Below, piece by piece: positions 1 through 40,697 of a stretch of DNA of 40,697 nucleotides. Position numbers and translations under genes: made by a program. Numbering within the stretch: the first letter of the stretch is position 1; every line of letters begins with the position of its first letter. The notes beneath the pieces were generated by a model that saw only the letters and a list, made by a program, of their open reading frames with translations, made no database searches and was not told the origin of the DNA. Where the stretch lies: contig SVOU01000002.1 in the NCBI GenBank assembly GCA_015066215.1, forward strand, positions 1-40,697. The letters are read 5' to 3'. The DNA is from Oscillospiraceae bacterium. GTDB lineage: Bacteria > Bacillota > Clostridia > Oscillospirales > Acutalibacteraceae.

Positions 1-1547
1 TCGACAGCGCGGTTTTCGCGGATGAGATGCACCTTGATCTGACCGGGGTAGTCCATATTTTCCTCGATCTTCTTGGCAATATCGTGTGCAAGCAGCACCA
101 TCTGATCGTCGGTGACCTTTTCGGGGGACACGATGATACGCACCTCGCGACCCGCCTGGATGGCGAAGGAACGCTCGACCGCATCGAACTCGTTGGCGAT
201 CTCCTCGAGCTTCTCCAAACGCTTGATATAGCTTTCGAGATTCTCGCGGCGCGCACCGGGACGGGCGGCGGAGATAGCGTCAGCCGCTTGCACCAAGCAA
301 GCAACAATGGTCTGCGCTTCCACGTCACCGTGGTGCGCCTGGATCGCGTGGATGACCGCTTCGCTCTCGCGGTTCTTGCGGGCAACGTCCACACCGATCT
401 CCACGTGAGAGCCCTCGACCTCGTGGTCGATAGCCTTACCGATATCGTGCAGCAGACCGGCGCGGCGGGCGATCACGGGATCAATGCCAAGCTCGCTTGC
501 CATAATGCCCGACAGGAACGCCACTTCCATCGAGTGGTTGAGCACGTTCTGACCGTAGCTGGTGCGGTAATGCAACCGACCGAGCAGACGCATAATTTCA
601 GGGCTGATACCGTGAAGTCCCGTTTCCAGAACGGCACGCTCACCTTCGGATTTGATGATAGACTCTACCTCACGGCGGGCTTTTTCCACCATCTCCTCAA
701 TGCGGGCGGGGTGGATACGACCGTCGGAAATAAGTCGCTCCAACGCAATGCGCGCGATCTCGCGGCGCACGGGATCAAAGCAGGACAGGGTGATCGCTTC
801 GGGGGTATCGTCGATGATAAGATCGACACCCGTGAGCGTTTCGATAGCGCGGATGTTTCGACCTTCACGACCGATAATGCGACCTTTCATCTCATCGTTG
901 GGCAGAGGCACGACCGACACGGTGGTTTCGGTCACCTGATCTGCCGCCACACGCTGAATAGCGTGGGAGATGAGCGTACGGGCTTTGGATTCCGCCTCAT
1001 CTTTCAGTTGATTTTCAAATTCGGTGAGCTTGACAGCCTTTTCGTGGGTCAACTCATCCGCCAGATTTTTAAGCAAATACTCCTTCGCTTGTTCGGTAGT
1101 AAAACCGGAAATACGTTCGAGCAGATCGAACTGGCTCTTTTTCATAGCGTCCAGCTCGGCGGCAACATCGTCGAGATCCTTTTGCCGTTGGGCAATCGCA
1201 GCCTCTTTTTTCTCGTAGTTATCGATCTTGCGATCCAAGGATTCCTCTTTTTGTTGCAGGCGCCGCTCTTGCCGTTGCACGTCGCTGCGCCGTTCTTTGA
1301 GTTCTTTTTCGTTTTCATTCCGCAGACGGTAAATTTCGTCTTTGGCACTCATAATGGATTCTTTTTTCTTGGTTTCCGCTTGTGCGTCAGCCTCTTTGAG
1401 GATTTCCTCGGCACGCTTTTCCGCAGAGCCGATAGTCGCTTCCGCTTTTTTGCGACGGTTATTATAACCTGCGCGGAAAGACACAACACCGGAAACCACC
1501 GCGCCGACAGCCAAAGCGCCGACGCCGGTCAATATCGTGGTGATCAT
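1..1547 (-). CDS. rny: Ribonuclease Y (3' end runs off the window)
   Basis: Reverse-strand reading from ATG at 1547 gives [58 protein letters not shown]..., followed by KH and HD regions. Open through position 1, so absent from the ORF track; the + strand 514-aa ORF is its shadow. Confidence 0.93.
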
Positions 1548-1721
1548 AGATCCACAGCACCTCCTAAATAACAGATTTTCTTATGCTGAAAAGGAGAAAA
1601 CTTCTCCCCATTGGGCACACAATTGAGCCGCACCGTTCGGCTATAACCATAAACCCACAGTACAGTATACAATAATTTCCTGTACCTGTCAAGTTAAAGA
1701 TTATACAAAATTGACAAAATA

Positions 1722-1756
1722 ACAGCCCCGCCTTAGGTGTAATAGGCGGGGCTGTT
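1722..1756 (-). terminator. Rho-independent terminator downstream of pyk
   Basis: ACAGCCCCGCC-N12-GGCGGGGCTGT stem followed by T-rich sequence on the minus strand. Confidence 0.8.
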
Positions 1757-1780
1757 TTGTGCGTTATATCAAGCGGGCTG

Positions 1781-3196
1781 TCAGATCCTGTCGATTTTGA
1801 GCAGGTTGGTGTTGCCCGAGCGTCCGTTGGTCATACCGCCGGTGATGACGATCTGGTCACCCGAAGAAAGTCCAAAGGTGTCGGCGGCAATATGCTTGCC
1901 GGTGTAAAACAGCACGTCGGTGGACTCAAAATGGTCGCACAGTCTCGGGGTGACACCCCAGGAGAGCGCCAGCTTGCGCAGAGATTTTTCGTCGGTGGTC
2001 AGTCCCAGAATATCCACGGGCGAGCGGAAACGCGACACCATACGCGCGGTCATACCCGACAGGGTGCAAACCACGATCGCCTTCGCTTTCACGTCCATCG
2101 ACAACGCGCAGGTAGCGTGAGAAACGGCGTCAACGGTGTTGCGGATCTCAAAAGACGCGCTGTAAAAGCGCTTTTGATAGTTGATGCTCTTTTCCGTTTG
2201 CTCGGCGATACGCGCCATTGTGTCCACCGCCAGCACGGGATATTGACCCGCGGCGGTCTCGCCCGACAGCATCAACGCGCTCGTACCGTCATAGACGGCG
2301 TTGGCAACGTCGGAAGCCTCGGCACGGGTGGGGCGGGGGTTGTGGATCATCGATTCAAGCATCTCAGTAGCGGTGATGACGCGCTTGCCCATCATACGGC
2401 ACTGGGTGATCAGCTTTTTCTGGATCGCGGGCAACTCTTCCAGCGGGATCTCCACGCCCAAGTCACCGCGTCCGATCATAATACCGCTGCACTCGGCGCA
2501 GATCTCTTCAATATTATCGATACCTGCGCGGTTTTCGATCTTGGCGATCAGCTCCACGCGCTCGTCGGCGTTGATCTCTTTCAGATACGCCTTGACGTCC
2601 AAAAGGTCGTCGCGGCAGGACACAAACGAGCAGGCGACAAAATCCACGTCGTTTTGCACGCCGAACAAGAGGTCACGCTTGTCCTGCTCGCTCAGATACG
2701 GCTGATGCAGCACCTTGTCGGGGAAGCTCATACTCTTGTTGTTGGACAGCTCACCGCCCGTCAGCACGCGGCAGCGAATATCGGTGTCGGTGGTGTCCAG
2801 CACCTCAAACGCCAGAAGTCCGTTGTTGAGCAGAATACGGTCGCCTGCTTCCAGTTCCCGTGCGAGATCCTTGTAGTTGACCGACACCTGCGAGCTGTCT
2901 CCGTCGATCTCACGGGTGGTGAAGGTGAAAATATCCCCCTCGTTCAGAAAAATGCGTCCGTCCGCAAAGTGACGGATACGGTATTCAGGTCCCTTGGTGT
3001 CCAGCAGAATAGCCACGGGAGCGTTGAGTTTTTTACGCACCGCGCGAATACGCTCAATGTGTGCCATATGGTCGGCGTGCGTGCCGTGTGAAAAGTTAAG
3101 ACGCGCGACGTTCATACCCGCCTTGACGAGTCCGATGAGGGTCTCTTCGTCGGCGCAGGCGGGTCCCATCGTACAGACGATCTTCGTTTTACGCAT
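1781..3196 (-). CDS. pyk: Pyruvate kinase
   Basis: MRKTKIVCTMGPACADEETL..., IAKIENRAGIDNIEEI, MIGRGDLGVEIP, ITATEMLESMI and TRAEASDVANAV motifs. Start trimmed to MRKTK. Confidence 0.96.
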   Translation of the reverse strand: MRKTKIVCTMGPACADEETLIGLVKAGMNVARLNFSHGTHADHMAHIERIRAVRKKLNAPVAILLDTKGPEYRIRHFADGRIFLNEGDIFTFTTREIDGDSSQVSVNYKDLARELEAGDRILLNNGLLAFEVLDTTDTDIRCRVLTGGELSNNKSMSFPDKVLHQPYLSEQDKRDLLFGVQNDVDFVACSFVSCRDDLLDVKAYLKEINADERVELIAKIENRAGIDNIEEICAECSGIMIGRGDLGVEIPLEELPAIQKKLITQCRMMGKRVITATEMLESMIHNPRPTRAEASDVANAVYDGTSALMLSGETAAGQYPVLAVDTMARIAEQTEKSINYQKRFYSASFEIRNTVDAVSHATCALSMDVKAKAIVVCTLSGMTARMVSRFRSPVDILGLTTDEKSLRKLALSWGVTPRLCDHFESTDVLFYTGKHIAADTFGLSSGDQIVITGGMTNGRSGNTNLLKIDRI

Positions 3197-3351
3197 ATAT
3201 GTTTTCTCCTTGCTGTGGAATATTAAATATGTAATATATATGCCAGTATACACAAGAAAGCCGCAAAAAGCAAGCGCGCAAAAGGTCAGTTTCGGTTGCG
3301 TTTTTTATACTTTTGTGCTATAATCGTTTTATCTATGGGAGGAATGGCACG

Positions 3352-5256
3352 ATGACCGTTTTATCCGCGCACAAACTGGCAAAATATTTCGGTGAACGCT
3401 GTCTGTTTGACGGCGTCACTTTTGATATCGACGAACACGACAAGGTGGGACTGGTCGGCACCAACGGATGCGGCAAGACCACCCTTTTCCGCCTGCTCAC
3501 GGGGGAATATACCGCCGACGGCGGCGACGTTACCCGCGCAAAGGACACCCGCATCGGCTATATGGAGCAACACGTACAATGTGCGGGCAGCAGCCTGTAT
3601 ACGATGGTCGAAAGCGTGTTTGCGCCGCTCATTGAGCAGGAACGCGCCCTCGACACCCTGACCAAACAGCTCGAAACCGACCACTCCGCCGCGCTGATCG
3701 AAAAGCATCAGACGTTGCAGGAGGCGTTCACCAACGCGGGCGGTTTATACTATAAAAACCGCGTGCGCGCCACGCTTTTGGGTTTGGGATTTGCGCCCGA
3801 CGAACTCGACCGCCCGCTGGAAACGTTCAGCGGCGGACAGCGTTCCAAAGCGGCGATGGCGCGCCTGTTGCTGTCGGGCAGTAATTTGCTGTTGCTGGAC
3901 GAGCCGACCAACCACCTCGATATTGCCGCGGTGGAATGGTTGGAGGATTTCCTGCGCAATTATGACGGCGCGGTGGTGGTCATTTCCCACGACCGCTATT
4001 TTCTCGACCGCGTGACCACCCGCACGTGGGAGCTGCGTAACGGCACGCTGTATGCCACCAACGGCAACTATACCGCCCACTGCGAGCAACGCAAAAAGGA
4101 CGCGGACATCGCCGCCAAGCACTATAAGCACGCGATGCAGGAGATCAAGAAACTGGAAGAAAATATCGCCCTGCTCAAACAATGGAACCGCGAAAAAAGC
4201 GTCAAGCAGGCGGAAAGCCGCGAAAAACGGCTGGAAAAGAAGCGCGAGCAGCTCGTCACCCCCGAACAGGAGGCGGCGTCGATACGCTTCGATTTTACCG
4301 CGGCGCAAACCAGCGGCAACGAGGTGCTCAATGCCGAGGAAATAACGATGGCATTCGGGGACAAGCCGTTGTTCCAAAACGCCGAGCTGCATATCCGCCG
4401 CGGTGAGCGGGTATTTTTGCTCGGTCCCAACGGCTGCGGCAAGACGACCCTGCTCAAAATCCTCAAAGGTGACCTCATCCCCAAACGCGGTCTGACGCGG
4501 CTGGGTGCCAAGGTGACGGTCGGCTACTATGACCAGACGCAAGCGGGACTCAACGACGGCAAAACGGTCATCGACGAGATATGGGACAGCTACCCCACCC
4601 TGACGCAGACCGAGATCCGCAACGCCTTGGCGGCGTTTTTGTTCCGCGGCGAGGACGTATTTCGCCCCGTCGGGCAGATGTCGGGCGGCGAGCGTGCCAG
4701 AGTGTTGTTGCTCAAACTGATGCTGGCTCGCGATAATTTTCTGCTGCTGGACGAACCGACCAACCACCTCGATATCGCCTCGCGTGAAGCACTTGAAGAA
4801 GCCCTTGCGGGTTATGACGGCACGCTGTTGGTGGTGTCCCACGACCGCTATTTTATCAACCGTATGGCGTCGCGGGTGGTGCGCCTGACCCCCGACGGCT
4901 GTACCTCTTTTGACGGTAACTACGATGCCTATGCGGCGGCAATCGCCCCCGCCCCTGCGCCGAAAACGGCGCAGACAGCCCCCGTCGGCAAGGGCGGCGA
5001 GGATTATCGCCGCCGCAAAGAAGAAGAATCGCTGCGCCGCCGTCGGCAGACACAGCTTTCCCGTCTGGAAGACGAGATCGGGCGTACCGAAGAGGCAATC
5101 GCCGATTTGGAAGCGCAGTTGTCCGAGGCGTCGGATGATTACACCCGTGTGTTGGAGTTGACCGCCGCGTTGGATGAGCATAACCGCCGTCTGGACGAGA
5201 TGATGACCCAATGGGAAACGTTGCAACAAGAGATAGAGGAGGACGGAGCACCGTGA
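3352..5256 (+). CDS. ABC-F family ATP-binding cassette protein
   Basis: Two ABC domains: GTNGCGKTT/SGGQ/LLLDEPTNHLD and GPNGCGKTT/SGGERA/LLLDEPTNHLD. No TM segments; linker and coiled-coil C-terminus. Start trimmed to MTVLSAHKLAKYFGER. Confidence 0.95.
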   Translation: MTVLSAHKLAKYFGERCLFDGVTFDIDEHDKVGLVGTNGCGKTTLFRLLTGEYTADGGDVTRAKDTRIGYMEQHVQCAGSSLYTMVESVFAPLIEQERALDTLTKQLETDHSAALIEKHQTLQEAFTNAGGLYYKNRVRATLLGLGFAPDELDRPLETFSGGQRSKAAMARLLLSGSNLLLLDEPTNHLDIAAVEWLEDFLRNYDGAVVVISHDRYFLDRVTTRTWELRNGTLYATNGNYTAHCEQRKKDADIAAKHYKHAMQEIKKLEENIALLKQWNREKSVKQAESREKRLEKKREQLVTPEQEAASIRFDFTAAQTSGNEVLNAEEITMAFGDKPLFQNAELHIRRGERVFLLGPNGCGKTTLLKILKGDLIPKRGLTRLGAKVTVGYYDQTQAGLNDGKTVIDEIWDSYPTLTQTEIRNALAAFLFRGEDVFRPVGQMSGGERARVLLLKLMLARDNFLLLDEPTNHLDIASREALEEALAGYDGTLLVVSHDRYFINRMASRVVRLTPDGCTSFDGNYDAYAAAIAPAPAPKTAQTAPVGKGGEDYRRRKEEESLRRRRQTQLSRLEDEIGRTEEAIADLEAQLSEASDDYTRVLELTAALDEHNRRLDEMMTQWETLQQEIEEDGAP

Positions 5257-5744
5257 AAAAGAGTCAATACTTAAATCTGATGGCGTGGAGCCGCCAAACG
5301 CCCCGTCGCGCCTTTTTTCTGGAAATGCTCTGCCGCCTGCTGCCCGCGGCGATCGCTCTCACCTATATCGTGACGGCAATATGGCTGCTCGTTATCCGCG
5401 CGGACGAGTTCGTGCGCTTTTTGGCAGTGCCCGCCGCCACGTTGGCGGTGGTCACGCTGATGCGCTATCTGTTCAACCGCCCCCGCCCCTATGAAAAGTG
5501 GAAAAATGCCGCGCCGCTTCTGCGTTCACACCGACGCGGCAACAGCTTCCCCAGCCGCCACGCCGCCAGCGCGTTGGTGCTGGCGCTGGCAGGCTTTACC
5601 GTCAGCCCCGTGATGGGTAGCATCCTCTTGGTGCTGTCACTCGGCGTGGGGTTAAGCCGCGTGGTGTCGGGTCTGCATTTTGTGGGCGACGTGGTCGCCG
5701 GCTATCTGACCGCTCTCGTCTGCGGCATCTTTTTCTGGGTGTAA
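5253..5744 (+). CDS. Phosphatase PAP2 family membrane protein
   Basis: NRPRPYEKW, SFPSRHAAS and SRVVSGLHFVGDVVAG form the PAP2 triad. GTG start overlaps the upstream stop by 4 nt. Confidence 0.9.
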   Translation: MKKSQYLNLMAWSRQTPRRAFFLEMLCRLLPAAIALTYIVTAIWLLVIRADEFVRFLAVPAATLAVVTLMRYLFNRPRPYEKWKNAAPLLRSHRRGNSFPSRHAASALVLALAGFTVSPVMGSILLVLSLGVGLSRVVSGLHFVGDVVAGYLTALVCGIFFWV

Positions 5745-5747
5745 ACA

Positions 5748-5779
5748 AAAATTCGTCCACGAAGGTGGATGAATTTTTT
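5748..5779 (+). terminator. Rho-independent terminator
   Basis: AAAATTCGTCCAC-GAAG-GTGGATGAATTTTTT. Confidence 0.75.
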
Positions 5780-5802
5780 GCTTGCATTATTCATTTTTCA
5801 AT

Positions 5803-5860
5803 ATTCATCATTCATTATTCATTAAAAAGCAACGCCCAAATGAATAATGAAGAATGAAAT
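5803..5860. repeat. AT-rich inverted repeat built from ATTCATTATTCATT units
   Basis: Left arm TTCATCATTCATTATTCATT and right arm AATGAATAATGAAGAATGAA are near-complementary (about 18/20), with a loop around aaaaagcaacgccc. A further ATGAATAATGAATAATTTTGAC unit follows near 5870. Confidence 0.75.
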
Positions 5861-5936
5861 CGCTTTGCTGATGAATAATGAATAATTTTGACTTTAACCA
5901 AAATGTGTGATATGACCTTGCAAAGGGTGTGAGTGC

Positions 5937-6293
5937 ATGAAAGAAAACATATTAATTGACAAGTCCATTGCTTTTGCAGTGAGAATTATCAAACTGCATG
6001 AGTTCTTGACAAAGAACAAAAAAGGGTTGACAATTGCCAAACAAGTTGTCCGCAGTGGAACAAGTGTTGGCGTCAACATCAACGAAGCAAACTATGGGCA
6101 GAGTCCTGCGGACTTTATTGCTAAGATGCACATAGCACTGAAAGAGGCGGCTGAAACAGAGTATTGGATTAAATTACTCATTATGTCGGAATATATTGAT
6201 AGCAAAATGGGTGATTCATTGCTGAATGATTGCGTGGAAATCAAGCGTATTTTGGTCGCGTCTATTAACACCGCAAAGGAAAACAATAAATAA
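5937..6293 (+). CDS. Four-helix bundle protein (23S rRNA intervening-sequence / S23 family)
   Basis: KSIAFAVRIIKLHEFLTKNKKGLTIAKQVVRSGTSVGVNINEANYGQSPADFIAKMHIALKEAAETEYWIKLL is characteristic of the family. Confidence 0.9.
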   Translation: MKENILIDKSIAFAVRIIKLHEFLTKNKKGLTIAKQVVRSGTSVGVNINEANYGQSPADFIAKMHIALKEAAETEYWIKLLIMSEYIDSKMGDSLLNDCVEIKRILVASINTAKENNK

Positions 6294-6443
6294 TCCGCAC
6301 AAGGTGTGGAAATGCCTTCACATAAGCAAAACTTAAAAACAGAATTCTCAAGTTTTTAAATCGGTTTTTTCTGGTTATAAGCAAAAATCCATCCGTGTTT
6401 TCAAGAAATCGGTATGATTTTTGCGTGAAATTGATAAAAAGGC

Positions 6444-6473
6444 TTGACTTTTGTCCGCGTTGCGGTATATAAT
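6444..6473 (+). promoter_or_regulatory. Sigma70-type promoter for rpmH operon
   Basis: TTGACT (6444-6449), 18-bp spacer, TATAAT (6468-6473). Confidence 0.65.
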
Positions 6474-6524
6474 TGATTCTTGCAAATGGTTGCGCCCTTG
6501 CAACCCCCGAAAGGAGGAGCACGC

Positions 6525-6659
6525 ATGCTTCGTACGTATCAGCCGAAGAAACGGCATCGTAAAATGGAACATGGTTTCCGTAAAAGAATGGCAACTGCCA
6601 ACGGCCGTAAGGTGTTGGCCCGCAGACGGGCTAAGGGTAGAAATCGGCTCACCTATTAA
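6525..6659 (+). CDS. rpmH: 50S ribosomal protein L34
   Basis: [44 protein letters not shown], 44 aa, RBS AAAGGAGGAGC. Missing from the supplied ORF track, apparently a length cut-off. Confidence 0.97.
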
Positions 6660-6690
6660 AAAAGGCCACCTTTGTGTGGCTTTTTTTTGT
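6658..6690 (+). terminator. Attenuator/terminator-like hairpin between rpmH and rnpA
   Basis: GCCAC-N-GTGGC stem followed by TTTTTTTT. Confidence 0.65.
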
Positions 6691-6713
6691 GTGAAAACGG
6701 GATGGGATGCAAA

Positions 6714-7052
6714 ATGACACAATGGCAGGCTTTGACCAGCAACACGCTCTTTCGCACCCTGTATTATCGCGGCAAAAGTCGGTCACATCCGGCTTTGGTC
6801 ACCTATGTGCGAAAAAACCGATTGGGATATCCGCGCGTCGGTATCACCACAGGCAAAAAGCTCGGCAACGCCGTGCAGCGTAATCGCTGCCGCCGTATTA
6901 TCCGCGAGGCGTTCCGTCAACAGACGCCGTCTGTTGGCGGCGGCTTTGACATCGTGTTTGTCGCCCGTTCCCGCGCCGTTTCCCTCAAAAGCACCGACAT
7001 CGCCGCCGTGATGGCACAGCACCTGGCAGAGCTGGGGGTCGTCGCAAAATGA
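6714..7052 (+). CDS. rnpA: Ribonuclease P protein component
   Basis: [32 protein letters not shown]; position after rpmH. Start trimmed to [14 protein letters not shown]. Confidence 0.95.
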
Positions 7053-7294
7053 AACGACTGCTTATTGCCTGCGTGCGTTTTTATCAGCGCGCCATCTCGG
7101 CGCACACCAAGCCCCGCTGTCGTTACAGCCCCACCTGTTCTGCTTATGCCATTGAGGCGCTCGAGCGATTCGGCGCACTCAAAGGCGGTTGGCTGGCATT
7201 TTGCCGTATCTTGCGCTGTAATCCGTGGGGCGGCCACGGCTATGACCCCGTACCCGAGCAGTGGCCCCGCCGCAAAAAAACATCCAAAAAATAA
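7049..7294 (+). CDS. yidD: Membrane protein insertion efficiency factor YidD
   Basis: [60 protein letters not shown]. Confidence 0.96.
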
Positions 7295-7309
7295 CCGAGG
7301 AGATTCGCT

Positions 7310-8521
7310 ATGGGCTTTTTTCAATTACTCGCAACCCCTCTGGGGTGGATCCTGCGCTTGGTTTACCAGTTGTTCCGCAACTATTTCGTTGCGATATTCT
7401 TCTTCACCCTCCTCGTCAAGCTGGTGACCTTCCCCTTCTCTCTCAAATCCCAGAAAGCCACGGCGGACAGAGCCCGTCTGGCACCCCGTCTGGAACGCTT
7501 GCAGAAAAAATACGGTCAAGACCGTCAAAAACTGCAACAAAAAACACAGGAACTGTATGAAAAAGAGGGCGTGAGCCTGACGGGCGGTTGCCTGCCGATG
7601 CTCATTCCCATGATCATTTTGTTTGGCGTTATCGGCGCGATCTACAAGCCGCTGACCCACCTGACCGATATTCCCGAGCAGGTCATCAATTCGTGCGTCG
7701 AAACCGTCACCGTGCAGGACGGCGAGGACGCTACCCACAAGATGTCGAAAACCGACGCCAACGAGGGCAGCTACTATCGCGAGCTGCGCCTGATGGAAGT
7801 GCTGGAATATAACAAAGACGCCGTCATCGCCAACATTGATAAGCTGGACGCTGCCGTGTTGGGCGACAAAACGGGCGCCGAGTATTATGCCGAGATCGTC
7901 GAAATGCGCGGCGAGTTCCAGCTTTTCGGTCAGGATTTCCTCAAAAACCCCTGGAACGGCGGCTTTAAGGGTATCAACTGGCTGTGGATCATCCCGCTGT
8001 TGTCGGGTATCACCGCGCTGTTGTCCTCCTTCCTGTCGCAGCACTATAACAAGGCGACGATGAGCCCCGAGCAGCAGCAAATGAAGGGCTGCACCGGCGT
8101 GATGCTGTACTTTATGCCCCTGTTCTCGGCATATATCTCCTTTGTCGTCCCCGGCGCCGTCGGCATCTACTGGATATTCTCCAACGTCTTTGCGCTCGGA
8201 CAGACCTACGTGCTCAACCGTATGTACAACCCCGCCAAGATCCGTGCGCAGGCGGAGATCGAGTATCAAGAACGCCGCGCCCGCCGTGCCGCCGAAAAAG
8301 CGGAGGAAAAACGCCGCTTGGCAGAGGCTCGTCAGCGTGAAGAAGAACTGGAAGCGAAATACGCCCAGATGGAAGCCGAAGGCAAGACTTTTGAGCCGAA
8401 AGAGGAAAAGTCCGACTCTTTGCTGAAAATGGAAATGCCGCAGGGCGTGAAAAAGGATAAGAAATCCAAAAAGAGCAAAGCAAAAGATACTACGCCCGAA
8501 AACGGCGATACCGAAAAGTGA
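7310..8521 (+). CDS. yidC: YidC/Oxa1 family membrane protein insertase
   Basis: YFVAIFFFTLLVKLVTFPFSLKSQKA... QELYEKEGVSLTGGCLPMLIPM; synteny rnpA-yidD-yidC-jag; charged C-terminal tail. Confidence 0.95.
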   Translation: MGFFQLLATPLGWILRLVYQLFRNYFVAIFFFTLLVKLVTFPFSLKSQKATADRARLAPRLERLQKKYGQDRQKLQQKTQELYEKEGVSLTGGCLPMLIPMIILFGVIGAIYKPLTHLTDIPEQVINSCVETVTVQDGEDATHKMSKTDANEGSYYRELRLMEVLEYNKDAVIANIDKLDAAVLGDKTGAEYYAEIVEMRGEFQLFGQDFLKNPWNGGFKGINWLWIIPLLSGITALLSSFLSQHYNKATMSPEQQQMKGCTGVMLYFMPLFSAYISFVVPGAVGIYWIFSNVFALGQTYVLNRMYNPAKIRAQAEIEYQERRARRAAEKAEEKRRLAEARQREEELEAKYAQMEAEGKTFEPKEEKSDSLLKMEMPQGVKKDKKSKKSKAKDTTPENGDTEK

Positions 8522-9426
8522 GGATAGATTGTATGTTGACGGAACTGATCAAAGAAGCCGCCACCGAGGAAGAGGCAAAAGCCGCCATTTTGGCGGAGCT
8601 CGGTGTGGCGGAAGAGCGCGTCACCTTTGAGGTGCTGCAACCCGCGCAAAAAAAGGTGCTGGGCCTGTTCGGCGGCACCGACGCCCGTGTCAAAGGCACC
8701 GTGAAAGCGGGCGCCGCTGACGCTACCGTGGCGTATCTGAAAGACGTGCTCGCGGCAATGGGCGCGGGCGAAGTGACCATCAATGTGAAAGAGGAAAAAG
8801 AAGCCTGCGTCATCACGCTGGACGGCGAAGATCTTGGCTTTGTCATCGGTCGCCGCGGCGATACCCTCGATGCCCTGCAATATTTGACCGGCTTGGTGGC
8901 GAACCGCGCCGACAACAGCTATTGCCGTGTGATTCTCGACATCGGCAACTACCGCGAAAAGCGCGAAAAAGCCCTCACCGGCTTGGCGCACAAGGTAGGC
9001 AATCAGGTTGCCCGCAGCGGTCGCAAGAGCTCGCTCGAGCCGATGAACCCTTATGAGCGCCGCATCATCCACACCGCCGTGCAGGATATCGAAGGCGTCA
9101 CCTCTTGGAGCGTGGGCAGTGAGCCCAACCGCCACGTGGTTATCGGCCCCGACGGCGAAACCGCTAACAAAGAAAAGAGCGGCAACGGCCGCCGTCGTCG
9201 CAACCGCAAAGGTAGCGGCAACGGGGACGCCCAGCGCGCCCCGCGTGAAAACCGCGAGCCGCGTGAGTCCCGCGACGGCGTTGCCGGCGACCGCCCTGCG
9301 CGCCCCATCCGCGCCTTTGTGCCGCGTAGCAATCCGTTGCCCACCGCCGACGGCGCCACCCCTCCCTCCCGCACCGAGTCGGAGAAGGAGACCAACGCGA
9401 GCCTTTACGGTCGCATCGACCTGTAA
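8518..9426 (+). CDS. jag: RNA-binding protein Jag/KhpB (SpoIIIJ-associated; Jag_N, KH, R3H)
   Basis: Jag_N-like N-terminus, KH-type VIGRRGDTLDALQYLTGLVANR, R3H-like PMNPYERRIIHTAVQDIEGVTSWSVGSEPNRHVVI. ATG at 8533 is an alternative start. Confidence 0.93.
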   Translation: MRIDCMLTELIKEAATEEEAKAAILAELGVAEERVTFEVLQPAQKKVLGLFGGTDARVKGTVKAGAADATVAYLKDVLAAMGAGEVTINVKEEKEACVITLDGEDLGFVIGRRGDTLDALQYLTGLVANRADNSYCRVILDIGNYREKREKALTGLAHKVGNQVARSGRKSSLEPMNPYERRIIHTAVQDIEGVTSWSVGSEPNRHVVIGPDGETANKEKSGNGRRRRNRKGSGNGDAQRAPRENREPRESRDGVAGDRPARPIRAFVPRSNPLPTADGATPPSRTESEKETNASLYGRIDL

Positions 9427-9428
9427 TC

Positions 9429-9465
9429 AAAAATCCCCGAAGCACCGGCTTCGGGGATTTTTTTG
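9429..9465 (+). terminator. Rho-independent terminator after jag
   Basis: AAATCCCCGAAG-CACCGG-CTTCGGGGATTTTTTT. Confidence 0.85.
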
Positions 9466-9488
9466 TTATGTCAATCTACCAAATAGTA

Positions 9489-9517
9489 TTGTAGGGGACG
9501 GCGTCCTCGACGTCCCG
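9489..9517 (+). repeat. REP-like palindrome, copy A
   Basis: TTGTAGGGGACGGCGTCCTCGACGTCCCG: GTAG head, 6-bp stem GGGACG/CGTCCC, 10-nt loop. Same family as copies at 32588, 32772, 33551 and 33638. Confidence 0.85.
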
Positions 9518-9536
9518 TGGCGCCCGCAGGCGCGTT

Positions 9537-11573
9537 TTAATTTAGCTCACTCCCGCCCACGCGGTCGTACAGATGCGCTACCAATTCCGCCAACCCACGG
9601 TGCGCGGGCGCGTCCAGCGCAGGGTCGGTTGCCAAAATCGCGTGCGCGGTGTGTTGCGCTTGGGATAAAAGTCCCATATCCGCCGACAGGTCGGCGATAT
9701 GCAACTGCGGCAGACCGTGCTGTCGATGCCCGAAAAAGTCACCGGGTCCGCGCAGTTTCAGATCCTCGTCGGCGATACGGAAACCGTCGTTGGTGTCGCA
9801 CATCACGCGCAACCGCCGTTTTGCCTCCTCGTTTTGCGCGTCGGAGATAAGAATACAGGTCGACGCCGCCTTGCCGCGCCCCACACGCCCACGCAACTGA
9901 TGCAGCTGTGCCAAACCAAACCGCTCGGCGTTTTCGATCACCATAATGGCGGCGTTGGGGATGTCCACACCCACCTCAATGACGGTGGTGGACACCAAAA
10001 GATCCAGTTCGCCGCGCGCAAACGCCGCCATCACCGCATCCTTCTGCGCCCCCTTCATACGCCCGTGTAAAAGCCCCAACCGATAGGCGGCAAACCGCCC
10101 CGTCGAGAGCCGCTCAAACAACTGCGTGGCGGGGGTCAGGTCGGATTCGCCCTCCTCCACCAGCGGGCAGACAAGATAGCCTTGTTTGCCCTCGTCAAGA
10201 TGCTTTTGGATATAGTTATACGCGCGCTCGCGCTTGTCGCTGCCCACCGCATAGGTGGCAACGGGTTGCCGCCCCGGCGGCAATTCATCCAGCACCGAAA
10301 TATCCAGATCACCGTAAAGAATCAGCGCCAGCGTGCGCGGAATGGGGGTGGCGGACATCACCAAACGGTGCGGCGTCACGCCCTTGGCGGACAGCGTCGC
10401 GCGCTGTGTCACACCGAAACGGTGTTGCTCGTCGGTGATCACCAAGCCCAACCTGTTAAACTGCACCTGTGCAGATAACAGCGCGTGTGTGCCGACCGCC
10501 AACTGTATCGATCCGTCGGCAAGTCCCGCATAGATCTGCCGCTTTTGCGCCGCGGGTGTGGAGCCGAGCAATAAACCCACCGTAATACCCGCGGGTGCCA
10601 ACAACTTTTCCAGCGAGCGCGCATGTTGCTCCGCCAAGATCTCGGTCGGTGCCATCAGCGCCGCTTGCCAGCCGTTGCGTATAGCCACAAAGGCAAGTCC
10701 CGCGGCAACGGCGGTCTTGCCGCTGCCCACGTCGCCCTGTAACAAGCGGTTCATCGGCTTGTCCCCACGCATATCCGCCACCGCCTCGCGCAGCGCACGC
10801 GCTTGGGCGTTGGTGGGCGAAAAGGGAAGAAGCTGTAAAAACTCTGCCGTAGTGTCCCGCGTGATCGTGGGCGGCACGGCGGTGTGCTGATGCAGCCGCA
10901 TCTGCAACATACCGAGCTGCAAGGTGAGCAACTCCTCAAATACCAACCGCTTGCGTGCCGCCGCAAGCGAGAGGTGATCGGTGGGGAAATGTATCTGTTC
11001 CAAAGCGGTCAGCCGATCGCAAAGATCGTTTTTCTGCCGTATTTCCAAAGGCAGCGGATCGGGCAGAGCCGCCTTGCGTAGCGCCTCCAACGCCTGCCGC
11101 ACAGCCCCCTCGACCATACGGGAAGAAAGCCCCTCGGTGAGCGGATATAGCGGGCGAATACGCGGCGGACGGTCGGCGGGCTCGATCTGCGGCGATGCCA
11201 TCGCAAGGGGGGCTGTCGTCACCACACCGTAAAAATAATAGTCCTCGTCGCGGCGTAATTTCTCCGCGAGATAGGGGTTGTTGAACAGGGTGATCTGGAT
11301 GCGGCTTAAGCCGTCAAACGCCACGCATTTATAGAGCGTCAGCCCCTTGCGTATGCGATGGGTGGTGGGGGAGGTGATGAGCGTCGCCCGCACACAGCAA
11401 GGCTCGCCAAGCGGCGCGTCACACGCCAAAACGGGCGCAGACCAGTCCTCATAGCCGCGCGGAAAATGCTGCAACAGATCCGCCGCCGAGCGAATCCCCA
11501 ACCGCGCGAATTGTTCCAATCGCTTGGTGCCGATACCCTTGAAACTGTCAAGCGGCGGCAAATGCTCCCACAT
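9537..11573 (-). CDS. recG: ATP-dependent DNA helicase RecG
   Basis: RLLQGDVGSGKTAVA, MAPTEILAEQHA, DEQHRFGV, MSATPIPRTLAL, HGRMKGAQKDAVM, LRGRVGRG, DLKLRGPGDFFGHRQHGLP. Confidence 0.97.
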   Translation of the reverse strand: MWEHLPPLDSFKGIGTKRLEQFARLGIRSAADLLQHFPRGYEDWSAPVLACDAPLGEPCCVRATLITSPTTHRIRKGLTLYKCVAFDGLSRIQITLFNNPYLAEKLRRDEDYYFYGVVTTAPLAMASPQIEPADRPPRIRPLYPLTEGLSSRMVEGAVRQALEALRKAALPDPLPLEIRQKNDLCDRLTALEQIHFPTDHLSLAAARKRLVFEELLTLQLGMLQMRLHQHTAVPPTITRDTTAEFLQLLPFSPTNAQARALREAVADMRGDKPMNRLLQGDVGSGKTAVAAGLAFVAIRNGWQAALMAPTEILAEQHARSLEKLLAPAGITVGLLLGSTPAAQKRQIYAGLADGSIQLAVGTHALLSAQVQFNRLGLVITDEQHRFGVTQRATLSAKGVTPHRLVMSATPIPRTLALILYGDLDISVLDELPPGRQPVATYAVGSDKRERAYNYIQKHLDEGKQGYLVCPLVEEGESDLTPATQLFERLSTGRFAAYRLGLLHGRMKGAQKDAVMAAFARGELDLLVSTTVIEVGVDIPNAAIMVIENAERFGLAQLHQLRGRVGRGKAASTCILISDAQNEEAKRRLRVMCDTNDGFRIADEDLKLRGPGDFFGHRQHGLPQLHIADLSADMGLLSQAQHTAHAILATDPALDAPAHRGLAELVAHLYDRVGGSELN

Positions 11574-11683
11574 AAAGACCCCACACCCCTTTCGAACTAT
11601 CTTTTTATCAGTATAACAAAAGAAAAAAGGCTTGTCAAACCGCCCGCGATGAAAAATGCGGCGAGAAAAAGGTGAAAAAACGG

Positions 11684-11712
11684 TTGACAGTCGCCGTTTG
11701 AGGTGTTATAAT
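11684..11712 (+). promoter_or_regulatory. Consensus sigma70 promoter for tRNA-Leu
   Basis: TTGACA (11684-11689), 17-bp spacer, TATAAT (11707-11712). Confidence 0.85.
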
Positions 11713-11743
11713 AAGCAACGCTGACTTTGGTCGGCGTCAATAT

Positions 11744-11827
11744 GCGCGAGTGCTGGAACTGGCAGACAGGCACGTTTGAGGTGCGTGTGTCTTTGGCGTA
11801 CGGGTTCAAGTCCCGTCTCGCGCACCA
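11744..11827 (+). tRNA. tRNA-Leu, anticodon GAG
   Basis: Acceptor GCGCGAG/CTCGCGC, CGTTTGAGGTGCG anticodon loop (GAG), long variable arm, GGTTCAAGTCC T-arm, encoded ACCA end. Confidence 0.93.
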
Positions 11828-11830
11828 ACG

Positions 11831-11864
11831 AAAAACCGACCCTTTTGGGTCGGTTTTTGTTTTG
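11831..11864 (+). terminator. Terminator after tRNA-Leu
   Basis: AAAAACCGACCCttttGGGTCGGTTTTTGTTTT. Confidence 0.85.
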
Positions 11865-11923
11865 CGCGAAATCGGACGGGACTTTCCCTCAAGAGGGCAC
11901 ACGGCGTAAAGAAAAACAGTCCA

Positions 11924-11967
11924 CCACTCTACCGACGGTAGAAATCTCCCCACTCAACCGACGGTAG
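11924..11967. promoter_or_regulatory. Tandem CCACTCWACCGACGGTAG sites (candidate operators)
   Basis: CCACTCTACCGACGGTAG (11924-11941) and CCACTCAACCGACGGTAG (11950-11967), 26 bp apart. CTACCGACGGTAG core is palindromic. Immediately upstream of the HTH gene and its TATACT -10-like box (11992). Confidence 0.55.
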
Positions 11968-12018
11968 GTGTATTTTTGACGCAGATTCCCTTATACTGTA
12001 AACGAGAGAAGGTGACCT

Positions 12019-12630
12019 ATGGATCAGGTGAAAATCGGCAAGTTTATCGCCGCTTGCAGAAAAAAGGCGAACCTGACGCAAATGCAACTGGCAGAAATCT
12101 TAAATATCACCGACAGAGCGGTGTCAAAGTGGGAAACGGGCAAAGCGATGCCCGATTCCTCCATAATGCTTGCGTTGTGTGATATTCTCAACATCAGCGT
12201 CAACGATTTGTTAAGTGGGGAGATAGTCAGCGTGGATAATTATAACAAGGAACTGGAAAACAACCTGCTGGAAATGATCAAGCAAAAGGAACAGGCAGAC
12301 AAAAGACTGTTGTTCTTGGAAATTTTTATAGGCGTGGTGGTGTCGGTGTTGCTTTTTGCACTGATATTCGTCGCCGCCTTCGTGCAGATGGAAAATGGGA
12401 TGCGGGTCGCGCTGATTATCATAGGGATAACCCTGTTCGCCATAGGTATGGGGTATGCTATGCGGATCGAGCAAACGGCGGGATACTACGCCTGTTCAAA
12501 ATGCGGGCACAGATATATTCCCACCTACGGACGCGTGTTTTTGGCGATGCACGTGAACAGAACGCGATATATGAAATGCCCCCAATGCCACCAATGGTCT
12601 TGGCAGAAAAAGGTGTTGAGCAAAAAATAA
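12019..12630 (+). CDS. XRE-family HTH protein with C-terminal TM segments and zinc-ribbon-like motifs
   Basis: IGKFIAACRKKANLTQMQLAEILNITDRAVSKWETGKAMPDSSIMLALCDILNISVNDLLSGE; two hydrophobic segments; CSKCGH...CPQC. Confidence 0.88.
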   Translation: MDQVKIGKFIAACRKKANLTQMQLAEILNITDRAVSKWETGKAMPDSSIMLALCDILNISVNDLLSGEIVSVDNYNKELENNLLEMIKQKEQADKRLLFLEIFIGVVVSVLLFALIFVAAFVQMENGMRVALIIIGITLFAIGMGYAMRIEQTAGYYACSKCGHRYIPTYGRVFLAMHVNRTRYMKCPQCHQWSWQKKVLSKK

Positions 12631-12633
12631 AGC

Positions 12634-12664
12634 AAACCGACCCTTTAGGGTCGGTTTTTATTTT
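12634..12664 (+). terminator. Terminator after HTH gene
   Basis: AAACCGACCCtttaGGGTCGGTTTTTATTTT. Confidence 0.8.
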
Positions 12665-12733
12665 ACCACCCCCTTGCAACCACGCCCACGTTTCGCTATA
12701 ATAAACACAAACGCACACAGGAGGTAACTGGCT

Positions 12734-13972
12734 ATGCGACAGAAACTGGTACAATATATCAAAGATAACTGGGTCAACACCATTCGACCGGCTTGCGAGG
12801 ACGAGGGAACGCTCCTCAAACTCCCCAAGCCATATACCACCCCGTGTATGAGCGGCAACTTTCAGGAGATGTACTATTGGGATACCTATTTCACCAACGT
12901 GGGACTTATCCTGTCGGGACTGGTCGAACAGGCGAAAAACAACGTGGAAAATATGTTCCACATGATCAACACCTACGGTTTTATGCCCAACGGCAACCGC
13001 ACCTATTATCTCAACCGCAGTCAACCGCCGTTTTTGTCGCTGATGGTCAAGGATATTTTTGCCGTGACAAATGATCTGGCGTGGCTGGAAACGCAAGCCT
13101 ATCCCACGCTGGAAAAGGAATATGCCTTCTGGCAGACCAAACGCCAGACCCCCATCGGCCTCAACCGCTATGCGGCGGACGTGGACGACGAGGCGGAGCT
13201 TTTGGAATTCACGCAGGTGCTGTGCGAGCGCGGCGGTCTTTCCATGCCCGCCGACAAAGAGACCGCGCTGGAATGGGGCCGCAGTATGTTCTCGCTCGCG
13301 GAAAGCGGATGGGACTGCACCAGCCGCTTTGCGCTGGACGGACACCATTATGCGGCGGCGGATCTCAACAGCCTTCTCTATATGCTGGAGAAAAATATGG
13401 CCGAGTTTGCGGCACTGCTCGGCAAATCTGCGGAAGAAGCCTTGTGGAACGAGCGCGCCGCCACACGGCGTGACAAGATGACCGCACTGCTTTGGAGTGA
13501 CGCGCGCCGCGCCTTTTGCGACACGCACGCGTTGACGAAAAAGAGCAACGATATGGTGTCTGCCGCCGCCTTTTTCCCGCTGTTTGCGGGACTTGCCACC
13601 GAACAACAGGCGGATGACACCGTCGCCGCGCTGTCTTTGCTCGAACAGCCGCACGGCGTCGCCTGCTGCGAAAATCGGGACGACCTGTTCTCGCTGCAAT
13701 GGGACTATCCCCACGGCTGGGCCTGTTTGCACTACGTCGTCATCAAAGGCCTGCTCAATTATGGCAAGCGGGAGGACGCCCTGCGCATCGCCCGAAAGTT
13801 TGCGCAGACGGTAGAGGATAACTTTGCCGAAACGCAAAATCTGTGGGAAAAATATAACGTCGTCACGGGCAAGGTCTCGGTGACCAAGGAATATCACACA
13901 CCCCCGATGATGGGGTGGAGCGCAGGCGTATATCTGTACTGCGTGCAACTGTTGCAAGACGAAACGGTGTAA
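12734..13972 (+). CDS. Trehalase-like glycoside hydrolase (GH37-type)
   Basis: MSGNFQEMYYWDTYF and LQWDYPHGWACLHY resemble trehalase signatures 1 and 2; NGNRTYYLNRSQPP. Confidence 0.82.
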   Translation: MRQKLVQYIKDNWVNTIRPACEDEGTLLKLPKPYTTPCMSGNFQEMYYWDTYFTNVGLILSGLVEQAKNNVENMFHMINTYGFMPNGNRTYYLNRSQPPFLSLMVKDIFAVTNDLAWLETQAYPTLEKEYAFWQTKRQTPIGLNRYAADVDDEAELLEFTQVLCERGGLSMPADKETALEWGRSMFSLAESGWDCTSRFALDGHHYAAADLNSLLYMLEKNMAEFAALLGKSAEEALWNERAATRRDKMTALLWSDARRAFCDTHALTKKSNDMVSAAAFFPLFAGLATEQQADDTVAALSLLEQPHGVACCENRDDLFSLQWDYPHGWACLHYVVIKGLLNYGKREDALRIARKFAQTVEDNFAETQNLWEKYNVVTGKVSVTKEYHTPPMMGWSAGVYLYCVQLLQDETV

Positions 13973-13975
13973 AGG

Positions 13976-15247
13976 GTGAGCAAACGGATGGGTATGGTCG
14001 ATAGTGTGTCTCGCCGCGTCAAAACGGACGTGGTGGTCATCGGCGGCGGAACGGCAGGTGTGTTTGCGGCTATTACGGCCGCGGCAAACGGTGTAAGCAC
14101 CGTGCTGGTGGATAAAAATCATATACTCGGCGGCACGATGACGGCGGCGGACGTGGCGTTTCCCGGCTTGTTTTTCGCGTGGGGCAAGCAGATCATCGAC
14201 GGTCCCTGCTGGGAGGCGATCCGCCGCGCTGAAGCACTCGGCGGCGCGGTTATCCCCACGCCCGTCTACGATACGCCCCGCCACTGGGAACAGCAGATCA
14301 CGCTCAACCGCTTTATTTTCGCGGCGGTGTTGCAAGAGATGTGCGACGAAAAGGGCGTGGTGCGCTGTGCGCCCGCTATGCTGTCCGCGGTGGAAGAAAG
14401 CGCCGACGGCGTGACCGCGCTGGTGACCGATCTGGAAGGGCTTTTGGCGATCGACGCCGCCGTGCTGATCGACGCCACGGGCGACGCTACGGCGGTGGGA
14501 CTGGCGGGATATGCCCGCGAGCGTTCCGAAACGCCGCAACCCGCCACACTCAAAAATCGCCTGTCGGGCTATGACCCCGCCGCCGTGTCAAGCGAAGCGG
14601 TCGCCGCGGCGTTTGCCAAAGCCGCCCTGCCGCCGCATATCACCCTGCACGACCTGACGCATTGGCTGTCCCAACGGGAGATCGCGGCACATATCGCCTG
14701 CCCCGCCGCAGGAACAGCGACAGGTCGCACACAGCTGGAGCGCGACGCCATGCACACGGTGCTGGAGCTGTACCGTTTTTATCGCACCGTCAAGGGACTT
14801 GAAAATATCGAGATACACCTGACCGCCACCGAAACGGGCGTGCGCGAAAGCTATCGCATCGTGGGCGAAAGCACCGTCACCGCCGCGGACTATATCAGCG
14901 GCAAGGGCTATCCCGACAGCGTGTGCTATGCCTTTTATCCCATCGACCGCCACGTGATGAGCGGGATCGAACAGCAATTTTTCGCCCCCGAAACGGTGGG
15001 GCAGATCCCCTTTGGCGCACTGATACCAAAAGGTGCCCACCGCCTGTTGGCGGCAGGGCGATGCGTGTCCTCCGATACCTATGCCAACAGCGCCTTGCGT
15101 GTGCAAGCCCCCTGTATGGCTATGGGACAGGCGGCGGGCTGTGCGGCGTCACTCGCGGTTAAGAATAACGTCACGGTGCGGCAAGTCCCCTTCGCAGACT
15201 TGACCGCCGCTCTCAAAAATATCGGCGCCATCGTCCCCGAAAGCTAA
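13976..15247 (+). CDS. FAD-dependent oxidoreductase
   Basis: TDVVVIGGGTAGVFAAITAAANGVSTVLVDKNHILGGTMTAADVAFPG and C-terminal LLAAGRCVSSDTYANSALRVQAPCMAMGQAAG. Confidence 0.88.
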   Translation: MSKRMGMVDSVSRRVKTDVVVIGGGTAGVFAAITAAANGVSTVLVDKNHILGGTMTAADVAFPGLFFAWGKQIIDGPCWEAIRRAEALGGAVIPTPVYDTPRHWEQQITLNRFIFAAVLQEMCDEKGVVRCAPAMLSAVEESADGVTALVTDLEGLLAIDAAVLIDATGDATAVGLAGYARERSETPQPATLKNRLSGYDPAAVSSEAVAAAFAKAALPPHITLHDLTHWLSQREIAAHIACPAAGTATGRTQLERDAMHTVLELYRFYRTVKGLENIEIHLTATETGVRESYRIVGESTVTAADYISGKGYPDSVCYAFYPIDRHVMSGIEQQFFAPETVGQIPFGALIPKGAHRLLAAGRCVSSDTYANSALRVQAPCMAMGQAAGCAASLAVKNNVTVRQVPFADLTAALKNIGAIVPES

Positions 15248-15251
15248 AACG

Positions 15252-15287
15252 AAACAGGCAGCGTCACAAGACGTTGCCTGTTTTTTG
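15252..15287. terminator. Bidirectional terminator between convergent genes
   Basis: AAACAGGCAGCGTC-ACAA-GACGTTGCCTGTTTTTT. Confidence 0.75.
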
Positions 15288-16256
15288 TGCGTGGACGGCA
15301 AGGTTCGTGAGCAGGGGATAGGCGACGAGTCGATCGCCGTCGCGATTATCCGCGTCCCACGAAACAAAGGTGATGCGCGAGTTTTCATAGGTGGTGTAAT
15401 AATACCGTCCCTGATGCGGCGCGCAACAGCAGGTGTAGCGGGTATATTCCGGCGCGCCGTCGGGCAGTTGCGTACAGCCGTACGGCTGTGCCACCGTGCC
15501 GAGCAGATGAAAAAACTGCCCCACCCGCGCCGCCTCCGTTTCGCCCTTTTGCAGATGTGCCTTCACAAACGCCGCCCGCACGAAGCGCGACGCCGAGGAC
15601 AGATCTCCCGGCAACCCCATACCGCCCATCCCTAAGCTATACGGCACAAGCGGCAGGTCGGGGCGCAGGTTGTTTTGCGGCGGCGCGGCAGACACCTGCA
15701 TAAAGTGAGTGAGATGGTGCATATGAAACGAAAAAGGCGGGTTGTTGGTCAGCACCCCCACCGCATTGGGATAGACGCGCAGCCCGCGCGGTGTCGGCTC
15801 TACCGTTACTGCTTCATGGCTGTCGGCAAGCAGCCAGTGAAGCGGCGCTACCGGCAGACGGTCGTTTGGAGCCACGTCCACCAAACGGCAGTTGGCAAGC
15901 TTTACCTTCGCCTCCTCCACCGAGCGGCATTGTGCCAGCACCCACGGGATCAGCTCAAAGGGCGCCACGTTATCCTTTTTGCCCGCCACGGGGGCAAAAT
16001 AGGCGGCAAAATGGGGAAAATTGAGCCCCGCCATAAACAGCCCGCACTCGTTCATCGCCTCAAAGTAAAGCGGCAGTCCCTCTGCCACCGCCGCCATACC
16101 CAACAGTGCGTAGTGCGTGCGCAGGGTGGGACAAAACCGAAAATTAAGCACAAACCGTCGCGGCGTGGCGACCACCTGCTCGCCGTAGCCGCGGTCGAGA
16201 TCCAGCGTGCGTCCGAAATAGCCGTAGGTGTCGATATGCGAAACAGCCGTACACAT
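15264..16256 (-). CDS. Linear amide C-N hydrolase, choloylglycine hydrolase family (bile salt hydrolase / penicillin V acylase-like)
   Basis: Trimmed start gives MCTAVSHIDTYGYFGRTLDLDRGYGEQVVATPRRF (Cys2 nucleophile and family N-terminus) and VLTNNPPFSFHMHHL. Confidence 0.87.
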   Translation of the reverse strand: MCTAVSHIDTYGYFGRTLDLDRGYGEQVVATPRRFVLNFRFCPTLRTHYALLGMAAVAEGLPLYFEAMNECGLFMAGLNFPHFAAYFAPVAGKKDNVAPFELIPWVLAQCRSVEEAKVKLANCRLVDVAPNDRLPVAPLHWLLADSHEAVTVEPTPRGLRVYPNAVGVLTNNPPFSFHMHHLTHFMQVSAAPPQNNLRPDLPLVPYSLGMGGMGLPGDLSSASRFVRAAFVKAHLQKGETEAARVGQFFHLLGTVAQPYGCTQLPDGAPEYTRYTCCCAPHQGRYYYTTYENSRITFVSWDADNRDGDRLVAYPLLTNLAVHAQKTGNVL

Positions 16257-16387
16257 ATAAGGGTCACTCCTTTTGCGTGATACCCATAGTGTGCGCCGTT
16301 TGACGCATAATTTGCACGGCGTGCGCAAAATTAGACGAGGTTTTGCCGCAAAAAAGCGCGAAAAACACAGAAATATCCCCCAGACGA

Positions 16388-16416
16388 TTGACTTGACCAC
16401 CCGAAATCGGTATAAT
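16388..16416 (+). promoter_or_regulatory. Sigma70-type promoter
   Basis: TTGACT (16388-16393), 17-bp spacer, TATAAT (16411-16416). Confidence 0.7.
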
Positions 16417-16464
16417 AGCCTGTGTGTATACATTTTGTCGATGGCTTTTAAGGAGGTCATATAT

Positions 16465-16974
16465 ATGGAAAACAATCAAATCCCCGTGCAACCCGCACAG
16501 CCCGTTGTTCCCGAGCAGCCCGCAGCCCCCGTGGCTCCCGTGCAGCCCGTGGCTCCCGTGCAACCCGTGCAACCTGTCGCACCGCAGTATGGCTACGGCC
16601 AGCAGCCCCAGTACGGCTACGGTCAACAGCCGCCGCAGTACGGCTATGCCCAGCCCGTCGCGCCCCAACCTACTTATGAGCCCGCGGGTATCACTCCCGA
16701 AGAGGAAGACGATATGGCGGGATCCATCCTGACAAAAGGTATTTTGTCGCTGGTATTTGCCGAATTTCCCATTTTGGGCATCCTTGCGATCGTTTTCGGT
16801 GCCAAAGCGGGAAAATGGTATGATCAGCTCTGTGCCCGCGCAGGTCGCGAGATCGGCGGCCGTGCCAAGGTCGGCAAGATCCTCGGTTTGGTCGGCAAGA
16901 TCCTCGGCATCGTGATGACGGTGATCTGGGCACTCTATTTCGTGCTTATTGTCGGTCTGCTGTCTGCTATCTAA
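16465..16974 (+). CDS. Membrane protein with Pro/Gln/Tyr-rich repetitive cytoplasmic N-terminus
   Basis: MENNQIPVQPAQPVVPEQPAAPVAPVQPVAPVQPVQPVAPQYGYGQQPQYGYGQQPPQYGYAQP... then two hydrophobic segments; RBS AAGGAGGTC. Confidence 0.85.
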   Translation: MENNQIPVQPAQPVVPEQPAAPVAPVQPVAPVQPVQPVAPQYGYGQQPQYGYGQQPPQYGYAQPVAPQPTYEPAGITPEEEDDMAGSILTKGILSLVFAEFPILGILAIVFGAKAGKWYDQLCARAGREIGGRAKVGKILGLVGKILGIVMTVIWALYFVLIVGLLSAI

Positions 16975-16986
16975 TTTCCAAACAAC

Positions 16987-17028
16987 AAAAACGGCTCGGC
17001 GGGGATGTCCCCGCCGAAGCCGTGTTTT
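16987..17028 (+). terminator. Rho-independent terminator
   Basis: ACGGCTCGGCGGGGA-TG-TCCCCGCCGAAGCCGTGTTTT. Confidence 0.7.
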
Positions 17029-17047
17029 GACGACGTGAGGTATTGCG

Positions 17048-18973
17048 GTGAATCAGGAAATTAACAAACGTGTAAAAACACGCCTGTCTGCGCTGAAAAA
17101 CACAGCGGAGAGCTTTGAGGCCGTGTATAATATTATGTTTTCGGACGGCGCGCGCGTGCTGGCGGAAACAAGCGATGGTTTTCGCATTAAACGCCACACC
17201 TACGGTCAGATAAAGCAGCGGGTGGAAAAACTGTCCGCAGCGTTGTATCAGACCGTCGGTGCCACCCATGCTTGGGTGGGACTGGAAATGGAAAACAGCG
17301 TCGACTGGATCGCGGCGTTCTGGGCTATCCTGCGCAGCGGCAACAAGCCCTATCTCATCAACTGTCGCCATTCCCAAAAGCTGGCGGAGGATCTTGTCCG
17401 CACGCTGGGTATCACCCACATCGTGTCCGACAAAAAGGGCAACCTGCCGTTTGCCTATCTCACCGTGGCAGAGCTGGAAGCCGCCGACGCGCCCACCTTT
17501 GCGGGCGAGTTTGAAAACGAACTGGCGCTGTCCACTTCGGCAACTACCCTCAACGAGGTCGTCTGCTTCTATACTGGCAAGCAGATTACCGAACAACTCT
17601 ATAATTCTTGGGACATCGTGCAGACGAGCCCCGCCATCGCCACCCACTATCACGGTCAGCTCAAATTGCTGGCGTTTTTGCCGTTTTATCATATCTTCGG
17701 CTTGGCGGCGGTGTATTTCTGGTTTTCCTTTTTCGGCTGTACGCTGGTCTTTTTGCGCGACTACGGCGCACAGACCATCCTCAAAACCTGCCGCAAGCAT
17801 GAGGTCACCCATATTTTTGCGGTGCCGATGCTGTGGCACACCATTGAAAAGCAACTGACCAAAGAGATCGCCTCACGCAGCGAAGCGGAGCAAAAACGCT
17901 TTGCCCGCGGCAAAAAACTGGCGACCGCTTTGCAAAATATATCCCCCCGCTTGGGCGGGCATATCGCCCGTTGGCTGCTGCGTGAGGTGACCGACAAAGT
18001 GTTCGGTCGCAGCGTGCGCTTTTGTATCAGCGGCGGCAGCAGCCTGCGCTCCTCGGCGTTGGAGCTGTTCAACGCCATCGGCTATCCCTTGCACAACGGC
18101 TACGGTATGAGCGAGGTCGGTATCACCTCGGTGGAGCTGCGCTCGCGCCCGAAATATCGCAACAAAAACGCCATCGGCCGTCCCTTCGGCTCGGTGGAAT
18201 ATCGCATCACCGACGAGGGCGTCCTGCAGGTCAAGGGCGGCTCGATCTGTGACCGCCTGCTGTTCAACGGCGAAGAGCGCCCCACGCCCGAATGGTTTGA
18301 CACAGGCGACATCGTGGAATGTATCGACGGCGACTATTATATCCGCGGACGCACGGGTGACCGCGTCATTGGCGAAAGCGGCGAAAATATCAACCCCGAT
18401 ATGATCGAACAGCATTTTGATCTGCCCGATGCCGAAAGCTTTTCGGTGCTGGGTATGCCCGCCGACGGCAAGGAAGTGCTGACGATGGTGGTGCAAATAA
18501 ACCCCTTCCTGCCCGCCGACCGTAAGGAAGCACTGGCGAAAGCGATCTATGCCGCCAACGGCACCCTGCCGCTGACTATGCAGGTGGCGCAATTCTTCGT
18601 CACCACGCAGGCGATCGCACCGCCCACCGCCGTCAAGGTGAGCCGCCGCTATTTGCAGCGTGCGGTGGAAAACGGCGACGTGACGCTCGCCCCCCTTTCT
18701 GCCCTGCGTGACACCGTGCAGAGCGAAAAGGCGGACAGCCCGCTGCTCGCCGAGGTGACTGCGCTGACCGCCAAGGTGCTGGGCAGAGAGATAGAGGAAA
18801 TTACCCCCGACGCCCACCTGATCACCGATCTGGGCGCGTCGAGCATTCAATATTTCGGTGTGCTGACCGCACTTGCCGACCGTTTCGGTCTTTCCGAGCC
18901 GTCACAAGCCGAAAAAGAAACCTTCCGCTACACCGTGCGTGAATTCTGTGAGTATATAGAAAGGCATCTGTAA
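17048..18973 (+). CDS. AMP-binding acyl-activating enzyme with C-terminal acyl carrier (phosphopantetheine) domain
   Basis: GSSLRSSALELFNAIGYPLHNGYGMSEVG, WFDTGDIVECIDGDYYIRGRTGD, and C-terminal ITDLGASSIQYFGVLTALADRFGL carrier-like domain. Confidence 0.88.
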   Translation: MNQEINKRVKTRLSALKNTAESFEAVYNIMFSDGARVLAETSDGFRIKRHTYGQIKQRVEKLSAALYQTVGATHAWVGLEMENSVDWIAAFWAILRSGNKPYLINCRHSQKLAEDLVRTLGITHIVSDKKGNLPFAYLTVAELEAADAPTFAGEFENELALSTSATTLNEVVCFYTGKQITEQLYNSWDIVQTSPAIATHYHGQLKLLAFLPFYHIFGLAAVYFWFSFFGCTLVFLRDYGAQTILKTCRKHEVTHIFAVPMLWHTIEKQLTKEIASRSEAEQKRFARGKKLATALQNISPRLGGHIARWLLREVTDKVFGRSVRFCISGGSSLRSSALELFNAIGYPLHNGYGMSEVGITSVELRSRPKYRNKNAIGRPFGSVEYRITDEGVLQVKGGSICDRLLFNGEERPTPEWFDTGDIVECIDGDYYIRGRTGDRVIGESGENINPDMIEQHFDLPDAESFSVLGMPADGKEVLTMVVQINPFLPADRKEALAKAIYAANGTLPLTMQVAQFFVTTQAIAPPTAVKVSRRYLQRAVENGDVTLAPLSALRDTVQSEKADSPLLAEVTALTAKVLGREIEEITPDAHLITDLGASSIQYFGVLTALADRFGLSEPSQAEKETFRYTVREFCEYIERHL

Positions 18974-18975
18974 GT

Positions 18976-19620
18976 ATGCGACAGAGAAAACCGAGCCGCT
19001 TATTGCTGGCATTCGTGAAACTGACCGGCGTTTTGCCGGCACTGCTCTTTTTCCTGCCGAAAGTGCATCGTGCAGACGGCGCACCCCGCCGTCTGCCCAA
19101 GCCCTGTATTTTGATGTCCAACCACAAATCCCTGTTGGATTTCGTGCTGTATCTGATCTTGTTGCCCTTCCGCACCATCCGCTTTTTGATGGCGGAAGTG
19201 CTGTTCAACAAGGGCAAAGTCTTCGCGTGGTTTTTGTTCAAGATCGGCGGCATTTTCGTTGACCGCGACGCGTATAACTTCGATTTCGTGGGCGAAGCGC
19301 TGGAGACGCTGGACAAAGGGCAAAGTGTGGGCGTGTTCCCGCAAGGGCGTCTGCCCGTAAACGGACAGCCATTCCCCTTCAAACCCGGCATCGTCTATAT
19401 TGCCTTGCGCACCGAAGCCCCCATCGTGCCCGTGTACACCGCCGGCGGCTATGGCTTTTTCAAGCGTGCCCACGTGGTCATCGGCGCACCCATCTACCTG
19501 TGCGAGCAGTGCACGGGTGACCCTGAAAACCCCACGCCTGAGGAGCTTGACCGCCTGACGCGCTATCTCGAAGCGCAGGTGGACGAACTCAAACGGCAAT
19601 GGGAAGCGGGAGAGGTCTGA
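18976..19620 (+). CDS. 1-acylglycerol-3-phosphate O-acyltransferase-like (PlsC/LPLAT)
   Basis: ILMSNHKSLLDFVLY, GVFPQGRLPVNGQPFPFKPGIVYIAL, APIVPVYTAG. Confidence 0.9.
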   Translation: MRQRKPSRLLLAFVKLTGVLPALLFFLPKVHRADGAPRRLPKPCILMSNHKSLLDFVLYLILLPFRTIRFLMAEVLFNKGKVFAWFLFKIGGIFVDRDAYNFDFVGEALETLDKGQSVGVFPQGRLPVNGQPFPFKPGIVYIALRTEAPIVPVYTAGGYGFFKRAHVVIGAPIYLCEQCTGDPENPTPEELDRLTRYLEAQVDELKRQWEAGEV

Positions 19621-19625
19621 AAACC

Positions 19626-20294
19626 ATGAAGCAAGCGAACAAGAAAGCGCGCCTGTTTGATTTCAAACGCCTGCCGATGGATCTGGCGCGATTGGTCTGT
19701 TTTCCGCTGCCGTTGCTGTATCGCACCAAACGGCTCGATTTGGACGGCAACCCTTGCAAGCAGACGTTGCCTGCGGGCGGCGTGCTGGTGGTGGCGAACC
19801 ACACCAATATGGCAGACCCGTTTTTGATCGGCACCTGCTTTTGGAAACGACGTATGTATTTTCTCGCCGCCGAAACGGTGATGAAAAACCCCGTCGTGGC
19901 GTTTTTGCTCAAAGGCGTGGGCTGTATCCGCATCGACCGCAATATTTTTGACGTTGAAGCGATGAAAAGGTCTATCGCGGTGCTGAAAAAAGAGAAGCGC
20001 GTGCTGGCGATGTTCCCGCAAGGGCATATTCAAGCCGACGGCGAAATGGACAAGGTCAAAGGCGGCGCGGCGCTTATTGCTATGCAAGCGGGCGTGCCGA
20101 TCGTACCCGTGTATACCAAAAAGCCCGCGCACTTCTGGAAACGGCAGGTCGCGGTCATCGGCGAGCCTATCGTTTGCGCCGATTATTGCGCCAAAAAGAT
20201 CCCCTCTGCGGCGGATATGGAGCGCATATCTCAGGTGATTTTGGAAAAAATGGAAGCGTGCAAGGCGTGCTTCGAACAAGTGACGAAGGAGTGA
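19626..20294 (+). CDS. PlsC/LPLAT family acyltransferase (second copy)
   Basis: VVANHTNMADPFLIG, LAMFPQGHIQADGEMDKVKGGAALIAMQAGVPIVPVYTKK. Confidence 0.9.
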   Translation: MKQANKKARLFDFKRLPMDLARLVCFPLPLLYRTKRLDLDGNPCKQTLPAGGVLVVANHTNMADPFLIGTCFWKRRMYFLAAETVMKNPVVAFLLKGVGCIRIDRNIFDVEAMKRSIAVLKKEKRVLAMFPQGHIQADGEMDKVKGGAALIAMQAGVPIVPVYTKKPAHFWKRQVAVIGEPIVCADYCAKKIPSAADMERISQVILEKMEACKACFEQVTKE

Positions 20295-20299
20295 GCAAT

Positions 20300-20533
20300 A
20301 TGCAGACCATCGACAAGCTGCGCGAGATGTTCGTGCGTATTTTCGAAGAGGATATCGACGTGGAAAAGGTGAGTGAGGATACCCGCTTTATCGAGGACCT
20401 CGGTATGACCTCTATCTCCATGCTCTATATGGCGTTGGCGATCGAGGAAGAGTTCGGTATCGCCTTCAACAACGACGACTTCACCACCTTGCGCTCGGTG
20501 GGCGACGTGCTGGCGCGTATCGAGAAAGGCTGA
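20300..20533 (+). CDS. Acyl carrier protein
   Basis: MQTIDKLREMFVRIFEEDIDVEKVSEDTRFIEDLGMTSISMLYMALAIEEEFGIAFNNDDFTTLRSVGDVLARIEKG, with DLGMTS in place of the usual DSL. Confidence 0.92.
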   Translation: MQTIDKLREMFVRIFEEDIDVEKVSEDTRFIEDLGMTSISMLYMALAIEEEFGIAFNNDDFTTLRSVGDVLARIEKG

Positions 20534-20538
20534 TCGCT

Positions 20539-20943
20539 ATGGAATGGACAACGCGTGCCCCGAGGGCAGGCGATATGCTGCGCGTCAAGGTGAGTTTTTA
20601 TTATCACTACGGCGTCTGCGTTGACGAGGATAGAGTGGTGCAGTTCGGGCTTCCCGACAACGTCAGCACCCCCACCGAGCAGATCGCCGTGATTGAAACG
20701 GATATGGCCGCCTTTGCGGGTGACGGCATCCCCGAAACGGCGGTGCTGACCTTTGCAGAGCGTCGCCGCCGTCTGTCGCCCAAGAAAACGGTGGAAGCCG
20801 CCCGCGCCCGACTGGGCGAAACGGGCTACCATATCTTTCGCAACAACTGTGAGCATTTTGCCCACGCCTGCGTATTCGGCGAAGCGACCTCACCCTTTGT
20901 GGACGACGTGCGGGAAAGCCTGCGCAAAAAACTGCAAAAATAA
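20539..20943 (+). CDS. LRAT-domain (NlpC/P60-like) putative acyltransferase/hydrolase
   Basis: GDMLRVKVSFYYHYGVCVDEDRVVQFG (His region) and HIFRNNCEHFAHACVFG (NCEHF catalytic Cys motif). Confidence 0.82.
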   Translation: MEWTTRAPRAGDMLRVKVSFYYHYGVCVDEDRVVQFGLPDNVSTPTEQIAVIETDMAAFAGDGIPETAVLTFAERRRRLSPKKTVEAARARLGETGYHIFRNNCEHFAHACVFGEATSPFVDDVRESLRKKLQK

Positions 20944-20976
20944 AAAGCATTTGCGTTTTCGCAAATGCTTTTTTCT
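20943..20976. terminator. Bidirectional terminator
   Basis: AAAAAGCATTTGCG-TTTT-CGCAAATGCTTTTTT. Confidence 0.85.
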
Positions 20977-20985
20977 TGTGCGTTA

Positions 20986-21858
20986 TTACCGTGCGCCGAC
21001 GCGGCGGCTTTCCATAATATCCACCAGTTCCTCAAAGGTGACGAAGCGATAGCCCTCTTCTTTGAGCATCTCAATAATGGACACGATGCGGTCGGGAAAC
21101 ACCGACAGCCCGCGCGTCAAGTAGTAGCGGTCATAGGATCTGAGCCCCTTGATATGCGGCGCGGTGCGGTGCGATAGCTCAAAGGGGTGCAGATAGAACA
21201 CGTAATAGTCGCTCATTGCGAGATATTTGCGGATAACGGGTTTTAAGAACATCCAGTTCATCAACCGCGTGTAGCCGCCGCCCGAGATGGGCATCATCTG
21301 CCCGAACATCTTTTGGCAACTGATACCGCACTCGTAAAAGCCGTTTTGGCGGAACATTCCCGCAAGTAACTGGGCAAAATCCGACATATCCATCCGCCCG
21401 CCGTGCCGTGCGCCGCCGAATTCGGTGCGGCTGGCATCGTATTGAAAGCCCAGCGAGCGTAAGATTTCCAGCTTGCGGTTATCAAGGCTGAAAAACGGCG
21501 CGCGAAAACCGCGCACGGTCACGCCGAACATCTCTTCAAGCCGCGCTTTCGCCTCTTTGGTCTGCCGCCAGAACTGTTCGTCGTTCATATCGAGCGGCGC
21601 GGTGTGGTCAAGTCCGTGCACCGCCAGCTTGTGCCCGCGACGGATATAGTCGGCGATAGCGTCGCGCGCGATCTGTGCCGCCTCACAGACGGTGAACATC
21701 GTCGCCTTGATGCCGTATCGCTCCAAAATGCGGATATATTCGTCCAGACCGTCCAGCATATCCTCGGCAACCTTGATACCGGCTTCGTAAAGGCAACCCG
21801 TATCCGAAAAGGTCTCCACGTCAATGGTGAAAACGGCAAACTTTTCCCGCCCGCTCAT
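20986..21858 (-). CDS. Polysaccharide deacetylase family protein
   Basis: FAVFTIDVETFSDTG, ATMFTVCEAAQ, HKLAVHGLDHTAPLDM, VRGFRAPFFSLD. Confidence 0.9.
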   Translation of the reverse strand: MSGREKFAVFTIDVETFSDTGCLYEAGIKVAEDMLDGLDEYIRILERYGIKATMFTVCEAAQIARDAIADYIRRGHKLAVHGLDHTAPLDMNDEQFWRQTKEAKARLEEMFGVTVRGFRAPFFSLDNRKLEILRSLGFQYDASRTEFGGARHGGRMDMSDFAQLLAGMFRQNGFYECGISCQKMFGQMMPISGGGYTRLMNWMFLKPVIRKYLAMSDYYVFYLHPFELSHRTAPHIKGLRSYDRYYLTRGLSVFPDRIVSIIEMLKEEGYRFVTFEELVDIMESRRVGAR

Positions 21859-22802
21859 ACGTTCAAAAACTCCGCGATAGCGCGGTCATAGTCGGCGGTG
21901 TTGTTGATGCGCAGGTGTGAGTGCCCACCCTTGGGGAACCAGACGAGCGTTTTATCGGCACTGCCGCATTTTTTGAACAGACGGCGCGCCTGTACGGGAC
22001 GGGAGAAAATATCTTTTTCGCCGTGCAAAAACAGCACGCGCTGATTTTTTACCTTGTGAATGTTGGCGATGGGGGAGCTGGTCAGCACGTTGGTGCCGGT
22101 GTGCTTTTTGATCTGCCACATCACCAGATCGCAGACGGGAAACACGGGGCGGTGGTCGGCGATCATATGCTGTCGGAAAGACTCGCGGAAGGTGGTGAAA
22201 CACCCTTCCATTATGATGTCGGTGATCACGGCGGGGCAATCGGGGGAGGTGATCGCCAGCACGCCCGACGCACTGCCGATACAGATGCAATGCAGGCACA
22301 CGCTTTCCATACCCAGCTCTTTTTCCGCAAAACGCGCCCAAGCGTGTACGTCGCGGCTCTCTTTTTTGCCGATCGAGGCGTGGGTACCGCCGCTTCTGCC
22401 GTGACAGCGGGTATCGATCACCAGCACGTTGCAGCCCGCCGCCTGATAAGGCGCGGCAAAATAGTAGGAATACATCAAACTCTCGCAACGCCCCGGCAAT
22501 ATCAGCACGCAACGCTTGTGACCGAAGTCGTAATATTCACCGTGAAGGTGAAAACCGTCGTTTTCAATATCCACCTCACGCATAGCGGCGCGGTTTTCCT
22601 CTGCCCAACGGCAGCCCGCCTCCCACATAGCCATCTGCTCCTCGTTGTCGGGGGCAGAGCAGGTGTAGCCCCAAATATCGGGCGAGGTACGCACCAGCTG
22701 CGCTTTATATACCCGCTTGGCAATCGGCAGGGTGATGTAGAGCATCGCCCCGATGCCGCCTGCCGCCAGCAGGAATAGGGGAATAAAAATATACCAGAAC
22801 AT
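21855..22802 (-). CDS. Alpha/beta hydrolase, membrane anchored
   Basis: Trimmed start MFWYIFIPLFLLAAGGIGAMLYITLPIAKRVYK; LVIDTRCHGRSGGTHASIG, HCICIGSASGVLA, RVLFLHGEKDIFSRP. Stop overlaps the deacetylase start by 4 nt. Confidence 0.88.
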   Translation of the reverse strand: MFWYIFIPLFLLAAGGIGAMLYITLPIAKRVYKAQLVRTSPDIWGYTCSAPDNEEQMAMWEAGCRWAEENRAAMREVDIENDGFHLHGEYYDFGHKRCVLILPGRCESLMYSYYFAAPYQAAGCNVLVIDTRCHGRSGGTHASIGKKESRDVHAWARFAEKELGMESVCLHCICIGSASGVLAITSPDCPAVITDIIMEGCFTTFRESFRQHMIADHRPVFPVCDLVMWQIKKHTGTNVLTSSPIANIHKVKNQRVLFLHGEKDIFSRPVQARRLFKKCGSADKTLVWFPKGGHSHLRINNTADYDRAIAEFLNV

Positions 22803-23018
22803 AAAGCCTCCATTCTGCCGCAAGCGGCAAATGCATATATGTGAAACAAGCCAAAATGCAAAGTCCTCACCCATTATAGCAGACCTGCCGCAAAATTGCA
22901 CGACTTTTTTTCTTTTTCCGACTTTTTTGTTGTAAAAGGGAGAAAACCGTGCTATAATGAAAGGTGTGTGAGTCTGTCCACACGATATCTCGTACCACTT
23001 TGAAGAGGAGAAAGGTAT

Positions 23019-24899
23019 ATGCGTAAGTTTGCGATTATTTCCGATACCGCCTGCGATCTGAACGCCGAGATGCGTGAGCGTCTGGATATGCAGGACTATC
23101 TGCACGGTATTTTGTATTTCCCCGACGGTCACGAGGAACTGTCGGATCTTGACTGGGGCAACATTTCGCCCGAGGCGTATTATGAGTCGATGAAGGACAA
23201 AAAGGCACTGTATCGCACTGCCTGTGCCACCATCGGCGAGACCACCGAAGTGTTTGAAAAACACCTTGCCCAAGGCGAGGACGTTTTGAGCATCGCGATG
23301 TCCTCGAGCCTTTCCTGTACCTATCAGAACTGCTGCGCCGTCGCGGAAGAGCTGCGCAAAAAATATCCCGAGCGCAAGATCATCTGCGTGGACTCCCTGC
23401 GTTATTCTACCTCGCTGGCGGTGCTGTTGATGCTGGCGGACGCCAAGCGTCAGGCGGGCGCGACCATTGAGGAGACTGCCGCCTACGTTGACGAGATGAA
23501 ACATTGCGTCCACCAAATGGGCCCGATGGACGACCTGTTCTTCCTTGTAAAGACCGGTCGCCTGACCAACTTCAAGGCGTTTTTCGGCACGCTGGTGGGT
23601 GTCAACCCGATGGCGGACTTCAACCACAAGGGTATGGCGACCGTGCTTGCCAAGTTTAAGGGCAAGCGCGCGGCGTTTGACGCCACCATCAAATATATGG
23701 AAAAAACGATCGTCAATCCGCAGGAGCAGACCATTTTCGTGGCGCACTCCAACCGTGAGCAGGCGGCACAGACGCTTGCCGAGATGATCAAAGAGAAGTT
23801 TTCTCCCAAGGAGATCATCATTAACCCCGTGGGGCAAGCCTGCGGTGCCGCTATCGGCCCGGGTTTGTGCGCGGCGTTTTACGTCGGCACCCCCATCAGC
23901 GAGGATTGCGTGAATGAAAAAGCCATTATGGATGAGATCGTGAACGCCAAACCGACCGCTCAAGAAGCGAAAGAAACAGCAGAAAAGGAAGTGTCAACGA
24001 TGATAACCAACGGCTCTTTTGCGGTGCTGTCCGACTCCACTTGTGATCTGGCGGCTGACGTGCGCGAAAAATACGGCGTTGACTACGTCAAGATGAACTA
24101 CGTCATCGACGGCACGGAATATCCTGCCTCTCTCGACTGGGAAAATCACTCCGCGCGCGAATATTACGACCTGATGCGCGGGGGCAAGCGCGTGACCACC
24201 ACGCAGGTCACCCGTGACACCTATCTCAAAGCTTTCACGGCGCATCTGGAAGCGGGTCGCGACGTGGTGTATATCAGCTGCTCGTCTGCGCTGTCCGGTT
24301 CGGTCAACCTCGCCACCCTCATCGCTGAGGAACTCAAAGAAAAATATCCCAACAACCGCGTCTATTGCGTGGACTCCCTGTGCAGCTCGCTCGGTCAGGG
24401 TATGATGGTGCTCAAAGCCGCCATGATGCGTGACGAGGGCAAAACTGCTGAGGAAACGGCGGCGTTCATCACCGCAAACCGCCTGAAAGTCAACCAGTAC
24501 GGCACGGTGGCCTCTCTGGAATATCTCCGCCGCGCAGGTCGCGTCAAGGCGTCCAAAGCCTTCTTCGGTAACCTGTTCGGCGTCAAGCCCATCATTCTGT
24601 CCGACGTCATCGGTCAGAACTTCGCCTTCAAAAAGGTCAAGGGCACGCTCAACGCCCGCTTGGAGATCGCCCGCCTGATCGTTGAGGCGGCGGAGGATCC
24701 CGAAAACTCCTATCTGTTCCTCAGCCACGCCGACTGCGAGGAAGATATCGAAGCACTCAAAGAGGAGATCCTGAAGCTCGCGCCCTTCAAGGGTGTGATG
24801 GTGAGCTGCATCGGCCCCATCGTGGGTGCGTCCGTCGGCCCCGGCACGGTGATCGCCTTCGTCTACGGACAGGAAGTGACCATCGAGGGCAAGGAATAA
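23019..24899 (+). CDS. Tandem (two-domain) DegV family fatty-acid-binding protein, FakB-like
   Basis: Two homologous halves: FAIISDTACDLNAEMRERL... and FAVLSDSTCDLAADVREKY..., each with ...SLSCTYQN/SALSGSVN... and GRLTNFKAFFGTLVGVNPM/GRVKASKAFFGNLFGVKPI. Confidence 0.93.
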   Translation: MRKFAIISDTACDLNAEMRERLDMQDYLHGILYFPDGHEELSDLDWGNISPEAYYESMKDKKALYRTACATIGETTEVFEKHLAQGEDVLSIAMSSSLSCTYQNCCAVAEELRKKYPERKIICVDSLRYSTSLAVLLMLADAKRQAGATIEETAAYVDEMKHCVHQMGPMDDLFFLVKTGRLTNFKAFFGTLVGVNPMADFNHKGMATVLAKFKGKRAAFDATIKYMEKTIVNPQEQTIFVAHSNREQAAQTLAEMIKEKFSPKEIIINPVGQACGAAIGPGLCAAFYVGTPISEDCVNEKAIMDEIVNAKPTAQEAKETAEKEVSTMITNGSFAVLSDSTCDLAADVREKYGVDYVKMNYVIDGTEYPASLDWENHSAREYYDLMRGGKRVTTTQVTRDTYLKAFTAHLEAGRDVVYISCSSALSGSVNLATLIAEELKEKYPNNRVYCVDSLCSSLGQGMMVLKAAMMRDEGKTAEETAAFITANRLKVNQYGTVASLEYLRRAGRVKASKAFFGNLFGVKPIILSDVIGQNFAFKKVKGTLNARLEIARLIVEAAEDPENSYLFLSHADCEEDIEALKEEILKLAPFKGVMVSCIGPIVGASVGPGTVIAFVYGQEVTIEGKE

Positions 24900-24939
24900 T
24901 TTTTGCAACACACGGCAAACGAGGACAGGTGAACAAAAA

Positions 24940-26580
24940 GTGAGTACAAGTACCATCAACGGACAGGAACTGTACGAATTGTGGCTCGGTGCCTATCGCA
25001 ACCTGCGTCAGCACGAGCAGTATATCGACCAGCTCAACGTGTTTCCCGTACCTGACGGCGACACCGGCGCCAACATGGCGATGACCCTTTCGGGCGGTGT
25101 GTCTGTCGGCGGGGAGAAAGAGAGCGTCGCAGAACTGATGGCGGCGTTTTCCCGCGGAACCCTGTTTTCCGCGCGCGGCAACTCCGGTGTCATTCTCTCG
25201 CAGTTTGTGCGCGGTATGGCAAAAGGCGCCGAGGGAAAAGATACCCTCACGCCGACGGATTTTGCAGTAGCGGTGCGCTCGGGCGTGGACTATGCCTACA
25301 AGGCGGTGGTGCGCCCCGTGGAGGGCACCGTGCTGACCGTTATGCGTGAGACCGCCGACTTTTTGGAGGCGCACGCGGATGAGTTTTCCGATTTTGCCGA
25401 TTGCTTCTCCCGTTGTCTGCCCGTGATGAAAAACGCGCTCGCACACACCCCCGACCTTTTGGAGGTGCTCAAAGAAGCGGGCGTGGTGGACAGCGGCGGT
25501 GCCGGTTTCGTTTGCCTGTTTGAAGGTATGTTGGCGGCCGCCAACGGCGAGGAATTGCCCGAGGTGAGCGTTGCCGCCCCTGCGGGCGCGGGTGCGCCCA
25601 ACGGTACCTTCGGTCGCGACAGCCGTCTGGAATACGGCTATTGCACCGAATTTATCCTGCAACTGATGACTTATAAGACGGATATTGCCGCCTTTGATAT
25701 CCAGCCGATGATCGCCTATCTGGAATCGGTGGGCGATTCGGTGGTGGCGGTGGCGGACGACGACATCGTCAAGGTGCACGTGCACACCTTTACCCCCGAA
25801 GAGGTGCTCGCCTACGCCCGCCGTTTCGGCGAATTTGTCACCATCAAAATTGAAAATATGTCGGTGCAGCACAGCGAAGCAGCCGTGCCCGCACCCCAAA
25901 AACCAAAAAAACATCAGACCTATGCCATCGTGGCGACCGCCTCTGGCAAGGGTATTTCCGACTATTTCTGCGAGATCGGCACCGATGTGATCGTCAACGG
26001 CGGTCAGACCCAAAATCCCGCCGCCGAGGACTTCATCAATGCCTTCAAGCAGGTTGACGCCGACTATATCATCGTGTTGCCCAACAACAGCAACATCGTG
26101 ATGGCGGCACAACAGGCGGCGAAGCTGTATACGGACGCCGACGTGCGCGTGATCCCCACCCGCTCGATTGCCGAAGGCTATTCCGCCCTGTCGATGATGG
26201 ACACCTCCGCCGACACGGTGGAGGAGCTGATCGAGGGGATGAGCGCGGGGCTCGGCGGCGTGTCCACGGGCTACGTGACCACTGCCACCCGCGATACCGT
26301 GATGAACGGCGTTACGGTGCAAAAGGGTAAATATATCGGTCTTGACCGCGAAAATATCCTCTGCTGCTGTGAAGACAAACTCACCGCGGCGATGGATATG
26401 CTCAAAAACCTGCCCGATATTGAGGATAAGCAGACCATCATCGTATTCACGGGCAAGGACGTCACCGAAGACGAGGCGGCAGAGCTTGCCGACGCGATTG
26501 AAAGTGACTACCCGCTGTGCGACGTGGGCTTTATCGCGGGCGGACAGGACGTGTACAGCTTTATTATGTCGATTGAATGA
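24940..26580 (+). CDS. fakA: DAK2/DegV-type kinase, fatty acid kinase catalytic subunit-like (FakA/YloV)
   Basis: NVFPVPDGDTGANMAMTLSGG, GARGNSGVILSQFVRGMAKG, VDSGGAGFVCLFEGML, C-terminal NNSNIVMAAQQAA and LYGGQD-like segments. Confidence 0.9.
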   Translation: MSTSTINGQELYELWLGAYRNLRQHEQYIDQLNVFPVPDGDTGANMAMTLSGGVSVGGEKESVAELMAAFSRGTLFSARGNSGVILSQFVRGMAKGAEGKDTLTPTDFAVAVRSGVDYAYKAVVRPVEGTVLTVMRETADFLEAHADEFSDFADCFSRCLPVMKNALAHTPDLLEVLKEAGVVDSGGAGFVCLFEGMLAAANGEELPEVSVAAPAGAGAPNGTFGRDSRLEYGYCTEFILQLMTYKTDIAAFDIQPMIAYLESVGDSVVAVADDDIVKVHVHTFTPEEVLAYARRFGEFVTIKIENMSVQHSEAAVPAPQKPKKHQTYAIVATASGKGISDYFCEIGTDVIVNGGQTQNPAAEDFINAFKQVDADYIIVLPNNSNIVMAAQQAAKLYTDADVRVIPTRSIAEGYSALSMMDTSADTVEELIEGMSAGLGGVSTGYVTTATRDTVMNGVTVQKGKYIGLDRENILCCCEDKLTAAMDMLKNLPDIEDKQTIIVFTGKDVTEDEAAELADAIESDYPLCDVGFIAGGQDVYSFIMSIE

Positions 26581-26592
26581 CGGAGGCGCTTT

Positions 26593-27588
26593 ATGAAAAC
26601 CATCATCGTGGATATCTACGGCGCCGATGCAGGTCCCGTACCTGTTATCCGCGGCGCGTTGCGCGCTTTGGAATTGGCACCCGATTTTGTGTTGCATTTC
26701 GTGGGTGACCGCACACTTGTCGAGCAAGAAATGGCGGCGATGGGCGCCGATGCGACCCGTGTGACCGTCTCCCACACCACCGATGCCATCACCAATTTCG
26801 ACCGTCCCACCTGCGTGTTCAACGGACGCGACGAATCCTCGATGGTGATGAGTCTGCTTGCGCTCAAAAATGACCCCGACGCGATCGGTATGCTCAGTGC
26901 GGGCAACACGGGTGCTTTGTTGGTGGGATCTATCGTGCGGCTCGGCTTGCTTGCGGATATCAAAAGCCCCGCGCTTTGCTCGGCTATTCCCGTCTGCGAC
27001 GGCAAGCTCGTCGCGCTGGTGGATTGCGGTGCCAATATGGACTGCCGCCCGCGCGAGCTGGCACGCTTTGCGCTGATGGGTGACGCCTTTATGAAAAGCC
27101 GCTGTGAGATGGAAGCTCCCCGTGTGGGGCTGTTGTCAGTCGGCCGCGAAGAGGGCAAGGGCAACCGTCTGACGCTTGATACGTACGCCCTGCTCAAAGA
27201 CCTGCCGATGAACTTTATCGGCAATATCGAGGGCAACGACGTGGTCAACGACGTGGCGGACGTTATCGTCACCGACGGCTTTGCGGGTAATATCCTGCTC
27301 AAAAACGTCGAAGCGGTGGGCAAGACCGCGCTGGCGGCGATCGAGGAACTGCTCCCCACCGCCGATGCGGCACAGCGCGAAGTGCTGGAAAAACTGCACG
27401 CGCGTTTGTCTGCCGCCTACGATTTCAACCCGCGCGGCGGTGCCACTTTCCTCGGCACAGCCAAGACGGTGGTCAAGATGCACGGTTGCGCGACCGAGGA
27501 TACGGCGTATTCCTGCATTGACCAGTTGTTGCTTTTGGAGCGCACGGGCTTCTCGACCCGCGTCAAAGAAGCATTGACCTATTGCTGA
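26593..27588 (+). CDS. plsX: Phosphate acyltransferase PlsX
   Basis: MLSAGNTGALLVGSIVRLG, VDCGANMDCRPRELARFALMGDAFM, VIVTDGFAGNILLKNVEAV, FNPRGGATFLGTAKTVVKMHG. Confidence 0.93.
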   Translation: MKTIIVDIYGADAGPVPVIRGALRALELAPDFVLHFVGDRTLVEQEMAAMGADATRVTVSHTTDAITNFDRPTCVFNGRDESSMVMSLLALKNDPDAIGMLSAGNTGALLVGSIVRLGLLADIKSPALCSAIPVCDGKLVALVDCGANMDCRPRELARFALMGDAFMKSRCEMEAPRVGLLSVGREEGKGNRLTLDTYALLKDLPMNFIGNIEGNDVVNDVADVIVTDGFAGNILLKNVEAVGKTALAAIEELLPTADAAQREVLEKLHARLSAAYDFNPRGGATFLGTAKTVVKMHGCATEDTAYSCIDQLLLLERTGFSTRVKEALTYC

Positions 27589-27590
27589 CA

Positions 27591-27634
27591 AAAAGACAGG
27601 TTGCTTTGCCGTTTGGCACTGCAACCTGTCTTTA
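27591..27634. terminator. Bidirectional terminator
   Basis: AAAGACAGGTTGC ... GCAACCTGTCTTT. Confidence 0.8.
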
Positions 27635-27646
27635 TAAACAATAATA

Positions 27647-28681
27647 TCAGGATTTGTGGATATCGCGATAGCGAGCATAAAACACCAGCTTGTGCATCAG
27701 ATATTCCAACGGTACTAAAACGATGGCGGCGATGTTGTACGCCCCAAAAAGCGGGATGATCGGCACCGTCAGATGTATAAGCTGGCAAAAAACGGTGTAG
27801 GCTATGTAGCGTAGAATGGTGTAAATAACCGTGCGCACCGTGTCCATATAGTTGATGCGGCGAAACACCCCTGCCACGTTGTAGAGAATGCACGAAGTAC
27901 AAGACGCCATACCCACCGTTGCGAGAGTGGTGACGTAATATTTCCAACCGAAAACGAGCGACGCGATCAGCACCAGCACCTCTGCCAACGCCAAGGCGAA
28001 AAAGCTCGCCCGCGCGCTCTTGAACAACTGACGATAGATGCGCAGGGTGTCGTGAACGGGGTTGAAATGCGAGGATTTGTTGCCGTCGATGTAAACCGCC
28101 TCGATCGGCACGGTGGTGATGGGAATGCGCTGCTTGTCGGTGTAATACAGCACGTTCATTTCGTAGTCATATCGCTCGCCGCCGACTTTGAGCAACCACT
28201 CGGTGTGCGCCGCGGCAAACCCGCGCAGACCTGACTGATTATCCAGAAAGAAGTGCCCCGTCAGCGTGGTGTAAACGAACCGCGACAGACCGTTGCCAAA
28301 CCGCGAGCGGAAGGGGATATTCCCGCGGAATATGCGGGTGGACAGCACCATCTCCGCACCCAGCTCCAGCTCGTCGCGCACCCGCAAAATATCGGGAATG
28401 CGATGCTGTCCGTCAGCATCGGCGGTGATGAAATACGCCGCGTCCTGACAATGCTCGCGGATGTGGGCGATGCCCGTTTTGAGTGCCATACCCTTGCCGC
28501 GGTTGATCTCGTGGGTGAGCACGGTGGCGCGGTCGGCGACTCGCTCAAAAACAGGTGCAAACTCTGCGCCGCTGCCGTCGTCGACGATGAGCAGCGAAAG
28601 TCCGGTGTCCGCCAGCCCCTCAACCAGCGTCACCAGCTGCTCGTCCGGCTTGTAGGCCGGAATCAGCACGATACCCTTCAT
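27647..28681 (-). CDS. Glycosyltransferase family 2 fused to GtrA-like membrane domain
   Basis: MKGIVLIPAYKPDEQLVTLVEGLADTGLSLLIVDDGSG, ITADADGQHRIPDI, four hydrophobic C-terminal segments with GtrA-like pattern. Confidence 0.9.
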   Translation of the reverse strand: MKGIVLIPAYKPDEQLVTLVEGLADTGLSLLIVDDGSGAEFAPVFERVADRATVLTHEINRGKGMALKTGIAHIREHCQDAAYFITADADGQHRIPDILRVRDELELGAEMVLSTRIFRGNIPFRSRFGNGLSRFVYTTLTGHFFLDNQSGLRGFAAAHTEWLLKVGGERYDYEMNVLYYTDKQRIPITTVPIEAVYIDGNKSSHFNPVHDTLRIYRQLFKSARASFFALALAEVLVLIASLVFGWKYYVTTLATVGMASCTSCILYNVAGVFRRINYMDTVRTVIYTILRYIAYTVFCQLIHLTVPIIPLFGAYNIAAIVLVPLEYLMHKLVFYARYRDIHKS

Positions 28682-28689
28682 AAATACCC

Positions 28690-29640
28690 TCATTTACCCT
28701 TCGAATTTTGCTCTAAAAACTGACAAATATATGTCATCAGCGCCTCGTTTTCGGTGCCGTCGGCATCAAAAAGCAGGTCGCTGTGCCCATCTTGCTTTGG
28801 CGTATCCCACACCAAAAAATCCACTTGCGCCGCGTCAATTTCTGCGCGGTGCGCGTAAATACTGCCGCCGTCAAGTTCGACGGCATCGTCGTTTTTGCCG
28901 TGTACTATCAGCACGGGCGTGTCGCTTTGTGCGATACAGTCGGCGGCAGAAAGCGACACCGTTTCGGCGTCAAACAGCCACGCCTGATAAAGCCACAAAA
29001 ACGGATAGTTGCCATAAGCAACGAAGCCGACGCGTGCGGCGGCGGGCTCCATCACACCCTCCATCGCGGAGTTGACACCCGCGACCGAGATCACCGCCGC
29101 TACCTCGTGCGCGGCGAGCGCACAGCAAACGGCATAGCCGCCGCGGCTGTGCCCAAACAGTGCCACGCGGCGATAGCCGAACAGGTCGTTTTTCTCGGCA
29201 AAGGTGAGCGCGCTGTCGAGATCCCACACCGCCTGCGAAAAGCCGACGGCGGATTCTCCCTCGCTGTGACAGCTGCCGGTGGTGTCAAAAACGAACACGC
29301 CGTAGCCGTTGTCCCAAAAATGCTGTATCTGCCACAGATAATCGTCGACGCAGGCGTGATAGCCGGGGGCCATCACCACCAGCATATCGCCGCCGTCTCC
29401 GTAGACGTAGCCCGCAAGGGTGTTGTCGCCCGATGAAAAGGTCACCGCTCGGCGGTCGGCAACCAGCGGCTCCAACGCCGCGGGGACGGGCTTTTCTTCC
29501 CGCTCATAGCGGGCGAAAGTGGCGTCGTAGACCAGCACGGTGACTACTACCGAGCCGATGACCCACAAAACAAACGCCAAGGTGATACCGATCAAAACCT
29601 TCCGCTTGGATTTCTTGCAAGAAGATGTCAATAGTATCAC
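28690..29640 (-). CDS. Alpha/beta hydrolase with N-terminal TM segment
   Basis: VFDTTGSCHSEGES, VALFGHSRGGYAVCCAL, PVLIVHGKNDDAVEL; start codon uncertain. Confidence 0.87.
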   Translation of the reverse strand: MILLTSSCKKSKRKVLIGITLAFVLWVIGSVVVTVLVYDATFARYEREEKPVPAALEPLVADRRAVTFSSGDNTLAGYVYGDGGDMLVVMAPGYHACVDDYLWQIQHFWDNGYGVFVFDTTGSCHSEGESAVGFSQAVWDLDSALTFAEKNDLFGYRRVALFGHSRGGYAVCCALAAHEVAAVISVAGVNSAMEGVMEPAAARVGFVAYGNYPFLWLYQAWLFDAETVSLSAADCIAQSDTPVLIVHGKNDDAVELDGGSIYAHRAEIDAAQVDFLVWDTPKQDGHSDLLFDADGTENEALMTYICQFLEQNSKGK

Positions 29641-29684
29641 CGCTTTCCATCAGAATATCAAACCGAAACACGGAGGTCCTTCTT

Positions 29685-30668
29685 ATGCGCTACACGCCCA
29701 CTTACCGCCCCTATGTGGCGGCAGAAGCCGATTTCGACGCCGACTTTGCGAAGTTAGAGGAAACCCTGCGCGCCTATGCCCACACGGGCGAGGTGGCGGC
29801 GTTTGACGGGTTGACGCTCGCTTATGAATATTATCTGGTCGAAAACGCCACCGCATCGGTGGTGATCGTGCACGGCTTCACCGAGTTTATGCGTAAATAC
29901 CGCGAAATGTGTCGATATTTTATGGATATGGGGTTCAACGTGTTTTTATATGACCAGCGCGGTCACGGTCGCTCGGGCAGACAGGTGGACGAGTGGCATC
30001 ACGCTCACGTCAACGCCTTTGACGACTACGTACGCGATCTGGAAACGGTCGTGGACGAGCTGGTGCGTCCTGCCGCAGGTGACCTGCCGCTGTATCTCTA
30101 TTCCCATTCGATGGGCGGCGCGGTCGTCGGCTTTTATATGCAACGCCATCCGCAAGCGGCGGCAAAAGCGATACTGTCCTCGCCGATGGTCGACCCGTGT
30201 ATGCACGGCGCGCCGCGCTTTGCGATGTTTCATCTGCTCAAACGGCTGGTCAAGCAATCGGGCTGGGACGCGCGCTTCCCCTACGGCGGCGTGTGGCGCG
30301 AAAACCCCTCTTTCGAGCGCAGCTCCGACAAGAGCTATGCCCGCTTCAAGATGAACCTCGACACCCGCCTGTCGGATGTCTGCTATCAGAATGCGTCACA
30401 GACCAACCGCTGGATGCACGAAACCTTGCAGGTGAAAAAGCGGTTTCTCAACCGCGAAAAATGTAAGGCCATTCAGACGCAGGTGCTGCTCATCAATGCG
30501 GGACAAGACCGCGTGGTGCGCACCCGCCCGCAAAAGCAACTGGTACGCCGCCTGACAAACTGCCGTTTCGTCAGCTTCCCCGAGGGAAAGCACACCTTGC
30601 TCAACGACACGGGAGCGGCGTTGGAGCAGTATTACGATTGCCTCAAAGCGTTTTTGAGCGGCGAATAA
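29685..30668 (+). CDS. Alpha/beta hydrolase, lysophospholipase/monoacylglycerol lipase-like
   Basis: VVIVHGFTEFMRKYREMCRYFMDMGFNVFLYDQRGHGRSGR, LYLYSHSMGGAVVGFYMQRHP. Confidence 0.92.
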   Translation: MRYTPTYRPYVAAEADFDADFAKLEETLRAYAHTGEVAAFDGLTLAYEYYLVENATASVVIVHGFTEFMRKYREMCRYFMDMGFNVFLYDQRGHGRSGRQVDEWHHAHVNAFDDYVRDLETVVDELVRPAAGDLPLYLYSHSMGGAVVGFYMQRHPQAAAKAILSSPMVDPCMHGAPRFAMFHLLKRLVKQSGWDARFPYGGVWRENPSFERSSDKSYARFKMNLDTRLSDVCYQNASQTNRWMHETLQVKKRFLNREKCKAIQTQVLLINAGQDRVVRTRPQKQLVRRLTNCRFVSFPEGKHTLLNDTGAALEQYYDCLKAFLSGE

Positions 30669-30674
30669 CCAATA

Positions 30675-31094
30675 TTATTCCGCAGCGGCTTCTGCCTTCG
30701 CCTGCTTGGCGGCGGCAACAAGCCCCACCGCTTGCTGAACGACGGTACCCACCACGTCGCCCATCGTCGATCCGCCTTCTTCGGCGGCAATGTTCAAAAG
30801 CTGTACGGTGCCGTCGCAGATGACCAAAAAGGACATCGGCGTCAGGGTGACCTTGGCACCCGCGCCCGCGGGATTTTGTTGCTTGCCGCGCTGAACGTCA
30901 GCGATATCCGCACCGCCGCCTGCAAAACCGACCGACAGCTTGGAGATGGGGATGATGGTGATATCTCCCGCCACGATGCGGTCACCCACGATGCTGTTGG
31001 CGTTGGCAAGCTCAATAGCCTTGTCCACCGTAAAGGAGAGTACCTTCGTTAAAGTGTTGCCGCCCGCAACGGCAGGTCTTTCGTTTGTGCTCAT
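30675..31094 (-). CDS. gerW: GerW/YtfJ family spore protein
   Basis: GDRIVAGDITIIPISKLSVGFAGGGADIADVQ, GAGAKVTLTPMSFLVICDGTVQLLN. Confidence 0.92.
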   Translation of the reverse strand: MSTNERPAVAGGNTLTKVLSFTVDKAIELANANSIVGDRIVAGDITIIPISKLSVGFAGGGADIADVQRGKQQNPAGAGAKVTLTPMSFLVICDGTVQLLNIAAEEGGSTMGDVVGTVVQQAVGLVAAAKQAKAEAAAE

Positions 31095-31708
31095 TGATAA
31101 ATCTCCTTTTCCACGTTTCTCTTAACGATAAAGATGAGTGCTTTCAGTATCTGCCAAATGGATACCGACAGCTTGATGTCATAAGCAAACTCGCTTTGCG
31201 TGCTGTCAAAATCGCACCGCACGTCCAACTGCAACGCGTGCTTTTTGAGCCGCAGCTTGTTTTGAATATACCCGACCACGGGGTAAAGCACCGCGCAGAC
31301 GGTGCCATAGTCCATCGCCGCGTCGCCGCCGTCGGTGTCGGCACATACCACGCGCAACGCCAGCTTGTGTACGCGGCAGCGCGGCAGCAGCCACAGTACC
31401 CGCCCGACCAGCGCCAACAGCACGTCGGCAAACTGGGTGACGGTCAGCGACAGTCCTGCTTCATTGACGCTTTCGCGGATCTTTTGCAGGTCGTTGAATT
31501 TGGACAAACCGACCAATCGCTCCGCCGTCTTGCGAATGAGGCTGTCGGGGTTGGGGGTCTCACCAAAGGTGAGCCACAGAAGCCGCCCGCGCCACAAAAA
31601 TTCGCCGTTTTCGCCGCTTTTCAAATATACGTAGACCGGCAGCGACAAAATGACGGTGATGAGCAAGATAAGCCCGCCGAGAATGCCGCCGGCGATGAGC
31701 CATCCCAT
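31091..31708 (-). CDS. DUF2953 domain-containing protein (YtfI-like)
   Basis: N-terminal TM, then LSLPVYVYLKSGENGEFLWRGRLLWL and C-terminal YDIKLSVSIWQILKALI; adjacent to gerW, as in Bacillus ytfI-ytfJ. Confidence 0.8.
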   Translation of the reverse strand: MGWLIAGGILGGLILLITVILSLPVYVYLKSGENGEFLWRGRLLWLTFGETPNPDSLIRKTAERLVGLSKFNDLQKIRESVNEAGLSLTVTQFADVLLALVGRVLWLLPRCRVHKLALRVVCADTDGGDAAMDYGTVCAVLYPVVGYIQNKLRLKKHALQLDVRCDFDSTQSEFAYDIKLSVSIWQILKALIFIVKRNVEKEIYQ

Positions 31709-31832
31709 AGCGAGCCCTCCCAGCGTTTATAATTAAACCTATTTTATCATAATCCCGACCGAAAAGCAACAGTTTTACAAGAGTATTCCCAACGAAAATA
31801 GCGGTTATGCCGTCAAAAAAGGAGTGAGCGAA

Positions 31833-32432
31833 ATGCAGCGGTTTGTCACCCGCCTGTCTGATTTTACCGACGAGCAATATGAGGCAGCGTTTTCCCGTAT
31901 GGAACCCGCAAAACAGCAACGCGTGCTGCGTCTGCGCCGCGCGGATGACCGCCGCCGCACCGTTGCCGCGGATGCGCTCGCCCGCACGCATATTGCCGCC
32001 TTTTGCGGTATCAGCCCCGATAAGGTGACGCTCGCCGTCGGCGCACACGGCAAACCATACGCTGTGGGACTTGCCGTGGAGTTTTGTTTGAGCCATAGCG
32101 ACGATATGGTGGTGTGCGCGGTGTCCGACCGCCCCGTGGGGGTGGACGTGGAGCGCGTGCGCCCCGTTGATCTCAAAATTGCCCGCCGCCTGTTCACGCG
32201 CAAAGAGCAGGAGATATTGCTCGACGGCGACCTGTCGCCCGAGCGCTTTTGCCTGTGCGAGGATGCGGCGATGCTCACGCGGTTTTATCGCTTCTGGACG
32301 GCGAAAGAGGCGTATTTCAAACGTCTCGGCGTCGGTATGGGCGATTGGCACCCCATCTCCGTCGCCGATTGCCCCGATATTACCCTGACCTATGAGGATA
32401 TCGGCGAGTACATTTTAGCGTTTTGTGAGTGA
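31833..32432 (+). CDS. 4'-phosphopantetheinyl transferase (Sfp-type)
   Basis: FCLSHSDDMVVCAVSDRPVGVDVERVRPVDLKIARRLFT and FWTAKEAYFKRLGVGM; RBS AAGGAG upstream of ATG 31833. Confidence 0.93.
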   Translation: MQRFVTRLSDFTDEQYEAAFSRMEPAKQQRVLRLRRADDRRRTVAADALARTHIAAFCGISPDKVTLAVGAHGKPYAVGLAVEFCLSHSDDMVVCAVSDRPVGVDVERVRPVDLKIARRLFTRKEQEILLDGDLSPERFCLCEDAAMLTRFYRFWTAKEAYFKRLGVGMGDWHPISVADCPDITLTYEDIGEYILAFCE

Positions 32433-32445
32433 GGCGGAGATAACA

Positions 32446-32988
32446 ATGGAAAATGATTTTCCAAGAAGGAAAGCCACGCGACTAAAAGATTTCGATTACA
32501 GTACCACCGGTGCCTATTTCGTGACTGTTTGCACAACGAACAGGCGTTGCCTGCTATCCAAAATTATCGCACCCACTAACGGTAGCATTGTAGGGGACGG
32601 CGCCCTCGACGTCCCGCAGGTAAAACTGACAGAGATCGGACGGATTGCCGAGAAGCATTTGTTGGCAAGTGAGCGCATACAAGGTGTCAGAATTGACCGA
32701 TACGTGATTATGCCAAACCACATACACGCCATCATAGCCATAAAAGCGGACGAGAATGATGAGCAGGTGCACGGGACGTCGAGGGCGCCGTCCCCTACAA
32801 ACAAACTGTTACCACACATCGTGGCCACTTTTAAGCGGTTCTGCCACAAGGAAATCGGACAGGTTGTTTTCCAGCGTTCGTTCCACGACCACGTCATCCG
32901 CGATTATGCAGATTATGATGAAATCGCCAAATATATCGCAGAAAACCCTATCCGCTGGCGGCTTGATACGCTGTATGCGGCAGAATAA
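32446..32988 (+). CDS. REP-associated tyrosine transposase (RAYT; Y1_Tnp/IS200-like)
   Basis: RRKATRLKDFDYSTTGAYFVTVCTTNRRCLL; HUH motif in YVIMPNHIHAIIAI; putative catalytic Tyr in DEIAKYIAENPIRWRLD; FQRSFHDHVIRDYADYDEI. Confidence 0.9.
   Translation: MENDFPRRKATRLKDFDYSTTGAYFVTVCTTNRRCLLSKIIAPTNGSIVGDGALDVPQVKLTEIGRIAEKHLLASERIQGVRIDRYVIMPNHIHAIIAIKADENDEQVHGTSRAPSPTNKLLPHIVATFKRFCHKEIGQVVFQRSFHDHVIRDYADYDEIAKYIAENPIRWRLDTLYAAE
32588..32616 (+). repeat. REP-like palindrome, copy B, inside the RAYT CDS
   Basis: TTGTAGGGGACGGCGCCCTCGACGTCCCG, identical to the reverse complement of copy C. Confidence 0.9.
32772..32800 (-). repeat. REP-like palindrome, copy C, inside the RAYT CDS, opposite orientation
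   Basis: CGGGACGTCGAGGGCGCCGTCCCCTACAA; reverse complement equals copy B over all 29 nt. Confidence 0.9.
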
Positions 32989-33007
32989 CTGCAACGGGAG
33001 GAAAACA

Positions 33008-33430
33008 ATGCAAAATTTTGGAATGTCTATGCTATGGTTTTGGCTGTGTTATGCAATCGTGACGCTTGTGGGCGTACTACATAGTGTTTTCAACATCTAT
33101 GTGTTGCATATGAAGCCGATGGATGACAAGAGCATGGGAGAGGGCTATGAAAAAACAAAGCCTTGGCACCCACTGTATAACATCATTCTGTTTTCACTTT
33201 TCGGTTATCTGTATATGCGGGAATTGACCGAGCCGACCGTAAACGAAGCGGTGGTCACGGGCTTGCTCTGGTCCGGGATATGTATCGTGTTCGATGTTTT
33301 TGGATGGGTCATTGTCAAGCACCCTTGGAGTCTGTCGTTTAAAGGGTTTTACGTTGATTATCAGCCTTGGATCACGCTTATATATATTGCCATTTTTCTC
33401 GGGCCGATCGTGGGGCTTCTTTTTTGCTGA
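33008..33430 (+). CDS. Small multi-pass membrane protein, unknown function
   Basis: MQNFGMSMLWFWLCYAIVTLVGVLHSVFNIYVLHMKPMDDKSMGEGYEKTKPWHPLYN..., four hydrophobic segments; RBS GGGAGG upstream. Confidence 0.8.
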   Translation: MQNFGMSMLWFWLCYAIVTLVGVLHSVFNIYVLHMKPMDDKSMGEGYEKTKPWHPLYNIILFSLFGYLYMRELTEPTVNEAVVTGLLWSGICIVFDVFGWVIVKHPWSLSFKGFYVDYQPWITLIYIAIFLGPIVGLLFC

Positions 33431-33482
33431 CTTTGAAATGGCAAAAGCAAGAAGCTACCCGCAAATGCTGCGCATTCTTTAC

Positions 33483-33523
33483 GCGAGGTGGCTTAAGCCA
33501 CAGCGAGACCGTCGCCCCTACAA
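33483..33523 (-). repeat. REP-like element, divergent copy D
   Basis: Reverse complement TTGTAGGGGCGACGGTCTCGCTGTGGCTTAAGCCACCTCGC; GTAG head, contains perfect 14-bp palindrome GTGGCTTAAGCCAC (33488-33501). Confidence 0.65.
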
Positions 33524-33550
33524 ATCTCGATTTTCACCTGATTGCGTGCA

Positions 33551-33605
33551 TTGTAGGGGACGGCGCACCCCAAGGGCACTTCCTTCGGGCGTCCTCGACG
33601 TCCCG
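33551..33605 (+). repeat. REP-like element, copy E with 26-bp loop insertion
   Basis: TTGTAGGGGACGGCG[CACCCCAAGGGCACTTCCTTCGGGCG]TCCTCGACGTCCCG. Confidence 0.8.
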
Positions 33606-33637
33606 CCCCAAAACAGCACAACCTACAAATCGTGCAT

Positions 33638-33666
33638 TTGTAGGGACCGGCGTCCTCGACGGTCCG
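33638..33666 (+). repeat. REP-like palindrome, copy F with compensatory stem changes
   Basis: TTGTAGGGACCGGCGTCCTCGACGGTCCG; stem GGACCG-type instead of GGGACG-type, both fully paired. Confidence 0.85.
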
Positions 33667-33671
33667 CACAT

Positions 33672-33701
33672 AAAAAAGCCTCCCATGCGGGAGGCTTTTT
33701 T
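33672..33701. terminator. Bidirectional terminator
   Basis: AAAAAAGCCTCCC-ATGC-GGGAGGCTTTTTT. Confidence 0.85.
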
Positions 33702-33704
33702 GCG

Positions 33705-33950
33705 TTATTCTGCTTGCAACAATTTTTCCAAGGTGATGTTGAATACTTTCGTGAAGGCAATAAGTTCAATATCGGTGACAAAGCGTTTGCCGCACTCAAT
33801 ACGCTGAACGGCGTTTTTGTCAATGTCCAGACCTACCAACTGCAGGCGGTCTGCTAATTCTCGCTGGGAGATACCTAAATCTACGCGCAAACGGCTGACA
33901 TTTTTGCCGCAAATGTTGTTCAGCCCGTCAGAAGTTTTATTGATAAACAC
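33705..33950 (-). CDS. XRE-family HTH transcriptional regulator
   Basis: GKNVSRLRVDLGISQRELADRLQLVGLDIDKNAVQRIECGKRFVTDIELIAFTKVFNITLEKLL; GTG start at 33950 preceded by AGGAGGG. Confidence 0.82.
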   Translation of the reverse strand: MFINKTSDGLNNICGKNVSRLRVDLGISQRELADRLQLVGLDIDKNAVQRIECGKRFVTDIELIAFTKVFNITLEKLLQAE

Positions 33951-33977
33951 GCCGCACCCTCCTGTTGACATTTTGCG

Positions 33978-34205
33978 CTACTTATGATCGTTTGTGGGAA
34001 AATTTTTATCATCGGTACGGTTCAAAATATAATCAACGGATACATCGTGAAAATCTGCGAGCTTGATGAGGATTTCCGTCGGAATGTCCAAATCGCCTCG
34101 CTCGTAATTACTGTAAACGCGCTGACTGCAAGAGAGAATTTCTCCCATTTGTTTCTGTGTCATATCTTTGTCTTCTCGCAGGTCGCGTATTCTTCTGTAA
34201 AGCAC
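33978..34205 (-). CDS. XRE-family HTH transcriptional regulator
   Basis: LYRRIRDLREDKDMTQKQMGEILSCSQRVYSNYERGDLDIPTEILIKLADFHDVSVDYILNRTD; GTG start at 34205 proposed, ORF extends to 34268. Confidence 0.85.
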   Translation of the reverse strand: MLYRRIRDLREDKDMTQKQMGEILSCSQRVYSNYERGDLDIPTEILIKLADFHDVSVDYILNRTDDKNFPTNDHK

Positions 34206-34261
34206 ACAACCACCCCGAATATAGTATGTACCAACATTATAGTTTAGTGCGTTGTCCGCTA

Positions 34262-34290
34262 TTGACATTTAGCGGAAAATCCGCTACAAT
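34262..34290 (+). promoter_or_regulatory. Promoter with embedded operator-like palindrome
   Basis: TTGACA (34262-34267), 17-bp spacer, TACAAT (34285-34290); spacer contains AGCGGA-AAA-TCCGCT palindrome. Confidence 0.7.
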
Positions 34291-34312
34291 CAGAGCAAAG
34301 GGGGAGTCACGA

Positions 34313-34786
34313 TTGGTTTGTCACACCGTCGCTCTTTTTGGACATCGGTATATAGAAAATCCCAAAAAGGTAGAGGAAAAATTGGAAGCACACATTCGCA
34401 GGATCCTGAATGAGGACCCCTATGCGGATTTTATGGTCGGTAGAAACGGCGAATTTGATTGGCTTGCCGCCGCAACAGTGCGTCGCATACGCAAAAATAT
34501 GGAAAACGTGGATTGCCGCCTGATATTGCTGATGCCGTATCTGACGGTAGAATATATGCAAAATCAAGAGGAGTACGAGAGGTATTATGACCACATTTGG
34601 GTTTGCGGTAAATCAGAAAAGGTACACCCAAAGAGTGCCATCGGGGTGCGTAATCGCGAGATGGTGGATGAAGCGAATCTGGTGGTCTGCTATGTGAAAA
34701 GTCAGCGCGGCGGCGCATGCGCGGCTATGCGATATGCACTTCACAAGGGAAAAACCGTTATCAACTTGGCGGACGAAGGTGAATAA
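34313..34786 (+). CDS. SLOG-superfamily (DprA/LOG Rossmann-like) protein
   Basis: HTVALFGHRYIENP, FMVGRNGEFDWLAAATVRR, IGVRNREMVDEANLVVCYVKSQRGGACAAMRYALHKGKTVINL; TTG start preceded by GGGGGAG. Confidence 0.75.
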   Translation: MVCHTVALFGHRYIENPKKVEEKLEAHIRRILNEDPYADFMVGRNGEFDWLAAATVRRIRKNMENVDCRLILLMPYLTVEYMQNQEEYERYYDHIWVCGKSEKVHPKSAIGVRNREMVDEANLVVCYVKSQRGGACAAMRYALHKGKTVINLADEGE

Positions 34787-34817
34787 AACAGCGGCGTGAG
34801 CACACGCCGCTGTTTTT
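34785..34817 (+). terminator. Rho-independent terminator
   Basis: AAAACAGCGGCGTG-AGCA-CACGCCGCTGTTTTT. Confidence 0.8.
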
Positions 34818-34898
34818 GCTATATGCCCGCAAAAACCCCTTGCAAGCAGAGCGGGTTGTCGGTATAATAAAAGCATAAACGAAAGGAAGTGACACACC

Positions 34899-37800
34899 GT
34901 GCCGAACTGGACTCCCGAACAGGAACAATGTATATTTTGCCACGACGGCACGATGCTGGTGTCGGCGGCGGCAGGCTCGGGCAAAACAACTGTGCTGATT
35001 CGCCGTATTTTGGAGCGGGTGGCGTATGCGCAAAACCCCATTGACGTGGACCGTCTGTTGGTGGTGACCTTCACCAATGCGGCGGCGGCAGAGATGAAAG
35101 ACCGTCTGGCGAAATCGCTGTCGGAAGCCTTGCAGAAGGAACCGCACAACCACCGCTTGCGCCGCCAGCAGCTACTGCTGCCGCACGCGCAGATCAGCAC
35201 CGTCCACAGCTTTTGCATCAACCTGCTGCGTGAGAATTTTCACCGCTTGCCCTTGTCGCCGCGTTTCAAGGTCGGCACGACGGGTGACCTGTTGACGCTG
35301 CAGGAAGAAGCAATGCAAGAGATGCTTTCGCACTTTTCTGCTGAGAAAAGCGCGGCGTTTATGCAGCTGACAACGCTGATGGACAACGGCAAAAGTACTG
35401 CTGCGATGGAAACGGCGGTACATAAGCTCTACACCTGTATGCAGGTGCAGCCCGACCCCGCGCGCTGGCTTGCCGACGCCTGTGCGCCCTACAAAGGTGC
35501 GGATATGCCCGACCAAACGGCGTGGGGTGCGGCGTTACAGGAGACGTGGGCGGCACATCTGCGGGCGTGTCGCGCGCTGTTGCGACAGGCGACGTCAATA
35601 GCGTCAAATGATGAGCAGATGGCGATTTGTTATCTGCCCGCCCTGCAAAATGCGGCGGCACAGATGGAACATTTGGCGGCGGATTGGGACGCACTCGGCT
35701 GGGATGACAAGCGCGGTCGCATTTTCGGCGTCACCTTCGACAGCCTCAAAGCCGTGAAAAAGCCCGCCGACCCTGCGGGGCTCGAGCAGGTCAAAGCGTT
35801 ATGGAAAAACGTCAAGGTGCAATGGGAGACCTGTAAAAAAGAGCTGGGCACCTCGGCGTATGAGTTTGCACAGGACCGTGCCGCCTTGGCACCGTTGGCG
35901 GAAATTTTGTGCCGTATGACCGCCACCTACGATGATATCTACACCGCCAAAAAGCGCGAGCGCGACTTGGTGGATTTCAACGACTTGGAGCACCTGACCT
36001 TTTCGCTGCTCACCGAACTCGATGAAAACGGCGAGCGACAACGCACACCGCTCGCACGGGAGCTTGCCGACCGCTTTGAAGAGGTGCTGGTGGACGAATA
36101 TCAGGACACCAACGCCATTCAGGATGCTATATTTTGTGCCGTGTCCCGCGACCAGCAAAACCTGTTTTTGGTGGGAGACGTCAAGCAGAGCATTTACGGC
36201 TTTCGCCAAGCCAGCCCCGAGCTGTTTCTCAAGCGGCGTGACGTCTATCCGCTGTTTCAAGAAAACAACTATCCCGCCACCGTGTTACTCGGTCATAATT
36301 TCCGTTCGCGCAGCGAAGTGACCGAGAGCGTCAATGCCGTATTTCGTCAGCTGCAGACCAAAGAGACGGGCGGCATTGACTATAACGAGCAGGAAGCGCT
36401 CAAAACGGGCGCGGATTATTATCCCGTCACCGACGGTTGGGAGACCGAGCTTCTGCTGCTTGATAAAAGCACCTTCGGGGAGGATGACGATACGCCCGTG
36501 CAGGAAGCGCGGCTGATCGCGTCGCGTATTCGCGAGCTGATGGCCACGCAACAGGTCACCGATAAGAACGGACAGCGATCGATGCGTTTTAGCGATTGCT
36601 GTGTACTGTTGCGCGGGGTAAAAGCACACGGGTTTACCTATGTGCAGGAGCTCAACCGCTTGGGAATTCCCGCGGTGTCGGACAACAACGGCAACCTGTT
36701 TGACTGCGGTGAGGTGCAGTTGGCGCTGGCGTTGCTCAAGCTTATCAACAACCCCCTGCAGGAAGTGCCGCTTTTGGCGGTGCTGATGTCATCGGTGGGC
36801 GGCTTTTCGCCCGACGATATGGCGACAATACGCCGTCACACGCCCCGACAGCCGTTGTGGCTGGCGGTGGGACGGTATGCCCGCGAAAAGGATACACTGG
36901 GCGTGCGTTGTGCCGCCTTTACACAGATGATGGCGCAGCTGCGCACGCTGGCGGCAACGCTGCCCGCCCACAGGGTGATCCAGCGCGTGTATGAAAACAC
37001 CGACCTGCTCTTGCGGGAAAGCGCACGCAAGGACGGTGCCCGACGGGTGGCGAATTTGCGCCTGTTGCAGGAATATGCCGCGGGCTACGAGCAAAACGGC
37101 TACAAGGGACTGCCCGCTTTCCTGCGCTATATGAGCCGTATGGAAGACAGCGAAGACGGGCTTCCCGCGGCGGCAACGGCGGCTGCGGCAGACGCGGTGT
37201 GCGTGATGACCATGCACCGATCAAAGGGTCTGGAATATCCCGTGGTGTTCCTTGCCAATCTCAGCCACCGCTTCAGCAACAAGTCCGCCGAGGGCAAGGT
37301 CATCGTCCACCCGCGCGACGGCATCGGTATGAAGCGCATGTTGCCGGAAAGTCTGCTTTTGCACACCACGCTGTTTTACGAGGGTGCCAAAACGGCGGTG
37401 CTGCGCGATGAGCGCAAAGAAGAAATGCGGCTTTTGTACGTGGCGATGACACGCGCCAAAGAAAAGCTGATTATGATCGCGTCCTACGACGACCCTGAAA
37501 AAACGATGCAAAGCATCGGCGCACAAATAGAAAACACCCCTGTTTTGCCGACACAACTGGTGTCGGACAGAAACTGTATGGGCGATTGGCTGATCGCCGC
37601 CGCCTTGCGTTTGCCCGAGGCGGCACACTGGCGCGAGCGCATCGGCGCTTACGAATGGATGCCGCTGGAAAACGCGGGCAAGTGGCGGCTTTGCATTTGC
37701 GATGCCGTGCGCGATATCGCGGTGTCGGATACCGACGAAGTTGCCGCAGACGCGCCAGCGCCTGACCAAGCACTCGCCGCCGCGCTTGCCGCCCGCTTTG

Positions 37801-38474
37801 CCTATGTGTATCCGTACGCGGCGTTGCAGCAAGCCCCCGCCAAGCAAGCGGCGTCCGATCTGGCGCACGCTGACCGCAATAACCGCTTCGTGGCGGTATC
37901 CCGCCCCGCGTTTTTGAGCCGCAGCGGATTGACGCCCGCCGAGCGCGGTACGGCGATGCACGCGTTTATGCAGTTTTCGCGCTATGAAGCCGCCGCCAAA
38001 GATCTGGAAAGCGAGATCGACCGCTTGGTTGCCGACGGCTTTTTGACCGCCGAGCAGGCACAGAGCCTCTCCCGCCCGCGTCTGGACGCCTTTTTCGGCA
38101 GTGACCTCTATCGGCGTATGGCGGCATCTCCCTGCTGCCTGCGGGAATATCCTTTTGCGGTCAATATTCCGCTTGCGCGCTGGGACGAGGCACTGGCGGC
38201 ATCCTTGCCCGCCGACGCCGCCGACGAAACGGTGCTGGTGCAAGGTATCGTCGACTGTATGTTTGAGGAGGATGGCGCGTGGGTGGTGGTGGACTATAAG
38301 ACCGACAAGGTCGCCTCTGCCGCCGAGCTTGCCGACCGTTATCGCCCGCAACTGGCGACCTATGCGCTGGCGGTGTCCGCCGTCCTCGGCAAACCCGTGT
38401 CCGCCTGTCTGCTCTATTCTTTTGCGCTGGGCGAAACGGTCACCGTGACGCTTTCGGACAATGGAAAAGATTGA
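34899..38474 (+). CDS. addA: Helicase-exonuclease AddAB, subunit AddA
   Basis: WTPEQEQCIFCHDGTMLVSAAAGSGKTTVLIRRI, LVDEYQDTNAIQDAIF, VGDVKQSIYGFRQASPELF, MTMHRSKGLEYPVVFL, LLYVAMTRAKEKLIM, VVVDYKTDKV nuclease motif. Confidence 0.96.
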   Translation: MPNWTPEQEQCIFCHDGTMLVSAAAGSGKTTVLIRRILERVAYAQNPIDVDRLLVVTFTNAAAAEMKDRLAKSLSEALQKEPHNHRLRRQQLLLPHAQISTVHSFCINLLRENFHRLPLSPRFKVGTTGDLLTLQEEAMQEMLSHFSAEKSAAFMQLTTLMDNGKSTAAMETAVHKLYTCMQVQPDPARWLADACAPYKGADMPDQTAWGAALQETWAAHLRACRALLRQATSIASNDEQMAICYLPALQNAAAQMEHLAADWDALGWDDKRGRIFGVTFDSLKAVKKPADPAGLEQVKALWKNVKVQWETCKKELGTSAYEFAQDRAALAPLAEILCRMTATYDDIYTAKKRERDLVDFNDLEHLTFSLLTELDENGERQRTPLARELADRFEEVLVDEYQDTNAIQDAIFCAVSRDQQNLFLVGDVKQSIYGFRQASPELFLKRRDVYPLFQENNYPATVLLGHNFRSRSEVTESVNAVFRQLQTKETGGIDYNEQEALKTGADYYPVTDGWETELLLLDKSTFGEDDDTPVQEARLIASRIRELMATQQVTDKNGQRSMRFSDCCVLLRGVKAHGFTYVQELNRLGIPAVSDNNGNLFDCGEVQLALALLKLINNPLQEVPLLAVLMSSVGGFSPDDMATIRRHTPRQPLWLAVGRYAREKDTLGVRCAAFTQMMAQLRTLAATLPAHRVIQRVYENTDLLLRESARKDGARRVANLRLLQEYAAGYEQNGYKGLPAFLRYMSRMEDSEDGLPAAATAAAADAVCVMTMHRSKGLEYPVVFLANLSHRFSNKSAEGKVIVHPRDGIGMKRMLPESLLLHTTLFYEGAKTAVLRDERKEEMRLLYVAMTRAKEKLIMIASYDDPEKTMQSIGAQIENTPVLPTQLVSDRNCMGDWLIAAALRLPEAAHWRERIGAYEWMPLENAGKWRLCICDAVRDIAVSDTDEVAADAPAPDQALAAALAARFAYVYPYAALQQAPAKQAASDLAHADRNNRFVAVSRPAFLSRSGLTPAERGTAMHAFMQFSRYEAAAKDLESEIDRLVADGFLTAEQAQSLSRPRLDAFFGSDLYRRMAASPCCLREYPFAVNIPLARWDEALAASLPADAADETVLVQGIVDCMFEEDGAWVVVDYKTDKVASAAELADRYRPQLATYALAVSAVLGKPVSACLLYSFALGETVTVTLSDNGKD

Positions 38475-38603
38475 CATTTCCGAAAATTGACAACGAAATC
38501 GCACATATTTTCTCTTGCAAAAGGGCAACCTATCTCCGTCACAAATGCCAAAAGGCGTTTTGACTTTGCCGTGGCAAAAACACAAAAAAGGAGATAAGCT
38601 CTT

Positions 38604-38825
38604 ATGAAGCAAGGACGCAAATGGGCGGTGGTGGCGGCGCTTCTGGCGACGCTGGTGCTGACTTTGACGGCGTGCAGCCGTAAAGATAACAACAACGGCG
38701 ATCCCATGTCCACATCCAGCTCGACCACCACGACCACCACAACCACCACCCGTAGCAGCACCTCTCAAAGCGATCTGCTGACGCCGGAAACCAACGGCAA
38801 CGGCAGCACTTCTGCGATGCGCTGA
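38604..38825 (+). CDS. Small Ser/Thr-rich lipoprotein
   Basis: MKQGRKWAVVAALLATLVLTLTACSRKDNNNG... lipobox LTAC; TSSSTTTTTTTTTRSSTS low-complexity stretch; RBS AAAGGAG. Confidence 0.75.
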   Translation: MKQGRKWAVVAALLATLVLTLTACSRKDNNNGDPMSTSSSTTTTTTTTTRSSTSQSDLLTPETNGNGSTSAMR

Positions 38826-38830
38826 CCCCA

Positions 38831-38866
38831 AGACCTGTCGGTAAGCAATCGGCAGGTCTTTTTTTG
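38831..38866 (+). terminator. Rho-independent terminator
   Basis: AGACCTGTCG-N-CGGCAGGTCTTTTTTT. Confidence 0.8.
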
Positions 38867-38971
38867 TAAAAATTTTGCGAAAACTCTTTTCTAATTGCGA
38901 AAAATAGGGTATAATAGAAACGATGAGGCAGAAACATCTGCCGCAAATCGACAGAAGGGATTGAAGAACGA

Positions 38972-39343
38972 ATGGCAACCTTGAATCGCGTTTGTTTACA
39001 TATCGCAGGCAGTGAGTATACGCTCACCACCGACGAGCCGGAGGAGTACGTCCAAAAGCTGGCACAGGACATCAACGACCGCATCGAATCCGCTTTGGCG
39101 GGCAATGACCGTATGTCGGTGATGATGGCAACCGTGCTGGCGTCTTTGGAACTGGCGGACGAAGCCAACAAAGCCGCTGACAGTGCAGACAATCTGCGCG
39201 GTCAGATTCAGGGCTATCTGGAAGAAAACGGCAAAACCCGTATGGAACTGGATGCGGTGCGCCGCGAACTGGACCGTGTGCGCCGTGAGAACGACTCTCT
39301 GCGTGCGCGTTGCGGGATGAACAACGGCTCTTATGATTACTAA
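38972..39343 (+). CDS. zapA: Cell division protein ZapA
   Basis: NRVCLHIAGSEYTLTTDEPEEYVQKLAQDINDRIESAL... MMATVLASLELADEANKA. Confidence 0.88.
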   Translation: MATLNRVCLHIAGSEYTLTTDEPEEYVQKLAQDINDRIESALAGNDRMSVMMATVLASLELADEANKAADSADNLRGQIQGYLEENGKTRMELDAVRRELDRVRRENDSLRARCGMNNGSYDY

Positions 39344-40697
39344 ACCTGAGATCTTGGCGCCCGCCGGCTCGCCGGAGGCGCTGGTGGCGGCTGTGCGCTG
39401 TGGGGCGGACGCGGTGTATCTGGGCGCCGCGTCATTCAACGCCCGCCGCAATGCCGCCAATTTTTCGCCCGCCCAGCTCAAAGAGGCGGTGGCGTTTTGC
39501 CACGCGCGCGGCGTGGCGGTGCATCTGACGCTCAACACCTTGGTGCGTGACGATGAACTCGAAGAGGCGTTGCGCGTGGCGGGCGAAGCGGGCGAGATGG
39601 GGGTGGACGCCCTCATCGTGCAGGACGTGGGTCTTGCCCGTCACCTGCACGCTGCGATGCCGCAGATGCCTCTGCACGCCTCGACACAGTTGTCCTGTCA
39701 TACTCCCGCCGGCGTCGACTTTTTGCGCGATGTCGGCTTTTCGCGTGTGGTGCTCTCCCGCGAGATGACGAAAGAGGAGATCGCCGCCTGCGTGGGACGC
39801 GGCTGCGAGATCGAGGTGTTCGTCCACGGGGCCTTGTGTATGAGCGTGTCGGGACAATGCTATCTCTCCGCGCTGTTGGGCGGTCGCAGCGGCAACCGCG
39901 GGCTTTGCGCCCAGCCCTGCCGTCTGCCATTTTCTACGGAAAGCGGCAAGGGAGAAGCGGCGCTCAGTCTCAAAGATACGTCTCTGCTCGACCATATCCC
40001 CGCGCTGTCGGCGCTGGGGGTGGATGCGTTCAAGATCGAAGGGCGGATGAAGCGCCCCGAATACGTGGCGGCGGCGGTGACCGCCTATCGCCGTCAGCGC
40101 GACGGCGAGCCGCTCGATGCACAGCTTGTCGCCGACCTGCAAAACGTCTTTTCGCGCAGCGGGTTTACCGACGGCTATTTCACCGATAAGCGCGGCGCTG
40201 CGATGTTCGGCGTGCGCCGCCCCGAAGATGCGCGCGCCACGGCGGATGCGCTGTCAAGGCTCACGCCGCTGTATCGCAACGAGCGGCAAAGCGTACCCGT
40301 GACGCTCGCGCTGACCGTCGCGCCGCAAACGCCCGTCACCTTGACGGCGACCGATGCCGACGGCAACTCTGCCACCGTGACGGGCGCACCGCCCGAAGCG
40401 GTCAGAACGGCACCGCTTTCCCGCGAGCGCATCACCGAACAACTGCAAAAAAGCGGCGGTACACCCTTTGCGGTCACCGCCGTAGATATACAAGGCGACC
40501 CTACGGTCACCGCCACGGTGGGCGCGCTCAACGCCCTGCGGCGTGAAGCGCTCACCACGCTGCTGCAAGCGCGCGCGCAGATAACGCCAAAGGCGTATAC
40601 CGCCGCCGTGCCGCCCGTCACGCTTGCGCCGCCGCTTCCCTTTACGCGGGTGGTGCGCCTGCAAGACGCGGCACAATATAGCGGCGACGCATCTGCC
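39333..40697 (+). CDS. U32 family peptidase (3' end beyond window)
   Basis: MITKPEILAPAGSPEALVAAVRCGADAVYLGAASFNARRNAANFSP..., EVFVHGALCMSVSGQCYLSALLGGRSGNRGLCAQPCR; starts within the zapA 3' end and is open to the window end. Confidence 0.94.
   Translation, partial: MITKPEILAPAGSPEALVAAVRCGADAVYLGAASFNARRNAANFSPAQLKEAVAFCHARGVAVHLTLNTLVRDDELEEALRVAGEAGEMGVDALIVQDVGLARHLHAAMPQMPLHASTQLSCHTPAGVDFLRDVGFSRVVLSREMTKEEIAACVGRGCEIEVFVHGALCMSVSGQCYLSALLGGRSGNRGLCAQPCRLPFSTESGKGEAALSLKDTSLLDHIPALSALGVDAFKIEGRMKRPEYVAAAVTAYRRQRDGEPLDAQLVADLQNVFSRSGFTDGYFTDKRGAAMFGVRRPEDARATADALSRLTPLYRNERQSVPVTLALTVAPQTPVTLTATDADGNSATVTGAPPEAVRTAPLSRERITEQLQKSGGTPFAVTAVDIQGDPTVTATVGALNALRREALTTLLQARAQITPKAYTAAVPPVTLAPPLPFTRVVRLQDAAQYSGDASA

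Follow-up and report, generated by a model that had tools for sequence, protein, structure and literature searches.

An inverted pair of REP hairpins, probably cognate to the enzyme, within the coding sequence of a RAYT gene and many of its relatives

The window, i.e. the whole stretch of 40,697 nucleotides analysed here, corresponds to contig C91 in a draft assembly of 1.5 Mb and 134 contigs from an Oscillospiraceae bacterium. Its central feature is a gene for a REP-associated tyrosine transposase (RAYT) that contains two REP-like segments, called arms below, in its reading frame. The features used in the following are:

32446..32988, forward strand: RAYT gene, an uninterrupted reading frame from ATG to TAA encoding 180 amino acids.
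32588..32616, forward strand: arm 1, a GTAG-REP at site 1, between β1 and αA, encoding residues 48-57.
32719..32727, forward strand: codons of the HUH motif (H92-I-H94), between both arms, invariant in alignments A1 and A2.
32772..32800, reverse strand: arm 2, an inverted copy of the REP of arm 1, lying at site 2, after the HUH strand and before the following helix, and encoding residues 109-119.
32932..32934, forward strand: codon for Y163, presumably the catalytic tyrosine, within YIAENP (the YI..NP motif of the subclass), invariant in A2 and outside the bracketed segment.
9489..9517, forward strand: dispersed intergenic REP of the arm class, identical to the arms at 28 of 29 positions.
33638..33666, forward strand: related dispersed REP downstream of the RAYT gene.

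A 4'-phosphopantetheinyl transferase gene (PF01648, 31833-32432) stops 13 nt ahead of the RAYT start codon, so co-transcription of both genes is possible.

An earlier note, made from the letters of the window, had called the protein a RAYT. Our data agree with this, since the protein combines an HUH motif with a single tyrosine in YI..NP, adopts the predicted fold of E. coli TnpAREP (4er8) and is accompanied by a REP family in its genome. Residues H92, H94, Y163 and N167 showed no variation across 70 aligned sequences. The best fold match in the PDB for the AlphaFold2 model was 4er8 (E 3.3e-07, TM 0.54-0.58), and the family profile found the same entry at 5e-14. The NCBIfam model NF047646 matched all 70 aligned relatives (E of at most 0.001) and the window protein with 62 bits (E 5.6e-17), the cut-off of the model being 80; PF01797 scored 14.9 bits on this protein, too weak for an assignment by itself. 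The AlphaFold2 model had a mean pLDDT of 82.7, and values below 50 occurred solely at residues 47-49 and 109-118, in or beside the REP-encoded segments.

The geometry of the arms was as first described. They are exact reverse complements over 29 nt, lie 155 nt apart within the reading frame with their GTAG ends pointing outward, and encode the in-frame peptides SIVGDGALDVPQ (arm 1) and VHGTSRAPSPTNK (arm 2). When mismatches were allowed, the match between the arms reached 40 nt at 88%. As DNA, arm 1 (TTGTAGGGGACGGCGCCCTCGACGTCCCG) folds into its own hairpin of 6 bp plus 2 bp with -9.7 kcal/mol, and arm 2 into one of -10 kcal/mol. Chance was ruled out as an origin of the pair: the local inverted-repeat score was 58, the best of 100 shuffles reaching 22, and the REP pattern matched the window four times versus 0.00 expected. 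An assembly error, a concern raised together with the first description, was ruled out as well, given that the layout recurs in independent assemblies; it is present in the complete isolate genome of Chakrabartyella piscis (L074) and in the isolate drafts L105, L114 and L132. The possibility that both segments are surface loops is in line with the model, where both are predicted to be disordered and have its lowest confidence. The gene would thus hold a putatively cognate REP pair in two flexible loops at the protein surface.

In-frame REPs inside tnpAREP genes are known since 2018 for subclass 2.4 of TnpAY1 (RAYT group 4 of Bertels), as set out in the main text of Quentin et al. (PMC6006769). 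The features that this text gives for the subclass, namely the NHIH and YI..NP motifs, a variable stretch between β3 and αC, a long REP whose stem has three G-C pairs at its base and an in-frame REP between HuH and Y, recur here. The window protein fits subclass 2.4 in most features tested. It has NHIH for NH[IFV]H and the variable insertion between β3 and αC with an in-frame REP, which is arm 2; at the place of YIxNNP it reads YIAENP (alignment consensus YIxxNP), and the WQ motif is absent, with FQ in its place in the window protein and WQ in the alignment consensus. Unlike subclass 2.4 as described, the window RAYT has a second REP ahead of the HUH motif, in the β1-αA loop, and both REPs form an inverted pair of a single class. 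Table 1 of PMC6006769 does not list a β1-αA insertion for 2.4, and its main text does not describe an inverted pair, co-variation or compensation. A later report of a two-site REP pair was not found in the literature searched. Measured against these parts of the 2018 paper, the pair at two fixed sites and its co-variation appear to be new.

The arrangement is general among related RAYTs and not peculiar to the genome of the window. We surveyed 99 genomes, the window's own and relatives in its family and order, together with a scan of a species-level genome collection, which together yielded 101 RAYT genes in which the HUH motif could be recognised. The segment before the HUH codons was scored against the reverse complement of the segment after them, with a threshold of at least 30. 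An inverted REP pair was found by this score in 75 of the 101 genes, compared to 6.8% of mismatched gene pairs; this set was recruited by similarity to the window RAYT, and the 75% is not a frequency among RAYTs at large. The pair flanks the catalytic HUH codons at two fixed places, in fixed orientation and mostly in one codon phase, among genes sharing 35-60% protein identity. The median distance is 99 nt from the end of arm 1 to the HUH motif and 26 nt from there to the start of arm 2. At site 1, 71 of 74 genes have GTAG in codon phase 0, where it reads V-G; at site 2, CTAC lies in phase 2 (P-T) in 59 genes and in phase 1 in 14. Counted without requiring a pair, GTAGGG hairpins were forward in 74 genes and reverse in two at site 1, and reverse in 79 and forward in one at site 2. 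All 66 collection loci picked for alignment were free of stops. The constancy of site, phase and orientation speaks against recent random insertion into RAYT genes. Loop length did not differ between genes with and without a hairpin, which is neutral with respect to insertion. Few branches of the tree of the 101 RAYTs were well supported, for which reason gains and losses of arms cannot be counted reliably. A phylum-wide search for the family returned mostly longer transposases; six of 30 loci could be scored, none of these six had arms, and three of them (160-170 aa) had flanking REPs only.

What is conserved in the arms is the DNA of the individual hairpins. Within one gene, arm identity was 0.925 over the 19 nt beyond the anchor, versus 0.765 for the same site in nearest-neighbour genes, and the two arms agreed at 23.6 of 25 positions, versus 14.3 of 25 after random re-pairing. 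In thirteen pairs of relatives, chosen because they share a REP class, the arms were identical at 24-25 of 25 positions, while synonymous sites, close to saturation, differed by 0.39-0.89. The arm DNA is therefore held much more tightly than the flanking codons, a comparison that the earlier note had proposed. In the same pairs dN/dS was 0.05-0.21 where dS could be estimated, and the constraint on arm DNA comes on top of purifying selection on the RAYT protein. Part of the sharing of arm sequence among close relatives is plain inheritance.

The earlier note had left it open whether the arms pair with one another in the mRNA, as a 29-bp duplex, or fold as two separate hairpins. The arm-to-arm duplex does fold strongly in silico (z -8.2). 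However, the genes L011, L077, L094, L100 and L124 keep the hairpins and lose the perfect duplex. Where the two arms of a gene are unlike, 16 differences in the stems were compensated within the arm and 2 were not, so that selection or replacement acts on each REP hairpin. On these grounds the duplex was rejected as the selected form in favor of two separate hairpins.

The arms also match REPs dispersed in the same genome, which upholds the view that they represent REPs of this RAYT. The genome of the window holds about six dispersed copies of the arm class and about eight of the class of its second RAYT; the arms of these two RAYTs are unlike (L010, GGGGACGGCGCCC...; L028, GGGCGCGACGTCC...), and each has its own dispersed copies. 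A search of nine genomes for twelve arm classes gave 130 matches, arms included, of which 98 were to a class present in the RAYT of the genome concerned. In G095 and G065, tens of copies are exact or near-exact to a RAYT arm. Within 1.5-5 kb to either side of the genes there were on average 0.37 REPs per locus matching the own arm, versus 0.025 for arms of other genes. Arm identity correlated with identity of the RAYT core (Mantel rho 0.23), a value not reached in any of 1000 permutations. In these comparisons, the arms track the RAYT lineage rather than the host genome. Dispersed copies were few in G050, G014 and G084, where the arms are intact, and seeding can therefore be at best weak there.

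Where the internal pair is missing, the cognate REP often lies next to the gene, oriented in the same sense. Flanking REP hairpins accompanied 42% of the arm-bearing genes versus 81% of the others (Fisher p 0.002). Seven loci (L018, L019, L091, L101, L107, L121 and L145) have a forward REP upstream and a reverse REP at site 2, L116 and L140 a forward REP upstream and a reverse one downstream, and L076 and L090 an inverted pair downstream. L116, from a member of the Coriobacteriia, lacks the internal hairpins, and its flanking REPs equal arm 2 of its relative L013 over 26 nt, the two proteins being 46.7% identical. The common element would therefore be a cognate REP pair at the locus and not its exact address. 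Several genes of the set have no pair at all; at L119 and L125, for instance, a clear REP pair was found neither in nor beside the gene. For the window RAYT itself, TTGTAGGG does not occur upstream between 9489 and 32588, and the nearest downstream occurrences, at 33516, 33551 and 33638, lie more than 500 nt past its stop codon.

We consider it probable that the arms are the RAYT's own cognate REPs, carried as an inverted, GTAG-outward pair in tolerant loops that bracket the HUH codons. REP hairpins are bound and cleaved as single-stranded DNA by E. coli TnpAREP (PMC8266576, PMC3733652). By analogy, the arms may be DNA-level recognition hairpins of this HUH/Tyr nuclease. Enzyme and substrate would then form a single unit at the locus, in effect a REPtron whose REPs lie inside the gene. 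Kept with the gene, the arms would let enzyme and substrate travel and change together. As the likeliest consequence, the locus would keep and seed the matching REP family, and whenever the specificity of the enzyme shifted, the built-in REPs would change after it. A more far-reaching version, which we offer tentatively and with some doubt, is that a matched inverted pair of cognate REPs at its own locus is an obligatory cis-acting DNA element in this RAYT clade. Usually lying within the coding sequence, it would make the gene encode enzyme and substrate at once, and the locus would serve as the template from which the REP family is founded and founded anew, also following horizontal transfer.

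Alternatively, the arms could be passive landing pads without a role at the RAYT locus, REPs that were inserted long ago into tolerant loops and have been repeatedly overwritten by dispersed copies, through RAYT-mediated replacement or gene conversion. In-frame insertion of REPs is known from many unrelated genes of other bacteria (PMC3733652). Unlike arms within one gene can each match dispersed copies, as in G084 and G050, and site 2 of a broken paralogue (L038) was replaced by a longer REP-derived stretch. We nevertheless regard passive landing as unlikely, since sites, orientation and mostly phase are constant across the diverged genes of the survey, the arms go with the RAYT and not with the host genome, and the hairpins are intact in those three genomes where dispersed copies are few.

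Autoregulation, suggested already in the earlier note, would have the RAYT bind the REPs of its own gene or mRNA, limiting its expression or cutting its own gene, and the arms would have to follow the specificity of the enzyme. This would account for a pair that follows the enzyme and sits at its locus, be it in the gene or next to it, and the strong fold of the mRNA segment fits as well. The form acting on mRNA is disfavoured, however, by pairs that sit outside the reading frame. The few wobble pairs, too, are G·T when read on the REP-sense strand, and this holds at site 2 as well, although the mRNA there corresponds to the other strand; with small numbers and a partial bias from the GTAGGG anchor, this is no more than suggestive. 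All in all we judge autoregulation to be quite improbable. A constraint on the loop peptides, with the DNA palindrome as by-product or chance, is rejected as very improbable: the reading frame does recur, as do a few residues, V-G at the first site and P-T at the second, and loops are of similar length with and without a REP, but from one REP class to another the palindrome persists through wide changes in the encoded residues, and conservation of the arm DNA goes far beyond that of synonymous sites elsewhere, even where these are saturated. Homologs with the same loop peptides and freely diverged DNA had been named beforehand as the case that would point to such a constraint; the opposite was found.

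On the preferred reading of the arms as cognate REPs, the locus shares characteristics with several known systems and differs from each. Like the REPtrons of E. coli and Pseudomonas (PMC3733652, PMC3116915), it has cognate REPs at the RAYT locus, of a class specific to each RAYT. Unlike there, the pair lies inside the coding sequence and flanking REPs are rarer in the presence of arms; the window RAYT is not directly flanked by REPs on both sides. As in a REPIN, an inverted REP doublet (PMC3116915), two REPs face each other with GTAG outward, an arrangement also seen in dispersed doublets of G013, whereas the spacer of the arms consists of 155 nt of coding sequence. The 213-bp unit of the pair had no other copy in the genome of the window, where matches were of REP size only, so that REPIN-like dispersal was not observed. 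Rickettsia palindromic elements and other intragenic REPs (PMC3733652) are likewise palindromic repeats in frame in protein genes; they occupy varied sites in many unrelated genes, and the arms two fixed sites in the transposase gene of the repeat itself. The IS200/IS605 family (IS608, ISDra2) has an HUH/Tyr enzyme of the same fold and two recognition hairpins at the locus, as predicted here, but in the RAYT the hairpins lie within the gene, so that a mobile copy of the entire gene could not have them as its ends. Whole-gene mobility of the RAYT was not seen.

Between genes, the hairpins vary in sequence along with the enzyme, so the likely target of a RAYT may be readable from its gene. Should the arms indeed be the cognate substrate, every gene of this kind would spell out its own target, and there would be dozens of natural enzyme/substrate pairs (75 in our sample) from which the recognition code could be read and which could be tested directly. 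This bears on the questions of what keeps a REP family matched to its RAYT and of how RAYTs choose their REPs. It also provides a clear example of a single DNA segment maintained in two capacities at once, as a loop of the protein and as a hairpin of the DNA.

Some further observations concern the REPs and their relatives. The REP at 9489-9517 sits directly after an apparent intrinsic terminator. Downstream of the window RAYT, 33480-33670 contains a cluster of REP remnants: a reverse REP ending at 33523, a REP at 33551 that apparently continues at about 33588 after a nested palindromic stretch, and the REP at 33638-33666. L038 (G000:C8:2399-2943) is a damaged copy of L028, the second RAYT of the window's genome, and the longer REP-derived stretch that replaces its site 2 breaks the frame. 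The RAYT region L020 has an extra GTAG-REP-like insert of another class ahead of arm 1. In G097 (L153, L154), arrays alternate REPs of several unlike classes, some of which match two RAYTs of that genome. In G095 (L161-L163), a dispersed unit is about 107 nt long, contains two unlike REPs in the same orientation with a conserved spacer, and is repeated many times.
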